Shown here: piece after piece, positions 1-64,000 of the stretch
Numbering within the stretch: position 1 is the first letter of the stretch
Layout of the letters: every line of letters begins with the position of its first letter
Assembly: GCF_950100655.1 (NCBI RefSeq)
Contig: NZ_CATNLY010000051.1
Coordinates: forward strand, 124,001-188,000
Direction of reading: 5' to 3'
DNA length: 64,000 nucleotides
DNA from: Pleomorphomonas sp. T1.2MG-36
GTDB taxonomy: Bacteria > Pseudomonadota > Alphaproteobacteria > Rhizobiales > Pleomorphomonadaceae
The notes under the pieces: generated by a model
The model's input: only the letters and a program-made list of their open reading frames with translations
Databases searched by the model: none
Told to the model about the DNA's origin: nothing
Position numbers and translations under genes: made by a program

Positions 1-33
1 TATCGGATGGGCACATTGCGTGCCCGGATGGGC

Positions 34-62
34 TGCCCCGCCGTCTCGTCCTCGGCGGGGCA
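34..62 (-). terminator. Hairpin downstream of the aldolase gene, possible terminator
   Basis: A perfect 10-bp stem (34-43 with 53-62) encloses a 9-nt loop, just beyond the stop of the minus-strand aldolase gene. There is no clear U-run on the minus strand after the stem, so it is either a weak terminator or an mRNA 3'-end stabiliser. Confidence 0.35.
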
Positions 63-101
63 TGGAAAAGGTCCGCCAGCCTGGTCGCTGGCGGCGGGGG
101 G

Positions 102-1010
102 TCAGGGCAGGACGCCGGCGGCCTTGAGGATGGCGGCGAGCTTCTGGGTTTTTTCCGCCGACAGCGGCTGGACCGGCGCCATCACCTCGGTGGAGATGTC
201 GAGGCCGGTGAGGCGGATCGCCTGCTTGATGACGCCGAAGAACGGGCTTTCGAGGTCATAGACCTGCGACAGGCGCGCGAGGCGGCGCTGCAGGGCGAAC
301 ATGGTCTCGTAGTCCTTGGCGACGAAGGCCTTGTAGATGCCGCAGGTGACGGAGGCCGCGAAGTTGGACGTGGCGGGGATGGCGCCGTTGGCGCCGAGGA
401 TCAGCGCGTCCATCATGTATTCGTCGAAGCCGGCGAAGATCACGAAGTCGGGGCGAACAGGGCGCACCACGTTGATCAGCTCGCGCAGGTGGCTGCCGTT
501 GTCGACCGTGTCCTTGATGCCGATGATGTTGGGCACGTCCTTGGCGAGGCGGGTGATCAGCTCGATGTCGAGGTTCTGCTTGGTCAGGGCCGGGAAGTTG
601 TAGAGCAGCACCGGCGTCTTCACCGCTTCGGCGACGGTGCGGAAGTGGTTGTAGATGTAATCGCGGGCGAGCAGGGCATAGTAGGGGTTGACCACCAGGA
701 GGCCGTCGACGCCGAGCTTGTCGGCATGGCGGCCGTATTCGATGGCTTCCGCTGTGCTGGGGCTGGAAATGCCGATCAGCACCGGCACGCGACCGGCCGT
801 GTGGGCCACGACGAACTCCGCCACTTCGAACCGCAGTTCCTTGGGCATGTGGCTGAACTCGCCGCCGCTGCCGAGGAACAGCATGCCGTTGACGCCATCG
901 GCGACCAGCTTGTCGATCAGCTTGGCCATTCCCGCCCTGTCGAGCCGCCCCTCTCCGTCGACGATCGTCGGTACCGGCGGAAAGACGCCCCGAAACTTCT
1001 CCAAATTCAT
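102..1010 (-). CDS. Dihydrodipicolinate synthase-family (DapA superfamily) aldolase/lyase
   Basis: A 302-residue class I aldolase of the DapA/NanA/KdgD superfamily, which cleaves or condenses 2-oxo acids through a lysine Schiff base in the cytoplasm. The visible signature is complete: GSGGE at 47-51, the catalytic Tyr137 in YNFP and the Schiff-base Lys166 in GIKDT. Length is typical. The reading frame is open for 22 more codons upstream, but the start at 1010 (MNLEKF) has a GGAG-type ribosome site and matches the usual family N-terminus. The gene stands alone, with no lysine-pathway neighbours, and has a palindromic operator just upstream. A catabolic role (sugar-acid, hydroxy-oxoglutarate or sialic-acid type) is therefore more likely than lysine synthesis. 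The substrate cannot be read from the sequence. Confidence 0.9.
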   Translation of the reverse strand: MNLEKFRGVFPPVPTIVDGEGRLDRAGMAKLIDKLVADGVNGMLFLGSGGEFSHMPKELRFEVAEFVVAHTAGRVPVLIGISSPSTAEAIEYGRHADKLGVDGLLVVNPYYALLARDYIYNHFRTVAEAVKTPVLLYNFPALTKQNLDIELITRLAKDVPNIIGIKDTVDNGSHLRELINVVRPVRPDFVIFAGFDEYMMDALILGANGAIPATSNFAASVTCGIYKAFVAKDYETMFALQRRLARLSQVYDLESPFFGVIKQAIRLTGLDISTEVMAPVQPLSAEKTQKLAAILKAAGVLP

Positions 1011-1028
1011 CTTCGGCTCCGTGTTCCG

Positions 1029-1052
1029 TATATAGAACTTAAGTTCTGTATA
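1029..1052. promoter_or_regulatory. Palindromic operator upstream of the aldolase gene
   Basis: The perfect 14-bp palindrome AGAACTTAAGTTCT (1034-1047) extends to 24 bp with one mismatched pair. It lies 19-42 bp before the aldolase start in an AT-rich promoter region. Dyads of this size are typical of GntR- or IclR-type repressor sites. No such regulator is encoded in the window, so the cognate factor is unknown. Confidence 0.6.
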
Positions 1053-1198
1053 ACGATCATACACGGGGCCATCCAACCATCAACCTGCGGGGCTTGCGGA
1101 TGGTGATTGGACGTATGTCGCCAATGCGCGCCCTCGATGAAGGCGCGCTCCGGCCGTGCGTTCGGCCGGTTGTGGGGGTGGGGAGTGGAGGCGAGGAG

Positions 1199-1885
1199 CT
1201 AGAGCAGGCTGGCGCCGACGTTGATCGCCAGGGCGAGGACGGCGGTGTTGAAGAAGAAGGCCAGTACCGAGTGGGCGAGCGCCACGCGGCGGATGCGTGG
1301 CGAGGCGATGGCGATGTCGGCCGTCTGTGACGCGACGCCGATGGTGAAGGCGAAATAGGCGAAGTCCCAGTAATCGGGCTCTTCGATGCGGTCGGGGAAG
1401 ATCAGCCCCGGCTTATCTCTGAGATACCCTTCGCGCAAATAATAGTCGTGGGCATAGTGCTGCGCCATGATGGTATGGACGAACAGCCAGCTCATCAGGA
1501 TGGTGACGGCGGCGATTCCCGCGCGCCACAGGCGGAAGGGGTCCCCGGCGCCGGCCTGCAGAAGCTCGGCGCCGATGGCGGCGAGGCTCGACAGCGTCGC
1601 GGCCATCGCCAGCAGGATGATCGTCCACTCGCCCTCGTCGTGGCGGGCGGCGCGCTGCCGCAACTCGTGAACGTCCGAGCGGCTCATCATCGTCCAGGTG
1701 GTGGCAAGATAGAGTGCGACGCCGGTATTCCAGCCAACCAGCAGGCGGCTCTGCACCTCGAAGGACGCGGGCGACAGGAGGCCGGCGCCGACGCCGACGA
1801 CGATGCCGGCGATGAGGCGCGGCCGGATGGTGAATGCATGCAGGCTGCGATGCAGAACGGAGCGGCGGGATGGGGCGGCGGTCAT
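1199..1885 (-). CDS. DUF1345 family integral membrane protein
   Basis: A 228-residue hydrophobic protein with about five to six membrane segments (around residues 24-40, 48-65, 90-112, 122-142, 175-195 and 205-225). The pattern and the stretch DYWDFAYFAFTIG late in the protein are characteristic of DUF1345, a bacterial inner-membrane family of unknown function related to ion-channel-like proteins. The start has a GAGG ribosome site four bases upstream. It is monocistronic and diverges from the DoxX gene. No function can be assigned from the sequence. Confidence 0.85.
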   Translation of the reverse strand: MTAAPSRRSVLHRSLHAFTIRPRLIAGIVVGVGAGLLSPASFEVQSRLLVGWNTGVALYLATTWTMMSRSDVHELRQRAARHDEGEWTIILLAMAATLSSLAAIGAELLQAGAGDPFRLWRAGIAAVTILMSWLFVHTIMAQHYAHDYYLREGYLRDKPGLIFPDRIEEPDYWDFAYFAFTIGVASQTADIAIASPRIRRVALAHSVLAFFFNTAVLALAINVGASLL

Positions 1886-2107
1886 GGAGCCTCACGGGGG
1901 CAATCTGTCACCGGCAGCTTGATCCGGGATTCGGCGCGACGCAATCGCGACCTGCTGCCCTGGGGCTCGTCGTTTGTCGCCGTTCCGTGAACAGTGTGTT
2001 CTGATAAAGAGGAGGTCTAATCTCATATTAATTGACCTGGATCACGGAGGGGACCGGGCGGCGGGATCAGGCTGCGCCCATTCCGTCCAGGGCATTGGAG
2101 ATCGAAC

Positions 2108-2677
2108 ATGCCGCTTCCGTCCGACACAGACCGCGACCGCCTCATCATTCCGGCGCTCGGGCCGTTCTATGAAACAATCGCCCAGCCGCTGGCCTTCGTC
2201 GCCTTGCGCGTCGCGGTGGGGCTGATGCTGGCCATCGAGGGCTGGCCGAAGATCGTGGCGCCGCTCGCCCAGGTCGGCTTCGTCGAGGGCATCGGTTTCC
2301 ATCCGGGCTGGCTGTGGTCGCCGGTACTGGCCGGCTTGCAATTCTTCGGCGGCATCCTGATCGCCGTCGGCCTGTTTACCCGGGCGGCGGCGTTGGCCAA
2401 TGGCGTGATGCTGGCGATCACCTGGTGGTTCCACATCACCCATCCCTATGGCGATGCCTTCCTGACGGCGGCCGGCATCGATGCCCTGAAGGCGGGCGGC
2501 GATCTGTTCACGCCGGTGGCGACGGCTCGCCTCGCCGACGGCGGCGCCGCCTTCCTCAAGCAGGTGCAAGAGAAGGCCGAGCTGGCCTCGATGTTCTGGA
2601 CCGGCGGCGTCTTCCTGTTCGCGGCCTTCGGCGGTGGCTGGCTGTCGGTGGACCGGCGCCTCAGGAAGGTGTTCTGA
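2108..2677 (+). CDS. DoxX family membrane protein
   Basis: A 189-residue membrane protein with four predicted helices. The pattern RVAVGLMLAIEGWPKI (about 40-55) followed by LQFFGGILIAVGLFTR (about 78-93) is typical of DoxX/DoxD-like proteins, which are small inner-membrane proteins linked to quinone or thiosulfate redox chemistry or redox stress in some bacteria. GGAG lies seven bases before the ATG. The gene converges tail to tail with the TetR gene, with only four bases between stops. No partner gene suggests a specific role, so the family call is firm but the function is open. Confidence 0.85.
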   Translation: MPLPSDTDRDRLIIPALGPFYETIAQPLAFVALRVAVGLMLAIEGWPKIVAPLAQVGFVEGIGFHPGWLWSPVLAGLQFFGGILIAVGLFTRAAALANGVMLAITWWFHITHPYGDAFLTAAGIDALKAGGDLFTPVATARLADGGAAFLKQVQEKAELASMFWTGGVFLFAAFGGGWLSVDRRLRKVF

Positions 2678-2681
2678 CGCG

Positions 2682-3257
2682 TCAGGAATCCCGTGCGCGG
2701 GTCTGCCGAAGCAGCACCTCGCGCATGGCGGCTCGCTCCTCGACGGTGACGCCGGTCAGATCGGCCAGCCAGATGCCATCGGCGGCGAGACGGATGGCGG
2801 CGAGCGTCAGGCTGCCGTCGGTTTCGCGGTGGCGCGCCTGCCGGCCCGCCACCCAATCCGCCCAGAGCTGCCGCAAGGGGGGATCGGTCAGCATGGAAAT
2901 GGCAAGCGCCGCCCAGACGGCGGCGTAGCCTTCCGGCTCGATGGCAAAGACGGAATCGAGATAGGCGCGGGTGAAGGCGCCGTTCGGCTCGGGATCGGCG
3001 GCGATCCGCGCATCAAGCTGGCGGTCGAGCGCCTCCAGCAGGTCGGCGAACACGGCGTTGATCAGGGCCTGCTTGCTGGGGAAGTGATGCAGCAAGCCGC
3101 CCTTGGTGACGCCGGCCGCCTCGGCGACGGCCTGAACGGTGACGGCGGCGAGGCCGTGCTCGACGGCGAGCTTCGCCGTGTGGTCGAGGAGGGCACGATG
3201 GACGATCTCGGGCTGCTTCTTGCGCCGATAGCCGGTCTCCGGAGGGGCCGCTTCCAT
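2682..3257 (-). CDS. TetR family transcriptional regulator
   Basis: A 191-residue repressor with an N-terminal TetR helix-turn-helix: AVAEAAGVTKGGLLHHF at about 44-60, followed by the usual PSKQALI turn. The C-terminal two-thirds is the helical ligand-binding and dimerisation domain. The gene starts one base after the stop of the SMR efflux gene, so the two are co-transcribed, and a TetR-type dyad sits in front of that gene. The simplest reading is an autoregulated pair in which this protein represses the pump until a toxic cation or drug binds. The inducer is unknown. Confidence 0.9.
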   Translation of the reverse strand: MEAAPPETGYRRKKQPEIVHRALLDHTAKLAVEHGLAAVTVQAVAEAAGVTKGGLLHHFPSKQALINAVFADLLEALDRQLDARIAADPEPNGAFTRAYLDSVFAIEPEGYAAVWAALAISMLTDPPLRQLWADWVAGRQARHRETDGSLTLAAIRLAADGIWLADLTGVTVEERAAMREVLLRQTRARDS

Positions 3258-3258
3258 C

Positions 3259-3603
3259 TCAATGAACCGTGCTGCGCGACATCGTGTTGAGGACGATGGT
3301 GCCTAGCACGATCAGGCTCATGCCGAACAGCGCCCAGGTGTCGAGCGCCTGGCGGAACATCAGGAAGCCGATGGTGGCGGTCAGCACGATGCCGACGCCG
3401 CTCCAGATCGCGTAGGCGATGGCGAGCGGGATGACCTTCAGCGCCTGCGCCAGGAAGAAGAAGGCCGCGGCAAAGCAGATGGCCATCCCCAACGTCGGCA
3501 ACGCCCTGGAGAACTGTTCGCTTTTCTGCAGCAGCGATGACCCGGTCACCTCCGAGACGATGGCAAGCGCGAGAAAGCCGTAGGCGGCGAGGGACGGATT
3601 CAT
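3259..3603 (-). CDS. Small multidrug resistance (SMR) efflux protein
   Basis: A 114-residue inner-membrane protein with four transmembrane helices, the exact size of EmrE/QacE/SugE-type transporters. The essential membrane glutamate is present (Glu18 in IVSEVTGS), as is the conserved AYAIWSGVG segment in helix 3. Family members exchange protons for cationic drugs, quaternary ammonium compounds or guanidinium. It is the first gene of a two-gene unit with the TetR repressor downstream. The sequence does not separate the drug-efflux from the guanidinium-export subtype. Confidence 0.92.
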   Translation of the reverse strand: MNPSLAAYGFLALAIVSEVTGSSLLQKSEQFSRALPTLGMAICFAAAFFFLAQALKVIPLAIAYAIWSGVGIVLTATIGFLMFRQALDTWALFGMSLIVLGTIVLNTMSRSTVH

Positions 3604-3632
3604 TGCGGGCTCCCGGAATTGGTCTGAAAGAT

Positions 3633-3646
3633 ACCGAATGGTCGGT
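3633..3646. promoter_or_regulatory. TetR-type operator before the SMR-TetR unit
   Basis: The inverted repeat ACCGA-N4-TCGGT lies 30 bp upstream of the SMR start. On the minus strand it reads ACCGACCATTCGGT, a common form of TetR-family operator in Proteobacteria. Its position fits repression of the promoter by the TetR protein encoded two genes away. Confidence 0.6.
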
Positions 3647-3813
3647 TTCTTTTCAAGGGCGGCCCAGCCGCCATTCGAGGCGCGCGCGGTGTGAGGGCTT
3701 CACGTCACGGTGATCGCCTAACTCTCGGAGGGACATGGGTCAACCGCGTACCAACCCTTGCCCTCGGGGTGGCATCGTGCAATGTCATGGGCGGATCAAC
3801 AGATGTCGGCGCT

Positions 3814-4392
3814 ATGAAATTCGTCTGGTCCCTGCCCAATATTCTCACCTATCTCCGTATCGTCGCCGTTCCGGCGGTGGTCGCCGCCTTCTACATCGAA
3901 GGCGACGCGGGGCGTTGGCTGGCCTTCGGCCTGTTCGCCGCCGCGTCGATCACCGACTATTTCGACGGCTATCTGGCTCGCCTGTGGAAGCAGCAGTCGA
4001 CGCTCGGGCGCATGCTCGACCCGATCGCCGACAAGCTTCTGGTGTCGGTCTGCCTTCTGGTGCTCACCTATTACGGCACCGTCGGCGGCTTCTCGCTGTG
4101 GGCGGCGGTGATCATCCTGATGCGCGAGATCTTCGTGTCGGGGCTGCGCGAGTTCCTCGCCGACCTCAAGGTCAGCGTGCCCGTCACCCGCCTCGCCAAA
4201 TGGAAGACGACGCTGCAACTGGTTGCCATCGGCATCCTGCTGCTCGGGCCGACCGGTGACAAGCTGGTGAACGGCATCACCGAGCTCGGCATCGCCATGC
4301 TGTGGACGGCGGCGCTGGTGACGCTCTACACCGGTTACGATTATTTCCGCAGCGGCGTCGTCCACCTGATGGAGGCGGGCCATGAGCCGTGA
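3814..4392 (+). CDS. pgsA: CDP-diacylglycerol--glycerol-3-phosphate 3-phosphatidyltransferase
   Basis: A 192-residue inner-membrane enzyme making phosphatidylglycerol phosphate from CDP-diacylglycerol and glycerol 3-phosphate, the committed step to phosphatidylglycerol and cardiolipin. The CDP-alcohol phosphotransferase motif is complete: Asp48-x2-Asp51-Gly52-x2-Ala55-Arg56-x8-Gly65-x3-Asp69-x3-Asp73. The N-terminus (MKFVWSLPNILTYLRI) is typical. The frame is open further upstream, and an ATG at 3788 is possible, but no ribosome site favours it. A good GGAGG site and ATG at 3735 lie in another frame and do not lead into this protein. The 3' end overlaps moaD by 11 bases, so the pgsA-moaD-moaE trio is one transcript. 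Confidence 0.93.
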   Translation: MKFVWSLPNILTYLRIVAVPAVVAAFYIEGDAGRWLAFGLFAAASITDYFDGYLARLWKQQSTLGRMLDPIADKLLVSVCLLVLTYYGTVGGFSLWAAVIILMREIFVSGLREFLADLKVSVPVTRLAKWKTTLQLVAIGILLLGPTGDKLVNGITELGIAMLWTAALVTLYTGYDYFRSGVVHLMEAGHEP

Positions 4393-4648
4393 GCCGGTGC
4401 TGATCCGCTATTTCGCCTGGGTGCGCGAGCGCATCGGTCTTGCCGAAGAGCGGTTGGTGCTGCCCGAAACCGTGCTGACGGCCGGCGACCTCGTCGGCTG
4501 GCTGTCGGAGCGGGGCGAAGCCTATGCCTTCGCCTTCGAGGCGCCCGAGACCATCCGAGTCGCCGTCGACCAGTTGCATATCGAGCAGGACGAGCCGATC
4601 GGCGATGCCCGCGAGATCGCCCTGTTCCCGCCGATGACCGGCGGCTGA
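4382..4648 (+). CDS. moaD: Molybdopterin synthase small subunit (sulfur carrier) MoaD
   Basis: An 88-residue ubiquitin-fold sulfur carrier ending in the required Gly-Gly tail (PPMTGG). After thiocarboxylation at the terminal glycine it donates sulfur to precursor Z in the MoaD-MoaE synthase, forming molybdopterin. It overlaps pgsA at its start and is separated from moaE by four bases, so subunit synthesis is probably coupled. The start with MSREPVLIRYFAW is typical of the family. Confidence 0.93.
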   Translation: MSREPVLIRYFAWVRERIGLAEERLVLPETVLTAGDLVGWLSERGEAYAFAFEAPETIRVAVDQLHIEQDEPIGDAREIALFPPMTGG

Positions 4649-4652
4649 GCTC

Positions 4653-5135
4653 ATGGCCGCCGCGTCCCCGCGCATCACCGTCCGCGTCGGTCCCGACGAT
4701 TTCGACGTCGGCGCCGAGATCGACGCCTTGCAAGCCGGCGATCCGGCTGTTGGCGCCGTCACCAGTTTTGTCGGCTATTGCCGCGACGAGGGCGGCCGGC
4801 TGGCCGCGCTGGAGCTTGAATACTACCCCGGCATGGCCGAGGCGGAGATCGGCCGCGTGGTGAACGAGGCCGTCGCCCGCTGGCCGCTTCTGGCCGTCAC
4901 CGTCATCCATCGCGGCGGTCGCATCAGGCCGGGCGAGCGCATCGTGCTGGTCGTCGTCTCCTCGAGCCACCGCGACGCGGCCTTCGCCGCCTGCGACTAC
5001 GTGATGGACTTCCTCAAGACCCGCGCCCCCTTCTGGAAGAAGGAGCACCCGGCCGACCGCAGCGAAGGCGGCTGGGTGGAGGCAAAGGCCCACGACGATG
5101 CGCGGGCCGAGCGGTGGGGCGAGAAGGCCCCCTGA
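4653..5135 (+). CDS. moaE: Molybdopterin synthase catalytic subunit MoaE
   Basis: A 160-residue large subunit of molybdopterin synthase, which converts cyclic pyranopterin monophosphate to molybdopterin with sulfur from MoaD. Hallmarks are FVGYCRDE (about 39-46), the ELEYYPGMAE segment, VIHRGGRIRPGE and the active-site stretch KTRAPFWKKE that carries the catalytic lysines. It is last in the pgsA-moaD-moaE cluster. No other molybdenum cofactor genes are in the window. The C-terminal tail rich in Ala and Gly after about residue 145 is variable in the family. Confidence 0.93.
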   Translation: MAAASPRITVRVGPDDFDVGAEIDALQAGDPAVGAVTSFVGYCRDEGGRLAALELEYYPGMAEAEIGRVVNEAVARWPLLAVTVIHRGGRIRPGERIVLVVVSSSHRDAAFAACDYVMDFLKTRAPFWKKEHPADRSEGGWVEAKAHDDARAERWGEKAP

Positions 5136-5750
5136 TCGCCGTCGACGCGCGGCGCGATATCGGCCTGTTCGCCAATGGCGACAAGCGCCTCTGGCGGTAG
5201 GGCGCTCTCCCACATCCATGTTCCCGGTATCTGACGGGGCGGTCGCTTGGCCGTTCTCTTGGTGTCGTGCGCGCCGATGGGACGCTCCGGACTTCGTGCC
5301 CCTGGGCTTCGATGAGTGTCGGGGCCGATGTGGCTCGCGACGTCAATAGACCTGCTGCGGGCTCCTCCCGAGGTTTCTTGATGTTTTATCTGATGTTGTT
5401 TGAGGTCATTCGGTGGCGTTGAGGTGGGGCGTAGCGGTTCTCGGTCTCTGGGCGGTAGGGCGTGCTGCTTTCTCCCTAAAAAGCAGAAAAATCCATCAAA
5501 CGGTTCGAATTTCTATATGGGTGCGCTCGTCGCGGGCTGTGCGCGTAGCGGTCGTCCATGATTATTTCTGCGCGAAATGAGCTGCATTGCAACCGATGTG
5601 AGTTGTTTTTTGAGATTCATTGAGTTGATTGTTTGATGTTTTTTGTTGCGCTCTTTGCGGTGGGGTGATACGCCGCGTCATGCACAGGCGGCCGCTGTGA
5701 TGTTGGTGCTACGCAAAATTGACGACCGGGAACGGTCGCAGGAGGATTCA
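5136..5750 (+). other. Long intergenic region before the galactosidase operon
   Basis: About 615 bp with no convincing gene on either strand. The second half (about 5380-5660) is clearly richer in A and T than its surroundings and probably holds the operon promoter. A 7-bp inverted repeat (CTGCTTT 5465-5471 with AAAGCAG 5480-5486) is present. I could not find a clear LacI-type operator with a central CG. An in-frame open stretch from 5643 precedes the galactosidase, but its likely GTG start is at 5751. Confidence 0.5.
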
Positions 5751-7865
5751 GTGACTAAAAATGCGCGAAGCGACGAGCGCATCGTCGCGGGAGATCACCA
5801 GTTCCGCATCGGAGGCAAGGTCGAGGAACTCTACGCCGGTGCCGTGCACTACTGGCGCCTGGAGCGTGACAAGTGGAGCGACATTCTCGACAAGGTCTGC
5901 TCCCTGGGCTTCACCGCCATTTCCATCTACATGCCGTGGGAGGTCCACGAGATCGAGCGCGGCAAGTTCGACTTCGGCAGCATCGATCCGCGCAAGGACC
6001 TCGACGCCTTTCTGACGCTTGCCGAGTCCAAGGGTCTCAAGATCGTTGCCCGTCCGGGACCGCAGATCAACTCGGAGCTGACCTGGTTCGGCTATCCGTT
6101 ACGCATCCTGGCCGACCCAGACCTGCAGGCGCAGAACGCCCAGGGTGGACGCACGGTTCTGACCCAGGTGCCCCGGCCCATTCCGGCCGTCAGCTATGCC
6201 GTCGACAAGTTCTTCGATGAGACCGGGCTGTGGTACGACGCCATCATGCCGATCCTCAGCCGCCATCAGTATCCGGCCGGCGGCCTGATCTCGGCGCAGG
6301 TCGACAACGAGATGGCGTTCTTCTTCAATATCAACGCCTATGCGTCCGACTTCTGCCCGGCGTCGATCAAGCGCTTCCGCGCCTTCCTCGAAGGCAAGTA
6401 TGGTTCGATCGCCAGTCTCAACGCCGTCTATCACACCAAGCACGCGAGCTTCGCTTCCGTCGACGCGCCGCGCTCGTTCTCGGCGACCACCCGCACCGAC
6501 CTGCCGGCCTACGTCGACTGGATCGAGTATCGCGAGCGCTACCTGATCGACAGCATGAAGCGGCTTGCCGACATGATGCGCGCACGCGGTCTCGACCGCA
6601 TCCCGCTGTTCCACAACTATCCGCATCCGCTCGGGCCGGGTGGCGCGGCCAGCGGCATCACGGCGCCTTACAACCTCATGGGGCTCGAGGAGGTCCTCGA
6701 CTTCGTCGGTTTCGACATCTACTCGCGCAAGGAGCTCTACGAGCACGTCAAGACGGTGACGTCCTATGTCGTCGGCTCGAGCCGCTTCCCCTACATTCCG
6801 GAGTTCATCGCCGGTGTCTGGCCCTGGTATCTGCATCCGGGCGACGACAAGGACGAGGCCTTCGTGACCCGGGCGGCCATGATGCACGGCATCAAGGGCT
6901 TCAGCCGCTACATGCTGGTCGAGCGCGATCGCTGGCTTGCCTCGCCAATCCGCCGCGACGGCCGTGTTCGCCCGGAAAACGCCGCGGTGTTCTCGTCCAC
7001 CAACAAGGTGCTGAAGGAACTCGACTTCAAGTCGCTGCGCCGTCAGGCCGACGTGCTGCTTCTTGCCAATCGCGATTATGATCGCCTCGAGGCCGCGAGC
7101 GTGCTGATCTCCTACCCAGGCGACTTCCTCGAGTCGCAGATCAGTCTTTCCGAGTACCCGAACTTCATGACCACCTCGGAAGAGACCTTCGGCTTCGAAG
7201 AGCCGGTGCAGGCGGTCAAGAACGACTGGTTTGCCGCCTTCTACGAGTCGCTGTCGAAGGGAGGGCAGACGTTCCTGCTGTCCGACACGGCTCTGCCCGC
7301 CGAGCGCCTGCCGCGATACAAGGCGGTACTGCTGTCGTCCTTCGAGTTCCTCGGCGCGGCGGTGCAGAAAAAGCTCCTCGACTACGTCAAGGCGGGCGGC
7401 ACCGTGGTCGTCGGGCCGAAACTGCCCAGCCTCAACGAGCGGTTCGCCTCCGACACGACGCTTCTCGATGCAGCCAATGCGGCCAAGTCGTCGGCGGTCA
7501 GCGTCGTGAACCGCAAGGCGGCGACGCGTTACGCGGTCGGCAAGGGAGCGCTGGTCGTGGTGCATGATCTCGCCGACGTCGAGGCCGTCCTGGGCGTCGC
7601 TCTCGCCGGCGCGGGTATCGTGCCGGTGTCGAAGAACCACTCCAAGCTCGACGTCACCATCCACCGCGATCCGGCCGTGAACGGCAAGGCCGTCGTCTTT
7701 GTCGCCAACCCGACCGCCCAGCCGATCGCCGCCGACATCGGCATCGGGGCGCCGGTTTCAAAGGTGAGCGAGGTCTGGGACGGCAAGCCGGTCGTCGTCA
7801 CCGACACGGGCTGGAAAGACGATTTCGCGCCCTACACCATCAAAACCTACTTCGTCGAAGCCTGA
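5751..7865 (+). CDS. Beta-galactosidase-like glycoside hydrolase (GH35/GH42-type, clan GH-A)
   Basis: A 704-residue glycosidase without signal peptide, so probably cytoplasmic. The N-terminal barrel has HYWRLERDKW (about 33-42), IYMPWEVHE, RPGPQINSE and the acid/base pair site VDNEM with Glu187. The likely nucleophile is Glu351 in IPEFIAGVWPW. The barrel start resembles GH35, but the roughly 165-residue gap between the two glutamates and the amidotransferase-like trimerisation domain (about 490-600, YVKAGGTVVVGP) resemble GH42. The GTG at 5751 is preferred because AGGAGG lies five bases upstream. It heads an operon with an ABC sugar importer, so it probably hydrolyses an imported beta-galactoside or related oligosaccharide. 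Confidence 0.85.
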   Translation: MTKNARSDERIVAGDHQFRIGGKVEELYAGAVHYWRLERDKWSDILDKVCSLGFTAISIYMPWEVHEIERGKFDFGSIDPRKDLDAFLTLAESKGLKIVARPGPQINSELTWFGYPLRILADPDLQAQNAQGGRTVLTQVPRPIPAVSYAVDKFFDETGLWYDAIMPILSRHQYPAGGLISAQVDNEMAFFFNINAYASDFCPASIKRFRAFLEGKYGSIASLNAVYHTKHASFASVDAPRSFSATTRTDLPAYVDWIEYRERYLIDSMKRLADMMRARGLDRIPLFHNYPHPLGPGGAASGITAPYNLMGLEEVLDFVGFDIYSRKELYEHVKTVTSYVVGSSRFPYIPEFIAGVWPWYLHPGDDKDEAFVTRAAMMHGIKGFSRYMLVERDRWLASPIRRDGRVRPENAAVFSSTNKVLKELDFKSLRRQADVLLLANRDYDRLEAASVLISYPGDFLESQISLSEYPNFMTTSEETFGFEEPVQAVKNDWFAAFYESLSKGGQTFLLSDTALPAERLPRYKAVLLSSFEFLGAAVQKKLLDYVKAGGTVVVGPKLPSLNERFASDTTLLDAANAAKSSAVSVVNRKAATRYAVGKGALVVVHDLADVEAVLGVALAGAGIVPVSKNHSKLDVTIHRDPAVNGKAVVFVANPTAQPIAADIGIGAPVSKVSEVWDGKPVVVTDTGWKDDFAPYTIKTYFVEA

Positions 7866-7881
7866 ACGGGAGGACGACATC

Positions 7882-8694
7882 ATGCTTCATGAAAACCCAT
7901 TGATGGCCGACATCGACGTCGACCACTGGCGCAACCTGCAGTCCCTCCTCCTCGAGTCGGCCAAAGAGAAGCGTCGCATCATCGTCATCCACGAGAGAGG
8001 CAAGATCCGGAAGTTCGCCCACTCGGCGAAGGCGGCCATCGTTCGTCCGATCTCCGAGGTTACGGACGCCCACAAGGATGCCGAGGCCATCTACGACGCC
8101 AACGTCGCTACCACGGACATGGTGGTGGTGATCGAGCGTTCCGCCTCGGACGCCTACTTCAAGGCGGTCCAGGACGCGTGGACGCCCGCCGACGATATCG
8201 ACGTCTACGTCCATCGCGCCTTCACGCTGATGGGGCGGTGCCACGACGGCATCGTCGTCTTCCCGGGACCGGCCAACTATCGGCTCGGCCTGCAGTGGCG
8301 CCTCGGGGCGAGCTATGCCGAAGTCGAGGCGGCGGTCCAGATCTTCGCCAAGCCGGAAACCTCGGTGGTGTTCGGCGTCTTCGAGGGCGATACGCTCTGG
8401 ACGACGCTGGTGCTGCACTTCGATGCCGCCCGCAAGATCGACGTGGTCACCACCGTCGACCCGACCGAGCTCAAGGCCGCCGGGAGCCGCGAGGCGGTGG
8501 TCGCCGAGGTCACCGAATGGGTCGGCAAGCAGTACGGAGCCGTGTCGCTGGGGCTTTACAGCGACAGGGTCGGCGCCGAACGCTTCCTGAAGGCGATCGA
8601 CAAACCCAAGGCTCTTGCCGAGTTGCGCCGCACCGATGCCCTGATTGCCAAGCCACTTCCGGCGCCTCTCGCCGCGGTGATCAAGCTGGCGTAG
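7882..8694 (+). CDS. Conserved-looking protein of unknown function in the sugar operon
   Basis: I do not recognise this 270-residue protein. It has no signal peptide or membrane helix and is soluble, with alternating beta and alpha character. Visible stretches include RIIVIHERGKIRKF (about 32-45), TDMVVVIERSASDAYF (about 78-93), a histidine- and cysteine-bearing segment (YVHRAF, GRCHDG at about 110-122), WRLGASYAEVEAAVQIF and a C-terminal alpha-rich region. It sits 16 bases after the galactosidase gene with a GGGAGG ribosome site and directly before the binding-protein gene. Its position suggests a role in handling the imported sugar or in controlling the hydrolase; that is inference from context only. 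A second ATG seven codons in (MADIDVD) is an alternative start. Confidence 0.75.
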   Translation: MLHENPLMADIDVDHWRNLQSLLLESAKEKRRIIVIHERGKIRKFAHSAKAAIVRPISEVTDAHKDAEAIYDANVATTDMVVVIERSASDAYFKAVQDAWTPADDIDVYVHRAFTLMGRCHDGIVVFPGPANYRLGLQWRLGASYAEVEAAVQIFAKPETSVVFGVFEGDTLWTTLVLHFDAARKIDVVTTVDPTELKAAGSREAVVAEVTEWVGKQYGAVSLGLYSDRVGAERFLKAIDKPKALAELRRTDALIAKPLPAPLAAVIKLA

Positions 8695-8752
8695 GTCCGG
8701 GCAACCCCCGGTCCGTTCACGACAACCGCCCGGGACCGCGACGGCCCCGGAC
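8695..8752 (+). other. Intercistronic stem-loop before the binding-protein gene
   Basis: GTCCGGG (8695-8701) can pair with CCCGGAC (8746-8752), with a further inner pairing of CGGTCC with GGGACCG. There is no U-run, so it is more likely an RNA-stability or processing element than a terminator. Confidence 0.35.
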
Positions 8753-8794
8753 GGGAGGAGCAATCAATCACCAATGGCAGTGGAGGAACATGCC

Positions 8795-9919
8795 ATGTTT
8801 TTGAACCGCAGAACCGTAATGACGGCGGCCTTTGCCGCCCTGCTCTCGTCGACCGCTGCGTTGCCGGCATTCGCCGCCGACGCCGATGCCCTGCTTGCCG
8901 ACTTGGCCGGCAAGGTGCTGAGTCTCGGTCCGAACGGCGAGCAGCCCCAGCCGGCCAGCAGCGTATCCCTGACCGATGAGGAGTTGGCCCAGGTCAAGGC
9001 CAAGCACGCGACCGCCGCCATCGTCATGCATTATGCCGGCAACGACTGGTCGCGCGCGCAGATCGACGGCCTCAAGACCCAGTTCGAGGCGATGGGCATC
9101 GAGGTTCTGGGCGTGACCGATGCCGGCTTCAAGCCGGAAAAGCAGGTGGCCGACATCGAGACCATGCTGGCCAAGAAGCCCGATATCATCGTCTCCATTC
9201 CCACCGATCCCACCGCGACCGCCGTCGCCTACAAGAAGGCCGCTGCCCAGGGCGTCAAGCTCGTGTTCATGGACAACGTTCCGAAGGGTCTCGAAGCCGG
9301 CAAGGATTACGTCTCGGTGGTGTCGGCCGACAACTACGGCAACGGCGTCGCCTCGGCCCTGCTGCTCGCCAAGGCGCTCAACGGCAAGGGCAATGTCGGC
9401 GTCGTCTACCACGCTGCCGATTTCTTCGTGACCAAGCAGCGCTACGACGGCTTCAAGAAGACCATCGCCGAGAACTTCCCCGACATCAAGATCGTTGCCG
9501 AGCAGGGCATCGGCGGGCCGAACTTCTCTGGCGACGCCGAGCGGGTGGCTGGCGCGATGATCACCGCCAACCGCAAGCTCAACGGCATCTGGGCGGTGTG
9601 GGACGTGCCGGCCGAGGGCGTGATTTCCGCCATTCGCTCGGTTGGAGCCGACAAGATCGTCATCGCCACCTGCGATCTCGGCGAGAACGTCGCCATCAAC
9701 ATGGCCCAGGACTCCTACGTCAAGGGCCTCGGCGCCCAGCGGCCGTTCGATCAGGGCGTGACGGAAGCGCTGCTGGCCGGTTACGGCCTCATCGGCAAGG
9801 CCGCGCCGAACTACGTCGCCTGGTCGGCGCTGCCGGTGTCGAAGGCCAACCTGGAGGAAGCCTGGCAGCAGGTCTACCACAAGCCGCTGCCCGACGACGT
9901 CAAGGGCGTCATGGAGTAA
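8795..9919 (+). CDS. Sugar ABC transporter substrate-binding protein (CUT2/RbsB-type)
   Basis: A 374-residue periplasmic binding protein of the ribose/xylose/rhamnose class. An N-terminal signal peptide (basic MFLNRR, hydrophobic core, cut near ALPAFAA at about residue 27) is followed by two Rossmann-like lobes: IVMHYAGNDWSRAQIDGLK, then FKPEKQVADIETMLAKKPD, and VSVVSADNYGNG at the hinge. The ATG at 8795 has GGAGG eight bases upstream; the in-frame ATG at 8774 is less well placed. It captures the sugar for the ATPase and permease downstream. Gene order and strand support one operon with the galactosidase. The ligand is not predictable, though a galactoside is plausible. Confidence 0.9.
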   Translation: MFLNRRTVMTAAFAALLSSTAALPAFAADADALLADLAGKVLSLGPNGEQPQPASSVSLTDEELAQVKAKHATAAIVMHYAGNDWSRAQIDGLKTQFEAMGIEVLGVTDAGFKPEKQVADIETMLAKKPDIIVSIPTDPTATAVAYKKAAAQGVKLVFMDNVPKGLEAGKDYVSVVSADNYGNGVASALLLAKALNGKGNVGVVYHAADFFVTKQRYDGFKKTIAENFPDIKIVAEQGIGGPNFSGDAERVAGAMITANRKLNGIWAVWDVPAEGVISAIRSVGADKIVIATCDLGENVAINMAQDSYVKGLGAQRPFDQGVTEALLAGYGLIGKAAPNYVAWSALPVSKANLEEAWQQVYHKPLPDDVKGVME

Positions 9920-9953
9920 TTGGATCGCGGGCTACCTCCTGGCCCGTGTTCAG

Positions 9954-9989
9954 TCCCGCGCCGGTTGGCTCCCCCCGGTCGGCGCGGGA
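9954..9989 (+). other. Strong intercistronic hairpin after the binding-protein gene
   Basis: A perfect 10-bp GC-rich stem (TCCCGCGCCG 9954-9963 with its complement 9980-9989) and a 16-nt loop lie 35 bases after the binding-protein stop. No U-run follows. Structures in this place commonly protect the upstream message and lower expression of downstream transporter genes. Confidence 0.6.
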
Positions 9990-10032
9990 TCACCCATGAC
10001 CCTTACGTTCGATACGCGGAGTTCAGCTCATC

Positions 10033-11634
10033 ATGTCAGCCGGTCCACTGGCTGCCGGATCGCCCCCTTCCCGGCAAGAAAGCGAAAGCGCGAACGACCT
10101 CGCCATCGCGATGAAGGGCATCACCAAGACGTTTGGCGGCGTGAAAGCTCTGTCCAACGTCAAACTGGAGGTTCGGCGCGGCGAGATCCACGCCTTGCTC
10201 GGCGGCAACGGAGCCGGCAAGTCGACGTTGCTCAAAATCCTGCGCGGTGTCCAGGCGCCGGACGCGGGGACCATCGACGTCAATGGCGTGCGGCTGAGCG
10301 AGCATTCGACCGAGGCGTCCCGCCGGGCCGGCATCGCGATGATCTTCCAGGAGATGAGCCTTATCCCGACGCTGACGGCGGCGCAGAACATCTTCCTCAA
10401 CCGGGAGCCGCGCGGTGTCGCCGGCCTGATCGACGACCGGCAATGCCGCGAACGAGCGAGGCAACTGTTCGAGGAGTTCCATGTCTCCATCGATCCGGAC
10501 GAGCTCGTCGCCAGCATGAGCGCCGGACAGCGCCAGTTGACGGAGATCGTCAAGGCGATTTCCCAGCGCAGCAAGGTGCTGGTCCTCGACGAGCCGTCAT
10601 CGGCTCTGACGGAAAGCGAAGTCGACCTGCTGTTCGACATTCTGCGAAAGCTGAAGGCCGACGGCGTCGCCATCATCTACGTGTCGCATCGCATGGAAGA
10701 GATCATGCGCATCGCCGACCGCGCCACCATCCTGCGGGACGGACAGTACGTGCTGACGGCGCCGCTCAGCGAGCTCACCCTCGATGCCATCATCTCCCAC
10801 ATCGTCGGCCAGGAAGGTCGCAACCTGTCGATGAGACAGGAGGGGACGGCGGCGGCTGGCGAGGTCATCCTCGAACTGCGCCATGCCTCGGGGCCGAGCA
10901 AGCCGATCGACGTCTCGCTCCAAGTGCGGCGCGGCGAGGTCGTCGGCGTCGCCGGCCTGCTGGGCAGCGGTCGCAGCTCGCTTGCCCGTCTCGTCTATGG
11001 CGTGACGCCGCTCGTTTCCGGCGAGATGCTGGTCAAGGGCAAACCGGTGCATTTGCGCAAGCCATCCGAAGCCATCGACGCGGGCATCGCCCTCATTCCC
11101 GAGAACCGGCTCACCGAGGGACTGGTCGTCACCCATTCGGTGGCCAGCAACATGTGCCTGCCGGTGCTCGACCGGCTCAGCCGCTGGTCGCTGGTGTCGG
11201 GGGCGAAGGTGGCCCAGCTCGTCGACCGGCACATCGAATGGCTGCGGGTGAAGACCGACTCGCGCGACGCCTCGATGCTGTCGCTGTCGGGCGGCAACCA
11301 GCAAAAGGTGGTGCTGGCCAAGGGGCTGGCAACGCTGCCTGACGTGCTGGTGCTCGATGAGCCCACCGCCGGCATCGACATCGGCAGCAAAACCGAGATC
11401 GTGACGCTGATCCGCGACATGGCGGCTGCCGGCAAGGCCGTGCTTCTGATCTCGTCCGAACCGGCGGAACTGATCGCCGCCTCCGACCGCATCGTGGTCA
11501 TGGCCGACGGCCGTCTCGCCGCCGGAGTCAGCATTGCCGAGATCGTCTCCAGCGACGACACCCCAGTGGAACGCCTTCAGCACGCCCAGCAACGCCTGCA
11601 ACTGCTGATCCAGAAGGTGAATGCAAATGATTGA
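10033..11634 (+). CDS. Sugar ABC transporter ATP-binding protein (two ABC domains, CUT2)
   Basis: A 533-residue protein with two fused nucleotide-binding domains, the arrangement of RbsA/XylG/MglA. The first half has Walker A GGNGAGKST (about 57-65), a SAGQRQL signature and Walker B LVLDEPSSAL. The second half has the degenerate Walker A GLLGSGRSS usual in this class, an intact LSGGNQQK signature and LVLDEPTAGID. It drives import through the permease encoded next. Its last codons overlap the permease start. The first 20 or so residues are a non-conserved leader, and an ATG at 10111 is a possible alternative start. Confidence 0.93.
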   Translation: MSAGPLAAGSPPSRQESESANDLAIAMKGITKTFGGVKALSNVKLEVRRGEIHALLGGNGAGKSTLLKILRGVQAPDAGTIDVNGVRLSEHSTEASRRAGIAMIFQEMSLIPTLTAAQNIFLNREPRGVAGLIDDRQCRERARQLFEEFHVSIDPDELVASMSAGQRQLTEIVKAISQRSKVLVLDEPSSALTESEVDLLFDILRKLKADGVAIIYVSHRMEEIMRIADRATILRDGQYVLTAPLSELTLDAIISHIVGQEGRNLSMRQEGTAAAGEVILELRHASGPSKPIDVSLQVRRGEVVGVAGLLGSGRSSLARLVYGVTPLVSGEMLVKGKPVHLRKPSEAIDAGIALIPENRLTEGLVVTHSVASNMCLPVLDRLSRWSLVSGAKVAQLVDRHIEWLRVKTDSRDASMLSLSGGNQQKVVLAKGLATLPDVLVLDEPTAGIDIGSKTEIVTLIRDMAAAGKAVLLISSEPAELIAASDRIVVMADGRLAAGVSIAEIVSSDDTPVERLQHAQQRLQLLIQKVNAND

Positions 11635-12613
11635 GCTTTCCTCCCCCTCGAAACCGGAGCCTTCGGTGCCCATGATGACCTATCTGCTTCGATCCTGGCG
11701 GCGCGGCATCATCTACATCGGCTTCGTGGCCATCTTCATCGTGTTCTCGATCACGCTGTCGGACCAGGGCTTCCTCGATCCGGACAACCTGCTCAACATC
11801 ATCCGTCAGACGGCGATGATCGCGCTGATGGCGGTGAGCATGACCTTCGTGCTGGCGGCCGGTGAAATCGATCTTTCGGTCGGCGCCGTCGCCGGTCTGG
11901 CTTCGGTCGTGACCGCCATCGTGATTCACGACTACGGCTTTCTCGGAGGCGTGCTGGCGGGCCTGGCCTCCGGCGTGCTGATCGGCCTCGTCAACGGGCT
12001 TCTGACGACGCGCATCGGCATTCCCTCCTTCCTGACTACGCTTGCCACCATGGGCATCGCCACCGGCACCGCGATGTGGATCTCGCAAACGGCGGCTATC
12101 CCGATCCTCAATAGCGCCTATTCGTTCGTATTCGGCGGCGGCAACATCGGCACGATTCCCGTCCTGTTCATCTGGGTACTGGTGATCGGCATCGCCGGCC
12201 ACATCGGCCTCAAGAAGTGTTCGTTCGGTCGCCGTGTCCTCGCCACCGGAGGCAACGAGACGGCGGCTCACTACAGCGGTGTCGACACCCTCAGGATCAA
12301 GCTCAGCGTGCTGCTGATGTCATCGACCATGGCGGCGCTGGCGGGCATGCTCTATGCCGGGCGTCTCCAGTCCGGGCGCTATCAGTTCGGCGAAGGCGAC
12401 GAAATGTCGGTGATCGCGGCGGCTGTGCTCGGCGGCACCAGCCTGATGGGAGGCACGGGCACCATCATCGGCTCCATCGTCGGAGCGCTGATGATCGGCC
12501 TTATCAACAACGGCCTCATCCTGTTCGGCCTCGACTACAGCCAGCAGCTCATCGCCCGGGGCGGGATCATCGTTCTTGCGGTGGCCCTCAGCCAGCGCGG
12601 CCCGCGCCGTTGA
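11627..12613 (+). CDS. Sugar ABC transporter permease (CUT2/RbsC-type)
   Basis: A 328-residue polytopic inner-membrane permease with about eight to ten helices. The family signature is clear: GEIDLSVGAVAGLASVV at about 85-101, the RIGIPSFLTTLATMG stretch, and GNETAAHYSGVDTLRIK as the cytoplasmic loop that contacts the ATPase. The ATG at 11627 overlaps the ATPase stop by eight bases and has AGAAGG nine bases upstream; an ATG six bases earlier is too close to that site. It completes a binding-protein/ATPase/permease set. A strong hairpin follows the stop. Confidence 0.92.
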   Translation: MIELSSPSKPEPSVPMMTYLLRSWRRGIIYIGFVAIFIVFSITLSDQGFLDPDNLLNIIRQTAMIALMAVSMTFVLAAGEIDLSVGAVAGLASVVTAIVIHDYGFLGGVLAGLASGVLIGLVNGLLTTRIGIPSFLTTLATMGIATGTAMWISQTAAIPILNSAYSFVFGGGNIGTIPVLFIWVLVIGIAGHIGLKKCSFGRRVLATGGNETAAHYSGVDTLRIKLSVLLMSSTMAALAGMLYAGRLQSGRYQFGEGDEMSVIAAAVLGGTSLMGGTGTIIGSIVGALMIGLINNGLILFGLDYSQQLIARGGIIVLAVALSQRGPRR

Positions 12614-12619
12614 CCAGAC

Positions 12620-12651
12620 GGCCGTCGGTGCCGGATAAGGTGCCGACGGCC
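12620..12651 (+). terminator. Hairpin terminator candidate after the sugar transporter genes
   Basis: GGCCGTCGG (12620-12628) pairs perfectly with CCGACGGCC (12643-12651), with additional inner pairs, six bases after the permease stop. There is no U-run, so termination would be partial or factor-dependent. Confidence 0.5.
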
Positions 12652-12775
12652 CATTGCAACCAGAAGCAGGATTTCCATACGGCCCGAATTCCGGTCTTGT
12701 CGATCGCCTTTCGACGCGACATCAACAAGGGTGCCGGAATCGTCCTATGCAGCCAGTAACGAGGAGTATGTTCGG

Positions 12776-13801
12776 GTGAAGCGGGTAACTTTGCGTGACA
12801 TCGCCTCCGAGGCACAGGTTTCCCTGGCCACGGTGGACCGCGTCCTGAATGGCCGTTCCGGCGTCAGCGAGGACGCCGAGGCCCGCGTGCGAAAGGCCAT
12901 GGAGGTGCTGCGCTTCAAGAGCCAGACCGTGGAGGCCAGCGCTACCGGCGAACGGGAATATCGCCTGTCCTTCATCATACCGCGCGGCCCCAAGAACACC
13001 TTCATGGTGGAGATGCGCAACTACGTCGAGACGCTCGGCGGCAACATGGCGGCGCAGGGTACCCTGCTGTCCGTTTCGGACTATGGCGAGCTCGACGAGA
13101 ACGAGCTCACCGACGTCCTGGCGGCCGTCAATCCGGAGAGCTGCATGGGCGTCGCCGTGGTGGCGATCGACTCGGTCCCCGTTCGCGAGGCCATAGACAG
13201 CCTGGTCCAGAAGGGCGTCGGTGTAGTGACGCTGGTGTCCGACGTCACGCCGTCGAGGCGCTTCCACAGCGTCGGACCCAACAATGTGGGCGCCGGCCGG
13301 CTAGCCGGCTCGCTGATCGGCAAGTTCGCTCGCCGCCAGACGGGGTCGGTCGGCCTGATTGGCTCCATGACCCTGCGCGATCAGGCCGATCGCCGCCTTG
13401 GCTTCGAGCAGGTGATATCCCGCGAGTACGGCTTCCTGAAGATACTGCCCGTCATCGACGGCCGAGACGACAGCACGGTTACCATCGAGGTGGTCCGCCA
13501 GCTGCTGCGCGACCACGACGACCTCATCGGCCTTTACAACATCGGCGCCGGCAATCGCGGCGTTATCGAAGCGCTCGGTGAAAGCGAGCGCAAGGACGAT
13601 ATCGCCGTCGTCGTTCACGAGCTGACGCGCCACGCCCGCCGGGCACTGGTGTCCGGCACCTTCGACGCCGTCATCAACCAGAACTACAAGATCGAGGTCG
13701 ACTACGCGATCCAGGCGCTCAAGGCCTATGTCGACAGTGACGTCACCGCCCTGCCGCCGCCGGTCCAGCTCGACATCTACATGCGCGACAATCTGCCGTG
13801 A
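12776..13801 (+). CDS. LacI family transcriptional regulator of the sugar operon
   Basis: A 341-residue regulator with the LacI helix-turn-helix and hinge at the very N-terminus (LRDIASEAQVSLATVDRVLNG, residues about 5-25) and a periplasmic-binding-protein-like sensor domain, with VGPNNVGAGRLAGSLIG and QADRRLGFEQV typical of the sugar-binding type. The GTG at 12776 is chosen because GAGGAG lies nine bases upstream and it places the DNA-binding domain at the N-terminus; the in-frame ATG at 12731 adds an unconserved leader. Being adjacent to and co-oriented with the transporter operon, it most likely represses it until the sugar appears. It may have its own promoter, since a terminator-like hairpin precedes it. 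Confidence 0.88.
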   Translation: MKRVTLRDIASEAQVSLATVDRVLNGRSGVSEDAEARVRKAMEVLRFKSQTVEASATGEREYRLSFIIPRGPKNTFMVEMRNYVETLGGNMAAQGTLLSVSDYGELDENELTDVLAAVNPESCMGVAVVAIDSVPVREAIDSLVQKGVGVVTLVSDVTPSRRFHSVGPNNVGAGRLAGSLIGKFARRQTGSVGLIGSMTLRDQADRRLGFEQVISREYGFLKILPVIDGRDDSTVTIEVVRQLLRDHDDLIGLYNIGAGNRGVIEALGESERKDDIAVVVHELTRHARRALVSGTFDAVINQNYKIEVDYAIQALKAYVDSDVTALPPPVQLDIYMRDNLP

Positions 13802-13807
13802 CGAACG

Positions 13808-13833
13808 GCCGAGGCGGCCCTGGCCGTCTCGGC
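13808..13833. terminator. Hairpin between convergent lacI-type and pirin genes
   Basis: GCCGAG (13808-13813) pairs with CTCGGC (13828-13833) around an inner GGCC/GGCC pairing, in the 48 bp between two convergent stops. It could serve both transcripts. There is no U-run. Confidence 0.4.
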
Positions 13834-13849
13834 ACTCCCCGAATGTCCG

Positions 13850-14737
13850 CTACTCGGCGGAGCCGGCATGGCTCGCCCGGATCAGCTTGGCCGGGTCGCC
13901 GAACTTGCCGGCGCGATAATCGGCATAGGCCTCACGGATTTCGTCCTCGCTGTTCATGACGAAGGGGCCGTGCGCCACCAGCGGCGCGTCGATCGGCGTG
14001 GCATGGCCGAACAGCAGCACGGCGTCGTCGGCGGCGCCGACGATGAAGCTGTCGTCGTCATCGGTGAGTTCCACCAGGTGGTACTTGTCCACCGACGTGC
14101 CGGCGATGTCGACCCGGCCGGAGACGATGTAGAGGAAGACGTGCCGCCCCTTCTCGACCTGGAGGGCAGCCTTGGCACCGGCCTTCAGCTCCACCCAGGA
14201 CAGGAAGACTTCCGTCAGAGACTTGATCGGGCCGGTGGCGCCGCCGAACTCGCCGGAAACCAGGTGGAGCGTGCCGTTGCCGGCGGCGATCGACAGGGCG
14301 GGAATGTCAGCCCGCTGCACGCCGGTGTAGCGTGGCTCGGTCATCTTCAGCGGAGGCGGCAGGTTCACCCAGAGCTGCAGGATTTCCAGCGGCCCGCCTT
14401 CGCGTTTGAAGGCCTCCGGCGACAGCTCGGCATGGACGAGGCCCGAACCGGCGGTCATCCATTGCACGCCGCCGGCTTCGATGATGCTCTCGTGGCCGCC
14501 GCTGTCGAGGTGCGACAGGCTGCCCTGGAGGATGAAGGTCACTGTCTCGAAGCCGCGATGAGGGTGCGGGCCGAAGGGCAGGCCGCGGTTGCCGGGCGGG
14601 TAGATCTGCGGGCCGTGGTGGTTGAGAAACAGGAAGGGATCGACCTGTTCGACGTCAGGTCCCGGCAGCGGCCGGCGGGTGACGAGATCGGCGATGTCGT
14701 CGCGGTGGGCAGGGTGGACGGCGAGAACGCTACGCAT
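13850..14737 (-). CDS. Pirin family protein
   Basis: A 295-residue bicupin of the pirin family. The N-terminal cupin carries the metal-site motif GPHPHRGFETVT (about 56-67), VQWMTAGSGLVHAE (about 92-105, including the further histidine and glutamate ligands) and the FLFLNHHGP start. The C-terminal domain has VFLYIVSGRVDIAG. Bacterial pirins bind iron; some have quercetin dioxygenase activity and others act as regulatory partners of enzymes. AGGGG stands five bases before the ATG. The gene is monocistronic and diverges from an MFS transporter; context gives no specific substrate. Confidence 0.92.
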   Translation of the reverse strand: MRSVLAVHPAHRDDIADLVTRRPLPGPDVEQVDPFLFLNHHGPQIYPPGNRGLPFGPHPHRGFETVTFILQGSLSHLDSGGHESIIEAGGVQWMTAGSGLVHAELSPEAFKREGGPLEILQLWVNLPPPLKMTEPRYTGVQRADIPALSIAAGNGTLHLVSGEFGGATGPIKSLTEVFLSWVELKAGAKAALQVEKGRHVFLYIVSGRVDIAGTSVDKYHLVELTDDDDSFIVGAADDAVLLFGHATPIDAPLVAHGPFVMNSEDEIREAYADYRAGKFGDPAKLIRASHAGSAE

Positions 14738-15007
14738 GAAGGCCCCTTCCAGCTGGCTACGCAGTTCCGCCTAATATAGGCCACAATCGAAAACGGGCAA
14801 CTCGTCGTGGCACGGGATCGACCCCAGGGACGCGACGCGTGGGGCGCCCACCCGCAAGCCGGCGGATGGAAGCCGTGTTGGCGCCAGAGAAAGCTCTCGG
14901 CACACGGCGCGAAGATCGCTATGAGGCAGAAGGGGCGGTGTCCGTTGGCGCTCGGCTCCGAGAACGGCGGGCAGTCCGGCCGACGCGCGCCGGAAGGTGA
15001 GGACGAT

Positions 15008-16306
15008 ATGCAAGACGTGATGCGGTCCGGCTCGAAGAAAATCGCCTTGAGACTTCTGCCGCTGCTTTGCCTTGGCTATGTGGCCGCCTATCTCGATCGC
15101 ATCAACGTCAGCTTCGCCGCCCTTCAGCTGAACGAGGATCTCAGCCTGTCGCCGGCCGCCTATGGCCTTGGGGCCGGGCTGTTCTTTGCCGGCTACGTGT
15201 TGTTCGAGGTGCCGAGCAACCTCATCCTGCGGCGGGTCGGGGCGAAGCTGTGGATCTCCCGGATCATGATCAGCTGGGGCGTCATCTCCGCGCTGACGGC
15301 CTTCGTCCACAACGAGGCGACGTTCTATCTCTGCCGGTTTCTTCTGGGCATTGCCGAGGCGGGCTTTCTGCCGGGCGTCATTCTCTACCTCAATCAATGG
15401 CTGCTGCCGAAGGACCGCGCGCGGGCGCTGTCCGTGCTCGCGTCCTCGACGGCGGTGGCCGGGCTGGTGGGCAGTCCGCTGTCGATGTGGCTCCTCGGCA
15501 TGGATGGCTTGTGGGGTGTGCGCGGCTGGCAGTGGCTGTTCGCCTTGGAAGGCATACCGGCGGTCGTCCTCGGCGTGCTGGTCCTTCTGGTGCTGCCGAA
15601 CACCCCCATGGCGGCGAAATGGCTGACGGACGGGGAGAAGTCCGCTCTTCAAGGCGCGCTGGACAGGGAAGCGGGATATCTTGCGCTCCACCAGTTCAAC
15701 CTGCTCGGACGCAGCCTGTTCTGGAAGGCCGGCCTGTTGGGGACCGTCTATTTCTGCATGGTGCTGGGCATGTACGGCGTGGCGTTCTGGATGCCGCAGA
15801 TCCTGAAGGATGTCCTCGGCGGCACGGACCTGTCGCTGCTCGGCTGGTACAACGCCATCCCGTTCCTGGCGGCGATTGTCGGCATGCTGGCCATCGGCTG
15901 GAGCTCCGACCGCCTCGGCGAGCGGAAGCTGCATGTGATCGGCGCGCTCGTGCTGGCATCCGTCGGCTGCGTTCTCGCCGGCATGGCCACCGGACTCGTC
16001 GGGACCCTCGTCGCGTTGTCGCTGGCCCTGATCGGGCTCTGGTCGGTGATCGGTCCGTTCTGGGCGTTCACCACGGCGCGCATGGGCGGCCTTGCCGCGG
16101 CCGTCGGGGTGGCGCTGATCAACTCGATCGGCAACACCGGTGGCTTCTTCGGCCCCTACATCATGGGGGGATTGAAGAGTGCCACCGCCGACTATCGGGT
16201 CGGGCTCTACGTGCTGGCGCTCGTCCTCATCGTCGGCGTGGTCTCGATGGCGCTCGTGCGCGGCGACAAGCCGGCGGCGCAAGTCACCGCGCCGCCGCAC
16301 CGCTGA
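15008..16306 (+). CDS. MFS transporter, anion:cation symporter (phthalate/tartrate-like) family
   Basis: A 432-residue major facilitator with twelve predicted helices. The N-terminus has the family-specific pattern LDRINVSFAALQLNEDL and VLFEVPSNLILRRVGAKLWI, typical of the anion:cation symporter family that moves organic acids such as tartrate, glucarate or 4-hydroxyphenylacetate. A long open stretch precedes it, but the ATG at 15008 has a GAGG site a few bases upstream and gives the normal N-terminus. It stands alone between divergent pirin and convergent CDF genes, so no pathway context identifies the substrate. Confidence 0.88.
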   Translation: MQDVMRSGSKKIALRLLPLLCLGYVAAYLDRINVSFAALQLNEDLSLSPAAYGLGAGLFFAGYVLFEVPSNLILRRVGAKLWISRIMISWGVISALTAFVHNEATFYLCRFLLGIAEAGFLPGVILYLNQWLLPKDRARALSVLASSTAVAGLVGSPLSMWLLGMDGLWGVRGWQWLFALEGIPAVVLGVLVLLVLPNTPMAAKWLTDGEKSALQGALDREAGYLALHQFNLLGRSLFWKAGLLGTVYFCMVLGMYGVAFWMPQILKDVLGGTDLSLLGWYNAIPFLAAIVGMLAIGWSSDRLGERKLHVIGALVLASVGCVLAGMATGLVGTLVALSLALIGLWSVIGPFWAFTTARMGGLAAAVGVALINSIGNTGGFFGPYIMGGLKSATADYRVGLYVLALVLIVGVVSMALVRGDKPAAQVTAPPHR

Positions 16307-16349
16307 CGAGAGACATGGACTCGCCGTCCAAGCGGACCTCGGGCGAAGA

Positions 16350-17273
16350 CTATTCCGCCCATTCGGGGGTCGTCGTGAAAGCGATGGTCAGCCAGCGGTC
16401 GGGGCCCTCGCCACCAATGGCTTCGCCAATCTGGTCCCGGATCGCGTCCCATTCCTCAAGCCGCCGCGCCGGCCTGTCCGCCGGCACGATGAAGTAGATC
16501 TCGATTTGCCGTCCGCGTCCGACTCTTGCGACATAGGAGCGGAATGACGAGAAGCCATGCTCCTCCACGGCCCTTTGCGCGACCCGGTCGACATGCTGCT
16601 TGTACTCCGGGGGCGTGACCAGCAAGATGTCCAGCAGCGCCTGCTTGACCGTGCCGATCGGGATGGGGATGACCAGCAGGCACACGGCGCCAAGGACCAG
16701 CGGGTCCACGTAAGGTGAGACCCATTCGAGCTCCGTTCCCTGCACGAGCCAGCCAAAGATGAAGGCCAGCAAAAGGGCGCCGGTGAGCGCGGCGGACATC
16801 CACCATGCCTTCGCGTCGAGGGCGACGAAGCTCGATTGGAGGGTGCGGTTTGCCCGACCGTTGTAGATCGCCATGCCGACGGCCGTCGTGGCGACTATGA
16901 CCGCGTAGGCGATCCCCTGGCCAAAGTTCAGCGAGTGCCCGCCTTGCAGGATGCTGCCGACGGCGTTGATCAGCGCGTATATGGCGGTGCCGATCAGCAG
17001 CACGCCGTTCAGGCCCAGCACCATCGGCTCGAGATGCCAGAATCCCATCGTGAACCGCTTTGCCAGGCGGTCCCTCAGATTTCCAGCTCCTGACGACCCG
17101 ACGATCAGGTTTGATACCGTCAATGCCAGCACGGTCATGGAGGCGTCGGTCAGCGAGTAGACGCCATCGAAGATGATGGCCGACGATCCGGAGACGAGAC
17201 CGAACACCACGCCGACGGACGCCACGAGAAACGTCATCCAGATCGAGAGTTTCAGGATGGACTTCTCGGTCAT
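16350..17273 (-). CDS. Cation diffusion facilitator family transporter
   Basis: A 307-residue inner-membrane metal/proton antiporter of the CDF family, which exports divalent cations such as zinc, iron or manganese. Six membrane helices are evident, with the aspartate-bearing FDGVYSLTDASMT in helix 2 (about 37-49) and ALDAKAWWMS in helix 5, plus a cytoplasmic C-terminal domain (from about 215, YKQHVDRVAQRAVEEHG). The ATG at 17273 is preferred because GAGGGG lies seven bases upstream; another ATG two codons earlier is too close. It is unpaired and converges with the MFS gene. Metal specificity cannot be read safely. Confidence 0.88.
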   Translation of the reverse strand: MTEKSILKLSIWMTFLVASVGVVFGLVSGSSAIIFDGVYSLTDASMTVLALTVSNLIVGSSGAGNLRDRLAKRFTMGFWHLEPMVLGLNGVLLIGTAIYALINAVGSILQGGHSLNFGQGIAYAVIVATTAVGMAIYNGRANRTLQSSFVALDAKAWWMSAALTGALLLAFIFGWLVQGTELEWVSPYVDPLVLGAVCLLVIPIPIGTVKQALLDILLVTPPEYKQHVDRVAQRAVEEHGFSSFRSYVARVGRGRQIEIYFIVPADRPARRLEEWDAIRDQIGEAIGGEGPDRWLTIAFTTTPEWAE

Positions 17274-17482
17274 GTTCATTCCCCTCGCGTGGCGGCTCTA
17301 CGTGCGGTCAAGACTCTCCCCTGGGATCTCCCAGGAAGAAAGCCTCTAGTTTCCTCCATTTAGGGTTCCGCCAGCGATCTTTCGAGCCCGGCCGACTGGG
17401 TTTTTGTATCCATTCAAGTCGGCTCTCGCGCATGTCGTCGAGTGCCGTCGCCGGCTTGCGCCATGTGACTCTGCGCTGGCCG

Positions 17483-18082
17483 TCAGCGCGTCGTCGGCCA
17501 GCGGTCGAGGATGGCGGCGATGCGTTGTTCGAAGCGGGCCACTCGCTCGCGCGGCGGCTTCTCGGCCGAGTGCAGCGACAGCATGTTGAAGCGGGCGCTC
17601 CGGGCGCAGGCGCCGAGGATGGCGATGCGCAGGATGCGACGCACCGGCTGCCACAGCACCAGCGTGTCGATCCACCAGGGCGAGCCGAGCGTAGTGATCG
17701 CCAGGACGCGGGCCAACTTGAGGCGTGGCTTGATCGGCCCGAAGTTGCTGGAATGGTCGAAGGCGATGCCCGGCGACCAGACGCGGTCGAACCAGCCCTT
17801 CAGGATGGCCGGAAAGCCGTACCACCAGGTAGGAAACACCAGCACCAGCGCCTCGGCGTCCGTCAGCCGCGCCGCCTCGCCGGAGACCGCCGTCGCGTCG
17901 AACCCGTCGGCGTAGTAGCTCCGGCGCTCGGCCTCGGTGAGCGCGGCGCCGAAACCGCTGCCGTAGAGATCTTCCACGGTCACCTCATGGCCGGCCGCCT
18001 CGAGCCGCTCGACGGCAAAGCGGGCCAGCGACCGAGTGAGGCTGTCCGACAGCGGGTGGGCGACGACGACGAGGCACTTCAT
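17483..18082 (-). CDS. NAD(P)H-dependent oxidoreductase, flavodoxin-like (NQO/MdaB/KefF type)
   Basis: A 199-residue flavodoxin-fold quinone reductase. It starts with VVVAHPLSDSLTRSLA (phosphate-binding loop, residues about 5-20) and has FPTWWYGFPAILKGWFDRVW near residues 83-102, the hallmark flavin- and quinone-binding region of this family. Such enzymes use NAD(P)H for two-electron reduction of quinones or azo compounds and often respond to electrophile stress. It diverges from an EamA exporter across a gap that contains a MarR-type dyad, so the two may respond to the same compound. Confidence 0.9.
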   Translation of the reverse strand: MKCLVVVAHPLSDSLTRSLARFAVERLEAAGHEVTVEDLYGSGFGAALTEAERRSYYADGFDATAVSGEAARLTDAEALVLVFPTWWYGFPAILKGWFDRVWSPGIAFDHSSNFGPIKPRLKLARVLAITTLGSPWWIDTLVLWQPVRRILRIAILGACARSARFNMLSLHSAEKPPRERVARFEQRIAAILDRWPTTR

Positions 18083-18254
18083 GGGCGGGACTCGGGAATG
18101 GGAGAGGTGTGCGAACTTTGCATGTTCACGCTGCCGCGCCTACCCGATTTCCGAACAGGCCCCGAGTCTTACGGATCCCTGGCCCGTTTCGGCGCGTCAT
18201 CGCCGCTGATGCCGCAGGTGTGATCGTGCCACCGATTGACAGCGGCTCCGAGCT

Positions 18255-18278
18255 ATTTATCTTGACGTCGAGATAAAT
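18255..18278. promoter_or_regulatory. MarR-type 24-bp operator dyad
   Basis: The sequence TATCTTGACGTCGAGATA (18258-18275 without its AT flanks) is the core of a 24-bp dyad with a single mismatched pair. It matches the TATCTNGA...TCNAGATA pattern common for MarR-family sites in Alphaproteobacteria. It is nine bases upstream of the EamA start, inside the divergent promoter region. No MarR gene lies beside it; the only MarR in the window is 37 kb away. Confidence 0.65.
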
Positions 18279-18287
18279 GGAGTGATC

Positions 18288-19142
18288 ATGAACCGGCTTT
18301 CCGATATCGCCCTCACCGCCCTGGCGCCCCTCGTCTGGGGCAGCACCTATATCGTGACGGTGACCTATTTGCCGGGGCTCGACCCGCTGCTGGTCTCGCT
18401 CCTGCGTGCCTTGCCGGCCGGCCTGCTGCTCCTCCTGGTCACCCGGCAATTGCCGACGGGCGTCTGGTGGCCACGCGTCTTCCTGCTCGGCGCGCTCAAC
18501 TTCTCGTTCTTCTGGTGGATGCTGTTCACCGCCGCCTACCGGCTGCCCGGCGGCGTCGCCGCCACGGTGGGCGCGGTCCAGCCGCTGGTGGTGGTGTTCC
18601 TGGCGCGGCTGCTGGTGGGCACGCCGATCATGTCGGTATCGATCGCCGCCGCAGTGGGCGGTGCCTTGGGTGTCGGCCTGCTGATCCTGAAGCCGAGCGC
18701 GGCGCTCGACGCCACCGGCATCATGGCGGGCCTCCTCGGCGCCCTGTCCATGGCCTTGGGCACCGTACTGACGCGGCGCTGGCAGCCGCCGGTGCCGCTG
18801 CTCACCTTCACCGCCTGGCAACTGACGGCGGGCGGCATCCTGCTGCTGCCGGCCCTCGTCGGCAACATGCCGACGCTCGCCGGTTTCACGACGGACAATC
18901 TCATCGGCGTCGCCTACCTCGGCCTGATCGGTGCCGGCCTCACCTATGTCATCTGGTTCCGTGGCATCGCCCGCCTCAACACCAACCTCGTGGCGCAGCT
19001 CGGCTTCCTGAGCCCGGTGACGGCGGTGGCCCTCGGCTGGCTGTTCAAGGACGAGACCCTGTCGTTCATGCAATGGCTGGGCATCGCCCTGATCTTCGGC
19101 AGCATCTTGCTGGGGCAGAGGGGGGCAAGGCGGGGACGGTAG
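18288..19142 (+). CDS. EamA/DMT family transporter
   Basis: A 284-residue drug/metabolite transporter with ten predicted helices in two EamA repeats (about 5-130 and 140-280). Features include LAPLVWGSTYIVTVTYLPG at the start of the first repeat and GLIGAGLTYVIWFRGI in the second. The ATG at 18288 has GGAG five bases upstream, while a GTG two codons earlier overlaps that ribosome site. Members export amino acids, metabolites or drugs. The preceding MarR-like operator suggests induction by a small molecule shared with the divergent flavin reductase. The substrate is unknown. Confidence 0.9.
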   Translation: MNRLSDIALTALAPLVWGSTYIVTVTYLPGLDPLLVSLLRALPAGLLLLLVTRQLPTGVWWPRVFLLGALNFSFFWWMLFTAAYRLPGGVAATVGAVQPLVVVFLARLLVGTPIMSVSIAAAVGGALGVGLLILKPSAALDATGIMAGLLGALSMALGTVLTRRWQPPVPLLTFTAWQLTAGGILLLPALVGNMPTLAGFTTDNLIGVAYLGLIGAGLTYVIWFRGIARLNTNLVAQLGFLSPVTAVALGWLFKDETLSFMQWLGIALIFGSILLGQRGARRGR

Positions 19143-19150
19143 GCCGGGAT

Positions 19151-19540
19151 TCAGCCGAGCGGGACGATCGTTCCCTGGTGAAACAGCATCTGCCAGCGGC
19201 CATCAATCAACGTCCAGATGGAGCTGCGCAATGTGGTTCTTGCCCCTGTTCCGTCGGGGCGGAGACGACTGCTTCGGTAAGTCACGAGGACGACGGTCGT
19301 TGAAATGAGGCGGGTTGCGAAATCATCCACGCCCGGAACGAGCGCGGCCTCGCCCATCGGTTCGGTGGCGAGCGCTTCTATGATCGACGCCTTGTCGTAA
19401 ACGGTTCCCGAACTGCCAAACTCGATGAACGCGTCGGCGAGAAGCGCGCGAACGGCGTCCGGCGAGCGCCGAACCTCGGGGCGGTGCAGCTTTTGTTCAA
19501 GCGAACGAAAGAAGTCTGCGTCAGGGGTGGTTGCAGACAT
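19151..19540 (-). CDS. NTF2-like / DUF4440-type nuclear transport factor 2 fold protein
   Basis: A 129-residue protein with the cone-shaped NTF2-like pattern: an N-terminal helix ([15 protein letters not shown]), then beta strands including [20 protein letters not shown] and [20 protein letters not shown]. This matches DUF4440-type small proteins, which are often ketosteroid-isomerase-fold enzymes or stress proteins. The internal ATG at 19540 is chosen because GGAG lies nine bases before it; the upstream in-frame ATG has no ribosome site. It converges with the EamA gene. No catalytic residues can be assigned confidently. Confidence 0.8.
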
Positions 19541-19591
19541 GTTCAAAAACTCCATCGCGAGAAAGCGTAGTCGATACTTGCCTCTCGCTAA

Positions 19592-20014
19592 TCAGTTTCG
19601 GCTACATTCGAGATGATATACGAAAACACTTCGGGAGGTCTGATTCGTAAACGTAGCCACCGAATCGCTTGTTCCTGTTCCGGGTCGGGGTGATGGCCCA
19701 ATAACTAGGCTGTTAGTTCCCATATCTATATCTTTCTGAACGGCAAATATATTAATTCCACTTCTTCCTATGACAAAAAGGTCGATGCCGTCGGATTTTA
19801 TTTCTATGGGATTTGATTTTATTTTAATTTTGCCTCCCATATCGAATATTCTAAATATTTTCTTGCGCATTTTCTCGTCGAATACTTTGTCATATGCAAA
19901 GTACGGACTGTCCCACCTGAAATCCTTAACGGTGCATATGAACGTGGGATTTTCTTCGCACCGCGCTGTTCCAGCCATCCCCAGGCAAAGCACAACAAAT
20001 AACAAGAACCGCAT
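19592..20014 (-). CDS. Small secreted protein of unknown function, AT-rich gene
   Basis: I do not recognise this 140-residue protein. A clear signal peptide (MRFLLFVVLCLGMAGTARC, cleaved near residue 19-20) precedes a lysine- and isoleucine-rich mature domain that is probably all-beta, with two cysteines besides the one at the signal end. The ATG at 20014 has GGAGG seven bases upstream; the frame is open 16 codons further but without support. Its DNA is markedly AT-rich and uses A/T-ending codons unlike the flanking genes, which suggests recent acquisition. It ends near the NTF2-like gene on the same strand. A periplasmic or cell-surface location is likely. Confidence 0.7.
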   Translation of the reverse strand: MRFLLFVVLCLGMAGTARCEENPTFICTVKDFRWDSPYFAYDKVFDEKMRKKIFRIFDMGGKIKIKSNPIEIKSDGIDLFVIGRSGINIFAVQKDIDMGTNSLVIGPSPRPGTGTSDSVATFTNQTSRSVFVYHLECSRN

Positions 20015-20218
20015 ATTTAGGCCTCCGGTCTCCACCGCACCGCACAAGGCGCCAAACGACATACCTCAATCTAGGAGGGTAACTGATTTCGCGGTTGCAG
20101 ACATGAGTACAAATCGCCAAGTGCATTTTCGGCGGTCGGTAACCGGCAAACGGGGGGCTTGCGGCCGGAGCGAACAAGATCTTCCGCTATAGCGGCGAGG
20201 GTGGTCGGTACTCTAACC

Positions 20219-22924
20219 CTACTTCCCCCACCGCCCGCGCTTCTTGCCCGCCACCGTTCCCGCCGCCGTGCTGGGCGGTGGGCGCTTGGGCGGTTCGCTG
20301 CCCATCGGCACTTCGGTGCGGCCGACGGTCATCTCGTCGAGGCTGTTCTTGCGGACGCGGGTTGGTGGCGTGTTGCCGGCCTTGCCGTATTTCTTGCCGC
20401 CTCCGAAACCGCCGCCGGCGGCATCGACGTCGCTCTGGCGGGCCATCGGGTCGTCGGCAATGGTCAGTTCCGCCGCTTGCAGCCGCTTCAGTTCGTCGCG
20501 CAGGCGGGCCGCTTCCTCGAATTCCAGATCGGCGGCGGCCTTGCGCATCCGCTGCTCCAGATCGGCCATGTAGGCCTTGAGGTTGTGGCCGATCATCTCG
20601 CCTTCCTCGGCGAGGCCGGTGTCGACGCGGACGTGGTCCTGCTCGTAGACCGAGTTGAGCACGTCGCCGATCGACCGCTTGACGCTCTCTGGCGTGATGC
20701 CATTGGCGACGTTGTAGGCCACCTGTTTCTCGCGGCGACGGTTGGTCTCGGCGATGGCCCTTTCCATCGAGCCGGTGGTCTTGTCGGCGTAGAGGATGAC
20801 CTTGCCGTCGACGTTACGGGCGGCGCGGCCGATGGTCTGGACCAGCGAGGTCTCCGACCGCAGGAAGCCTTCCTTGTCGGCATCGAGAATGGCGACCAGC
20901 GCGCATTCGGGGATGTCGAGGCCCTCGCGCAAGAGGTTGATGCCGACCAGAACGTCGAAGGCGCCGAGGCGCAGGTCGCGCAGGATCCCGATGCGCTCCA
21001 GCGTGTCGATGTCGGAGTGCATGTAGCGGACCTTGATGCCCTGCTCGTGCAGATATTCGGTGAGGTCCTCGGCCATGCGCTTGGTCAGCACGGTGACCAG
21101 CGTGCGATAGCCGGCGTTGGTCACCTGCCGTACTTCGCCGAGGAGGTCGTCGACCTGGGTGCGGGCCGGACGGATCTCCACCGGCGGGTCGATCAGGCCG
21201 GTCGGGCGGATCACCTGCTCGGCGAACACGCCGCCCGACTGGTCGAGCTCCCAGCCGCCGGGGGTGGCGGAGACGCAGACGGTCTGCGGCCGCATGGCGT
21301 CCCATTCCTCGAAGCGCAGCGGGCGGTTGTCCATGCAGGAGGGCAGGCGGAAGCCGTATTCGGCCAGCGTCGCCTTGCGCCGGAAGTCGCCGCGATACAT
21401 GGCGCCGATCTGCGGCACGGTGACGTGGCTTTCGTCGATGAAGACCAGGGCGTTGTCGGGCAGGTATTCGAACAGGGTCGGCGGCGGCTCGCCGGGCGCG
21501 CGTCCCGTGAGGTAGCGCGAGTAGTTCTCGATGCCGGCGCAGGAGCCGGTCGCCTCGATCATCTCCATGTCGAAGGTGCAGCGCTGCTCGATGCGCTGCG
21601 CTTCCAAGAGGCGGCCGTGGGCGTTCAGCTCTTCGATACGGGCGCGCAGCTCCGCCTTGATCGACTTGATGGCTTGGGCCAGCGTCGGCTTGGGCGTCAC
21701 ATAGTGCGAGTTGGCGTAGATCTTGACGAACTTCATGTCGGCCGACTTGTGGCCGGTCAGCGGGTCGAACTCGGTGATCGATTCCACTTCGTCGCCGAAC
21801 AGCGAGATGCGCCAGGCGCGGTCCTCCAAGTGGGCCGGGAAGACTTCGATGGTGTCGCCGCGCACCCGGAAGGTGCCGCGGGCGAAGCCGACGTCGGCGC
21901 GCTTGTATTGCAGGGCGACGAGGTCGGCGAGAAACTGCCGCTGGTCGATGCGGTTGCCCACCTCCAGGCCGAAGGTCATGGCGGTGTAGGTCTCGACCGA
22001 GCCGATACCGTAGATGCAGCTGACCGAGGCGACGATGATGACATCGTCGCGTTCGAGCAGCGAGCGCGTCGCCGAGTGGCGCATGCGATCGATCTGCTCG
22101 TTGATGGTCGATTCCTTCTCGATATAGGTGTCGGTGCGCGGAACGTAGGCTTCCGGCTGGAAGTAGTCGTAGTAGGAGACGAAATACTCGACGGCGTTGT
22201 CCGGGAAGAAGCTCTTGAACTCGGAGTAAAGCTGGGCGGCCAGCGTCTTGTTCGGGGCGAGGATCAGGGCAGGGCGATTGGTGGCGGCGATGATGTTGGC
22301 CACCGTGAAGGTCTTGCCGGAGCCGGTGACGCCCAAGAGCACCTGCGTCTTGTCCTGTTGATCGATGCCGGCCAGCAGGTCGGCGATGGCCGTGGGCTGG
22401 TCGCCCTTCGGCTCGTAGGCCGACGACAGGCGGAAGGGAATGCCGCCTTCCGACTTGGGCGGGCGGTCCGGCCGGTGCGGCACCCAGGGCTGGCCGTCGC
22501 GGAAGATGTCGCGGCCCTTCTGGATCATCTCCTCCAGCGCCTTCACCGTGGCGGTGACGCCGCCCAGCGGCATCGCCTCGGCCTCCTCCATCGACACCGA
22601 CATGCCGGCGACGGGGTTGAGGCCACCGGCGGCGCGCGTCTTCGGATCGGTGGAGCCGCCCAGCGAGCCGCCGCGCGACGACTTGCGCGAGGTCAGCTCG
22701 GCCTTCGGCTTGCGCTTGCCGGGCTTGGCGATGGTTTCCTCGACGATCCGCGACTCTGACGGCTGGGGCTTGGCGGCGTCGTCGGAGACGTCCTTCAGCC
22801 AGTCCGAAAAGGACCCCTTCAACGGCGTTCCCTCGAACGGCGCCTGCGGCATCTCGGAAAAACCGGGTGCCGGATCGGTATCGGGGGCGGAAGCGGGCTT
22901 GCGGGGTGCCATGCGCGGACTCAT
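20219..22924 (-). CDS. uvrB: Excinuclease ABC subunit B
   Basis: A 901-residue UvrB, the damage-verification helicase of nucleotide excision repair that receives lesions from UvrA and recruits UvrC. Walker A GVTGSGKT is at 198-205, followed by the tyrosine-rich beta-hairpin ([17 protein letters not shown]), the DESH box (FIDESHVTV), helicase motifs with [15 protein letters not shown] and QTIGRAARN, and a C-terminal UVR motif ([17 protein letters not shown]). It is longer than the roughly 670-residue enterobacterial form: about 160 residues of low-complexity N-terminal extension and a basic tail ending KKRGRWGK. Such extensions occur in alphaproteobacterial UvrB. No convincing LexA box is visible upstream. 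Diverges from the glycosyltransferase gene. Confidence 0.96.
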
Positions 22925-23061
22925 CGGTATCCTCAGCGAACGGACATCTTATCACATGCACTGCGGTCAGAGCGTGGCAGCAGGGCGACAGGTGCCGGCG
23001 GCGATTTCCAAGCGGGATGAAGTGTGATTTATGGCGCTTGCGTTGAGACGGGAGTTCGACC

Positions 23062-24009
23062 GTGAAGAAATTCGTCATCGACCAGGGCAGCGGACGCCTG
23101 GGCAACCAGATGATGCAGTTGATGGTGGCCCGCCGCTTGGTCGAGACACTGCCCGATTTCGAGGTCGTCGGCTATCACATGCCGGATTGGCGGCTGTCGA
23201 AGCCTGTCATCGTCGGCCATCCTTACGTGCCGCTGCTGGTGCGGGGCGCCAACGTGTCGCTCGACCACGTTCACCGGCTCTGCCGCTCGGGGCTGGCGGC
23301 GTCGGTGATGATGCGGTCCATCAAGGTCGATTACCGGCATTTTCTGTCGCGCGAGAATGCGAACACGCTGTTCCAGCCTCTGCCCGAGGAGGACGCGCCG
23401 GGCTTCGACGACGCCCATATCGTCATCAACATTCGCGGCGAGGATATCCTGTTCGGCAAGGCCGGCGACTACGGTCCGGTGCCGCTCGCCTACTATCGGT
23501 CCATCCTGAACGAGACGGGCAAGAAGCCGGTGTTCATGGGGCAACTGTTCGACGACTACTACAGCAACATGATCCGCGCGGAATTTCCCGATGCGCTGTA
23601 CGTGCCGCACACGACGCCGATCCGCGATTTCCAGATCATCCGCAATTCGAAGAACATCGTCGTCAGTCCCAGCACCTTCTCCTGGCTGGCCGCCTGGCTG
23701 TCGGACGCCAAGCGGATCTACATGCCGCTGGTCGGCGGCTGGAACCCCGAACAGCGGCCGGATGGCAACCTGACGCCGGCCGACGATCCGCGCTTCGTCT
23801 ACGATCTCTTCCCGCCCCGCAAGTGGAGGGCGACGCCCGAGCAGATCGCGGCGCTGCCGAGCGAGAGCACCTTCCGCCGGGTGACCGTCGCGGAAATCAA
23901 CGAGATGCGGGATCGCGCCTCGCGCAAGCTCCTGTCGAAGCGCCTGCGCAAGACGACGCAACTCTACCTCTACCTTCTGATTCACCTCGCCGGCCGCGCC
24001 TTCGGCTGA
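23062..24009 (+). CDS. GT11-like glycosyltransferase (alpha-1,2-fucosyltransferase family)
   Basis: A 315-residue cytoplasmic GT-B-type glycosyltransferase. It opens with GRLGNQMMQL (residues 11-20), the counterpart of the GGLGNQ motif of GT11 alpha-1,2-fucosyltransferases, continues with VINIRGEDI (counterpart of the HVRRGD motif) and has SPSTFSWLAAWLS (about 210-222), matching the conserved acceptor/donor segment of the family. These enzymes transfer fucose from GDP-fucose to galactose in surface polysaccharides or nodulation factors. It is alone, with no polysaccharide or GDP-fucose genes nearby, and the second arginine of the donor motif is replaced (RGED), so sugar specificity is uncertain. 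Confidence 0.8.
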   Translation: MKKFVIDQGSGRLGNQMMQLMVARRLVETLPDFEVVGYHMPDWRLSKPVIVGHPYVPLLVRGANVSLDHVHRLCRSGLAASVMMRSIKVDYRHFLSRENANTLFQPLPEEDAPGFDDAHIVINIRGEDILFGKAGDYGPVPLAYYRSILNETGKKPVFMGQLFDDYYSNMIRAEFPDALYVPHTTPIRDFQIIRNSKNIVVSPSTFSWLAAWLSDAKRIYMPLVGGWNPEQRPDGNLTPADDPRFVYDLFPPRKWRATPEQIAALPSESTFRRVTVAEINEMRDRASRKLLSKRLRKTTQLYLYLLIHLAGRAFG

Positions 24010-24037
24010 GGACGCGGGCGGCTGAAGGCGCGGGTCG

Positions 24038-24814
24038 TCAGTCGTTGCGGCAGACGCCGTTCACCCACTTGCAGGGCGCGCCGGGCTTGCCGACGGCGCC
24101 ACCGTATTTCGGCTTGGCTTCGGTCGGTGACGGCGTCGTCATCGGGGCCGCCAGCTGACCCGAACTGGCGGATGATTGACCCGTGGGTCCGGTCTGCGGC
24201 GCGGTGGGCTGGGTGACAGTGGCCGGAGGCGTTGCGGGCTGGGCTGCCGGCGGCGTGCCGACAACCATGGGCGGTCGGGCGGCGGTGGGTGGCGGTGCGG
24301 CCTGGGGCCTTGCCGGATAGATGTCGACGTCCGGCTGGGGCAGGGGCGGCATCGGCGGGCCGACCACCACGGGCGGGCGGTAGCCGTAGCCCGGCGGCGG
24401 TTCGATGTAGACCTCGCCCGGATAGACCTCTGGCGGCGCCCACTCCGGCTCGCGATAGATCGGCGGTGGATTGGCGTAGACCGGCGGCTCGCGATAGATC
24501 GGTGGCGGCGTCAGCACCGGCGGTCGCAGGATGCGCTGCTCGGGCGCCCAGTCGCGGACGGTGCCAAGATAGCGCGAGGCAATCCAGCCTCGCGTTTGCC
24601 CGTAGCCGACGTCGCACCAGCTGTCATCGTTGAGGCAGCCATAGATCTCGACCGGCGCGCCGGGCGGCAGCACCATGATGGCATAGTACTGCGCGCCCGG
24701 ACCGGTGCGGAGATTGACGGCGGCCAACACTTCGGCCGGCGCGGCCAGCGCGCCGGCCGCCGAGGAGGTCAGGCCGGCCAGGCAGAACGCCGTGGCCAGA
24801 CGTCGCATCGACAT
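24038..24814 (-). CDS. Secreted SH3b-domain protein with proline-rich tail
   Basis: A 258-residue exported protein. The signal peptide (MSMRRLATAFCLAGLTSSAAGALA, cut near residue 24) is followed by a bacterial SH3 domain (about 28-90) with VNLRTGPGAQYYAIMVLPPGAPVEI and the closing WCDVGYGQTRGWIASRYL. The rest is low complexity, rich in Pro and Tyr (REPPVY, PPPIYREP repeats), then a Pro/Ala/Thr stretch and a final PCKWVNGVCRND. The start at 24814 has GAGGGG seven bases upstream. It lies directly downstream of a paralogue with the same domain plan. SH3b domains usually bind peptidoglycan or peptides in the cell envelope; a cell-wall-associated role is inferred. Confidence 0.85.
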   Translation of the reverse strand: MSMRRLATAFCLAGLTSSAAGALAAPAEVLAAVNLRTGPGAQYYAIMVLPPGAPVEIYGCLNDDSWCDVGYGQTRGWIASRYLGTVRDWAPEQRILRPPVLTPPPIYREPPVYANPPPIYREPEWAPPEVYPGEVYIEPPPGYGYRPPVVVGPPMPPLPQPDVDIYPARPQAAPPPTAARPPMVVGTPPAAQPATPPATVTQPTAPQTGPTGQSSASSGQLAAPMTTPSPTEAKPKYGGAVGKPGAPCKWVNGVCRND

Positions 24815-24857
24815 CGCGTTTCCCCTCGTTGATGGCCTTGCCCTTGCGGGCTTGGCC

Positions 24858-25472
24858 TCAGTTGTTGTCGGGACAGGCAACGGCGCCCGGCCCGCAGCGG
24901 CCGTTCGAAGGCCCGCCTCGACGGTCACGGTCCCAGTCCCGGCGATCCCGGTCGCGGTCCCAGTCCCGACGATCCCGGTCGCGGTCCCGATCCCAGTCCG
25001 GACGCGGACGATCGCGATCCCAGTCAGGGCGAGGACGGTCCCGGTCCCAGTCGGGGCGCGGACGGTCCCGGTTCCAATCGGGGCCGGGGCGACCCGGGCG
25101 CGGGCGATCTTGATACCACGGCCGCTTGGCATAGTGGTTGTCCCAGTAGCCGAAATTGAAGGTCAGGAACGGCACCGAGGCGGAGGGACGCGGACGATAG
25201 GCCGGGCCGCGATAGAAGGTGGAGAGATAGCGCGACGACACCCAGCCGCGCTCGCGGCCGTAGGACACGTCGCACCATGTGTAGCCCTGCAGGCAGCCGT
25301 AGAGCTCGACGGGCGCGCCGGCCGGCAACACGACGATCGGGTAATACTCGGTACCCGGACCTGCCCGGAGGTTGACGTTGGCCGTGACGCGGGCGGGCGC
25401 CGCCGAGGCCACCACCGGAGCCGCGATGGTCGCGGCGGCGAGCACGGCAATCGACAGTAGGGGTTTCAACAT
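24858..25472 (-). CDS. Secreted SH3b-domain protein with Arg/Asp/Pro/Trp repeat tail
   Basis: A 204-residue exported paralogue of the next gene. Signal peptide MLKPLLSIAVLAAATIAAP..., then an SH3b domain (about 27-90, VNLRAGPGTEYYPIVVLPAG and WCDVSYGRERGWVSSRYL). After FGYWDNHYAKRPWYQDR come tandem repeats built on RPRPDWDRD, shortening to DRDRRDW, and an end with two cysteines. The ATG at 25472 has AGGAG eight bases upstream. The strongly zwitterionic tail is unlike the Pro/Tyr tail of its neighbour, although the SH3 parts are close. The 43-bp spacing suggests an operon. Likely an envelope protein that contacts peptidoglycan or polyanions. Confidence 0.85.
   Translation of the reverse strand: MLKPLLSIAVLAAATIAAPVVASAAPARVTANVNLRAGPGTEYYPIVVLPAGAPVELYGCLQGYTWCDVSYGRERGWVSSRYLSTFYRGPAYRPRPSASVPFLTFNFGYWDNHYAKRPWYQDRPRPGRPGPDWNRDRPRPDWDRDRPRPDWDRDRPRPDWDRDRDRDRRDWDRDRDRRDWDRDRRGGPSNGRCGPGAVACPDNN
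24925..25085 (-). repeat. Tandem repeat encoding RPRPDWDRD units
   Basis: Inside the SH3b gene a 27-bp unit is repeated about four times and then degenerates into 12- to 18-bp derivatives. The copies are near-identical in DNA, so the array probably varies in length by slippage or recombination. Confidence 0.75.
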
Positions 25473-25721
25473 GGCTTTCACTCCTTTGCCGGCAACGCCG
25501 ATGGCCACTCCTGGGCCGGTCCGGGCGACCGAACATTCAATGATCAACCTTATCTCATCCTTGCTTTGAGCGCGGGCTGAACTGGTCGTTCATGGACCAT
25601 TCATGTCCGACTCAACGCTCGACACGAAATCTGGGTTGCACATGCGGCAGCAGTGGGACCGCAGACCGGCAATGGCGAATTTCCTTGCCGCAGGGCTGGC
25701 ATGTGATCTAGCTCTCGCGCC

Positions 25722-26573
25722 ATGAACTACCGTCACGCCTTTCATGCCGGAAACTTCGCCGACGTGCTGAAGCACGCCGTGCTCGCCCGCATCCTCGATT
25801 ATCTCGGCCGCAAGGACGCCGGCTATCGCGTCATCGACAGCCACGCCGGCATCGGTCTCTACGACCTCGCCGCCGACGAGGCGCTCAGGACGGGCGAATG
25901 GGAAGGCGGCGTCGGCCGCATCAGGGCGGCGCGCCTGTCGCCAGCGCTCGCTGATTGGCTCGCCCCCTGGCGGGCGGCCCTCCGTGCCGTCAACGGCGGC
26001 GACGATCTTCTGATCTATCCAGGTTCGCCGGCCATCGCCACGGCGCTCGGTCGGCTGCAGGATCGCTATCATTTCAACGAACTGCACCCGCAGGATGCGG
26101 CGACGCTCGCTGCCATGTTTGCCGGCGACCGGCGGGTGCGCGTCGGTTCTGAGGACGGCTACGTCACCGTCCGCGCCCAGTTGCCGCCGCACGAGCGGCG
26201 GGGCGTGGTGGTGATCGATCCGCCCTTCGAGGAGCCCGGCGAGTTCGATCGCCTCCTGCGCGCCGTCCAGGACGCCCGCAAGCGCTTCGCCACCGGCTGT
26301 CTTCTCGTCTGGTACCCGATCAAGGACATTGCCGCCGTCGACGCCTTCCTGAAGGGGGCGGCGGAGGTTGGCTACCCGCGCCTCATCGCCATCGAGCAAT
26401 GGGTGCGTGAACCGGGTGGCGACGGACCTCTGGCCGGAGCCGGCGTGCTCGTCGCCAACCCACCCTTCACGCTGGCCGACGAGACCGAGGCCATCCTGCC
26501 GGAGCTGACGCGCCTTCTCGCCGAGGACGAGGGCGCCGGCGCTCGCGTGCTGAGGCTCGCCGAGGACGGCTGA
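25722..26573 (+). CDS. rlmJ: 23S rRNA (adenine(2030)-N6)-methyltransferase RlmJ
   Basis: A 283-residue SAM-dependent methyltransferase (formerly YhiR) that methylates A2030 of 23S rRNA. The N-terminal signature MNYRHAFHAGNFADVLKH is diagnostic. DSHAGIGLYDL (about 40-50) forms the SAM-binding region and VVIDPPFEEPGEFDR (about 163-177) holds the catalytic DPPF motif of N6-adenine methyltransferases. Length matches the family. Stand-alone gene; a hairpin follows at 26595-26634. Confidence 0.95.
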   Translation: MNYRHAFHAGNFADVLKHAVLARILDYLGRKDAGYRVIDSHAGIGLYDLAADEALRTGEWEGGVGRIRAARLSPALADWLAPWRAALRAVNGGDDLLIYPGSPAIATALGRLQDRYHFNELHPQDAATLAAMFAGDRRVRVGSEDGYVTVRAQLPPHERRGVVVIDPPFEEPGEFDRLLRAVQDARKRFATGCLLVWYPIKDIAAVDAFLKGAAEVGYPRLIAIEQWVREPGGDGPLAGAGVLVANPPFTLADETEAILPELTRLLAEDEGAGARVLRLAEDG

Positions 26574-26961
26574 CCGGCAGCCTGTCGGGTGGGGCTTCGA
26601 AGGCCACGGGGCGGGAACTGCCCGTCTTTCGAAGGGGGTCGTTACCTCGGTAACAAATTTTCAAGGTGCAGGGCCTACAAGACTTGGCAGACTAGGGCCG
26701 GGGCGCGCCGATCGGTTGCGCTTGGCCCGGCGGCTCGCCGGATGCGGGACGCCGACGATGTGCCAGGGCCAGTCTCGCCGCCGGATTCACCGGGGCCGGG
26801 CCGGCCAAGCGGAAGCCGCCGCGGCCGACGGTTCCTTCTGAACATGCAATGAAGTCCTCGTGAAAGCGTCTGTACGGGCGCCACACGGGACGTGTTTTTT
26901 CAGTGCGGAGAGCCTGCTGAACAAGGCGCGACAAGACACACCGTCTGCGAAAGACAGCCAG
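26574..26961 (+). other. Gap between rlmJ and the HD-GYP gene, with hairpin and dyad
   Basis: No gene is evident. A hairpin (CTTCGAA 26595-26601 with TTCGAAG 26628-26634, inner GGGC/GCCC) probably ends the rlmJ transcript. A perfect inverted repeat GTTACC-TC-GGTAAC follows at 26641-26654 in a short AT-rich patch and may be an operator for the signalling genes. The HD-GYP frame is open from about 26860, so its N-terminus could extend into this gap. Confidence 0.45.
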
Positions 26962-28068
26962 ATGGGACGATCCCGTGTTCGCATCCTGCTTGCGGGCGAG
27001 CCTCGCGCCGAGGTCGATTCCCATGCGCGTGACTTGCTGACGCAAGGGTTCGAGGCGAGACGGGTGGAATCCCTGTCGGCCGGCAGCGCCGGCAAGCAGG
27101 ATATTGTCGTCGTAGCCGGCAAGTACCAGCCGAGCGTTCACGCGCCGGCTCGGATCGCCGACCTCGTCGGTCCGCTCAAATCCCGCGCCATCCTGTTCCT
27201 GAGCGACATGGATCCGCAGAGCTTTTCCGTTTTCGAGCAGGCGGGGTTCTCGTTCATCAACGTCACCACCGACATGAGCGTGAAAAGCCTCGTCGGGCTG
27301 ATCGCCCAGGTCGACCCGCATGCCGTCTATCAGGCCTCCAAGACGGCGGCCTTGCGGACGTCGGTGTCGAACGGCATCGCCGACGCGGTGGCCGACCTGT
27401 TCGGCCGCCTCAGGGCCAACCCCGTGGCCCCGCCGCTGGAGGAATCGGCGCGGCAGCGCCGGGCGATGGACGAACTGATCGGCAAGTCGCCGATGTCGGT
27501 GTGGATGGACCTGATCCAGAACTACCACGACGGCACCGCCCAGCACTGCGCGCTCGTCTCCGGATACACGCTCGCCTTCGCGCGGGCGCTCGGCGCCGGC
27601 GAGCTGCAGACCGGCCGCCTGTTCGATGCCGCGTTTTTCCACGATGTCGGCAAGGCGATGACGCCGCTCGAAGTCCTCGACAAGCCGGGCGCGCTCGACC
27701 CGGACGAGTGGGAGATCATGAAACGGCATGTCGTCCACGGCTACGACATCCTCTCCCGCGACCCGCACACCAGCGGCGAGATCGCCCGCGTCGCCCGCGA
27801 TCATCACGAGTATCTTGACGGCTCGGGTTACCCTCGGGGGCTCCGTGCCGGCGATATCGACGACATCACCCGCATCATCACCATCTGCGACATCTTCGCG
27901 GCCTTGACCGAGAAGCGGGCCTACAAGCCGCCCAAACCGACTGAGGAAGCCTACTCGATCCTGTTGTCGATGGCCGGCACGAAGCTCGATCCGGATCTGG
28001 TGCGCGTGTTCGAGAAGGTGGTCGCCGAAAGCGACGGCGGCCAGCGGCCCGTCAAGTCGGCCGCCTGA
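26962..28068 (+). CDS. HD-GYP domain protein (probable cyclic-di-GMP phosphodiesterase)
   Basis: A 368-residue protein. The first 130 residues resemble a degenerate receiver-like fold (RVRILLAGEPRAEVDS, ILFLSDMDPQSFSVFEQAGF) lacking the normal acidic pocket. The second half is an HD-GYP domain: FHDVGKAMTP with the HD pair, then HHEYLDGSGYPRGL, the full HHExxDGxGYP signature. Active family members hydrolyse c-di-GMP to GMP or pGpG. The start is uncertain; 26962 (MGRSRVRIL) is used, with an open frame back to 26860. It is followed by a double-receiver protein and a chemoreceptor, so a role in adjusting motility or surface behaviour is plausible. Confidence 0.85.
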   Translation: MGRSRVRILLAGEPRAEVDSHARDLLTQGFEARRVESLSAGSAGKQDIVVVAGKYQPSVHAPARIADLVGPLKSRAILFLSDMDPQSFSVFEQAGFSFINVTTDMSVKSLVGLIAQVDPHAVYQASKTAALRTSVSNGIADAVADLFGRLRANPVAPPLEESARQRRAMDELIGKSPMSVWMDLIQNYHDGTAQHCALVSGYTLAFARALGAGELQTGRLFDAAFFHDVGKAMTPLEVLDKPGALDPDEWEIMKRHVVHGYDILSRDPHTSGEIARVARDHHEYLDGSGYPRGLRAGDIDDITRIITICDIFAALTEKRAYKPPKPTEEAYSILLSMAGTKLDPDLVRVFEKVVAESDGGQRPVKSAA

Positions 28069-28121
28069 CGGGGCGAGGCACGAGACACAGAAGGGTTGTT
28101 CGATCCGACCGGGAAGACGAG

Positions 28122-28946
28122 ATGCTGAACCTCAGGGCGCTCATTGTCGATGATTCCGCGATCGTCCGTGCGCAGTTGCGCACCGAGATCCGGGAGGTCG
28201 TGCCGGATTGCCATGTGTTCGAGGTCGAGGGCGTGCTCGAAGCCGGGCGGTTCCTGTTGCGGGGCGTGCCCGACGTCCTGTTTCTCGATCTCAACATGCC
28301 CAACATCAACGGCATAGAGCTGTTGAAGAGGTTCGATGCCGTACTCGCCGGTCGCCGCCCGCCCATCGTGGTCTCCATTTCGACCGACACGAGGCCGGCC
28401 ACCATCGAGGCCTTGAAGGAGCGCGGCGCCTATGCCCTGCTGCCCAAGCCGTTCGACAAGTCGAAGGTGGCGATGCTGCTGCTGCGCATCGTCAAGATGG
28501 TTCAGTCGCGCCGCGTGCTGATCGTCGACGACAGCGCCACCGTTCGCTCGGTGGTCAAGCGCATCGTCAAGCACAGCCGGTTCAAGCTCGACGTCGAGGA
28601 GGCCGCCAGCGGCGCCGACGCCATCCGCCTGTTTCGGAGCGGCGACTTCGACCTCGCCTTCATCGACGTGGGGATGCCCGGCATCGACGGCCTCGAGGCG
28701 GCGGGCGAGATCCTCTACTCGTCCGGCGACGCGCATGTCGTGCTGATGTCCGGCAAGGACGACGAGGCGATCCGCCGGGCGGCATCGCACATCGGCGTGG
28801 ATTTCTTCCTCAAGAAGCCCTTCTACGCGCGGGATGTCGATGAGGTCCTGCACAGCCTCTACAGCGTGGCCGAAACGGAGTTCGTTGCAACGCGCGAGTC
28901 CGAGGTGTTCGACGAGCCCGAGACCAACATTCTGCGGCTGCCCTGA
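28122..28946 (+). CDS. Response regulator with two receiver domains and no output domain
   Basis: A 274-residue protein made of two CheY-like receivers in tandem. Domain 1 (about 1-120) has the acidic pair Asp10-Asp11, phospho-acceptor Asp56 in FLDLNMP and Lys109 in PKPF. Domain 2 (about 130-250) has Asp136-Asp137, Asp182 in FIDVGMP and Lys232 in KKPF. Both look phosphorylatable. There is no DNA-binding, enzymatic or cyclase domain, so it probably acts by protein contact or as a phosphate sink or relay. It begins 53 bases after the HD-GYP gene and may take signals for it or for the chemoreceptor that follows. Confidence 0.88.
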   Translation: MLNLRALIVDDSAIVRAQLRTEIREVVPDCHVFEVEGVLEAGRFLLRGVPDVLFLDLNMPNINGIELLKRFDAVLAGRRPPIVVSISTDTRPATIEALKERGAYALLPKPFDKSKVAMLLLRIVKMVQSRRVLIVDDSATVRSVVKRIVKHSRFKLDVEEAASGADAIRLFRSGDFDLAFIDVGMPGIDGLEAAGEILYSSGDAHVVLMSGKDDEAIRRAASHIGVDFFLKKPFYARDVDEVLHSLYSVAETEFVATRESEVFDEPETNILRLP

Positions 28947-29093
28947 CGCCCCTGGAAGGCTGCCTTCGACATCCGGCTTCGGCTTCGCACAAGCTCGTTG
29001 AGCAAAGATCACAGGGTAATATTTATCTAGGGTAAATTAAGCATTCTTCTATAAATTCTTGCTAGCGTTAAGGGTCTTTACAGAGGAAGCGAT

Positions 29094-31184
29094 ATGAACC
29101 GCCTGACAGTAAGTCTCACGCTGAGAATAACCATCGCCGTGCTCGTGGCCGGCATTTTGGTCCAGTTGGGGATCGGTGCCTGGACTTCTTGGCAGAGCAC
29201 TCGGACGGCGGCTCGCATCGAAACGGTTTCTCGCGCCACGGCGCAGATGTTCCAGGCTCTGCCGAACCTCAGGATCGACCGCAGCAGCACCGTCCGGGCC
29301 ATCAAGGCCACCGAAGGGCTGGATGGCTTCGTCAAGCAGGTCCGCGATGCCCGGAGCGCCGAGATGCCGGCCATCGAGGCGGCGATCGCCACGCTCGAAG
29401 GCGCCGACCTGCCCGACGGCGCGCAGCTCGCCAAGGCGCTTCGCGGCGCCCTCGACACGCTCAAGGCGCTTCAGGCCAAGACCGAGGACGCCTTCAAGCA
29501 GGACAAGGCCAGCCGTCAGGCTTCGCTTGCCGACGACTATACCAAGGCCGCCACGGCGATGATCGACCAGCTGTCTTCGGCGTCCTCCCGGATTGCCGAG
29601 GAGGTCCGGTTGGCCGATGGGCTGATCGATCGGCTGCTCGACATCAAGGCGCTCGCCTGGGTGATGCGCAACACGGCCGGCGACGCGTCCGGCCTGACCG
29701 CCAACGCCCTCGGGCCGATCGGCGTTCCCGACAACGTGCTCGAGACCTATTTCACGCACATGGCGTCCGCCCAGGTGGCGTTCAAGTCCATCAAGGACAT
29801 GGCGTCCGGCGTCGATCTGCCGCCGGCCTTTGCCGAGGCAGTTGCCGCCGCCGACCGCGACTATTTCACCTCCGGCGCCATCGAGCGGCAGACCAAGCTG
29901 CTTCAGACGATCATCGCCGGCGAGAAGGCCGACACCGACACGCTGGGCTGGAGCAACTACAACGCGCCCCGGCTGATGTCCCTGCTCAACGTCGCCAATG
30001 TGGCGCTGTCCATCGCCGAGACCAAGGCGGTCGAGGCCAATACGGCGGCGACGCTGTCGCTGTGGACCAACCTCGGCCTGTTCGTCGGCGCGCTGGCGCT
30101 GGCCATCGGCATCGCCATCGTGGTGCAGCGGCGCATCATCCATCCGCTCGGCGTCATCGGCGAGCGCATGATGGCGCTGTCGCGGGGCGAGTTCTCGATC
30201 GAGGCTCCCTACACGGAGCGCGGCGACGAGATCGGCGCGCTCGGCAAGACCATGGCGGTGTTCCGCGACAGCATGCAGGAGACCGAGAGGCTGCGCGCCG
30301 AGAGGGCCGATCAGGAGCGGCTCGACCAGGAGCGTCGCGCCGCGGACATGAACGCGCTGGCGCTGCGTTTCGACGAGGCGGTGGGCGACATCGTCACCAT
30401 GGTGGCCTCGGCCTCCACCGAGTTGCAACTGTCGGCCAAGTCGCTGACCTCGCTGGCCGACTCGACCCAGAACCAGTCCGCCTCGGTGGCCGCCGCCGCC
30501 GAGCAGGCGTCGGCCAACGTCGCCTCCGTGGCGTCGGCGACCGAGGAGTTGTCGTCGTCGGTGTCGGAAATCGCCCGGCAGGTGGAAAGGTCGTCGGAGA
30601 TCGCCTCGAAGGCGGTGAGCGAGGCCGAACATACCAACGACATGGTCAAGGGGCTGGCCGCGGCGGCCGAAAAGATCGGCGCCGTCGTCGAGCTGATCAA
30701 CTCGATCGCCGGGCAGACCAATCTCCTGGCGCTCAACGCCACCATCGAGGCGGCGCGGGCCGGCGAGGCGGGCAAGGGATTTGCCGTGGTCGCCGCCGAG
30801 GTCAAGCAGCTCGCCGACCAGACCGCCAAGGCGACGGCCGAGATCGGCGCGCAGATCGGCGCCATCCAGACGGCGACGACCGAGGCGGCGGACGCCATCC
30901 ATGGCATCGGCAACACCATCGAGACCATGAACGACATCGCAAAATCGATCACCGGCGCGGTGGAGGGCCAGAACGCCGCCACGGTGGAGATCGCCCGCAA
31001 CGTTCAGGAAGCGGCGATCGGAACGGGCACGGTGTCGCATAGCATCACCTCCGTCACCATGGCCGCCAGCGAATCGAGCGGCGCCGCCACCCAGGTGTTG
31101 GCCTCGGCTTCCGAGCTGAGCCGCAATGCCGAGCGGCTCCGGCACGAACTGGCAACCTTCCTCGGCTCGATCCGCGCCGCGTAA
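29094..31184 (+). CDS. Methyl-accepting chemotaxis protein
   Basis: A 696-residue transmembrane chemoreceptor. Helix 1 (about 9-30) and helix 2 (about 323-345) bracket a large, mostly helical periplasmic sensor domain of about 290 residues. A HAMP linker (about 346-400) leads to the cytoplasmic signalling coiled coil, with the invariant hairpin tip [20 protein letters not shown] and the flanking [13 protein letters not shown]. There is no C-terminal CheR-binding pentapeptide. A GAGG-type ribosome site lies before the ATG and the upstream region is AT-rich. The ligand is unknown; the long helical sensor resembles nitrate/nitrite-type or helical-bundle sensors only in general shape. Confidence 0.93.
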
Positions 31185-31290
31185 GCGGGCGGCTTGCCGC
31201 TATCCGGCGTCGTCCTCCGGCGAATGCGCCGAGGGGCAGCGCCGGTGCCATTCTCCGGCCCGAGGCGGCCGTGCACGCGGGGCGATCATC

Positions 31291-31701
31291 ATGACGAGTG
31301 AAGGCCGGGCGCATTTCCGCGCCATATCGAGCATAACGCTCGGCGTCGCCGATCTCGCCCGCGCCCGCCGCTTCTACGATGCCCTGGGCCTTGTGGCCGA
31401 CGCGGCATCGAACGACGACTATGTCATCTACACGCTCGACAATCTGAAGCTCTCGCTTTTCCCGAGGTCGCTCCTGGCCGGAGATGCCGAGGTTGCCGAC
31501 GACGGTCATGGCTTCGACGGCATCACGTTCGCCCACGACTACCCGTCCGAAGCCGCCGTCGACGCGGCGATGGCACATGCGCTCGCGGCCGGCGCGGTGC
31601 TGCGTCGACCGGCTCGGACGGTGTTCTGGGGCGGCTATTCGGGCTTCGTCGCCGATCCGGACGGCCACCTGTGGGAGCTGGTGTACAACCCGTTCCTCTG
31701 A
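31291..31701 (+). CDS. VOC family (glyoxalase/bleomycin resistance) protein
   Basis: A 136-residue protein with two beta-alpha-beta-beta-beta modules of the vicinal oxygen chelate fold. ITLGVADLARARRFYDALGL (about 15-34) opens the first module and GYSGFVADPDGHLWEL (about 115-130) closes the second with the usual metal-ligand glutamate. The ATG at 31291 is the first one giving this fold, as the open frame upstream encodes no conserved sequence. Members include glyoxalases, extradiol dioxygenases and antibiotic-binding proteins. The context gives no clue to the substrate. Confidence 0.85.
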   Translation: MTSEGRAHFRAISSITLGVADLARARRFYDALGLVADAASNDDYVIYTLDNLKLSLFPRSLLAGDAEVADDGHGFDGITFAHDYPSEAAVDAAMAHALAAGAVLRRPARTVFWGGYSGFVADPDGHLWELVYNPFL

Positions 31702-31802
31702 GAGCGTTGTGCGGAAAAGTGGGAAGCGGTTTTCCGCGAAAACAACGCGACAGCAAGAAGATAGAGCGTGCTGGCGAACCGGGCTTCGCCGGACACGCTC
31801 TA
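31702..31802. repeat. Compound palindromic repeat of rhizobial type
   Basis: Two nested hairpins directly follow the VOC stop. The first pairs GCGTTGTGCGGAAAA with TTTTCCGC...AACAACGC (about 31704-31749) around GTGGGAAGCG, a core familiar from palindromic intergenic elements in Rhizobiales. The second has a perfect 9-bp stem TAGAGCGTG/CACGCTCTA (31762-31770 with 31794-31802) around GGCGAA...TTCGCC. Its inner core recurs at 49351-49368. It may also act as a terminator. The remaining 200 bp before the next gene hold nothing I can name. Confidence 0.7.
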
Positions 31803-32004
31803 GAAAAAGACGCCCCTGCCGAGCCGGCCTCTGTTGCTGGTCGGCTTCAGCATGCCGGGGAAAGGCCACCTTCAACCCCTGAAGCGATCGGCCGAAAAAT
31901 CAGGTCGACAAGCCAGCGGCCGCGTCTATTCTCGGCTCCCGAAACCGCCCCCGCCCGGGGCGCCGGCCGATGGCCGCTCTCGTGCAGATATCGGGGATCG
32001 ATCC

Positions 32005-32391
32005 ATGCGCTTTGCCTATGCCTTGCTCGCGCTGAGCTGTTCGACCGTGATGGCCGCCGCCGGAGATCTTCCGGCCTGCGACGACGCCTCGGTTCTCTCC
32101 ACCCTGTCGGGCCGTCAGGCCTGGGCCGAGGCGCACACCTGGAAGGACGGCGTCACCATCGCCGCGCTCGACCGGATCGGCGAGCGGCGGCTGGTGACGG
32201 AGGGCTTCAGCGCCATCGACCGTCGCTATTGCGCCGCCCGCGCCGAGCTCACCTCGGCACGACCGACGGCGCTCTACTACGTGGTGTCGGCGGGCGAGGG
32301 CTTCGCCGGCTATGGCTGGAACGTCGAGTTCTGCCTGTCCGGCCACGACCCCTATTACGTCTATGGCGCCGACTGTCAGGTCCTGAAGTGA
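32005..32391 (+). CDS. Small secreted protein coupled to RNase T2, function unknown
   Basis: A 128-residue protein I cannot assign to a named family. It has a signal peptide (MRFAYALLALSCSTVMAAAG, cut near residue 19-20) and a mature region with four cysteines (in PACDD, RYCAA, EFCLS and ADCQV), consistent with two disulfides in the periplasm. Its stop overlaps the GTG start of the RNase T2 gene by four bases (GTGA), so the two are translationally coupled and probably made in fixed ratio. It could be a partner, chaperone or inhibitor of the nuclease; this is inference from gene arrangement only. Confidence 0.75.
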   Translation: MRFAYALLALSCSTVMAAAGDLPACDDASVLSTLSGRQAWAEAHTWKDGVTIAALDRIGERRLVTEGFSAIDRRYCAARAELTSARPTALYYVVSAGEGFAGYGWNVEFCLSGHDPYYVYGADCQVLK

Positions 32392-33023
32392 CGGCTGTCG
32401 TCCGCCTGCTGCTGTTCTTCGTGGCCTTGTGGCCGGCCATCGCGGCGGCCGACCAGCCCGGCCGGTTCGATTTCTATGTCCTGTCGCTCTCCTGGTCGCC
32501 GAGCTATTGCGAGGCCGAGGGTGGCACGCGCGACGATGCGCAGTGCGAGCGTGGCCGCCGCTTCGGCTTCCTGGTGCACGGCCTCTGGCCGCAGCACGAA
32601 CGCGGCTATCCCGCGGATTGTCCGACGCGCCTTGCCCCCAGCGAGGCCGACATCCGCTCCGTCTCCGACCTGATGCCGGCGCGCGGCCTCGTCCGCCACG
32701 AATGGCGCAAGCACGGCGCCTGTTCCGGCCTTTCGCCGGCCGACTATCTCAAGACGGTACGGGCGGCCCGGGAAGCGGTTCGCATTCCCGCCGCCTTTCG
32801 GCGGCTCGATAACTATGTCATGGTCTCTCCCGCCGAGGTGGAGGCGGCTTTCGTCGCCGCCAATCCGGGGCTCGGGCCCGATGGCGTCGCCGTTATCTGC
32901 GACGGCCGCCGTCTCCGGGAGGTTCGTGTCTGCTTGACGCGAGGCCTCGGTTTTCGCGCCTGCGAGGAGGTCGACAGGCGCGCCTGCCGCGCGAGCCGGG
33001 TGGTTCTGCCGCCGGTGAGGTGA
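32388..33023 (+). CDS. Ribonuclease T2 family protein (secreted)
   Basis: A 211-residue secreted endoribonuclease. After a signal peptide (cut near AIAAAD, residue about 20) come the two catalytic segments of the T2 family: VHGLWPQ with His64 and HEWRKHGACS with Glu105, Lys108 and His109. Several cysteines suggest disulfides. T2 enzymes cut single-stranded RNA through a 2',3'-cyclic phosphate and in bacteria act in the periplasm for nutrient salvage or defence. The start is GTG at 32388 within the four-base overlap with the upstream small secreted protein. A DUF1176 gene follows on the same strand 16 bases later. Confidence 0.92.
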   Translation: MTAVVRLLLFFVALWPAIAAADQPGRFDFYVLSLSWSPSYCEAEGGTRDDAQCERGRRFGFLVHGLWPQHERGYPADCPTRLAPSEADIRSVSDLMPARGLVRHEWRKHGACSGLSPADYLKTVRAAREAVRIPAAFRRLDNYVMVSPAEVEAAFVAANPGLGPDGVAVICDGRRLREVRVCLTRGLGFRACEEVDRRACRASRVVLPPVR

Positions 33024-33039
33024 GGCGATCGGGGGGGAT

Positions 33040-34074
33040 ATGTCGCGGCGGTTGGTTTTTGCAATGGCGTTCCTGGCACTCGCCTTCGGCGCGACGGTTG
33101 ATGCGTCGGCGGCGATTTCCAAGCGGTTCGGTTCCGTGTCCGTCACCTGCGACGAGGGGCTTCATTGTGCGGCCAGCGTCCAGGCGGCCAACCCGGACAA
33201 GGCCAGCGTCTTCGTGCTGCAGCGCTCGCCGGAAAGCCGGGCGCGCTGGACGGTGTCGATCTCGACGCTGGGCGTGCTCGCCGATCGCGACCGCCCCGTG
33301 GCGCTCTCCGTCGACAATGGCGTCGACAGCACGCTCTACCCCGGTTCGGATTACGCGCCCTTCGTCCATCCGTCGGACTATTACATCGTGTCGCCCTCGG
33401 CGCTCGGGCGCCTGATGCTGCAGATCCAGCGCGGCCACACGCTGCGCTTTTCCTTCATCGACATTACCGGCGCGGCGCATACCGACCGCTTTCCGCTGGC
33501 CGGGCTGGCGGATGCGCTCAACGAGATCGATCGCCAGCAGGGCCGCATCCCCGGCGACCGGCGGGCCGGACCGCCAGTGGGGCTGCCAGAGGCGCCGGAT
33601 GTCGACGTGGCCGCCCATCTTTCGGCGGCGGGCGTGCCGCCACGGCTTCTGGAGCTGCATCTCGCTTCAACCGCCTGCGAAGCGCCCGACGCGGCCGACC
33701 TCGCCGGCGCCGAGCCGCTGATCGGGCAGCTCGGCGAGACGGCGACGCTCTACGCCATCCCCTGCTACCGCAACGCCTCGGGCCTCGCCTCCCGCCTCTA
33801 CCTCGTCGAAAGCGGCGAGATCGGCGGCATGAGCCCGCTCGTCTTCGCCGGCTTCTCCGACCGGCTCGGCTGGTATGGCGTCGACGTGCTGTTCGGCGTC
33901 GCCTACGACGCGGCCAGCCGCCGCCTGGACGCCGAGGGCGCCGACGACTACGGCTGCGCCTTCCGCGGCAGCTGGACCTACACCGATACCGCCTTCCGCC
34001 TCGATCGTCTGGCGGCCGCCACGAGTTGCGGCGCCTCGCCGTCGGGCTGGAAGGACGTCTACCCGGCACCTTGA
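33040..34074 (+). CDS. DUF1176 domain-containing secreted protein
   Basis: A 344-residue exported protein with a signal peptide (MSRRLVFAMAFLALAFGATVDASA). The body matches DUF1176 in layout: a CD(E)GLHCAAS region early, LDALN-like segment LADALNEI, then IPCYRNASGLASRLYLV and a C-terminal DYGCAFRGSWTYTDTAFRL. DUF1176 proteins are periplasmic or lipoprotein-like and their role is not known. It lies 16 bases after the RNase T2 gene, on the same strand, so a three-gene secreted-protein operon is likely. Confidence 0.85.
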   Translation: MSRRLVFAMAFLALAFGATVDASAAISKRFGSVSVTCDEGLHCAASVQAANPDKASVFVLQRSPESRARWTVSISTLGVLADRDRPVALSVDNGVDSTLYPGSDYAPFVHPSDYYIVSPSALGRLMLQIQRGHTLRFSFIDITGAAHTDRFPLAGLADALNEIDRQQGRIPGDRRAGPPVGLPEAPDVDVAAHLSAAGVPPRLLELHLASTACEAPDAADLAGAEPLIGQLGETATLYAIPCYRNASGLASRLYLVESGEIGGMSPLVFAGFSDRLGWYGVDVLFGVAYDAASRRLDAEGADDYGCAFRGSWTYTDTAFRLDRLAAATSCGASPSGWKDVYPAP

Positions 34075-34090
34075 TCTTGGGACATTTGCC

Positions 34091-34699
34091 ATGGCCGACC
34101 TGATCGTTCGCACCTCCCTGACCTCGCCCTTCGGCCGCAAGCCGCGTCTTGCCGCCTTCGTTCTCGGTCTTGCCGAGCGGGTCGAGGTGCAGGTGGCCGA
34201 CTTCTTCGACGAGACGGACAGCCTCAGGACGCAGAACCCGCTCGGCAAGATTCCGACGCTGGTGCTTGCCGACGGTTCGACGCTGTACGACAGCCGCGTC
34301 ATTCTCGAGTATTTCGACCACCTCGCCGGTGGCGGTCGCATCATCCCAAGCGAGCCGGCGGCGCGGTTCGCGGCGCTGAAGCTGCAGGCGCTCGGCGATG
34401 GCATTCTCGATGCCGGCGTGCTGCGGCGGCTCGAAACGATGTTCCGCGACGAAGCGATGTGGTCGCAGCGCTGGCTCTCCTACCAGTCCGGCAAGATGAA
34501 CCGGGCGCTCGATGCCCTTGAGGCCGCGCCGCCGTCGGACACGGAGATCCTCGTGGGCGAGATCGCCGTCGCCTGCAGCCTCGGCTTCATCGACTTCCGC
34601 CTGGGCGACGACTGGCGGGCCGGCCGGCCGCGCCTCGCCGGCTGGCTGGATCGCTTTGCCGCCCGCTGCCCCGGCTTTGCGGAGACCATGCCGCGCTGA
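34091..34699 (+). CDS. Glutathione S-transferase family protein
   Basis: A 202-residue GST. The thioredoxin-like N-terminal domain (about 1-78) starts LIVRTSLTSPFGRKPRLAAF and has NPLGKIPTLVL with the cis-proline and DGSTLYDSRVILEYFDHL with the gamma-glutamyl contact. The helical C-terminal domain ends with FAARCPGFAETMPR. Ser/Thr near residue 12 would be the glutathione-activating position. It starts 16 bases after the DUF1176 gene and probably is co-transcribed, though its cytoplasmic location differs. The substrate is unknown. Confidence 0.9.
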   Translation: MADLIVRTSLTSPFGRKPRLAAFVLGLAERVEVQVADFFDETDSLRTQNPLGKIPTLVLADGSTLYDSRVILEYFDHLAGGGRIIPSEPAARFAALKLQALGDGILDAGVLRRLETMFRDEAMWSQRWLSYQSGKMNRALDALEAAPPSDTEILVGEIAVACSLGFIDFRLGDDWRAGRPRLAGWLDRFAARCPGFAETMPR

Positions 34700-34727
34700 G
34701 GCATCGGCGCGGCCGGGGCGCCTGGCG

Positions 34728-35630
34728 TCACCGCTTGCCCTTCGGTCCGAACTCCTCGATCACGGCGTCGATGAAGCTGCGCAGCTTGACGGTCGGCCGG
34801 CGACCGGCGGGGTGGAGGATGTGCATCGGGCGGGCCGGTCCTTCATAGTCCGGTAGCACGCGGACGAGGCGGCCGGCGGCGATCTCGCCGTTCAGTATGC
34901 TTTCCGGCCCCAGCGTCACGCCGAAGCCTGCGATGGCCGCATGCAGCAGGGCCTTCCAGTCGTTGCTGCGGAAACGTCCGTTGGCTCTGACCTCCTCCGC
35001 CTTGCCGTTGCGGGAGAACAGCCACCGGCAGGGAATGCTCGGCGACCAGTAGCCATAGGCAAGGCAATCGTGCCGTTCCAGGTCGGCCGGCGTCTCCGGC
35101 GTGCCGCGCCGGTGGAGATAGGCCGGCGAGGCACAGGCGATCAGCCGGTAGGGCGCCAGCGGATGGGCGACCAGCGAGGTGTCGTCGACCTCGCCGACGC
35201 GAATCATCACCTCGAACCCTTCCTCCAGCGGATCGATGAACCGGTCGTTGAGCGTCAGGTCGATCTGCATGCCGGGATAGCGGTCGAGATAGCGGGTGAC
35301 GAAGGGAGCGAGGCTGAAGGAGCCGAAGGTCACCGGTGCGTTGACCCTCAACATGCCTTCCGGCCGGGACCGCATGTCGAGCGCCAGAGTGTCGGCGGCC
35401 TCCGCCTCCGCCAGCACCAGCTTGCAACGGTCGTAGTAGGCCCGCCCGACATCGGTGAGGCTTTGCCGGCGGGTCGTGCGGTGCAACAGGGTGGCGCCGA
35501 GGCGGTCCTCGAGAAACACCACGTGTTTGGCGACCATCTGGGGCGACATGCCCATGGCTTCTGCGGCGGAGGCGAAGGAGCCGAGATCGGAGGCCTTCAC
35601 AAAGACCGCCATGCTGGTCAGCCGATCCAT
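34728..35630 (-). CDS. LysR family transcriptional regulator
   Basis: A 300-residue LysR-type regulator. The winged helix-turn-helix at the N-terminus is clear (LGSFASAAEAMGMSPQMVAK, about 17-36), followed by the linker helix and an effector-binding domain with LRVNAPVTFG and GFEVMIRVGEVDDTSL. It is most like the large group of LysR regulators that control adjacent oxidoreductases. It diverges from an NADP-dependent oxidoreductase gene across 101 bp that contains an inverted repeat, the classic LysR divergon. Confidence 0.92.
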   Translation of the reverse strand: MDRLTSMAVFVKASDLGSFASAAEAMGMSPQMVAKHVVFLEDRLGATLLHRTTRRQSLTDVGRAYYDRCKLVLAEAEAADTLALDMRSRPEGMLRVNAPVTFGSFSLAPFVTRYLDRYPGMQIDLTLNDRFIDPLEEGFEVMIRVGEVDDTSLVAHPLAPYRLIACASPAYLHRRGTPETPADLERHDCLAYGYWSPSIPCRWLFSRNGKAEEVRANGRFRSNDWKALLHAAIAGFGVTLGPESILNGEIAAGRLVRVLPDYEGPARPMHILHPAGRRPTVKLRSFIDAVIEEFGPKGKR

Positions 35631-35676
35631 GATTGACCCCTGATAGTGTGGAATGTAGTTCTTCTATGCGTATTTA

Positions 35677-35690
35677 TCGCGATTTCGCGA
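35677..35690. promoter_or_regulatory. Inverted repeat in the LysR/oxidoreductase divergent promoter
   Basis: TCGCGA-TT-TCGCGA stands midway between the two divergent start codons. It is a plausible LysR-binding dyad, although the T-N11-A pattern is not perfect. Confidence 0.4.
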
Positions 35691-35731
35691 CCAATTAAAC
35701 CTCCATGCGACGGGGCACATGGAGAACCGGA

Positions 35732-36373
35732 ATGAAGATCGGGATTATCGGCGCGGGCTTTGTCGGCCGCGCCATCGGCAAGCTGGCGGTCCGCTCGGGC
35801 CATCAGGTCATGCTCTGCAACTCGCGCGGGCCGGAAACGATGTTCAGCCTGCGCTATGCCGTGGGCGGCGAGGTCGGCACGGTGGAAGAGGCGGCGGCAT
35901 TCGGCGACGTCGTGGTGCTTGCCATTCCGCTGTCCGCTTACCGCTCGGTGCCGGCCGCGCCGCTGGCGGGCAAGATCGTGATCGACGCCAACAACTACTA
36001 TCACGAGCGGGACGGGCGCTTTCCCGAACTCGACGCGCAGGCGACGACGACGAGCGAACTGCTGGCCGGGCATCTACCCCGGTCGAGGATCGTCAAGGCC
36101 TTCAATGCCATCACCATGATGGATCTCGAAAGCGACGGCAGGCCGGCGGGGGCGCCCGATCGGCGGGCCTTGCCGCTGGCCGGCGACGACGCGGAAGCGA
36201 AGGCGGTTGCCGTCAGGCTCTACGAGGAATTTGGTTTCGACGCCGTGGATGCCGGGTCGCTCTCGGAGGGATGGCGGTTCGAACGGGGGAGGCCGGCCTA
36301 TTGCGTGCGGTTCGGCAAGGCGGACCTTCAGTCAGTTCTCGCCGATACCAGACGCGATGGGCCGCTGCCATAA
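35732..36373 (+). CDS. NADPH-dependent F420 reductase-like / NAD(P)-binding oxidoreductase
   Basis: A 213-residue single-domain Rossmann protein. The dinucleotide motif GAGFVGRAIG is at residues 7-16, followed by SGHQVMLCNSRGP where the residues after the second strand (NSR) fit NADP phosphate binding. VVVLAIPLSAYRSV and VKAFNAI continue the pattern of the COG2085/F420-dependent reductase group. Alphaproteobacteria usually lack F420, so the actual hydride acceptor is probably another small molecule. GGAG lies seven bases before the ATG. It is likely controlled by the divergent LysR protein. Confidence 0.85.
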   Translation: MKIGIIGAGFVGRAIGKLAVRSGHQVMLCNSRGPETMFSLRYAVGGEVGTVEEAAAFGDVVVLAIPLSAYRSVPAAPLAGKIVIDANNYYHERDGRFPELDAQATTTSELLAGHLPRSRIVKAFNAITMMDLESDGRPAGAPDRRALPLAGDDAEAKAVAVRLYEEFGFDAVDAGSLSEGWRFERGRPAYCVRFGKADLQSVLADTRRDGPLP

Positions 36374-36389
36374 CCCGGGCCGACAAACG

Positions 36390-36418
36390 AAAAACCCCGG
36401 CAGCCGAAGCTGCCGGGG
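36390..36418 (-). terminator. Rho-independent terminator of the outer membrane protein gene
   Basis: A perfect 10-bp stem, CCCCGGCAGC (36395-36404) with GCTGCCGGGG (36409-36418), has a four-base loop. On the minus strand it is followed by five U (36394-36390). It lies 28 bp beyond the outer membrane protein stop. Confidence 0.88.
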
Positions 36419-36446
36419 CCATTCCACTGTTCGATCTGAATACAGA

Positions 36447-37061
36447 TCAGAACTTGTAGCCGACGCCGAGCTTGACGGTGTTGCCGTCGAGGTCGCCCTT
36501 GCCCGAACCGTAGTCGCGGTTGTTGGTGTCGGTGTAGAGGTATTCGGCGCGGGCCGTGACGTTGGTGGTCAGAGCGGCTTCGATGCCGGCGCCGACCTGA
36601 TAACCGACGTGGGTGCGGGTCTCGCTGCCGGAGCTGAGCTTCATCTCGCCCTGGCCGACCAGACCGCCGACGGTGCCGTAGACCAGGATATTGTCGAAGG
36701 CGTAGCCGGCGCGGCCGCGGACGGCGCCCGTCCAGGTGGCCAGCGGATCGGCGCCACCATAAGCGACTTCGCCTTCACCACCGACGACGATGTTGTTCTG
36801 CATCTGGTAGTTGTAACCAGCGAACACGCCACCGACGACGCCGTCATGATCCTTGCCAGCGCCGGCAGCCTGGTTGGCCCAGGTGTAACCGACGTCGGCA
36901 CCGACGTAGGCGCCGGTCCAGTCGAAGGCGCTGCTGGTCACGGGGGCGGCATAGGGAGCCTGGGGGATCGGCTCGTTGAGGTCGGCGGCGAAAACCGGGG
37001 CCGACAGGAGAAGGGCCGAACCGGCGACGGCGCCAAGAAGCAGCTTGCTCATTACTTTCAC
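36447..37061 (-). CDS. Outer membrane beta-barrel protein (Omp25/Omp31, porin-like family)
   Basis: A 204-residue outer membrane protein. The signal peptide (MKVMSKLLLGAVAGSALLLS, cut after VFAA near residue 25) is followed by FDWTGAYVGADVGYTW, the usual first strand of Omp25/Omp31/RopB-type barrels, then alternating strands and turns and a final DLDGNTVKLGVGYKF with the terminal phenylalanine needed for BAM insertion. Eight strands are predicted. It has its own strong terminator and a long AT-rich leader region, consistent with an abundant surface protein. Confidence 0.93.
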   Translation of the reverse strand: MKVMSKLLLGAVAGSALLLSAPVFAADLNEPIPQAPYAAPVTSSAFDWTGAYVGADVGYTWANQAAGAGKDHDGVVGGVFAGYNYQMQNNIVVGGEGEVAYGGADPLATWTGAVRGRAGYAFDNILVYGTVGGLVGQGEMKLSSGSETRTHVGYQVGAGIEAALTTNVTARAEYLYTDTNNRDYGSGKGDLDGNTVKLGVGYKF

Positions 37062-37233
37062 TCCTTACATCAGGTGCGGTGACACTGGGAGGTTGCCCCG
37101 CACGCTTTCCATCTGGCCGTAAGCAATTGCTGCCCGGCTGTTCGATGACCTGAAGATGATGACCAAATGAGGCGATGTCCATGCGAGAATTTGACGAAAT
37201 CTGGGCAAGACGACGGCGCATTTTGGTTGATGT

Positions 37234-37277
37234 ATTGATGCAACAGTATGGTTACTGATCTGAAACGGTGCATCAAT
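37234..37277. promoter_or_regulatory. Inverted repeat in the omp/proC divergent region
   Basis: ATTGATGCA (37234-37242) and TGCATCAAT (37269-37277) form a perfect 9-bp inverted repeat with 26 bases between. It lies in the AT-rich part of the 457-bp gap between the omp and proC starts, which otherwise contains no gene. It could be a two-site operator or a leader hairpin of the omp transcript. Confidence 0.4.
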
Positions 37278-37518
37278 CGAAATTTAATACAGATGAATAT
37301 TATCACAATTTCGCGATTGGCAGTCACATTCGATTAACCATAAATGTGGCCATTCTGGCAGGGTGGCGCCAGGGCGGAGTGGGCGTTCGCCGAATCGGAG
37401 CCTTCGCGAGCCTCGCGCGCTCCGCCTCGGCTTTTCTGACGAGCCGATTTGTGGCAGACCGGAAGCCGTTGGGTCGCCGGTCCCGCGCATGAGGTCGGGG
37501 CCGGACGGGGAGATCATC

Positions 37519-38340
37519 ATGCCATTTTCGGAAATCGGTTCGCTCGTGCTCGTCGGCGCCGGCAAGATGGGCGGCGCCATGCTGCACGGCTGGCTCAAGA
37601 AGGGGATGAGCCCCAAGACGGTGGCGATCGTCGATCCGCACATCGGTTCCGAAGCCTTCTCGATGCTGATCGAATACTCGATCACGCACTACAAGGACGC
37701 CGGCGATATCTCCGAGCCGGCCGACGTGGTGATGCTCGCCGTCAAGCCGCAGCAGATGGGCGAAGCCTTGCCGGCGCTGAAGCGCGTGGTCGGTCCTTCG
37801 ACGCTGGTGGTGTCGATCGCCGCCGGCACGACGCTGGCCAATCTCGCGGCGGCGATCGGCGACGGGCCGATCATCCGCGTCATGCCGAACACGCCGGCCC
37901 AGGTGGGGCAGGGCATGTCGGTGGCCGTCGGCAATGCCGCCGTCACCGAGGCGCATCGACGCGTCGTGACGAGCCTGCTCAACACCGTCGGCAAGTCGGC
38001 CTGGATCCAGGACGAGTCGCTGATCGATGCCGTGACCGGCCTGTCGGGCAGCGGGCCCGCCTATGTCTTCCTGCTGGTCGAGGCGATGGCGGCGGCAGGC
38101 GAGAAGGCCGGGCTCGCGCCCGATCTTGCCATGCTGCTGGCCCGACAGACCGTTGTCGGCGCCGGGGCGCTGCTGGGTGGCGTGCCGACCGACGCCGCGA
38201 CGCTGCGGAAGAACGTTACCTCGCCCGGCGGCACCACCGCGGCCGGGCTGGCCGTGCTGATGGGCGAGGAAGGCTGGCAGCCGCTGGTCGACGCGGCCAT
38301 CGCCGCCGCCGCCCATCGCTCGCGCGAACTGGCGGGCTGA
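37519..38340 (+). CDS. proC: Pyrroline-5-carboxylate reductase
   Basis: A 273-residue NAD(P)H-dependent enzyme that performs the last step of proline synthesis. The Rossmann motif LVLVGAGKMGGAML starts near residue 9, followed by VMLAVKPQQM, IRVMPNTPAQVGQG and the C-terminal signature GLSGSGPAYVFLLVEAM and KNVTSPGGTTAAGL. The ATG at 37519 has GGGGAG seven bases upstream; the earlier open frame is not conserved. The csaA-like gene follows three bases after the stop and a methyltransferase gene a little later. Confidence 0.95.
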   Translation: MPFSEIGSLVLVGAGKMGGAMLHGWLKKGMSPKTVAIVDPHIGSEAFSMLIEYSITHYKDAGDISEPADVVMLAVKPQQMGEALPALKRVVGPSTLVVSIAAGTTLANLAAAIGDGPIIRVMPNTPAQVGQGMSVAVGNAAVTEAHRRVVTSLLNTVGKSAWIQDESLIDAVTGLSGSGPAYVFLLVEAMAAAGEKAGLAPDLAMLLARQTVVGAGALLGGVPTDAATLRKNVTSPGGTTAAGLAVLMGEEGWQPLVDAAIAAAAHRSRELAG

Positions 38341-38343
38341 ACG

Positions 38344-38685
38344 GTGAGCGAGATCATCGGCTACGACGACTTCCTGAAAGTCGACATCCGCGTCGGCCGC
38401 ATCATTGCGGCCGAGGTGTTCAAGGAGGCGCGGCGGCCGGCCTACAAGCTGCGCATCGACTTCGGGCCGGAAATCGGCGAGCGGCGCTCGTCGGCGCAGA
38501 TCACCGAGAACTATGCGGTGGACAATCTCGTCGGCCGGCTGGTGCTCGCCGTGGTCAACTTCCCGCCCAAGCAGATCGGCCCGATGCGCTCGGAGGTGCT
38601 GACGCTGGGCGTGCCGGACGCCAACGGCCACGTGGTGCTGGTGGCGCCGGACAAGGATGCCGTGGTCGGCGGCCGCCTGTACTAA
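38344..38685 (+). CDS. csaA: tRNA-binding domain protein, CsaA type
   Basis: A 113-residue OB-fold protein of the EMAPII/CsaA tRNA-binding family. The full pattern is present: FLKVDIRVGRIIAAE (about 10-24), RRPAYKLRIDFGPEIGERRSSAQIT and the C-terminal SEVLTLGVPDANGHVVLVAPD. CsaA binds tRNA and was proposed as a chaperone in protein export. The start is GTG, three bases after the proC stop, so it is co-transcribed and perhaps translationally coupled. A 7-bp inverted repeat (38686-38692 with 38710-38716) follows the stop. Confidence 0.92.
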   Translation: MSEIIGYDDFLKVDIRVGRIIAAEVFKEARRPAYKLRIDFGPEIGERRSSAQITENYAVDNLVGRLVLAVVNFPPKQIGPMRSEVLTLGVPDANGHVVLVAPDKDAVVGGRLY

Positions 38686-38764
38686 AGACCGCTTGGACAT
38701 TGCGTCGTGGCGGTCTATGTCCCCATGGATCTTGAATCCATTCAATTTCTTTTGGGGGCCCGCA

Positions 38765-39511
38765 GTGGACATTCCGCGGATATTCAACATCACCGAAAGC
38801 GTCCATCGCATTCATAATCCGATGACGGCCGACAAGCTCGCCACGCTCGGCGCGGCGCTTCGTCTGGAGCCGGGCGCGCGCGTGCTCGATCTCGGCAGCG
38901 GCTCGGGCGAGATGCTGTGCACCTGGGCGCGCGATCATGGCATCGTCGGCACCGGCGTCGACCTGAGTCGTCTGTTCACCGAGCAGGCGAAGCGTCGGGC
39001 CGTTGAACTCGGCGTCGCCGACAAAGTCGAGTTCATCCATGCCGACGCGGCCGGCCATGTGTCCGCCGAGCCGGTCGACGTGGCGGCCTGTGTCGGCGCC
39101 ACCTGGATCGCCGGTGGCGTCGGCGGCTGCATCGAGCTTCTGTCGCGCAGCCTGCGTTCCGGCGGCATTATGTTGATTGGCGAGCCCTATTGGCGGCAGC
39201 GGCCGGCGACCGACGAGATCGCCAGGGGCTGCCTTGCCCATGCGGTCTCCGACTTCCTCGTGCTGCCGGAGCTCGTCGCGTCCTTCGGCGCCCTCGGCTG
39301 CGACGTCGTCGAGATGGTCCTGGCCGATCAGGATGGCTGGGACCGCTACGAGGCGGCCAAATGGCTGACCATGCGCCGCTGGCTCGATGCCAACCCCGAC
39401 GACGAACTGGCAGGCGAAGTGCGCGCCATGCTCACCTCGGAGCCCGAACGCTACGCCACCTACACGCGGGACTATCTGGGCTGGGGCGTGTTCGCGCTGA
39501 TGAAGCGCTGA
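38765..39511 (+). CDS. Class I SAM-dependent methyltransferase
   Basis: A 248-residue methyltransferase with motif I VLDLGSGSGEML at about residues 43-54, motif post-I GTGVDLS (about 66-72) and VEFIHADAAG as motif II. A GTG at 38765 with a G-rich stretch just upstream fits the family N-terminus (DIPRIFNITESVHRIHNP). An ATG 16 codons earlier is an alternative. It resembles small-molecule methyltransferases of the ubiquinone/methylase type. The substrate is unknown, and it is probably transcribed with proC and csaA. Confidence 0.87.
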   Translation: MDIPRIFNITESVHRIHNPMTADKLATLGAALRLEPGARVLDLGSGSGEMLCTWARDHGIVGTGVDLSRLFTEQAKRRAVELGVADKVEFIHADAAGHVSAEPVDVAACVGATWIAGGVGGCIELLSRSLRSGGIMLIGEPYWRQRPATDEIARGCLAHAVSDFLVLPELVASFGALGCDVVEMVLADQDGWDRYEAAKWLTMRRWLDANPDDELAGEVRAMLTSEPERYATYTRDYLGWGVFALMKR

Positions 39512-39546
39512 GGGTGGCTCGCTAACCCTCGTCCATCTCCTTCTCG

Positions 39547-41247
39547 TCAGCCGGCCATGGCCAGGCGTCGCTGGGATGGATCGGGGATCGGGACAGCGGC
39601 GATCAGGCGGCGGGTGTAGTCCTGCTCGGGATTTTCGAAGACGGCGCGGCGTGGGCCGTGTTCGACGATCCGGCCGCCGTTCATCACCGCGACGTCGTGC
39701 GACATGCGCTCGATGACCGCCATGTCGTGCGAGATGAACAGGTAGGCCAGCCCTTCGGTTTCCTGCAGTTCCAGCATCAGGTCGAGCACCTTGGCCCGGA
39801 CCGAGACGTCCAGCGCGGCGACGCTCTCGTCGGCGACGATCAGCTTCGGTTTCAGCGACAGGGCGCGGGCGATGCAGATGCGCTGGCGCTGGCCGCCGGA
39901 GAACTCGTGCGGATAGCGGCTCGCCACATCCGGCGTCAGGCCGACGCGGCGCAGCAGCTCGGCCACCCGATCGGTCCGGTCCGTCCGGTCGCCGATGCCG
40001 TGGATCAGCATCGGCTCGGCAATGGCGGCGCCCACCGTCATGCGGCTGTCGAGGGATGCGTAGGGGTCCTGGAAGATCATCTGGGCAAGGCGCCTGACCG
40101 GCCGCATGGCCCGGACGGAGAGATCCATCAGTTCCTCGCCGTCGATGGCGACATAGCCCTCGTAGGGGATGAGGCCGAGCACGGCCTTGCCGGTGGTCGA
40201 CTTGCCCGAACCGCTCTCGCCGACGAGGCCGAGCGTCCGGCCGGCTCTGAGCTCGAAAGAGACGCCGTCCACAGCGAGCTGCCCGGCCTTGTGGCCGAAC
40301 AGGCTGGCGCGGGCGCCGTAGGTCACCTTGAGATTGTTGACGGCCAGGACCGGTTGCAGCGACTTTTCGGCCGGCGGCGCCGCCTTGGCCTCGGCGGTGA
40401 TGGCCGGCGGACCGTCGGTGCCGGCGCGGGCGCCGATGCGGGGAACGGCGGCGATCAGCTCGCGCGTGTAGGTCTCCGTCGGCCGCTCGAAGATGTCGAC
40501 CGCCGAGCCGATTTCGACGAGGCGGCCGTCCTTCATGACGGCGACCCGGTCGGCCATCTCGGCGACGACGCCCATGTCGTGGGTGATCAGGATGGTGGAG
40601 GTGCCGAACTCGCCCTTCAGCTCGCGCATCAGCTTCAGGATCTGCGCCTGAACGGTGACGTCGAGGGCCGTGGTGGGCTCGTCGGCGATCAGCACCTTGG
40701 GCCGGCAGGACAGCGCCATGGCGATCATCACCCGCTGGCGCATGCCGCCCGAGAGTTCGTGCGGATACTGGCCGAGGCGCCTTGCCGGCTCGGTGATCTG
40801 CACCGCCTCCAGCATGCGCAGCGCCTGGGCGCGGGCGGAGGCCTCGTTGCCGCCCTGGTGGATCAGGATGGGTTCGACCAGCTGCTTGCCGATGGTCATC
40901 ACCGGATTGAGCGATGTCATCGGCTCCTGGAAGATCATGGCGATGTCGCGGCCGCGCACCTCCCGCATGGCCCGTTCACTGAGGCCGGTGAGGTCGCGGT
41001 CGCCGAGCTTGATCGAGCCGGAGACGATGCGCAGCGAGGCGCGCGGCAGAAGCCGCATCACGGACAGCGAGGTGACCGACTTGCCCGACCCGCTTTCGCC
41101 GGCAAGACAAAGCGTCTCTCCGGCCGCCAGATCGAAGCTCACGGCGTCGAGCACGCGCTTTGCCCCGCGATCGGTCAGAGCGTCGACGGTCAGTCCGTCG
41201 ACGCTGAGCACCGGCACTGTCCTGAAGTCTCCGCTCATATCCGTCAC
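39547..41247 (-). CDS. Dipeptide/oligopeptide-type ABC transporter ATPase (fused DppD-DppF)
   Basis: A 566-residue protein with two full ABC domains fused. Domain 1 (about 10-265) has Walker A AGESGSGKS, signature LSGGMRQR and Walker B LIADEPTTALDVT. Domain 2 (about 298-555) has VGESGSGKSTTGK, FSGGQRQRI and LIVADESVAALDVS, where Ser replaces the usual Pro-Thr in the Walker B region. Such fusions replace separate DppD and DppF. The GTG start overlaps the acetamidase stop by four bases; an ATG three codons in is an alternative. It is the last gene of the amiC-amiR operon and energises the two permeases upstream. Confidence 0.93.
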   Translation of the reverse strand: MTDMSGDFRTVPVLSVDGLTVDALTDRGAKRVLDAVSFDLAAGETLCLAGESGSGKSVTSLSVMRLLPRASLRIVSGSIKLGDRDLTGLSERAMREVRGRDIAMIFQEPMTSLNPVMTIGKQLVEPILIHQGGNEASARAQALRMLEAVQITEPARRLGQYPHELSGGMRQRVMIAMALSCRPKVLIADEPTTALDVTVQAQILKLMRELKGEFGTSTILITHDMGVVAEMADRVAVMKDGRLVEIGSAVDIFERPTETYTRELIAAVPRIGARAGTDGPPAITAEAKAAPPAEKSLQPVLAVNNLKVTYGARASLFGHKAGQLAVDGVSFELRAGRTLGLVGESGSGKSTTGKAVLGLIPYEGYVAIDGEELMDLSVRAMRPVRRLAQMIFQDPYASLDSRMTVGAAIAEPMLIHGIGDRTDRTDRVAELLRRVGLTPDVASRYPHEFSGGQRQRICIARALSLKPKLIVADESVAALDVSVRAKVLDLMLELQETEGLAYLFISHDMAVIERMSHDVAVMNGGRIVEHGPRRAVFENPEQDYTRRLIAAVPIPDPSQRRLAMAG

Positions 41248-42188
41248 GACAGCACGATCCTCGGGAAATAGAAGCTCACCACCACGTTGGGCATGTCGAC
41301 GATCTCGGAAATGCGCAGATCGCCGGCCACCGAGCAGAGCATGTAGGCGTCGGCCGGAGCGTAGCCGTGCTCCCTGGAGAGGAGATCGATCATCCGGCTG
41401 AGCGCCTCGCGCGACGCGGTGAGGAGGTCGGGGCCGACGCCGGTGGTCACCTCGTAGCCGGCGGCGTCGAGATGGCGCGTGACCGGCCCTGGTGTGGTGA
41501 AGCGGGGGCTTTCGAGCGTCTGTCCCTTGAGAACGCTCAGCGTTAGCGTGACGTTCATGGCGCTTTCGATGGCGGTGCCGCAGACCTCGCCGTCGCCCTG
41601 GGCGGCGTGCGTGTCGCCGACCGAGAACAGGGCGCCTTCGACCTCGACCGGCAGATAGAGCGTGACGCCCGAGGAGAGGTCGCGAATGTCGAGATTGCCG
41701 CCGACGCGGCGCGGCGGCACCACCGAGTGGACGCCCGGCTCGGCCGGGGCGACGCCGATGGTGCCGGCGAACGGCTTGAGCGGCACGCTGCCGCCGGGGC
41801 CGAACAGCGACGGCGCCATGGTGCCGGGGTCGTATGTCCAGATGTGCAGGGCCGGATCGGTGAACTGGTCGGCCAACAGGCCGAAGCCGGGAATCACCGC
41901 CGTCCAGCCGATGCCGGAAGGAACGAACTCGCGAATCTCGACCTTCAGCACGTCGCCGGGCTGGGCGCCTTCGACGTAGACCGGGCCGGTGACCGGGTTG
42001 ACCTTGGCGAAATCGAGGTTGACCACATCGGCCACCGTCGAACCCGTGCCGAGCTGGCCGCCGGAACTATCAAGGCACTCGAAATGGATGGTCGAGCCGG
42101 ATTTCGCCACGGCGGCCGGCGTGAAATCGCGGCTCCAGCCATAATGATGATCGCGGCGATGGATGGTGTAGTCGCAGGCAACGCACAT
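41244..42188 (-). CDS. Acetamidase/formamidase family protein
   Basis: A 314-residue cytoplasmic amidohydrolase of the FmdA/AmdA family, which splits formamide or acetamide to ammonia and the acid. The start MCVACDYTIHRRDHHYGWSR is typical, as are the GPVYVEGAQPGDVL motif (about 89-102), GDTHAAQGDGEVCGTAIES (about 195-213) and the C-terminal VVSFYFPRIVL. It lies between the binding-protein and ATPase genes of an ABC transporter and downstream of the amide sensor AmiC and antiterminator AmiR, so the substrate is probably an amide imported by that transporter. GGGAG lies near the ATG. Confidence 0.93.
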   Translation of the reverse strand: MCVACDYTIHRRDHHYGWSRDFTPAAVAKSGSTIHFECLDSSGGQLGTGSTVADVVNLDFAKVNPVTGPVYVEGAQPGDVLKVEIREFVPSGIGWTAVIPGFGLLADQFTDPALHIWTYDPGTMAPSLFGPGGSVPLKPFAGTIGVAPAEPGVHSVVPPRRVGGNLDIRDLSSGVTLYLPVEVEGALFSVGDTHAAQGDGEVCGTAIESAMNVTLTLSVLKGQTLESPRFTTPGPVTRHLDAAGYEVTTGVGPDLLTASREALSRMIDLLSREHGYAPADAYMLCSVAGDLRISEIVDMPNVVVSFYFPRIVLS

Positions 42189-42214
42189 GGCGGTTTCTCC
42201 CTCGGGCCAGGGAA

Positions 42215-42238
42215 CGGGGGAGGATCAAACCTCCCCCG
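42215..42238 (-). other. Intercistronic hairpin after the peptide-type binding-protein gene
   Basis: CGGGGGAGG (42215-42223) pairs perfectly with CCTCCCCCG (42230-42238) over a six-base loop, between the binding-protein and acetamidase genes. There is no U-run. It resembles the hairpin after the other binding-protein gene at 9954-9989 and probably tunes relative expression within the operon. Confidence 0.6.
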
Positions 42239-42268
42239 CGCTGGCGCGGACTTGCGGTCAAGTCCTTG

Positions 42269-43885
42269 TTATTGCTTCACATAGATGGCGTCGTAGTTGA
42301 TGACGCGCGTCGGGTCGATGTAGAAGTTGCCCGGCCCGCCCATACGCTTGGACTTGGCGACGACGCGGCGCTCGTTGAACACCGGGATCCACGGCGCGTC
42401 GGCCATCAGGTCGGTGAACACCGAGCCCCAGAGCTTGGCGCGCTCGTCCTTCTTGGCCGGATCGGACATCGCATCGGCCGCGATGGCGCGGGCGTCGAGG
42501 TCCTTGTTGCAGTACCAGGACCAGTTCCAACCGCCCTGGGTAGCACCGGCGCAGCCGAGAATCGGGCCGTAGAAGTTGGAGGGATCGGGGAAATCGGCGA
42601 TCCAGGCCATGCCGCCCGACCAGATCATCGGCGCCTCGCCCTCGGTACCACCGGCGGCGATGACGTTGGCATTGGCCAGCGCCTTGATCTCGGCCTTGAC
42701 GCCGATGGCGGCGAAGTCCTGCTGCAGCGCCTGGGCGATGCGCGGGTTGGGGTCGGTCGAGGAGGCGTAGAGCGCCGTCGTAAAGCCATCGGGGAAGCCG
42801 GCTTCGGCAAGCAGCGCCTTGGCCTTCTCGATGTCGTAGGCGTAGCCCTTGAAGTCCTTGTCGTAGCCGGGCATCAGCGGCGGCAGCGGCTGGTTGGCCG
42901 GCGTGGCTCTGCCGTTGACGATGCGGGTGATGCGCTCCTTGTTGACGGCCATGTTGAGGGCCTGGCGCACCTTGACGTTGTCGAGCGGCTTGACGCGGGT
43001 GTTGAGGGCGACGTAGCCGGTCTGCAACTGCTCGCCATCGACGATGATGTCGGCGGCGTCGGGTCCGTTCTTGATCTCAAGGAACTTCGCCGGGGGAATG
43101 CCGTCGCCGGCGATGTCCACCTCGCCCTGCTGCAGGCGCAGGAGCGCCACCAGCGGCTCCTGGCCGACCTCGACGGTGAAGCCGTCGATCTTCGGCGTGT
43201 CCTTGACGTAGAAGTTCGGGTTCTTCGCGAACACCAGCTTCTGGCCGATCACCCAATCCTTCAGCACGAAGGCGCCCGAGCCGACCGGCTTCTTGCCGAA
43301 GTCCTGGCCTTCCGCCTCGACGACTTCCTTCGGCACGATCGAAGCGAAGTTGATGGCGAGCACATGCAGGAAGGTGGCATCGGGCCGGCTGAGCTTGAAG
43401 ACGACGGTGCCGTCATCGGGCGTCTCGATGCCGGAAAGACCCTCGGCCTTGCCGCCCGACAGGTCGTCGAAGCCGGCGATGGCGCCGAAGAAACCGGCGC
43501 CGGGGCCTTGCGTCTTGGGATTGACGGCGCGTTCGATGGAATACTTGACGTCGGAGGCCACCACTTCGCGGCCGTTGGAGAACTTCACGCCCTTGCGGAG
43601 CTTGAAGGTGTAGGTCAGGCCGTCCGGCGTGATCTCGAAGCTCTCGGCCAGCGACGGCACCAGATCGGCCGTGCCGGGGGTGTATTCCATCAGGCGGGAG
43701 AACAGGCTCTTGATCATCGACCAGTTCTGCCAGTCGTAGCCGATGGCCGGGTCGAGCGTGGCGATGTCGTCCTTGTAGGTGACGACGATGGTGGCGCCCT
43801 TGACGGGCGTCTCGTCGGCGAGCGCGACGAGTGGCGTCAGCGCCATCAGGCCGGCCAGCGCGGTTCTTTGCAGCCAATGTGTCAT
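42269..43885 (-). CDS. ABC transporter substrate-binding protein, peptide/opine/nickel type (SBP family 5)
   Basis: A 538-residue periplasmic binding protein of the DppA/OppA class. A signal peptide (MTHWLQRTALAGLMALTPLVALA, cut near residue 23) leads to IVVTYKDDIATLDPAIGYDWQN, then LVPSLAESFEITPDGLTYTFKLRKGVKF in pieces typical of the family, and GSGAFVLKDW. The ATG at 43885 has an AGGGGA ribosome site. Family 5 proteins bind peptides but also other small polar molecules. The amidase and amide sensor beside it suggest an amide or amide-containing compound here. The open frame continues upstream without conserved sequence. Confidence 0.93.
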   Translation of the reverse strand: MTHWLQRTALAGLMALTPLVALADETPVKGATIVVTYKDDIATLDPAIGYDWQNWSMIKSLFSRLMEYTPGTADLVPSLAESFEITPDGLTYTFKLRKGVKFSNGREVVASDVKYSIERAVNPKTQGPGAGFFGAIAGFDDLSGGKAEGLSGIETPDDGTVVFKLSRPDATFLHVLAINFASIVPKEVVEAEGQDFGKKPVGSGAFVLKDWVIGQKLVFAKNPNFYVKDTPKIDGFTVEVGQEPLVALLRLQQGEVDIAGDGIPPAKFLEIKNGPDAADIIVDGEQLQTGYVALNTRVKPLDNVKVRQALNMAVNKERITRIVNGRATPANQPLPPLMPGYDKDFKGYAYDIEKAKALLAEAGFPDGFTTALYASSTDPNPRIAQALQQDFAAIGVKAEIKALANANVIAAGGTEGEAPMIWSGGMAWIADFPDPSNFYGPILGCAGATQGGWNWSWYCNKDLDARAIAADAMSDPAKKDERAKLWGSVFTDLMADAPWIPVFNERRVVAKSKRMGGPGNFYIDPTRVINYDAIYVKQ

Positions 43886-43950
43886 GCGGGTTCCCCTTTG
43901 TCTAAGGTCTGTTGTTTTCGTTGGCTGGGCCGTCAGCCCGGCGTCATCGA

Positions 43951-44001
43951 GGCCCTGGCGGGCCCGGATTCTTTTCCATGGCCCTAGCGGGCCCGGATTC
44001 T
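43951..44001. repeat. Tandem duplication across the end of the first permease gene
   Basis: A 22-bp segment (43951-43972) recurs at 43980-44001 with a single difference. The downstream-lying copy encodes the last five codons and stop of the permease (RIRAR-stop), so the duplicated copy sits in the intergenic RNA. Unit spacing is 29 bp. Confidence 0.8.
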
Positions 44002-44904
44002 GGGGTCGATCAGCGGCGCCACGAGGTCGGCGATCAGGTTGCCGGTCACGATGGCGAGCGAGGAGATGAGCGTGACGCCCATGATGATGGGAATGTCGAC
44101 CTGCTGGATCGCCTGCCAGGCGAGCTGGCCGATGCCGGGCCAGCCGTAGACGGCTTCGACCACCACCACGCCGCCCATGAACTGGCCGACGTCGATGCCG
44201 ATCATGGCGACGATCGGCAACAGCGCGTTGGGCACGGCATGGCGCAGGATGACATTGCGTTCGGCGACGCCCTTGGCTCGCGCCGTGCGGACATAGTCCT
44301 GGTTGAGCACGTCGATCATCGCCGAGCGCACCATGCGGGCATACCAGCCGGCGCCCAGCACGCCGAGGGTCAGCGCCGGCAGCACGACGTGGTTGAAGGT
44401 GCCGAAGCCGGACATGGGGAACCATTGCAGCGTCGCCGCGAAGACGTAGAGCAGCAGCAGGGCGACGACGAACTGCGGGGCCGACACGCCGACGAAGGAG
44501 ACGGTCATCACCAGCCGGTCGACGAAGCCACCGCGATTGAGAGCGGCGACGGTGCCGAGCGTCAGGCCGATCGCCACCTCGACCAGGATGCCGGAGACCA
44601 TCAGGATCAGCGTCGCCGGCAGGCGGGCCAGGATCAGCGTCATCACCTCGGTCTTCTGGGTGTAGGAGCGGCCGAAATCGCCCTGCACGAGATTGCCGAG
44701 ATAATGGATGAACTGGACGATCAGCGGCTGGTCGAGGCCGAGCTCGTGGCGGATGTTGGCGACCGTCTGGGCGGTGGCCGAGCGGCCGGCAAGCTGCACC
44801 GCCGGGTCGGCAGGCAAGGCGTAGAGCAGCACGAAGGTGATGGCCGCGACGCCGAACAGGATCATCAGCGCGCCGCCGAGCCGGCGCAGGATCAGCTCGA
44901 TCAT
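43984..44904 (-). CDS. ABC transporter permease, DppB type
   Basis: A 306-residue inner-membrane permease with six helices. The N-terminal LRRLGGALMILFGVAAITFVLL and YALPADPA stretch, the EAA loop (RAKGVAERNVILRHAVPNAL, about 205-224) and the ending DPRIRAR are typical DppB features. The ATG at 44904 has GGAGG seven bases upstream and lies two bases from the stop of the second permease gene. It pairs with that DppC-type protein. Part of its 3' end has been tandemly duplicated. Confidence 0.92.
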   Translation of the reverse strand: MIELILRRLGGALMILFGVAAITFVLLYALPADPAVQLAGRSATAQTVANIRHELGLDQPLIVQFIHYLGNLVQGDFGRSYTQKTEVMTLILARLPATLILMVSGILVEVAIGLTLGTVAALNRGGFVDRLVMTVSFVGVSAPQFVVALLLLYVFAATLQWFPMSGFGTFNHVVLPALTLGVLGAGWYARMVRSAMIDVLNQDYVRTARAKGVAERNVILRHAVPNALLPIVAMIGIDVGQFMGGVVVVEAVYGWPGIGQLAWQAIQQVDIPIIMGVTLISSLAIVTGNLIADLVAPLIDPRIRAR

Positions 44905-44905
44905 C

Positions 44906-45754
44906 TCACATCCTCCCGCGCTGGGTCGGGTCCAGGATGTCGCGCAAGGCATCTCCGACCAGATTGAAGGACAGCGCCGTCAGCAGGATGGCGATGCCGG
45001 GGAAGATCACCAGCCAGGGCGCCGCCGTGAAGAAGCTCTGGCTTTCGAAGATGATGTTGCCCCAGGAGGGTTCGGGCGGCTGCACGCCAACGCCGAGGAA
45101 GGACAGCGTCGCCTCGAGCAGCACAGTGGTGGCGATGCCGAGCGTGCCCCAGACGATGGCGGTCGGCATCAGGTGCGGCAGGATATGGCGGAAGACGATG
45201 CGGCCGTGGCCGGCGCCCAGCGACCGTTCGGCCAGGATGAAGTCGCGCTCCACGAGGCCGCGCGTCTCGGTGTAGACGATGCGCGCCACCTGCACCCAGT
45301 TGACCATGGCGATCACCATGGCCACGATCCAGAGGCTGGGGTGGAACAGCGCGGCCAGAACGATGGCGAGCAGCAGCGCCGGAAAGGCCATCATCAGGTC
45401 GGTGAAGCGCATCAGGGCATTGCCGGCCGGGCCGCGCAGGTAGCCGGCCAGCATGCCGACGCCGAGGCCGATGGCGACGGCCGTGCCGTTGGCGACGACG
45501 CCGATGATCAGCGAGGTGCGGGCGCCGAACAGCAGGCGGGTCAGCAGGTCGCGGCCGAGCGTGTCGGTGCCGAGCAGGAAGGCGGCATCGGGGCCGATGG
45601 GCGCGCCTTCGAGGGTCAGGCCATCGAACAGCTGCTCGTCGGGGGCGTAGGGGGCGATCAGCGGCGCGGTGAGGGCGCCGACCACCACCAGGAGCACCAC
45701 GACGAGGCCGAAGACGGCCGTGGGGCGGCGCAGGAATTCACGGGCGATGCGCAT
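44906..45754 (-). CDS. ABC transporter permease, DppC type
   Basis: A 282-residue permease partner. It begins with a short cytoplasmic segment (MRIAREFLRRPTAVFGLVVV), contains LGTDTLGRDLLTRLLFGART (about 65-84), the hallmark of DppC/OppC, and an EAA loop RSLGAGHGRIVFRHILPHLM (about 170-189). Start and the AmiR-type gene stop share one base, which implies translational coupling with the regulator. It forms the membrane channel together with the DppB-type protein. Confidence 0.92.
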   Translation of the reverse strand: MRIAREFLRRPTAVFGLVVVLLVVVGALTAPLIAPYAPDEQLFDGLTLEGAPIGPDAAFLLGTDTLGRDLLTRLLFGARTSLIIGVVANGTAVAIGLGVGMLAGYLRGPAGNALMRFTDLMMAFPALLLAIVLAALFHPSLWIVAMVIAMVNWVQVARIVYTETRGLVERDFILAERSLGAGHGRIVFRHILPHLMPTAIVWGTLGIATTVLLEATLSFLGVGVQPPEPSWGNIIFESQSFFTAAPWLVIFPGIAILLTALSFNLVGDALRDILDPTQRGRM

Positions 45755-46338
45755 CAGCCGGCCTCCGACAGGGGAATGACGCCGGCCAGCATCTCGGCGG
45801 CCGTCTGTTCGATGGTGATGCGGCGCTTCATGGCCGCGCGGCGGAGAGAGGCATAGGCCGCTTCCTCGTCGCACTGGACCGCCATCTCGATGGACCTGAC
45901 GGCGGCGTGCACCAGGGGGCGCATGCGAAGCCGCTCCTCCAAGCGTTCCATGCGGGCGGCCGCCTCGACCGCGCGGGCATGGGCGGCGACGGCCAGCACC
46001 AGCGCCGGATAGACGGCGGCGGGCACCACCGGCTTGGGCAGGATGGCCAGCGCGCCTTCCGAGATTGCCCAGGCGACGCGGCCGGGCGCTTCCGATTGCA
46101 GCAAGGCGACCATCGGCACCGGCGCCGGCTCGCCCGACCAGGGCAACAGGCCCGACCAGCCCTGATCGGCATCCACCAGCACGATGTCGGCCGGCGTCGC
46201 CTCAAGATCCAGCGGCGTCCACTGCACGTGCGCCTCGAGGCCGAGCAGGCCGAGCTGGCGGACGAGGCGGGCGATGCCTTCGTCGGGACGGTGAAGAATG
46301 GCGACCTTGCGGCCGACGAGGTCGGGGATCGCGGTCAT
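45754..46338 (-). CDS. AmiR-like ANTAR-domain antiterminator
   Basis: A 194-residue regulator in two parts: an N-terminal pseudo-receiver (about 1-120, VAILHRPDEGIARLVRQLGL and DIVLVDADQGW) without a phosphorylation pocket, and a C-terminal coiled coil plus ANTAR domain (about 130-190, LVHAAVRSIEMAVQCDEEAAYASLRRAAM). This is the plan of Pseudomonas AmiR, which binds nascent RNA and blocks terminator formation, and which AmiC holds inactive until amide is present. Its ATG overlaps the amiC stop (ATGA) so the two are made together. A terminator in the leader of the operon is the expected RNA target. Confidence 0.88.
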   Translation of the reverse strand: MTAIPDLVGRKVAILHRPDEGIARLVRQLGLLGLEAHVQWTPLDLEATPADIVLVDADQGWSGLLPWSGEPAPVPMVALLQSEAPGRVAWAISEGALAILPKPVVPAAVYPALVLAVAAHARAVEAAARMERLEERLRMRPLVHAAVRSIEMAVQCDEEAAYASLRRAAMKRRITIEQTAAEMLAGVIPLSEAG

Positions 46339-47477
46339 GACACCACCCTCAGGCCGGACCGGCCGCCTTCGCGCGGCGCCGTCATGTAGGGGTCGGCCAC
46401 CATGGCTGGGCGGCTGGCGATGATGTCGAAGTCGCCATCGTCGCGGATGCGGCCGAGGTGGAACGGCAGGGCGGCGTGGTTGGTCCGCGGATCGATGCGC
46501 ATCGGGCCATGCGGCGTTTCGAACAGGCGGGCGTGGACCGCCGCGCGCACGGCGGACGGCTCGTCGCTTCCGGCGGCGCGGACCGCGTCCATCAGCATGT
46601 GCGCGGCGACATAGGCGCCTTCGACGAAGGACGAGAGCCGGCGGTCCGTGCCCAGGGTGGCGGCGGCGCGCGCCCGAAAGCGCTCGTTCTCCGGCGTCGC
46701 CAGGGTGCCGAAATAGCTGGCGGCCGACAGGTGGCCGGTGGACAGGCCAAGGCCGATCTCGCCGATCTCGGCCTCGGTGAGATCGCAGCTCACCACGGGG
46801 CGTACCTCCGGCCGGAAGGCGGGGTCGGCATCGCCGAGCGCCTTGTAGGCCCTCAGGAAGGCATGGCTCGACGGGCCGATCAGATTGTTGAGGATGAAAT
46901 CGGGGCGGCGGCTCCGGATGTCGACGATCAGCCTGTCGACATCGGTTTCCTCGATGGGCAGGTAGCGCTCGCCCACCACCTCGCCGCCAGCGTCCCGCAA
47001 GAGGTCGCGGGCGATGCGGTTCATCTCCCAGCCCCAGACATAGTTGGCGCCGATGAGATAGACCCGCCGGCCCTGCCTCGGCAGCAGATGCTCGAACAGC
47101 GGCATCAGGTGCTGGTTGGGGCAGGCGCCGGTGTAGATGACGTTCTCGTTGGCCTCGAAGCCCTCGTAGGGACAGATGTACCAGAGCAGGCCGTCGTGCT
47201 TTTCGATGAGCGGGATGACTTCCTTGCGGGCGAGCGAGGTGATGGTTCCGATGATCAGGCGACAGCCGTCGTCGCGCAGCATGGCGCGCGCCTGTTCCAG
47301 ATAGGCGCGCGGCTCGCCCTCGGGGTTGGCGTAGACCGGCTCGAAGGCAAGCCCGTCGCCGGCCATCTCGCTGGCCTCGGCAAAGGCGAGCGCCGCCCCG
47401 TCGCGACAGTCGAGCCCTATGGAGCCATAGGGTCCGGTGCAGGAGAACAGGATACCGACCTTGATCGTACCGACCAT
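46335..47477 (-). CDS. AmiC-like amide sensor (periplasmic-binding-protein fold)
   Basis: A 380-residue protein of the AmiC/UrtA/LivJ class. It starts MVGTIKVGILFSCTGPYGSIG and has ANPEGEPRAYLEQARAML and the AmiC-typical LLWYICPYEGFEANENVIYTG, with NYVWGWEMNR further on. There is no signal peptide, as expected for a cytoplasmic sensor that binds AmiR rather than a transport protein. The ATG at 47477 is preferred because GAGG is six bases upstream; the longer open frame starts inside the leader terminator. It is first in an eight-kilobase operon ending with an ABC ATPase. The likely ligand is a short-chain amide or related compound. Confidence 0.87.
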   Translation of the reverse strand: MVGTIKVGILFSCTGPYGSIGLDCRDGAALAFAEASEMAGDGLAFEPVYANPEGEPRAYLEQARAMLRDDGCRLIIGTITSLARKEVIPLIEKHDGLLWYICPYEGFEANENVIYTGACPNQHLMPLFEHLLPRQGRRVYLIGANYVWGWEMNRIARDLLRDAGGEVVGERYLPIEETDVDRLIVDIRSRRPDFILNNLIGPSSHAFLRAYKALGDADPAFRPEVRPVVSCDLTEAEIGEIGLGLSTGHLSAASYFGTLATPENERFRARAAATLGTDRRLSSFVEGAYVAAHMLMDAVRAAGSDEPSAVRAAVHARLFETPHGPMRIDPRTNHAALPFHLGRIRDDGDFDIIASRPAMVADPYMTAPREGGRSGLRVVS

Positions 47478-47504
47478 CCCAAACCTCAACGCATCGACCA
47501 ACGC

Positions 47505-47560
47505 AAAAAACCCCATGACACGATCCGGCTCGCTCGAACGATCGCCGGAAGGTCATGGGG
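47505..47560 (-). terminator. Intrinsic terminator in the leader of the amiC operon
   Basis: On the minus strand CCCCATGAC (47560-47552) pairs perfectly with GTCATGGGG (47519-47511), with a second inner stem CCGGC/GCCGG, and is followed at once by six U (47510-47505). It is a textbook rho-independent terminator, but it lies between the operon promoter and the amiC ribosome site, 27 bases before the ATG. It is therefore an attenuator, and AmiR-type antitermination is the obvious means to pass it. Confidence 0.85.
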
Positions 47561-47632
47561 CCATGCTGCCCGCTGCTCTGGAAGAGCTTATGTCATGAGC
47601 ACGCCACGTGGCAGCTCATCAATTAGGCATGA

Positions 47633-47662
47633 ATGCTAACTGAGCTTCTCGATCGCTGTCAA
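47633..47662 (-). promoter_or_regulatory. Sigma-70-type promoter of the amiC operon
   Basis: A perfect TTGACA at 47662-47657 is followed, after 18 bases, by TAGCAT at 47638-47633. Transcription would start near 47626 and give a leader of about 150 nt before amiC, containing hairpins and the intrinsic terminator. Confidence 0.6.
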
Positions 47663-47741
47663 GGATGGAAAGAACGGCAGTGGTGCTTCATGACGGGGCA
47701 TTATGCCTCTTTCGGGGGCACGGGCGCGGTTGCCCAGGATT

Positions 47742-48641
47742 TCACCCCGCTTCGTTCATCTCCTCGACCTGGGCGTATAGCCATTCGACGAAGCGCGTCA
47801 CCTCGGGCTTCGGCCGGAGGCGGTCGCGGCGGACGAGGTAGAGATTGTCGACGCCGCCGGTGACGATGTTGAACGGCGCCACGAGGCGACCGAGGCCGAT
47901 GTCGTCACCGATCATGGAGAGGTCGCCGATGGCAAAGCCGCGCCCGGCTTCGGCAGCGCGCAGGGCGGTGTCCATGGTGTCGAAGATCTCGCCGTGCTCG
48001 ACGTCGAGCGCCTCGTCGCCGAAGGCCCTCTGCACCCAGCGCTTCCAGTCGGCAAAGCCCGAGCCGTGCAGGATCTGGCCGCGACGGATCCGCTCGGGCG
48101 GATCGAGATGGGCGACGGTCTGGTAATAGGCTGGCGAGCACACCGGCGTCAGCCGCTCCATCAGGAAGGGCACCAGGTCCTCGGGCTGCCATTGGCGCGA
48201 CTCATAGAGGATGCCGACGTCGTTCTCGACGTCGCTCGGGTCCATGTTCTCCCACAGCACCGACACCCGTACCGAAAGGTCGGGGTTGGCAGTCTCGAAG
48301 CTTCTGAGGCGCGGCAGCAGCCAGCGGGCGCCGAAGGTGGGCGGCGTGCGGACGCGAACGACGCCGGGGCGGGCGCGGATCTGCTCGACGCCGCGCCGCA
48401 TCGCCTCGAAGGCGGTGCCGAGCGACAGCGCCAGCTGCTCGCCCTCCGGCGACAGCCTCACGCCGCGATGGACGCGGCGGAACAGCTCGACGCGCAGGTC
48501 GTCCTCCAGCGCGCGGATCTGCCGGCTGACGGCGCTCTCGGTGACGTTGAGTTCCTCGGCCGCGCGGTTGAGTGCGCCGAGACGGGCGACGCTTTCGAAG
48601 GCCTTGAGGGCGTTGAGGCTGGGCAGGCGGCTGACGGCCAC
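47742..48641 (-). CDS. LysR family transcriptional regulator (GcvA-like)
   Basis: A 299-residue LysR regulator. The helix-turn-helix is ARLGALNRAAEELNVTESAV (about 18-37) after the GcvA-like start SRLPSLNALKAFESV. The effector domain has VRVRTPPTFGARWLLPRL, typical of GcvA/TrpI relatives that control amino-acid or beta-lactamase genes. The GTG at 48641 has GGGAG eight bases upstream; the open frame continues 24 codons to a TTG without support. It lies upstream of and in the same direction as the amiC operon, but that operon has its own promoter and attenuator, so a link between them is only possible. Upstream 48642-48979 holds no gene. Confidence 0.85.
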   Translation of the reverse strand: MAVSRLPSLNALKAFESVARLGALNRAAEELNVTESAVSRQIRALEDDLRVELFRRVHRGVRLSPEGEQLALSLGTAFEAMRRGVEQIRARPGVVRVRTPPTFGARWLLPRLRSFETANPDLSVRVSVLWENMDPSDVENDVGILYESRQWQPEDLVPFLMERLTPVCSPAYYQTVAHLDPPERIRRGQILHGSGFADWKRWVQRAFGDEALDVEHGEIFDTMDTALRAAEAGRGFAIGDLSMIGDDIGLGRLVAPFNIVTGGVDNLYLVRRDRLRPKPEVTRFVEWLYAQVEEMNEAG

Positions 48642-48979
48642 GTTCGGCACTCCCAAATCTCGGGTCCGGTTGATTTTCACGCACCGATCGGCGGTGCCGG
48701 GATCCTTTGCCAACCGCTATCGACCAAGGGATGAGCGGCCTTTCTCCATCCTGCAAATCCCGTAGGTATCGGCCAGAAAAAGGCGGATTTGTCAGAAATG
48801 TGGCAGATTCCCACGCAGTTTCACCTAGAGATCGCTCGCTGGCGTGCGCCGGTTGGGCGCGGTTGGTAAGGATTTGTTTACGGTTAAGTTTTTGGAACGT
48901 CAAGCGGGCAAAAAAGGCGTTTGAAGCGGTACGGGCGGATCGTCATATAGAAGCCAAGCGAAGCTCACGGAGTACTATC

Positions 48980-49216
48980 ATGATCTTCTCGATGTCCCTC
49001 CGCCAATGGGCCGGCAGCACCTTCAATCCGGGGCAGCTCTATCGGCAGTGGCGCAAGCGCAGCCTGCTCAGGCACGACCTGCAGCGGTTGGTCGAGGATC
49101 CGTATCTGCTCGACGACGTCGGCTTCTGCCGCGAGGCCGCCGAGCGTGAGCTCGACCGCGCCGTCTGGGAGCCGGTCGCCAACCTGCGCATGCCGCCGCA
49201 CAAGCGCGCCGCCTGA
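48980..49216 (+). CDS. DUF1127 family small protein
   Basis: A 78-residue basic protein with the DUF1127 (YjiS-like) helix-rich core: LYRQWRKRSLLRHDLQRLVE followed by DPYLLDDVGFCREAAERELD. Small DUF1127 proteins of Alphaproteobacteria have been linked to phosphate and carbon metabolism and RNA turnover. GGAG lies seven bases before the ATG and a strong terminator follows, so it is a discrete short transcript. A GGAAC (48894) and CGTT (48918) pair upstream resembles a general-stress promoter, but the 19-base gap is one or two bases too long for the usual consensus. Confidence 0.85.
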   Translation: MIFSMSLRQWAGSTFNPGQLYRQWRKRSLLRHDLQRLVEDPYLLDDVGFCREAAERELDRAVWEPVANLRMPPHKRAA

Positions 49217-49240
49217 CGGACCCAAGATCAAAAGCAAAAC

Positions 49241-49276
49241 AAAACGCCCCGGTGCCGACCGCGCCGGGGCGTTTTT
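49241..49276. terminator. Bidirectional rho-independent terminator after the DUF1127 gene
   Basis: ACGCCCCGG (49244-49252) pairs with CCGGGGCGT (49264-49272), flanked by AAAA on the left and TTTTT on the right. It ends the DUF1127 transcript and could also act on the autotransporter transcript coming from the other side. Confidence 0.88.
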
Positions 49277-49345
49277 AATGCAAGGTGGGTGTTGGTGGGC
49301 GGGGGCGTCGAGGCATGCCGGACAGGGCGTCTCGGTGCGACAGTC

Positions 49346-49373
49346 TTTCCGGCGAACTGGGGTTCGCCGGAAA
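49346..49373. repeat. Palindromic element sharing its core with the 31.7-kb repeat
   Basis: A perfect 12-bp stem, TTTCCGGCGAAC (49346-49357) with GTTCGCCGGAAA (49362-49373), has a four-base loop. The central 18 bases (49351-49368) match 31773-31790 at 16 positions, so both belong to one dispersed family. Confidence 0.65.
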
Positions 49374-49438
49374 CTCTATCTCGTTGTTGGGACGCGGCTC
49401 CGAACGCAGAACCGGAACCCGCTTTTGCTGAAGCTGCT

Positions 49439-52400
49439 TTAGAACGCCACCTTCAATCCCAGACGTCCGGACGCTGCCATCGAGTCGTCGCTGTACAGGG
49501 AGCCGTCGATGCCGCCGTAGATGGCCGTCCGCTCCGAGATCATGGCGTCGAAGCCGACACCGAGGGTCGCGCCGAGCACGTTCTTGTCGCCGGTGTTCGT
49601 CACGGTGAACTCATTGCCTTTGAGGTCGGCGCGGACGCGTTCCGATCCCAGGTACTGGGTGTCGCTGAGCGCGGCCGTCGCGGTCAACGCGGCCGGCAGG
49701 CCGGAGGGCATGGTCGTCTTGTACTTGAGCTCGACCTGCAGCCGCCCATCGATGGAGTGCGACTGGCGCGCCCCGTAGCTGAGATCCTGCGACGAGCCGT
49801 CCTCGTCATAGCCTTCGTAGTAGGCGCCGGTGTAGCGGGTCTTGAAGCTGGGGGTCAGCTGCCAGCCCGGGGCAACCTGATAGCTGCGGCTCACTGCCAC
49901 TTCCGGCGAGATGTACCAGCCGGTGAAGTCGCCGGAGGCCGTTTCCGTGCCATTGTTGATGCTTCGGCTGGCCATGTTCTCGATGCCGCCGCCGGTGATC
50001 GAGGCGTTCCACTGCAGGCCGCCGAGCTCGACGGCGCCATAGAGGCCGAGGAAGCCGGTGTTGCCCCGCATCAAGGACGCGCTGTCACCGGCCGCTGTGC
50101 GCACGGTGCCGGCGCCGGCGAAGAAGCCGATGCGATAGTTCTCGAACAGATGATCGACGCCGGAGATGACGCCGACATGCGAGGTGTGGTTCGAGTATTG
50201 ACCGTCGCTCGACGGCTGGTAGCGCAAGCCGCCGAAAGCGCGTGTCCAGAACAGGTTGCCATAGCCATCCACGGCGGCGTTGTCGCCGAGCATGCGCAGC
50301 GCCTTGCCTTCCTGGGTCTCGCGCTTGTCCTCGCCATATTGCAGGGCGGAGATGGTCGATCCGCCGACGCTGACCTGGTCGGGCCGGGCGACGTCGAGCG
50401 ACAGGATGCTGCCGATGACGTCCGAAACCGACGACGTGTACTGGGTCGCTTCCCGGCTGGCGGCGGGAATGGCGACGACGTTGATGTAGCCGTTGGACGG
50501 CAAGTTGGCGTTTTCGAGGATGACGGTCTGGCTGGCGTTGTTCAGCGCAATGACGTTGTGAAGGTCGTCGTAGCGGGCCGCCGCGATGCGGTAGCTGCCG
50601 GCGCCGAAGCTCGTCGTGTTGTTCTGGGTCGTGTTGTAGTCAACGTAGCCAGTGAAGGCGGCCGTCGGCGAGATGTTGAGAGTGTTGTTTCCCGCTCCGA
50701 AGAAGACGGCTGCGGTTCCGCCCGAGATGCTGCCGGAGGTGCTGACGACGTTCCCGACGGTCGCAAGCTCGACGCCGTAGGTCGAGCCGCTGATCGCGCC
50801 GCTGTTGACCAGTTGGCCGCCCCGCATCGTGACTTCCGTGGCGGAGCCCGACAGTGAACCGGTCACGTTGAGCGTGCCGCCATTGACGGTGGTTCCGCCC
50901 GTGTAGGTGTTCACGCCCGACAGCGTGAGGTTTCCGGCGTCGAGCTGAACCCGGCCGGCGCCGCTGATGGCGGCCGAGACGACATAGCTGGGATCGGTGA
51001 AGTTGAACTCCAGGAGGCCATCGCCGACGCCGAACACGATGCTGCTCGTGTCGAGCGTGCCGGCGGCGGCAGCTGGATCTACCGCCGCGGCGCCGATGTT
51101 CAGTGTGCCGTGCGACGTCGCGCTCTCGGCGATCTTGATGGTGCCGGCGCTGATCGTGCCGCCGTTGGAGACGGTTGCGACGCCCGTTCCATCGGAGCCG
51201 ACGACGAAGCGGTCGGTGGCGGCGATCGACGACCCCGTCCCCGTGACGACGACCGTACCGTTGGAGCCAACCTCGTTGCCGGCATAGAAGCGGTTGCCGA
51301 TGACCTTGCCGCCGTCGGAGACGGTTATGGTGCCGGTGCCCCAGCGTCCGGCGTTGATGTCGCCGGAAAACTGAGCGCTTGTGACGAGGGTGGTCCAGGT
51401 GGACCCGGCGCCGGTGACCGTCATTGAACCGTTGGAGCCGGTGAGATCGCCGACGATGCCCTGGACATCGGTGACCGTCGCACCATCGGAAATCGTCATG
51501 GTGCCGATCGCGCCAGTGTCATGGCCGACGATGAGAGCGTTATCCATGGTCCAGGATGAGCCGGTGCCGGTGATGGTGGCCGTGCCGTGCGAGCCACTCG
51601 CCGAGCCCACATAGCTCTCCAACCCACTGGTCACCTTGCCGCCGTCGGAAACGGTCAATGTGCCGTTACCTTCGTTGCCGACGTAGAGATAACCGGTATT
51701 GGTGAAGCTGGCGCCACTGGTAACGGTCACCGTGCCGCTCGAGTTGGCATTGTGGCCGGCGATCAGCCGATCCGTTCTGAGCGCGGCGCCGTCCGAGACC
51801 GTGAGAATGCCCGTTCCGTTGTAGCCGACCGACAGCACGGTACCCGAGCCGCCGGTATTCCACACCGAGCCGACGCCGCTGACCGTAGCCGTGCCGGTGT
51901 TGCCGGAGTTGAGGCCGAGCTTTGCGCCTGCGCTTGTCACGGAGGCGCCGGCCGAGACGGTGAGTGTTCCGTTGGCCACTCCCGGATCGCTGATATCGCC
52001 GCCGACCGAGAGAGCGCCCGTGTTCCAGGAGGAGCCGGAGCCGCTGACCGTGGCTGTGCTGGTGGAGTGACGGCCGATGACAGCCGCCGCGCTGGTCACG
52101 GCGCCGCCGGAGAGAATGTCGAGCTGGGAGGCGCCGAAGTTGCCGACGAAGAGCGTGCCGGTGCTGATCCAGGTCGACCCGGTGCCGGTCACCGTCACCG
52201 AGCTGCCGGCAGCGCTCGTCGCCTGACCGATGACGCTGTCGACGCTCGTGACGTCGCCGCCAGCCGAAACGGTCAACGTGCCGACACCGCTGCCACCGAC
52301 CGTCAGCCGTCCGGTGTTGATCCAGGAGGACGATGCGCCGGTGATCGTCGCTGTTCCAGTCGAATCCGTGCCGGCGGCGAGCACGCCGTTGACATTATGG

Positions 52401-53056
52401 ACCGTGCCGGACGTGACGCTCAAAATGCCTTCTGACGCAGGTTGGGAGCTGCCGCCGGTGCCGGCAAAGCCGACGTAGAGATCCCCGGTCGAGGTGAAGG
52501 TGGCGCCACCGGTGAGTTCGAGGCGCCCAAGGCTGCCATAGCCGGAGCCGACATAAGTGGTGCCGGCCTGCACCGACGCCAGGTCGTCGATCGAAAGGAT
52601 GCCCGTTCCCTCGTTGCCGAGGTAGAGATCGCCGGTGTTGGTCCAGGTGAAGCCGGTTCCGGACAACGAGACCGTGCCGGTCGAACCGGTGTTCCAGCCG
52701 AGCGCTGCCGTTGTCGTGTTGAGGGTGCCTTCGATCGTCAGGCTGCCGGTCCCTCCGAGGCCGACCAACAGATTGCTCGCCTGGGCGGCGGTCGACCCGG
52801 TGATCGTGGCCGAGGAGCTGCCGATGCGCGCTTCTCTGGTCGGCGTTGGGATGACGTTGTTGTCCCACTCCCAGTTTGAGGCCTTGAACCAATCGTGGTC
52901 GGTGTTGCCCGTCCAGTTCAAGGTCGGGTCTGCGCTGGCGGCGCCTCCGCACAGAAGCGCGGAAACCGCCGTCGTCAGCAGGGCGAGGGAAGCGACCTTC
53001 TTCGCGGGGGGCTGGAGGTCTCGGGGCTTGGAAATACGTGCCGAATGTCTAGCCAT
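49439..53056 (-). CDS. Autotransporter with repetitive passenger domain
   Basis: A 1205-residue type V secretion protein. An extended N-terminal signal region (hydrophobic VASLALLTTAVSALLCGGAASA at about 22-43, given here only as a region) leads to a beta-helix passenger (about 45-800) built from repeats such as LYVGNEGTGTLTVSDGG and SGTVTVTGTGSSW. These are passenger-associated strand repeats of the pectin-lyase-like type. The C-terminal 270 residues form the outer-membrane barrel (from about 930, GNLFWTRAFGGLRYQPSSDG) and end in LGLKVAF with terminal Phe. It probably mediates adhesion or aggregation. No protease or lipase motif is visible. A 27-bp dyad precedes the gene. Confidence 0.93.
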   Translation of the reverse strand: MARHSARISKPRDLQPPAKKVASLALLTTAVSALLCGGAASADPTLNWTGNTDHDWFKASNWEWDNNVIPTPTREARIGSSSATITGSTAAQASNLLVGLGGTGSLTIEGTLNTTTAALGWNTGSTGTVSLSGTGFTWTNTGDLYLGNEGTGILSIDDLASVQAGTTYVGSGYGSLGRLELTGGATFTSTGDLYVGFAGTGGSSQPASEGILSVTSGTVHNVNGVLAAGTDSTGTATITGASSSWINTGRLTVGGSGVGTLTVSAGGDVTSVDSVIGQATSAAGSSVTVTGTGSTWISTGTLFVGNFGASQLDILSGGAVTSAAAVIGRHSTSTATVSGSGSSWNTGALSVGGDISDPGVANGTLTVSAGASVTSAGAKLGLNSGNTGTATVSGVGSVWNTGGSGTVLSVGYNGTGILTVSDGAALRTDRLIAGHNANSSGTVTVTSGASFTNTGYLYVGNEGNGTLTVSDGGKVTSGLESYVGSASGSHGTATITGTGSSWTMDNALIVGHDTGAIGTMTISDGATVTDVQGIVGDLTGSNGSMTVTGAGSTWTTLVTSAQFSGDINAGRWGTGTITVSDGGKVIGNRFYAGNEVGSNGTVVVTGTGSSIAATDRFVVGSDGTGVATVSNGGTISAGTIKIAESATSHGTLNIGAAAVDPAAAAGTLDTSSIVFGVGDGLLEFNFTDPSYVVSAAISGAGRVQLDAGNLTLSGVNTYTGGTTVNGGTLNVTGSLSGSATEVTMRGGQLVNSGAISGSTYGVELATVGNVVSTSGSISGGTAAVFFGAGNNTLNISPTAAFTGYVDYNTTQNNTTSFGAGSYRIAAARYDDLHNVIALNNASQTVILENANLPSNGYINVVAIPAASREATQYTSSVSDVIGSILSLDVARPDQVSVGGSTISALQYGEDKRETQEGKALRMLGDNAAVDGYGNLFWTRAFGGLRYQPSSDGQYSNHTSHVGVISGVDHLFENYRIGFFAGAGTVRTAAGDSASLMRGNTGFLGLYGAVELGGLQWNASITGGGIENMASRSINNGTETASGDFTGWYISPEVAVSRSYQVAPGWQLTPSFKTRYTGAYYEGYDEDGSSQDLSYGARQSHSIDGRLQVELKYKTTMPSGLPAALTATAALSDTQYLGSERVRADLKGNEFTVTNTGDKNVLGATLGVGFDAMISERTAIYGGIDGSLYSDDSMAASGRLGLKVAF

Positions 53057-53077
53057 GACCAGCTCACGCGCCTCAAA

Positions 53078-53104
53078 TTGATAAATTCTGTGTCAATTTA
53101 TCAA
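53078..53104. promoter_or_regulatory. 27-bp AT-rich dyad upstream of the autotransporter
   Basis: TTGATAAATT (53078-53087) and AATTTATCAA (53095-53104) form a perfect 10-bp inverted repeat with a seven-base spacer, 22 bp before the autotransporter start. On the minus strand a TTGACA overlaps the spacer. It is likely an operator at the promoter or a leader hairpin. Confidence 0.6.
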
Positions 53105-53193
53105 CTACAGAGCGAGTCTGTGCTTGGCAATCAACATTTGGCATTGGCAATAGGCTCGGGCTGGGCGTGTGCCCGGGCAGCAACGGTCCCCCC

Positions 53194-54666
53194 TTACGCC
53201 GGCAGGCGGATCGTTGCCCTGAGGCCGCCATGCGGGCTCGGGCCGAGCTCGATGTCGCCGCCATGGCTGCGGGCGACGTCGCGGGCGATGGCGAGGCCGA
53301 GGCCCGTGCCGGGGACGTCCTGGTTGCGTGCCGCGTCGAGCCGGTAGAAGGGGCGGAACACCGCCTCCAGCTCGTCCTCGGGAATGCCGGGGCCATCGTC
53401 CTCGACGATCACCGACAGCCAGCCCTCGCGCCGTTCGCCGGTCACCCAAACTGCCGTGCGCCCGTAGCGGACGGCGTTGCCGACGAGATTGGCGATCAGC
53501 CGGCGGAAAGCGGTCGGGCGCAGCGTCAGCAGGCCGTCGCCGCTGAAAGCGAAGTGGATCTGCCGTCCGGCCGGGTCCGCCATCTGGCGCAGGCAGTCCG
53601 AAATCGTCGCCTCGACGTCGAGCGGCTGCGGCGCCTCGTCGGCATCGCCCTTGGCGAAATCGACGTAGGCCTCCAGCATCGCTTCCATCTCGGCGACGTC
53701 GGCGCTGAGGTCGGCGGTTTCCTCGCCCTCGGGCAGCAGGGCAAGGCCGAGGCGGAAGCGGGTGAGGATGGTCTTGAGGTCGTGGCCGACGCCGGCCAGC
53801 ATGGTGGTGCGCTGTTCGATCTGGCGCTCGAGGCGCCGACGCATGCCGATGAAGGCGTGGGCGGCCTGCCGCACCTCGCGGGCGCCGGTCGGAGCAAAGC
53901 CTTCCACGGGGCGCCCCCGGCCGAAAGCCTCGGCGGCGGCGGCCAGCCGCTCGATCGGCTTGATCTGATTGCGCAGGAAGATCAGCGACACCAGCACCAG
54001 GAACAGCGCGGTGCTGACCATCCACACCAGGAAGAAGTGCCAGTTGGCGGCGTAGGCGAGGCTGCGCGGGAACTCCACCTTGAGAACGCCGGCATGGACG
54101 ACCATCCGCACCTCGATGCGGTTGCCGTCGGGCAGGTCGCGGATCGAAAAGGGCATCGACAGCCGGCGCTTCTGGAGCGCGCCGGCCAGCATGCTGTGGA
54201 CGATGTCGGCCGAGGCCCGGCGCGTGCGACCGATCTCGCTGGGCGGCAGCACCTCGGCGTTCAGCCCCATGGCCCGGGCGGCCGAGGCGACGGCGTCGAT
54301 CCTGACCTCATCGGGAATGGCGGTATTGTCGGCGATGTTGGCGAGGCCGAGGATGGAGGCGGCGACGGCATCCGACAGGCGCTGGGTGACCAGCATCCAG
54401 TGGCGATCCATGAACACGCCGGTCAGCACGGCGAGCAGGATCAGCATCGGCACGACGACGATCAGCAGCGACCGGCCGAGCAGCCCCTTGGGCAGCGCCC
54501 GGTTGATGGCGTGGCCGACGCCGATCCAGACCCGCCGCACCGTCGAGGGGCTGTTGCGGGCGATGAAGTTGCGGACGTGCCGGATGCCGTCATCGAGCCG
54601 GTCGAGACCGGCGGCGACGCGACCACGGGGCGTGGTTGGCTCTGGCGTTTCCGACATCTTTTTCAC
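53194..54666 (-). CDS. Sensor histidine kinase (EnvZ/OmpR-type partner)
   Basis: A 490-residue membrane kinase. Two membrane helices (about 66-86 and 218-240) bracket a periplasmic sensor domain; a HAMP linker (about 241-295) precedes the dimerisation helix with GHDLKTILTRFRLG. His295 is the phospho-acceptor, and the usual HDLRTPLTR proline is replaced by isoleucine. The ATPase domain has NLVGNAVRYG (N box), DDGPGIPEDE (G1), FRPFYRLD and GTGLGLAIARD (G2). The GTG start overlaps the response-regulator stop by four bases; an ATG three codons in is an alternative. It forms one operon with the regulator and a MarR protein. Confidence 0.92.
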   Translation of the reverse strand: MKKMSETPEPTTPRGRVAAGLDRLDDGIRHVRNFIARNSPSTVRRVWIGVGHAINRALPKGLLGRSLLIVVVPMLILLAVLTGVFMDRHWMLVTQRLSDAVAASILGLANIADNTAIPDEVRIDAVASAARAMGLNAEVLPPSEIGRTRRASADIVHSMLAGALQKRRLSMPFSIRDLPDGNRIEVRMVVHAGVLKVEFPRSLAYAANWHFFLVWMVSTALFLVLVSLIFLRNQIKPIERLAAAAEAFGRGRPVEGFAPTGAREVRQAAHAFIGMRRRLERQIEQRTTMLAGVGHDLKTILTRFRLGLALLPEGEETADLSADVAEMEAMLEAYVDFAKGDADEAPQPLDVEATISDCLRQMADPAGRQIHFAFSGDGLLTLRPTAFRRLIANLVGNAVRYGRTAVWVTGERREGWLSVIVEDDGPGIPEDELEAVFRPFYRLDAARNQDVPGTGLGLAIARDVARSHGGDIELGPSPHGGLRATIRLPA

Positions 54667-55364
54667 TCGAAGCGCAGGCGGTAGCCGACGCCGCGCACCG
54701 TCTGCAGGAACATGGGATTGCCGGGGTCGGTCTCGATCTTGCGGCGCAGGCGGTTGATCTGCACGTCGATGGTGCGTTCGCCCACCTCGCCGGGCTCGCC
54801 GGCGAGCGCCTCGCGCGACAGCGTACCGTCGGGGCTGGCGGCGAACTGGCCGAGCAACTGTCGCTCGCGGTCGGTGAGGCGCACCGGCGTCTCGCCGTCG
54901 TAGAGCTCCTCGCGCTTGGCGCTGAAGACGAAACGGCCGAAGCGGATCTCCTCGCGGGTGAGCGGCGCCTCGGGCATCGGCCGCCGCCTCAGGATGTTGT
55001 TGAGGCGTAAAAGCAGCTCGCGCGGCTCGAAGGGCTTGGTGAGATAGTCGTCGGCGCCGGCTTCGAGGCCGCGAATGCGGTCGGCGCCGTCCGACTTGGC
55101 GGTGAGCAGCAGGATCGGCACGTCCTGCTCGGACCGCAGCGACTGGGTTAGGCTGAGGCCGTCTTCCCCCGGCATCATCACGTCGACCACCAGGATGTCG
55201 AACTCGATGGCCGAGATCTTGCGCCTGGCCTCGGCGGCGTCGGCGGCGGCGGTGACGCGATAGCCGTGGCCGCCGAGATATTTGGCGAGCAACTGGCGGA
55301 TGCGGCTGTCGTCGTCGACGACGAGAACGTGGCTGGCGCCGTCGGCGGGGGCAATGGTGGCCAT
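54663..55364 (-). CDS. OmpR-family response regulator (PetR-like)
   Basis: A 233-residue regulator with a receiver domain (about 11-125: VVDDD at 15-19, phospho-acceptor Asp61 in VVDVMMPGEDG, Lys of TKPFEPREL) and a C-terminal winged helix (about 140-230: VRLTDRERQLLGQF, ERTIDVQINRLRRKIE, VRGVGYRLRFE). It lies between a MarR gene, three bases away, and the kinase gene, which it overlaps. The MarR plus OmpR-type order recalls petP-petR of Rhodobacter, and the kinase is the natural phosphate donor. Target genes are unknown. Confidence 0.93.
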   Translation of the reverse strand: MATIAPADGASHVLVVDDDSRIRQLLAKYLGGHGYRVTAAADAAEARRKISAIEFDILVVDVMMPGEDGLSLTQSLRSEQDVPILLLTAKSDGADRIRGLEAGADDYLTKPFEPRELLLRLNNILRRRPMPEAPLTREEIRFGRFVFSAKREELYDGETPVRLTDRERQLLGQFAASPDGTLSREALAGEPGEVGERTIDVQINRLRRKIETDPGNPMFLQTVRGVGYRLRFE

Positions 55365-55367
55365 GGC

Positions 55368-55895
55368 TCAGCCCTCCTCGCCAAGCGCCGCGCCGGGGGC
55401 GCGGGCATCGATCATGTTGCCGAGGAAGTCGCGCACGATGGCGCGCGAGCCCGGCGGCAGCGTGGCGAGTGCCCTCACCATGCGGGCATGCTGACGGGCG
55501 GAGAGGTCGTTCGCCAGCCGCTCGCCCTTCTCCGAGGCGTAGAGCAGCCGCTCGCGCCGGTCGACCGGGCCGGGCCGCTGCTCGATGTAGCCCTCGTCGA
55601 TGAGCTGCTTCAGTACGCGGCCGAGGCTCTGCTTGGTGATCTGCAGGATGTCCAGGAGGTCGGAGACGCGCAGGCCGGGGTTGCGCATCACGAAGTAGAC
55701 GACGCGGTGGTGGGCGCGGCCGTAGCCGATCGCTTCCAGAATATGGTCGGCCTCGCCGACGAAGTCGCGGTAGGCAAAGAACAAAAGCTCGATCAGTTCG
55801 AAGTCGAGTCCCTCGGCGCCACCGCCGCCGGGGCGCTCCGTCGCGGGCTTCTCGGACGGATGCGTGGCGTCAAAGGGAAAATTTATGGCAGCCAT
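55368..55895 (-). CDS. MarR family transcriptional regulator (PetP-like)
   Basis: A 175-residue winged-helix regulator. The DNA-binding region shows AHHRVVYFVMRNPGLRVSDLL and LDILQITKQSLGRVLKQLID (about 75-110), followed by the RRERLLYASEKGERL wing. The start at 55895 gives a family-sized protein; the open frame runs far upstream antisense to ilvE and is not coding there. It is first in a MarR/response-regulator/kinase operon and diverges from ilvE across 210 bp, where a short palindrome AACGATCGTT lies. Similar genes next to a response regulator are called petP. Confidence 0.88.
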   Translation of the reverse strand: MAAINFPFDATHPSEKPATERPGGGGAEGLDFELIELLFFAYRDFVGEADHILEAIGYGRAHHRVVYFVMRNPGLRVSDLLDILQITKQSLGRVLKQLIDEGYIEQRPGPVDRRERLLYASEKGERLANDLSARQHARMVRALATLPPGSRAIVRDFLGNMIDARAPGAALGEEG

Positions 55896-56105
55896 GTTGA
55901 CATACTTCGATTCATTTGTTACTAGAATACCCGTCACGACGAAACGATCGTTCGCACGACGCGGTCGCAAGGGACATCCGGCATCCAAGGGATCCATCGA
56001 TCCGCGAGCATAGCCGCTTGTCGACGCCGAGGCAAAATGTGTCCCGTGCAAGAGGTCGCCCGTCCGTGTCGGGCAAGAGACAAAAGAAAAGTCTGGGAGT
56101 TCAAG

Positions 56106-56999
56106 ATGGCCAGTGTCCCCTTTGACAGCCGCGACGGCGTGATCTGGTACGACGGCAAGTTCGTCGACTGGAAGGACGCCAAGGTGCATGTTCTGACCCA
56201 CGCGCTTCACTATGGCAGCGCCGTGTTCGAAGGCGAGCGCGCCTATGGCGGCGAGGTCTACAAGCTCCGGGAGCACAGCCAGCGCCTGATCGAGTCGGCC
56301 GAGATTCTCGGTTTCAAGCTGCCCTACAGCCTCGAAGAGATCGAGGCGGCGACCAACGCCGCGCTTGCCCGTTCGGGTCTCGTCGATGCCTACGTCCGGC
56401 CGATCGCCTGGCGCGGCTCGGAGGCCATGGGCGTCTCCGCTCCCAACAATACCATCCACATGGCGATCGCCGTCTGGGAATGGCCGAGCTACTTCAGCCC
56501 GGCCGAGAAGCTGAAGGGCATCCGCCTGACCTGGGCGCCCTATCGCCGCCCCGACCCGATGACCATCCCGTGCAAGTCGAAGGCGGCCGGTCTCTACATG
56601 ATCTGCACCATCTCCAAGCACGCGGCGGAAGCCCAGGGCTATACCGATGCGCTGATGCTCGACTATCGCGGCTATGTGGCGGAATCGACCGGCGCCAACA
56701 TCGTCTTCGTTCGCGACGGCGAGCTCTACACGCCGGAACCGGATTGCTTCCTCGACAGCATCACGCGCCAGTCGGTGGAGGCGATTGCCGCCCGCCATGG
56801 CATCAAGGTCAATCGCCGGCACATCCTGCCGGAGGAGCTGTCGACCTTCACTGAGGCCTTCCTGGTCGGCACCGCCGCCGAGGTGACGCCGATCTCCGAA
56901 ATCGGCGAGTATCGCTTCAAGCCGGCGAAGATCAGCGAACTCCTGATGCACGCCTATCTCGACGAAGTGCAGCCCAAGAAGGTCGCCGCCGCCGAGTGA
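56106..56999 (+). CDS. ilvE: Branched-chain amino acid aminotransferase
   Basis: A 297-residue fold-type IV PLP enzyme performing the last step of leucine, isoleucine and valine synthesis or the first step of their breakdown. The start IWYDGKFVDWKDAKVHVLTHALHYGSAVFEG is typical in pieces (Tyr of HYGS, Glu of FEGERAY). The PLP lysine is Lys159 in CKSKAAGLYM, followed by GYVAESTGANIVFV and FLVGTAAEVTPI. The ATG at 56106 fits family length. It has its own terminator and diverges from the MarR operon. Confidence 0.95.
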   Translation: MASVPFDSRDGVIWYDGKFVDWKDAKVHVLTHALHYGSAVFEGERAYGGEVYKLREHSQRLIESAEILGFKLPYSLEEIEAATNAALARSGLVDAYVRPIAWRGSEAMGVSAPNNTIHMAIAVWEWPSYFSPAEKLKGIRLTWAPYRRPDPMTIPCKSKAAGLYMICTISKHAAEAQGYTDALMLDYRGYVAESTGANIVFVRDGELYTPEPDCFLDSITRQSVEAIAARHGIKVNRRHILPEELSTFTEAFLVGTAAEVTPISEIGEYRFKPAKISELLMHAYLDEVQPKKVAAAE

Positions 57000-57022
57000 T
57001 CGATCCGCATCGAATGATAGAA

Positions 57023-57056
57023 GCCCCGCCGCGCGTCCGCACGGCGGGGCGTCGTT
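57023..57056 (+). terminator. Rho-independent terminator of ilvE
   Basis: GCCCCGCCG (57023-57031) pairs perfectly with CGGCGGGGC (57042-57050), followed by GTCGTTTT. It lies 24 bases after the ilvE stop. Confidence 0.85.
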
Positions 57057-57110
57057 TTGAGGCTTCGCATGCCGAGCGTATGTCTCGCACTCTTGGCGAG
57101 TTGGCGTCGC

Positions 57111-57389
57111 TCAGCGGTACCAAGTCGTGCCGACGATCAGCCGCTGGATGGTGAGGATCGTCAGCCCCACGGCGACAGCGACCGCCAGCCAGAAGAGGGT
57201 GCCCATGCCTTGGACGTAGAAAAGGAAGGGCAGGGCGACGAGCCAGGGGATCAGAAGGCCGAAAGCGAGCAGGAACAGCAGCCCGCGAGATTTCCGATTG
57301 AAGTACAGATAGCCTTTTTCCGCGCCGCAGGCAGGGCAGACGACGTCTTTCTTGGCGACGGGGGTCAGGCAATACGGACAATGCGCCAT
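57111..57389 (-). CDS. Small membrane protein with N-terminal zinc ribbon
   Basis: A 92-residue protein: an N-terminal zinc ribbon with CPYC (residues 4-7) and CPAC (about 20-23), then two transmembrane helices (about 38-58 and 62-82) and the short end TTWYR. The ATG at 57389 is used; an upstream ATG would add 12 residues. Proteins with this layout are widespread and uncharacterised; the ribbon is probably cytosolic and binds zinc. The gene converges with ilvE. Confidence 0.75.
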   Translation of the reverse strand: MAHCPYCLTPVAKKDVVCPACGAEKGYLYFNRKSRGLLFLLAFGLLIPWLVALPFLFYVQGMGTLFWLAVAVAVGLTILTIQRLIVGTTWYR

Positions 57390-58413
57390 TTCACGACCAA
57401 TCTTGAAACTAGAGATACGTGTCATCTTGTCGGAGCGAGTCGCGTGTATTCGCGGTCATGCAACCGGTCCAAGTCGTGCCGGAACCGATCGAACTCAATG
57501 CGCCGGGAGATCATGTCCCCGCTGGCCCGTGCGGCCCGCCCATCTTCGGACGCGGCCGGAATGCTGACGACGTGGTCCACACTCGCCTGAAACTGCGTTT
57601 CGAGGGCCTCGCCCGCTGGTCGCCGGAGCCTATGGAGCCGGCAAGCCGAACGCGATGGGCGAGGGAGTGGCACGCAGCTCTGGTGTCGCAATCCACCTGG
57701 GCGAGCTGCCTGGACAATATGACTCCACGTCTTTCCTCTATTTTCGGGTGCATGGCATCCTCAATATAGTTTTATCGAACAAAGTTGCGGAACAAAATCT
57801 GGTCGTTAGAACAAGTTGTCTCGAGAAATGCGTCGCAATATCAACTTACGAAAGTCTGCCAAGGCATGACCTTGGGTAATCGAAGGGAGCTGCTATTGGA
57901 GCGTTCCCGAAAATGCGCCTGGGTCGACGTTTGGCGAGCCGGATACTTTCTTCCGGATGGTTTTGGCTGTTATCGGCCCAACTGAAATGCCGGTTGCCGG
58001 ACGCGATCAGGTTGCGCGCCGAAGGCCGCGCCTCATTATGGCTATATGACAATCCGAGGCCGGCGGGCCGTTTCGAAGATCATGACGAATATCCATTCCA
58101 AAGCTATTGGGCCGGAAAGCCAAGCGAAAAAAGTTTCAAAACAAATGCAATGGCAAAACGCCAGGCGACCCTTGCGTCTTCCCGACGCGTCGAATTTATC
58201 TTATCCGTATATATGACAGGATAGGGCGTTGCAAGGGCTCGATCACCTTTTGAGTTTCTGTGGAGGCAACGTAACATGGCAGGCAATGGGTGTCATTTGC
58301 CTTCATGCTGCCGAACATGTCAGTAAAATCCTTCGGGTGAGGCTCTATACTGTCAGTCCGGTATCGAGTCCTGAACCACGGGCCGGTGAGGCCAAATATG
58401 GGGAAGAGCAGCC
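57390..58413. other. About 1 kb without a recognisable gene, partly AT-rich
   Basis: Short open frames occur on both strands, but none has a family-like sequence, a good ribosome site and normal codon use together. The section from about 57720 to 58340 is clearly richer in A and T than its neighbours. It may be a decayed gene or an acquired fragment. The last 100 bp contain the promoter region of the methyltransferase gene. Confidence 0.5.
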
Positions 58414-59154
58414 ATGATGCCGTCCGACCCATGGGACAGCGAGACCGCCAGGTCCTACGACACGCCGGGAACGGGCATGTTCGCGCCCGACCTTCTCAAG
58501 CAGACCGTCGACCGGCTTGCCGTGCTGGCCGGCGGCGGACGGGCGCTGGAGTTCGCCATCGGAACGGGGCGGGTCGCCGTCCCGCTGCATGAGAGGGGCG
58601 TGCCGGTTACCGGCATCGAGCTGTCGACGGCGATGATCGCCGAGCTGCGCACCAAGGCCGACGAGACCGAAATCCCGGTGATCGTCGGCGATATGGCCGT
58701 CACCTCGGCGCCGGGCCGGTTCAGCCTCGTCTATCTCGTCTACAACACCATCTCGAACCTTCTGACCCAGCGCGAGCAGGTCGCCGCATTCCGCAACGCG
58801 GCGCGGCACCTCGAGGCCGGCGGCTGCTTCGTGGTCGAACTCGGCGTTCCCGACTTGCGCAAGCTGCCGCCGGGCCAGACCGCCGTCGTCTTCGCCGACG
58901 AGCCCGGCTACATCGGCCTCGACACCTACGACGTGCTGAACCAGCGTATGGTGTCGCACCACGTCCGCTTCGGCGACGACAGGCAGGCGAACCTGCAGCG
59001 CTCCGCCCATCGCTACATCTGGCCGTCCGAACTGGACCTGATGGCGGAGCTGGCCGGCTTCACGCTGGAAGACCGGTCGGCCGACTGGACGGGCGCGCCA
59101 TTCACCGCCGAGTCCGGCTCGCACGTATCCGTCTACCGGCTTGCCGCGCGCTGA
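58414..59154 (+). CDS. Class I SAM-dependent methyltransferase
   Basis: A 246-residue methyltransferase. Motif I ALEFAIGTGRVAVPL lies near residues 44-58, followed by VTGIELSTAMI (acidic residue after strand 2), VIVGDMAVT and FSLVYLVYNTISNLL as motifs II and III. The pattern resembles Methyltransf_25-type enzymes acting on small molecules. Two adjacent ATG codons exist at the start. It precedes a phosphotransferase gene by 109 bp on the same strand. The substrate is not predictable. Confidence 0.88.
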   Translation: MMPSDPWDSETARSYDTPGTGMFAPDLLKQTVDRLAVLAGGGRALEFAIGTGRVAVPLHERGVPVTGIELSTAMIAELRTKADETEIPVIVGDMAVTSAPGRFSLVYLVYNTISNLLTQREQVAAFRNAARHLEAGGCFVVELGVPDLRKLPPGQTAVVFADEPGYIGLDTYDVLNQRMVSHHVRFGDDRQANLQRSAHRYIWPSELDLMAELAGFTLEDRSADWTGAPFTAESGSHVSVYRLAAR

Positions 59155-59263
59155 TGACTGGTGCGGTCAGCAGCTGAGCGGTCTTGCGCCGCCGGACGAG
59201 TTAAACCAAACAACGGCGGGGCGGCGAAAGGCAGTTTTGCCGCGGCGGCTCGGGGAGGTTTGA

Positions 59264-60040
59264 GTGGAGGCGCTCGAAGGCGGACGCGACGGGCAGATCT
59301 GGCGCGACGGCAACACTGTGACGCGGCCGGCCGGCCCGTGGACGCCGACGGTGCATCGCTTCCTCGCCCACATCAGTGCCGCCGGCTTTGTCGGAGCGCC
59401 CGTTCCCATCGGCATCACCGAGGCGGGGCAGGAGATCGTGAGCTTCGTCGAGGGGCGCGTCTCAGAGGACTTCCGCGATCCGCTGGTCGGTTCCGAGCGG
59501 ATGCTTCGGTCGGCGGCCCAGTTGCTGCGCGACTTCCATGCGGCCTCCAGGGGCTTCCTGGAGAGCGACCGCCAGGCGCAGGTCTGGATGCTGGAGCCGA
59601 GAGAGCCGCGCGAGATCGTCTGTCACGGCGACTTCGCGCCCTACAACGTTGCCGGCGATGAAGGCGTGGCCGTCGGCCTCATCGACTTCGACACCATTCA
59701 TCCGGCGCCGGCGCTGTGGGATCTCGCCTATGCCGTTTACCGCTGGGCGCCGCTGTTCTCGTCCGGCCATCAGGGCGGGGTGTTCGCGGTGGAGACGCAG
59801 CTGTCGCGGGCACGCATCTTCTGCGACGCCTATGGGGCAACGGCGGACGAGCGGCGCCATCTGCCGGGGATGATCGCCGAGCGCTTGCGGACGCTCGTCG
59901 CCTTCATGCGCGGCAGGGCCGAGGCGGGCGACGAGACCTTCGTCGAGGACGTGGAGGCGGGCGAGGCCGCGCTCTATCTCGCCGACATCGCCCATGTGGG
60001 CGGGCTCGGGGAGCGGCTCACCGACACCCTTCTGGGGTGA
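59264..60040 (+). CDS. Phosphotransferase (aminoglycoside phosphotransferase/choline kinase fold)
   Basis: A 258-residue kinase-like protein. The catalytic loop is VCHGDFAPYN (about 124-133: catalytic Asp and Asn) and the metal-binding DFD appears in VGLIDFDTIHPAPALWDLAYA (about 143-163, given as region). The N-terminal lobe is short, with IWRDGNTVTRPAGPW replacing the usual nucleotide-binding strands. The GTG at 59264 has GGGGAGG five bases upstream. Members phosphorylate aminoglycosides, choline, homoserine or unknown small molecules. A resistance role is not implied by the sequence. Confidence 0.87.
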   Translation: MEALEGGRDGQIWRDGNTVTRPAGPWTPTVHRFLAHISAAGFVGAPVPIGITEAGQEIVSFVEGRVSEDFRDPLVGSERMLRSAAQLLRDFHAASRGFLESDRQAQVWMLEPREPREIVCHGDFAPYNVAGDEGVAVGLIDFDTIHPAPALWDLAYAVYRWAPLFSSGHQGGVFAVETQLSRARIFCDAYGATADERRHLPGMIAERLRTLVAFMRGRAEAGDETFVEDVEAGEAALYLADIAHVGGLGERLTDTLLG

Positions 60041-60186
60041 GGGCGGAGTTTTACCTATAGGAAATCTGAAAGCGGCTTTCAGAACTTGCGATTAGGCCGG
60101 CGGGGCTGCCGGGCCTATATTGAGGGCGTCAAAGAGATGAGAGAAAGAGGCCGGAAACCCCCGGTCAGGAAAGAAGGAAAACCGAA

Positions 60187-60345
60187 ATGTTCGCCACCCT
60201 CAAGCGTGCTGCCAAGGCCCTCCGCGTTCCCAGCCAGGCCGAGCTTGACCTCGCCTACCTGAACGAAGCCGGCGACCGCTACGACCTCGAAGCCCGCGAG
60301 CGCAACCTCACCCGCCGCGCGCCGAACCGGGGCCTCGGTCTCTGA
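60187..60345 (+). CDS. DUF3563-like small protein
   Basis: A 52-residue protein beginning MFATLKRAAKALRVPSQAEL with the core DLAYLNEAGDRYDLEARERN, which fits the small DUF3563 family of Proteobacteria (function unknown). AAGGA lies nine bases before the ATG. It is a separate short transcription unit; a hairpin-prone GGCCGGCGG...CCGGGCC stretch and TATATT lie upstream near 60093-60121. Such short highly charged peptides are often strongly expressed. Confidence 0.75.
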   Translation: MFATLKRAAKALRVPSQAELDLAYLNEAGDRYDLEARERNLTRRAPNRGLGL

Positions 60346-60481
60346 GGACAGGACGGTAGCAAGCCGCCACTTTAATACGACGTCGAGCGCTCGATACCTG
60401 ACCGGTTCGGGCGCTTTGTCGTTACGGCGGCTTGGCAGGTTGTCGAGTAGACGGCGCCGGCCACACCGCACCGGATGGCTA

Positions 60482-62359
60482 TCACCAACCGCCGCCGCCG
60501 CCTCCGCCACCACCCGAGCCGGATGAGCCGGAGCCGAACGAAGAGCTGTCTTGGCTGGCCACTGAGTGAGAATGTCGAGGACTGATGTCAAAATCTGTGT
60601 CTGTCAGGCCAAATGAGTTATATCGCCACCAGCTTTGGCTATAGCTGTTTGCTCCCATGCCGGCATGGCTCTCCTGCCACTCCTCGTATGTACGCAGCCA
60701 TGGCTTGTGAGCGCCGAGGACGATGGCGTAAGGCAGCAAGCTTTCAAAATGGGACGATGACATGAGCGGTATGCCATTTTTGGTTTCTCTGCGCTTTAAG
60801 CTCAACGTCAGGTATTTTTGGAGCCCCTCAATTTGATCCTTGATGTCTCGTCCTCGTTCCGTTGCTTTCCCCATAAGGAAAACAAGACATGAAGCGATCA
60901 CTAAAAATCCATATATCAGGATCAGTTCTGTCGATTCCTTTGGTTTTGAGTTGTTTATAAAAACAAAGAGAACACCAAGCACCATTGGTGTGATAATTAT
61001 ATATGATATGTAGTTTATATATTTCCCAGACGTTATAGGCTTAATCTTGAAGAGGTCTTTTATTGAATCTGTAATTGGCCTTATCAGGCTTTTTACGAAA
61101 TAAGTAATCAACACACCAATTATTATTGGCGAGTATATTATTATTGGCTGGTGTGTTATGGATATTGATGCGATGACTGATGTGAATATTATTGCGATTC
61201 CGATTTTTATAAGGCCTTTATTTCTTATATTGAAACTCTCGGTTTCTGTGTCTTGAATCAATTTTTTCTGTGACTCGACTATCAAGCGTAAGCAATATAT
61301 ATTTTCTTTGCTTATTTCTAGGTATCCACCTTCTTTATCAATCCTTTGAATTATCATAGACTGGTCGTACGACAGTTTCCGGGGCGATTTGTTCGTCCTT
61401 TTGACGCCGGCGCCGTTGTCGAATTCTGTGATCGCCAAATATCCATTTGCCGCCAAGTCTATGAGGGATGCGGAGAAAGCAGCGTAACCGGAGTCCGGAA
61501 AGCCGCCATCTCGGATGTACCCGATCACGCCTGGAGATAAGCCTTCCGGCGGCGTCCATCTCAATGGCGTCGGGCCCTTTGCGGGGTCTTTTCCGTAGTG
61601 AAACCACAGAGCGAAAAGCACGAGGAGCGCCACGGCAAGAACACTCCCGCCGGCTAACGCGGTTTTCCCATCCCACCACCAAAAGGCAGGCTTCTGCACA
61701 GGCCTCGGCTGTGAAATGACGCCCTTGGGTATCTTGATGTCGATCGTCAGTCCTTCGCCGACCGACAGGCCGCGTGTCATGGCAAATGACGCGGTGGTGC
61801 CCGAAAGCTGTGCTGTGGCATCCTTCCCGCGCGCGCCGCGCGGCCCGGTGTAGACCGTCGCATCCTCAGGCTTGGCGTCGCCGGGCAAGGATACCGTCGC
61901 GGTGGCGTTTTCTATGGGAAACAGCCAGCCGTTTCCTGTCACATTCCAAACCAGGTTGTCGTAGGTGTCGTGAAATCTGACCTGAGTGTCGGTGCGATAC
62001 CTGATCCGATAGGTGTGGTCGCCCGGTTGAACCACTTGGCTTTTGGCGCCGATATAGATGCGCGTTCCGCCGGAGACGGCCTGTCGCGACCAATCGTCTG
62101 GTCGGCCGTCGCGCTCGACCGAGACAATCCGGAATGCGGCTTCGTCGCCCTCGGACCAGGAAAACGGGAAATCTCGATAAATGCCGTGGCGAATCCTGTC
62201 GCCCATCGCGCGAACGGTGATGGTCTCGGTGACGTCGAGCTCGCCGCTGGCCTCCAGCTGGATGGCGGCATCGAAGGACTTGATGACTTCCTGCGCGGTT
62301 GCCACCCTTGGCGATAGTCCGAGCACGGCAAGAAAGACGATCACGGCGTGGCGAAACAT
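60482..62359 (-). CDS. DUF2207 domain membrane protein with internal AT-rich segment
   Basis: A 625-residue protein with signal peptide (MFRHAVIVFLAVLGLSPRVATA), an extracytoplasmic DUF2207 domain (about 25-225, with HGIYRDFPFSW and YRIRYRTDTQVRFHD), a membrane helix (about 238-258), a cytoplasmic PPEGLSPGVIGYIRDGGF region, then further membrane helices (about 375-420 and 450-510) and the glycine-rich tail (SGSSG then poly-Gly, W) usual for the family. The part coding for about residues 340-535 is strikingly AT-rich with Ile/Lys-rich protein, unlike both ends. The ATG at 62359 gives the signal peptide; the open frame upstream does not. Function is unknown. Confidence 0.85.
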   Translation of the reverse strand: MFRHAVIVFLAVLGLSPRVATAQEVIKSFDAAIQLEASGELDVTETITVRAMGDRIRHGIYRDFPFSWSEGDEAAFRIVSVERDGRPDDWSRQAVSGGTRIYIGAKSQVVQPGDHTYRIRYRTDTQVRFHDTYDNLVWNVTGNGWLFPIENATATVSLPGDAKPEDATVYTGPRGARGKDATAQLSGTTASFAMTRGLSVGEGLTIDIKIPKGVISQPRPVQKPAFWWWDGKTALAGGSVLAVALLVLFALWFHYGKDPAKGPTPLRWTPPEGLSPGVIGYIRDGGFPDSGYAAFSASLIDLAANGYLAITEFDNGAGVKRTNKSPRKLSYDQSMIIQRIDKEGGYLEISKENIYCLRLIVESQKKLIQDTETESFNIRNKGLIKIGIAIIFTSVIASISITHQPIIIYSPIIIGVLITYFVKSLIRPITDSIKDLFKIKPITSGKYINYISYIIITPMVLGVLFVFINNSKPKESTELILIYGFLVIASCLVFLMGKATERGRDIKDQIEGLQKYLTLSLKRRETKNGIPLMSSSHFESLLPYAIVLGAHKPWLRTYEEWQESHAGMGANSYSQSWWRYNSFGLTDTDFDISPRHSHSVASQDSSSFGSGSSGSGGGGGGGGGW

Positions 62360-62520
62360 GTCGGCGTTCTCGGCAAGGATCGGTTCGAAAGATGACGACT
62401 TCGAGTTGTACTCGGCCGCTCCGCCGGGCGTAAGACTGCATCTCTCCTGACCAGGGTTCTTGCGCCTCCTTGGGCCGGTTCGGACGCTTGGTCGCATTTG
62501 TCGCTTGCTCCGGACCATAG

Positions 62521-62554
62521 AAAGGCCGCGCCATCCCGGGGGACGACGCGGCCT
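62521..62554 (-). terminator. Terminator candidate after the old-yellow-enzyme-type reductase
   Basis: AGGCCGCG and CGCGGCCT pair over 8 bp (62523-62530 with 62547-62554). On the minus strand two further U and then CU follow. It lies 26 bases past the reductase stop. Confidence 0.6.
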
Positions 62555-62579
62555 GTCGTTGTCAGTTTGACCGGGGCGA

Positions 62580-64000
62580 TCAGATCGAGCGCGCCACCTC
62601 GTAGGCATCCCAGATCGCGTACATGATGTTGGAGACTTGGCGGGCGTCGCCGAAGCTGTAGACTTCGGGAACGAGGTTGCGGACCTTGTCGTAGAGGCTG
62701 CGCTCGGAGCGATAGCCGATGGCGACGATGGCGCTGTCGGCCGGCACGATGGTCTCCTTGTCGCCGCTCTTCACCTTGAAGCCGCCCTTGACCGGTTCGG
62801 CCACATGGCTCGACGTCATGATGTCGATCTTCTTGTAGATCAGGAGGTCGTGCAGCATGTCGTGGTTGGCGTGGCAGAGCGGGCCGGCCAGCGCCAGGAT
62901 CGTCGGCGCCAGTTCGACGATGGTCACCTTCTTGCCCTGGTCGTGCAGCCATAGCGCCGTTTCGCAGCCGACGAGGCCGGCGCCGATGACGATGGTGCTG
63001 TCGCCGGCCGGCTTGACGCCGTTGAGCACGTCCTCGGCGGTGTAGACGTTGTCGGCGTCGCCGATGCTGAGCCGCTTGGGCTGCGAGCCGGTGGCGACGA
63101 TCAGCACGTCGGGCTTGGCGAGCCGCACCGTCTCCTCGGTCACTTCCTTGTTGAAGATCACCGGCACCTTGAGTTCGCGCAGCTCGCGCTCGTACCAGCG
63201 GATCAGGTCGTGGTCGTCTTCCTTGAAGTCGGGCACGCCGCCGGGGATGACGACGCCGCCGAGACGGTCGGACTTCTCGTAGAGGGTCACGACATGGCCG
63301 CGCAGCGTGGCGACGCGGGCTGCCTCCATGCCGGCGATGCCGCCGCCGACGATCATCACCGACCTCTTCTCGAGCGCGGCGCTGAGGCCGTATTCCGCTT
63401 CGCGGCCGCAGGCCGGGTTCACGGCGCAGGAGATCTGCGAGTACTTGGCAAGCCGGCCCATGCAGCCTTCCTGGCAGGAGAGGCAAGGACGGATGCGGTC
63501 GATCTTCTCGGCGCGCACCTTGTTCGGCAACTGCGGATCGGCGAGCAGCGGCCGGGCGAGGCCGACGAAGTCGGTCTTGCCGGAGACGATGGCGGCGGCG
63601 GCGAGATCGGGGTTGTCCATGCGGCCGGCGGTGATCACCGGCACCTTCAGCACCTCTTTCAGGATCCTGTTGTAGGGCAGGTAGAGGCCCTTGTCCTGGT
63701 ACATGGGCGGATGGCTCCAGTACCAGCTGTCGTAGGAGCCGACGTCGCCGTTGAAGGCGTCGTAGCCGGCCGCTTCCAAGAGCTTGGCCGCCTCGATGCC
63801 CTCGGGAATGTCGCGGCCCATCTCGACGAACTCCTCGCCCGGCAGGCCGCCGCTCTTCCAATCCTTGATGAAGCTCTTGATGGAGTAACGCAGCGACACC
63901 GGATAGTCGGCGCCGCAGCGTTCCTTGATCGCCTCAACGATCTCCACGGCGAAGCGCAGGCGGTTCTCCAGGCTGCCGCCATATTCGTCAGTGCGCTGGT
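62580..64000 (-). CDS. FAD-dependent NADH:flavin oxidoreductase / 2,4-dienoyl-CoA reductase-like (5' truncated by window)
   Basis: The last 472 residues of a multidomain reductase; the 5' part lies beyond the window end. The end of the old-yellow-enzyme barrel is visible (RTDEYGGSLENRLRFA at the edge, then GLARPLLADP). The 4Fe-4S cluster site is CLSC-x3-C-x11-C. The C-terminal half is a FAD/NAD(P) module with VMIVGGGIAGMEAA and IVIGAGLVGCETAL dinucleotide motifs. The layout matches FadH, trimethylamine dehydrogenase and 2-enoate reductase relatives. Its substrate could be an enoate or an N-methyl amine; the visible half does not decide. Confidence 0.9.
   Translation of the reverse strand, partial: QRTDEYGGSLENRLRFAVEIVEAIKERCGADYPVSLRYSIKSFIKDWKSGGLPGEEFVEMGRDIPEGIEAAKLLEAAGYDAFNGDVGSYDSWYWSHPPMYQDKGLYLPYNRILKEVLKVPVITAGRMDNPDLAAAAIVSGKTDFVGLARPLLADPQLPNKVRAEKIDRIRPCLSCQEGCMGRLAKYSQISCAVNPACGREAEYGLSAALEKRSVMIVGGGIAGMEAARVATLRGHVVTLYEKSDRLGGVVIPGGVPDFKEDDHDLIRWYERELRELKVPVIFNKEVTEETVRLAKPDVLIVATGSQPKRLSIGDADNVYTAEDVLNGVKPAGDSTIVIGAGLVGCETALWLHDQGKKVTIVELAPTILALAGPLCHANHDMLHDLLIYKKIDIMTSSHVAEPVKGGFKVKSGDKETIVPADSAIVAIGYRSERSLYDKVRNLVPEVYSFGDARQVSNIMYAIWDAYEVARSI

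Follow-up and report, generated by a model that had tools for sequence, protein, structure and literature searches.

Which compound does an operon serve that combines an AmiC/AmiR-type regulatory pair with a family-5 ABC importer and an FmdA_AmdA-family amidase, and how is it controlled? Such an operon lies in the window analysed here, a 64,000-nucleotide stretch of the genome of the soil bacterium Pleomorphomonas sp. T1.2MG-36. A sequence-only reading of positions 39547..47662 had described seven minus-strand genes with touching or overlapping ends, which the coordinates and Pfam matches confirm; of that span, the part up to 47477 stands as the operon, while 47478-47662 is non-coding leader and promoter-like sequence instead of amiC coding sequence, the amiC start being best set at 47477 (380 aa, GAGG in front). 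The genes are as follows.

39547-47477, minus strand: seven-gene operon amiC-amiR-dppC-dppB-SBP-fmdA-dppDF (Pleomorphomonas genome, tight spacing)
46335..47477, minus strand: amiC-like sensor, Peripla_BP_5 (Pfam, PDB matches, tree)
45754..46338, minus strand: amiR-like antiterminator, AmiR_N + ANTAR (Pfam, PDB match)
44906..45754, minus strand: DppC/OppC-type permease (Pfam BPD_transp_1, NCBIfam)
43984..44904, minus strand: DppB/OppB-type permease (Pfam BPD_transp_1, NCBIfam)
42269..43885, minus strand: family-5 solute-binding protein, SBP (SBP_bac_5, PDB 8upi match)
41244..42188, minus strand: FmdA_AmdA-family amidase, 314 aa (Pfam, NCBIfam)
39547..41247, minus strand: fused DppD-DppF type ATPase (two ABC_tran stretches)
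47742..48713, minus strand: GcvA-like LysR regulator ORF, upstream of the operon (NCBIfam)

Neighbouring genes overlap by 4 nt (amiC/amiR), 1 nt (amiR/dppC) and 4 nt (fmdA/dppDF), or are separated by 1 nt (dppC/dppB), 98 nt (dppB/SBP) and 80 nt (SBP/fmdA). Pfam finds Peripla_BP_5 in the amiC-like product (370 bits), BPD_transp_1 in both permeases, SBP_bac_5 in the SBP (348 bits), ABC_tran in the ATPase and FmdA_AmdA in the amidase (219 bits), in agreement with the earlier proposal of an ABC importer and an amidase-family hydrolase within one operon.

The gene arrangement is widespread, ordinary and already in print. A search for amiC-amiR beside a family-5 ABC transporter and FmdA/AmdA, suggested by the sequence-only reading, found the combination repeatedly: the full seven-gene order occurs in 31 of 40 loci from the same taxonomic order, which are the best amiR matches of 109 genomes, and in 71 of the 80 named loci picked on the basis of fmdA, the best 80 of at least 569 confirmed. 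Because the loci were chosen by amiR or fmdA, neither set gives a frequency in genomes at large; the sets also overlap (L081 repeats L049, L089 repeats L053), and L048 was counted as canonical despite about 1.2 kb between amiC and amiR. Relatives of amiR, distant ANTAR proteins included, are present in 109 of 397 genomes of the taxonomic order, and close relatives of fmdA in 54 of 297. The same gene order is found on the Klebsiella plasmid pKPN39427.1, and its recurrence across Alphaproteobacteria places it beyond chance. A protein search with FmdA returned solely generic names among the 120 matches listed. Whether the architecture had been described, a point left unanswered by the sequence-only reading, can be affirmed, as a Klebsiella plasmid operon of like make-up appears in the accessible parts of PMC13209695.

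The earlier assignment of acetamide or formamide as the substrate is now doubtful. The window SBP is identical at 343 of 513 positions (67%) to PDB entry 8upi, which we take to be MeAmi_SBP, a binder of L-amino-acid amides, and scores 818.6 bits against this entry and 221.7 against the next. Importers with an SBP and FmdA_AmdA, among them that of Mesorhizobium with MeAmi_SBP, are reportedly described in a 2024 study in Biochemistry, and the window resembles the MeAmi importer both in this identity and in having fmdA adjoin the importer genes. The amidase reaches 135.7 bits against the formamidase FmdA equivalog (NCBIfam NF045496), far below the cut-off of 500, and in 10 of the 120 fetched loci the amiC-amiR operon includes a hydrolase of the proline iminopeptidase family (confirmed in the two scanned). 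On these three grounds, formamide and acetamide are probably the wrong substrate, and the operon is most likely, judging from its sequence, a unit for L-amino-acid-amide uptake and hydrolysis under a diverged AmiC/AmiR attenuator.

The Pfam family names and the homology to AmiC would suit an operon for short aliphatic amides, in which AmiC senses acetamide or formamide and an acetamidase/formamidase splits it. The accessible parts of PMC13209695 (2026) draw this conclusion for Klebsiella plasmid pKOS9-W1, described as carrying amiC, amiR, four ABC transporter genes and an "acetamidase" gene called amiE: AmiC is named the sensor and AmiR the antiterminator, and the operon is assigned to acetamide, with acetamidase activity in a lysate of a strain whose single acetamidase gene lies in the plasmid operon, in an assay that those parts present without a mutant. 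This operon, known to us from that description, is presumably the same as the one on pKPN39427.1, whose FmdA is 65% identical to that of the window. For the window we regard a short-amide function as unlikely, since the equivalog and SBP scores stand against it and acetamide would be unusual cargo for a family-5 importer. It is quite improbable that the importer carries another alpha-amino compound (a dipeptide, an opine-like compound or an aminoacyl conjugate) on which FmdA or the iminopeptidase-family hydrolase acts; the importer components belong to the dipeptide/oligopeptide class and the alternative hydrolase to the proline iminopeptidase family, but FmdA_AmdA members are annotated as amidases and the presumed ligand of 8upi is an amino-acid amide.

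The proposal of an AmiC-like amide sensor needs qualification. Homology to AmiC, the overlap with amiR and an N-terminus (MVGTIKVGILFS) in which no signal peptide is seen by eye are in its favour. PDB scores are 210 bits for 8tg1, 175 for AmiC and 166 for UrtA, with 8tg1 grouping with UrtA in the tree. In this unrooted tree, which contains one classical AmiC, the AmiC-like proteins form a clan apart from Pseudomonas aeruginosa AmiC and from UrtA, with P. aeruginosa AmiC on the branch between the clan and UrtA; the UrtA row from the window's own genome (L168) retains an unnatural N-terminal extension. Because the clan is separate from both, the label "amide sensor" rests on the gene neighbours. 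Tyr83, Thr106 and Tyr152 of AmiC, presumably ligand pocket positions, align with Ile, Cys and Trp in the window protein, which also argues against a short-amide ligand.

Control of the operon would lie in the leader upstream of amiC, where the following elements were identified.

47633..47662, minus strand: sigma-70-like promoter TTGACA-18-TAGCAT (10/12 consensus matches)
47592..47621, minus strand: P0 hairpin (predicted fold; by eye in same-genus leaders)
47575..47587, minus strand: P1 hairpin GCUC.. / ..GAGC with a short loop (predicted fold, shuffles, compensatory changes)
47558..47571, minus strand: P2 hairpin GGGC-AGCAUG-GCCC, a hexaloop with A first (predicted fold, leader comparison)
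47505..47560, minus strand: intrinsic terminator CCCCATGAC ... GTCATGGGG-TTTTTT (fold z -3.87)

The promoter call is weak by itself, because the scan of the region found one site where 0.8 are expected by chance. The terminator ends 27 nt before amiC and escaped a simple terminator scan because of that scan's loop limit of 8. As the 3' arm of P2 forms part of the terminator, the two are mutually exclusive in the predicted folds: RNA cut short of the terminator 3' arm is predicted to fold as P0-P1-P2, and the full leader with the terminator in their place. The stability of the P0-P1-P2 fold is ordinary (z -1.40; 21 of 200 shuffles as good), and Rfam found no family at its gathering score in the window. 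The antitermination proposed by the sequence-only reading gains support from these elements, at the level of sequence and predicted fold.

Comparison with relatives shows that the leader is conserved. The 120 loci and the window yielded 116 amiC leaders, 114 of them with amiR adjoining, and hairpins were counted with scoring blind to A in the loop (in two other rounds of P2 picking, A1 was required in one and favoured in the other). A terminator is present in 110 of the 114 leaders (shuffle mean 51) and an upstream hairpin overlapping it in 106 (32); the best overlapping hairpin is six-looped in 91 (4.9), and 88 of these 91 loops have A first (1.45). Without two duplicates the counts among 112 leaders are 108, 104, 89 and 86, the last, an A1 six-loop, against 0.5 in shuffles. 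In 91 leaders thinned to <80% identity they are 87, 84, 70 and 68, with shuffle means of 42.6, 26, 3.0 and 0.7. P1 was found in 53 of 63 non-redundant leaders, compared with 18.1 in shuffles, with loops of five (31), six (9), seven (6), eight (4) or four (3) bases.

The RNA alignment (A4) comprises 54 of the 63 non-redundant leaders and omits nine in which P1 or P2 was unclear (L052, L063, L070, L075, L123, L130, L131, L134 and L151), which tilts both the compensatory test and the RNA model (R1) in favour of structure. That test gave 32 double-change cells compared with 11.8 in shuffles, and the number of pairs showing double changes did not exceed that in shuffles, 75 of 500 of which were as high. 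On the leader alignment RNAalifold predicted P2 alone, which reflects a nearly constant P2 beside a variable P1; the assessment of P1 accordingly relies on the shuffles and on the test of a named structure. In a search of 297 genomes, whose stricter filters missed many known leaders, each of the 10 matches of the RNA model at E<=0.01 is followed by an amiR about 1.2-1.3 kb downstream; one of them, in G275, is a leader outside the training set, and G259 is the genome of L149, whose leader is in A4. Among 20 family genomes, 17 have amiR, and the amiC leader is the best model match in 15 of these, including the window genome; in G002 and G011 the best match lies elsewhere, and G004 and G006 were likewise outside the training set. 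The Klebsiella operon gave no match to the model. A regulon beyond the operon was considered and rejected, other matches being weak in the 17 family genomes and nothing else reaching E<=0.01 in the 297.

The second regulator is an AmiR-like protein, as had been claimed: AmiR_N (34.2, cut-off 27) and ANTAR (27.6, cut-off 27.3) are above their Pfam thresholds, and the best PDB match is Pseudomonas AmiR (1qo0). The accessible parts of PMC3369931 and PMC8934654 describe the target of EutV as an ANTAR dual-hexaloop antiterminator with A1 and G4 in its loops, G4 being contacted by EutV. The window P2 is like this target in being a hexaloop with A1, in the overlap of its 3' arm with the terminator and in the second hairpin just upstream, and the switch seems to be an atypical form of this known type. 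Unlike the target so described, the window loop has A at position 4, G4 occurs in 3 of 86 A1 six-loops of such leaders (L044, L047 and L060), P1 loops are mostly of five bases (31 of 53), and P1 is a hexaloop with A1/G4 in 2 of 100 candidates. An equivalent of EutV Lys149 is absent from all 114 AmiR relatives, so with G4 rare the binding of AmiR must differ from that of EutV, or not occur. We consider it possible, tentatively, that the ANTAR target in these operons forms a class of its own, with a short-loop P1, a hexaloop P2 that keeps A1 and has mostly lost G4, and an AmiR without the G4-contacting lysine. The idea that G4 and this lysine were lost jointly is not borne out: the three leaders named above have G4 without the lysine, as does the Klebsiella plasmid operon by eye (GGU-AAUGAA-GCC, with A1 and G4), and P. 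aeruginosa AmiR has the lysine together with residues unlike those of EutV at the Arg142, Tyr164 and Arg168 positions.

The ANTAR score just above cut-off and the loops mostly lacking G4 would also fit a plain attenuator on which AmiC/AmiR do not act, or control by the LysR gene directly upstream. That gene (244.8 bits against the NCBIfam GcvA subfamily, cut-off 288) is also directly upstream in the close relatives L040, L041, L043 and L045 and, at 34% identity, in L053, and is absent from the remaining fetched loci of that comparison; it is not a conserved element here, in contrast to leader, amiC and amiR, which keep together. With the genome's sole ANTAR match in this operon and its best RNA-model match at this leader, we judge control without AmiC/AmiR very unlikely.

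We therefore favour, with a probability of roughly two in three, an operon that imports and splits L-amino-acid amides, or alpha-amino amides close to them, and controls itself through an AmiC/AmiR attenuator. The genes, their order, the leader with its mutually exclusive predicted folds, and conservation are seen in the sequence; the ligand, the binding of AmiC to AmiR and of AmiR to RNA, and the enzyme activity we infer from them. Without ligand, the cytoplasmic AmiC-like protein would hold AmiR, and transcripts starting at the promoter-like sequence near 47662 would end at the terminator in front of amiC. Ligand would free AmiR to bind P1 and P2 as these emerge; P2 would retain the terminator 5' arm, and RNA polymerase would go on to transcribe the seven genes in full. 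The family-5 importer would then bring in more substrate, a positive feedback, and the FmdA-family enzyme would hydrolyse the amide to ammonia and amino acids.

In the P. aeruginosa ami operon, antitermination by AmiC-AmiR goes together with AmiE and AmiS. The window operon shares with it a binding-protein-like, cytoplasmic sensor with an AmiR_N+ANTAR partner, a leader RNA with a terminator, and an amide hydrolase in the unit. It differs in having a family-5 ABC importer, with no AmiS seen, an FmdA_AmdA enzyme in place of AmiE, which has another fold, regulator genes that come first behind their own leader, and P2 loops that mostly lack G4.

These results move the likely substrate from acetamide and formamide to L-amino-acid amides and provide a model of regulation, open to test, for a transport-and-hydrolysis operon of many soil- and plant-associated Alphaproteobacteria. 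Being conserved, ANTAR-like and mostly off the A1/G4 rule, the leader offers a means of testing RNA choice by ANTAR proteins. If the operons do carry a distinct target class, ANTAR specificity and its RNA would have diverged together, such targets would escape motif searches built on the A1/G4 rule, and an autogenous antitermination switch not recognised before would govern the use of L-amino-acid amides across Alphaproteobacteria.

On the minus strand, positions 47477-39547 of the window hold seven genes whose ends overlap or are closely spaced (window sequence and profile searches), and these gene ends, together with the family assignments, confirm the seven-gene unit claimed in the sequence-only reading. 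The operon and its leader, the RNA before amiC, comprise the following features.

47662-47633, minus: sigma-70-like promoter (motif scan; one site in the region against 0.8 expected by chance)
Downstream of the promoter-like site and upstream of amiC, minus: hairpins P0, P1 and P2
Last of six T at 47505, leaving 27 nt to the start of amiC, minus: strong intrinsic terminator
First gene of the operon (47477-39547), minus: amiC-like sensor
Second gene, minus: amiR-like ANTAR protein
Within 47477-39547, minus: two Dpp-type permeases
Within 47477-39547, minus: family-5 solute-binding protein (SBP)
Within 47477-39547, minus: FmdA_AmdA-family amidase, 314 residues
Last gene, ending at 39547, minus: fused DppD-DppF ATPase

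Reading by eye showed a direct repeat of 21 bp with nearly identical copies, GAATCCGGGCCCGC[T/C]AGGGCC, at 43951-44000, covering the end of dppB and the spacer that precedes the SBP gene. An autotransporter (49439-53056) whose 1205 residues include a beta-barrel domain and a PATR repeat lies just upstream of the LysR gene, a non-conserved ORF upstream of the leader.

In predicted folds, RNA lacking the 3′ arm of the terminator forms P0, P1 and P2 with a stability that is not unusual (z −1.40), and in the whole leader the terminator replaces P2 (z −3.87). Across 114 leaders with an adjacent amiR, compared with 20 dinucleotide shuffles, a terminator was found in 110 (shuffle mean 51) and a hairpin sharing its 3′ arm with the 5′ arm of the terminator, at least in part, in 106 (mean 32); the best such hairpin carried a six-base loop in 91 leaders (mean 4.9), with A first in 88 of those loops (mean 1.45). 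Removal of duplicates left 108, 104, 89 and 86 of 112 for terminator, overlapping hairpin, six-base loop and A first, and thinning to <80% identity left 87, 84, 70 and 68 of 91; A-first six-base loops averaged 0.5 and 0.7, respectively, in ten shuffles of each set. Of the 63 non-redundant leaders, 53 have P1; shuffles averaged 18.1 and reached 26 at most. The compensation test of P1 used 54 of the 63, the omission of nine unclear leaders favouring the result. It counted 32 double-change cells, where shuffles gave 11.8, and found 80.8% of cells paired, compared with 33.9-51.3% when slid; P1 pairs with a double change did not exceed shuffles in these 54 leaders (5 vs 3.5, with 75 of 500 shuffles reaching 5). 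The AmiC/AmiR antitermination unit proposed from the sequence is supported in part by the terminator, the mutually exclusive hairpins and their conservation, which back it better than sequence alone could.

A covariance model built from the leader alignment ranked the window leader first in its own genome and the amiC leader first in 15 of 17 family genomes with amiR, two family genomes (G004 and G006) being absent from the model input. All ten matches at E ≤ 0.01 in 297 genomes, of which only the one in G275 was absent from the input, lie ~1.2-1.3 kb upstream of an amiR relative; the sensitivity of this search is low, since stricter filters miss many known leaders. The leader of the Klebsiella operon described below gave no match to the model.

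As described in PMC3369931 and PMC8934654, EutV-type targets consist of two hexaloops with A at position 1 (A1) and G at position 4 (G4), both important for binding. The leaders studied here keep A1 in the P2 loop but have G4 in just 3 of 86 A1 six-base loops (L044, L047, L060), and their P1 loop is mostly of five bases, the canonical form being possible in 2 of 100. Among 114 aligned AmiR relatives, the equivalents of EutV Arg142 (114), Met172 (113), Arg168 (110), Arg175 (100), Tyr164 (92; F or W in 15) and Glu160 (90; D in 16) are widely retained, and none has lysine at the position of Lys149, the EutV residue contacting G4. The near-loss of G4 from P2, the short P1 loop and the loss of the Lys149 equivalent together suggest that the specificity of these AmiR relatives may have shifted from the EutV type. 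A neat pairing of G4 with the lysine is counted against by the three G4-bearing leaders and the Klebsiella operon, which have G4 without the lysine, and by P. aeruginosa AmiR, which has the lysine and differs from EutV at other contact positions.

No signal peptide was seen by eye in the amiC-like protein, and its gene overlaps amiR, as expected of a cytoplasmic sensor. In an unrooted tree one split (support 100/100) separates the amiC-like clan together with P. aeruginosa AmiC from UrtA, and another (100/99) separates the clan from AmiC plus UrtA; judged by this tree, the amiC-like proteins are a third group beside AmiC and UrtA. At Tyr83, Thr106 and Tyr152 of AmiC, which we take to be acetamide pocket positions, the aligned window protein has Ile, Cys and Trp, so its ligand need not be acetamide.

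The window SBP and PDB 8upi share 67% identity across 513 positions, and their match scores 818.6 bits against 221.7 for the next solved relative. In a profile search the amidase scored 135.7 bits against a formamidase cut-off of 500; the published comparison amidase, also of 314 residues, is reportedly inactive on simple aliphatic amides. A second operon type, in 10 of 120 loci (L058, L059, L061, L064, L076, L078, L079, L123, L126, L131), joins amiC-amiR to a hydrolase of the proline-iminopeptidase family and to a distinct family-5 importer whose ATPases are separate; five of the ten additionally carry fmdA. The FmdA_AmdA and proline-iminopeptidase families are unrelated, and both have L-amino-acid amidase members; their shared amiC-amiR pair points to L-amino-acid amides as the probable substrate of the operon. 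Against this stands acetamidase activity in a lysate of Klebsiella KOS9, reported in PMC13209695 from an assay without a mutant. Given the likeness to 8upi, the 135.7 against 500 bits and the second hydrolase family, the earlier naming of acetamide or formamide as substrate is probably wrong.

The distribution of the seven-gene architecture is unremarkable. A search baited with amiR found relatives in 109 of 397 genomes from the order, a count that takes in distant ANTAR proteins; the complete order was present in 31 of 40 amiR-bait loci, two others being cut by contig ends and seven belonging to the second type. It was likewise complete in 71 of 80 named fmdA-bait loci (the best 80 of at least 569 confirmed), including Rhizobium, Mesorhizobium, Ensifer, Phyllobacterium, Rhodobacteraceae and one Kiloniellaceae genome; at least two genomes occur in both sets. 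At Lichenibacterium locus L110 (1-2400), dppC-dppB-SBP-fmdA-dppDF lacks amiC/amiR in the 2.4 kb upstream, and by eye a TetR-like ORF stands in their place. Locus L048 (genome G018, same genus) has ~1.2 kb of additional DNA between amiC and amiR, whose ORFs were not recognised.

The identical order also occurs on the Klebsiella pneumoniae plasmid pKPN39427.1 (L173, 3857-11689), an IncFIB/IncFII plasmid on which the operon adjoins fecIRA. Among 72,556 plasmid records, 886 carry FmdA relatives (E ≤ 1e-60); of these 886, 731 are Klebsiella records and 610 are predicted conjugative, records being counted by FmdA match and the gene neighbourhood read on pKPN39427.1 only. A 2024 Biochemistry paper reportedly finds SBP_bac_5 proteins encoded alongside ABC importers and FmdA_AmdA amidases in operons that are conserved, one Mesorhizobium member being said to bind L-amino-acid amides. 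PMC13209695 (2026) describes a Klebsiella plasmid operon of amiC, amiR, four cluster 5 ABC transporter genes and an acetamidase gene, in which it names AmiC the sensor and AmiR the antiterminator; we infer that this is the operon of pKPN39427.1. Both accounts make the architecture, which the sequence-only reading could not place as described or not, no longer new. The open-licence literature yielded no description of the leader RNA of such operons, which is not proof of absence, and it is this leader, with its departure from the A1/G4 rule, that seems to be the new part.
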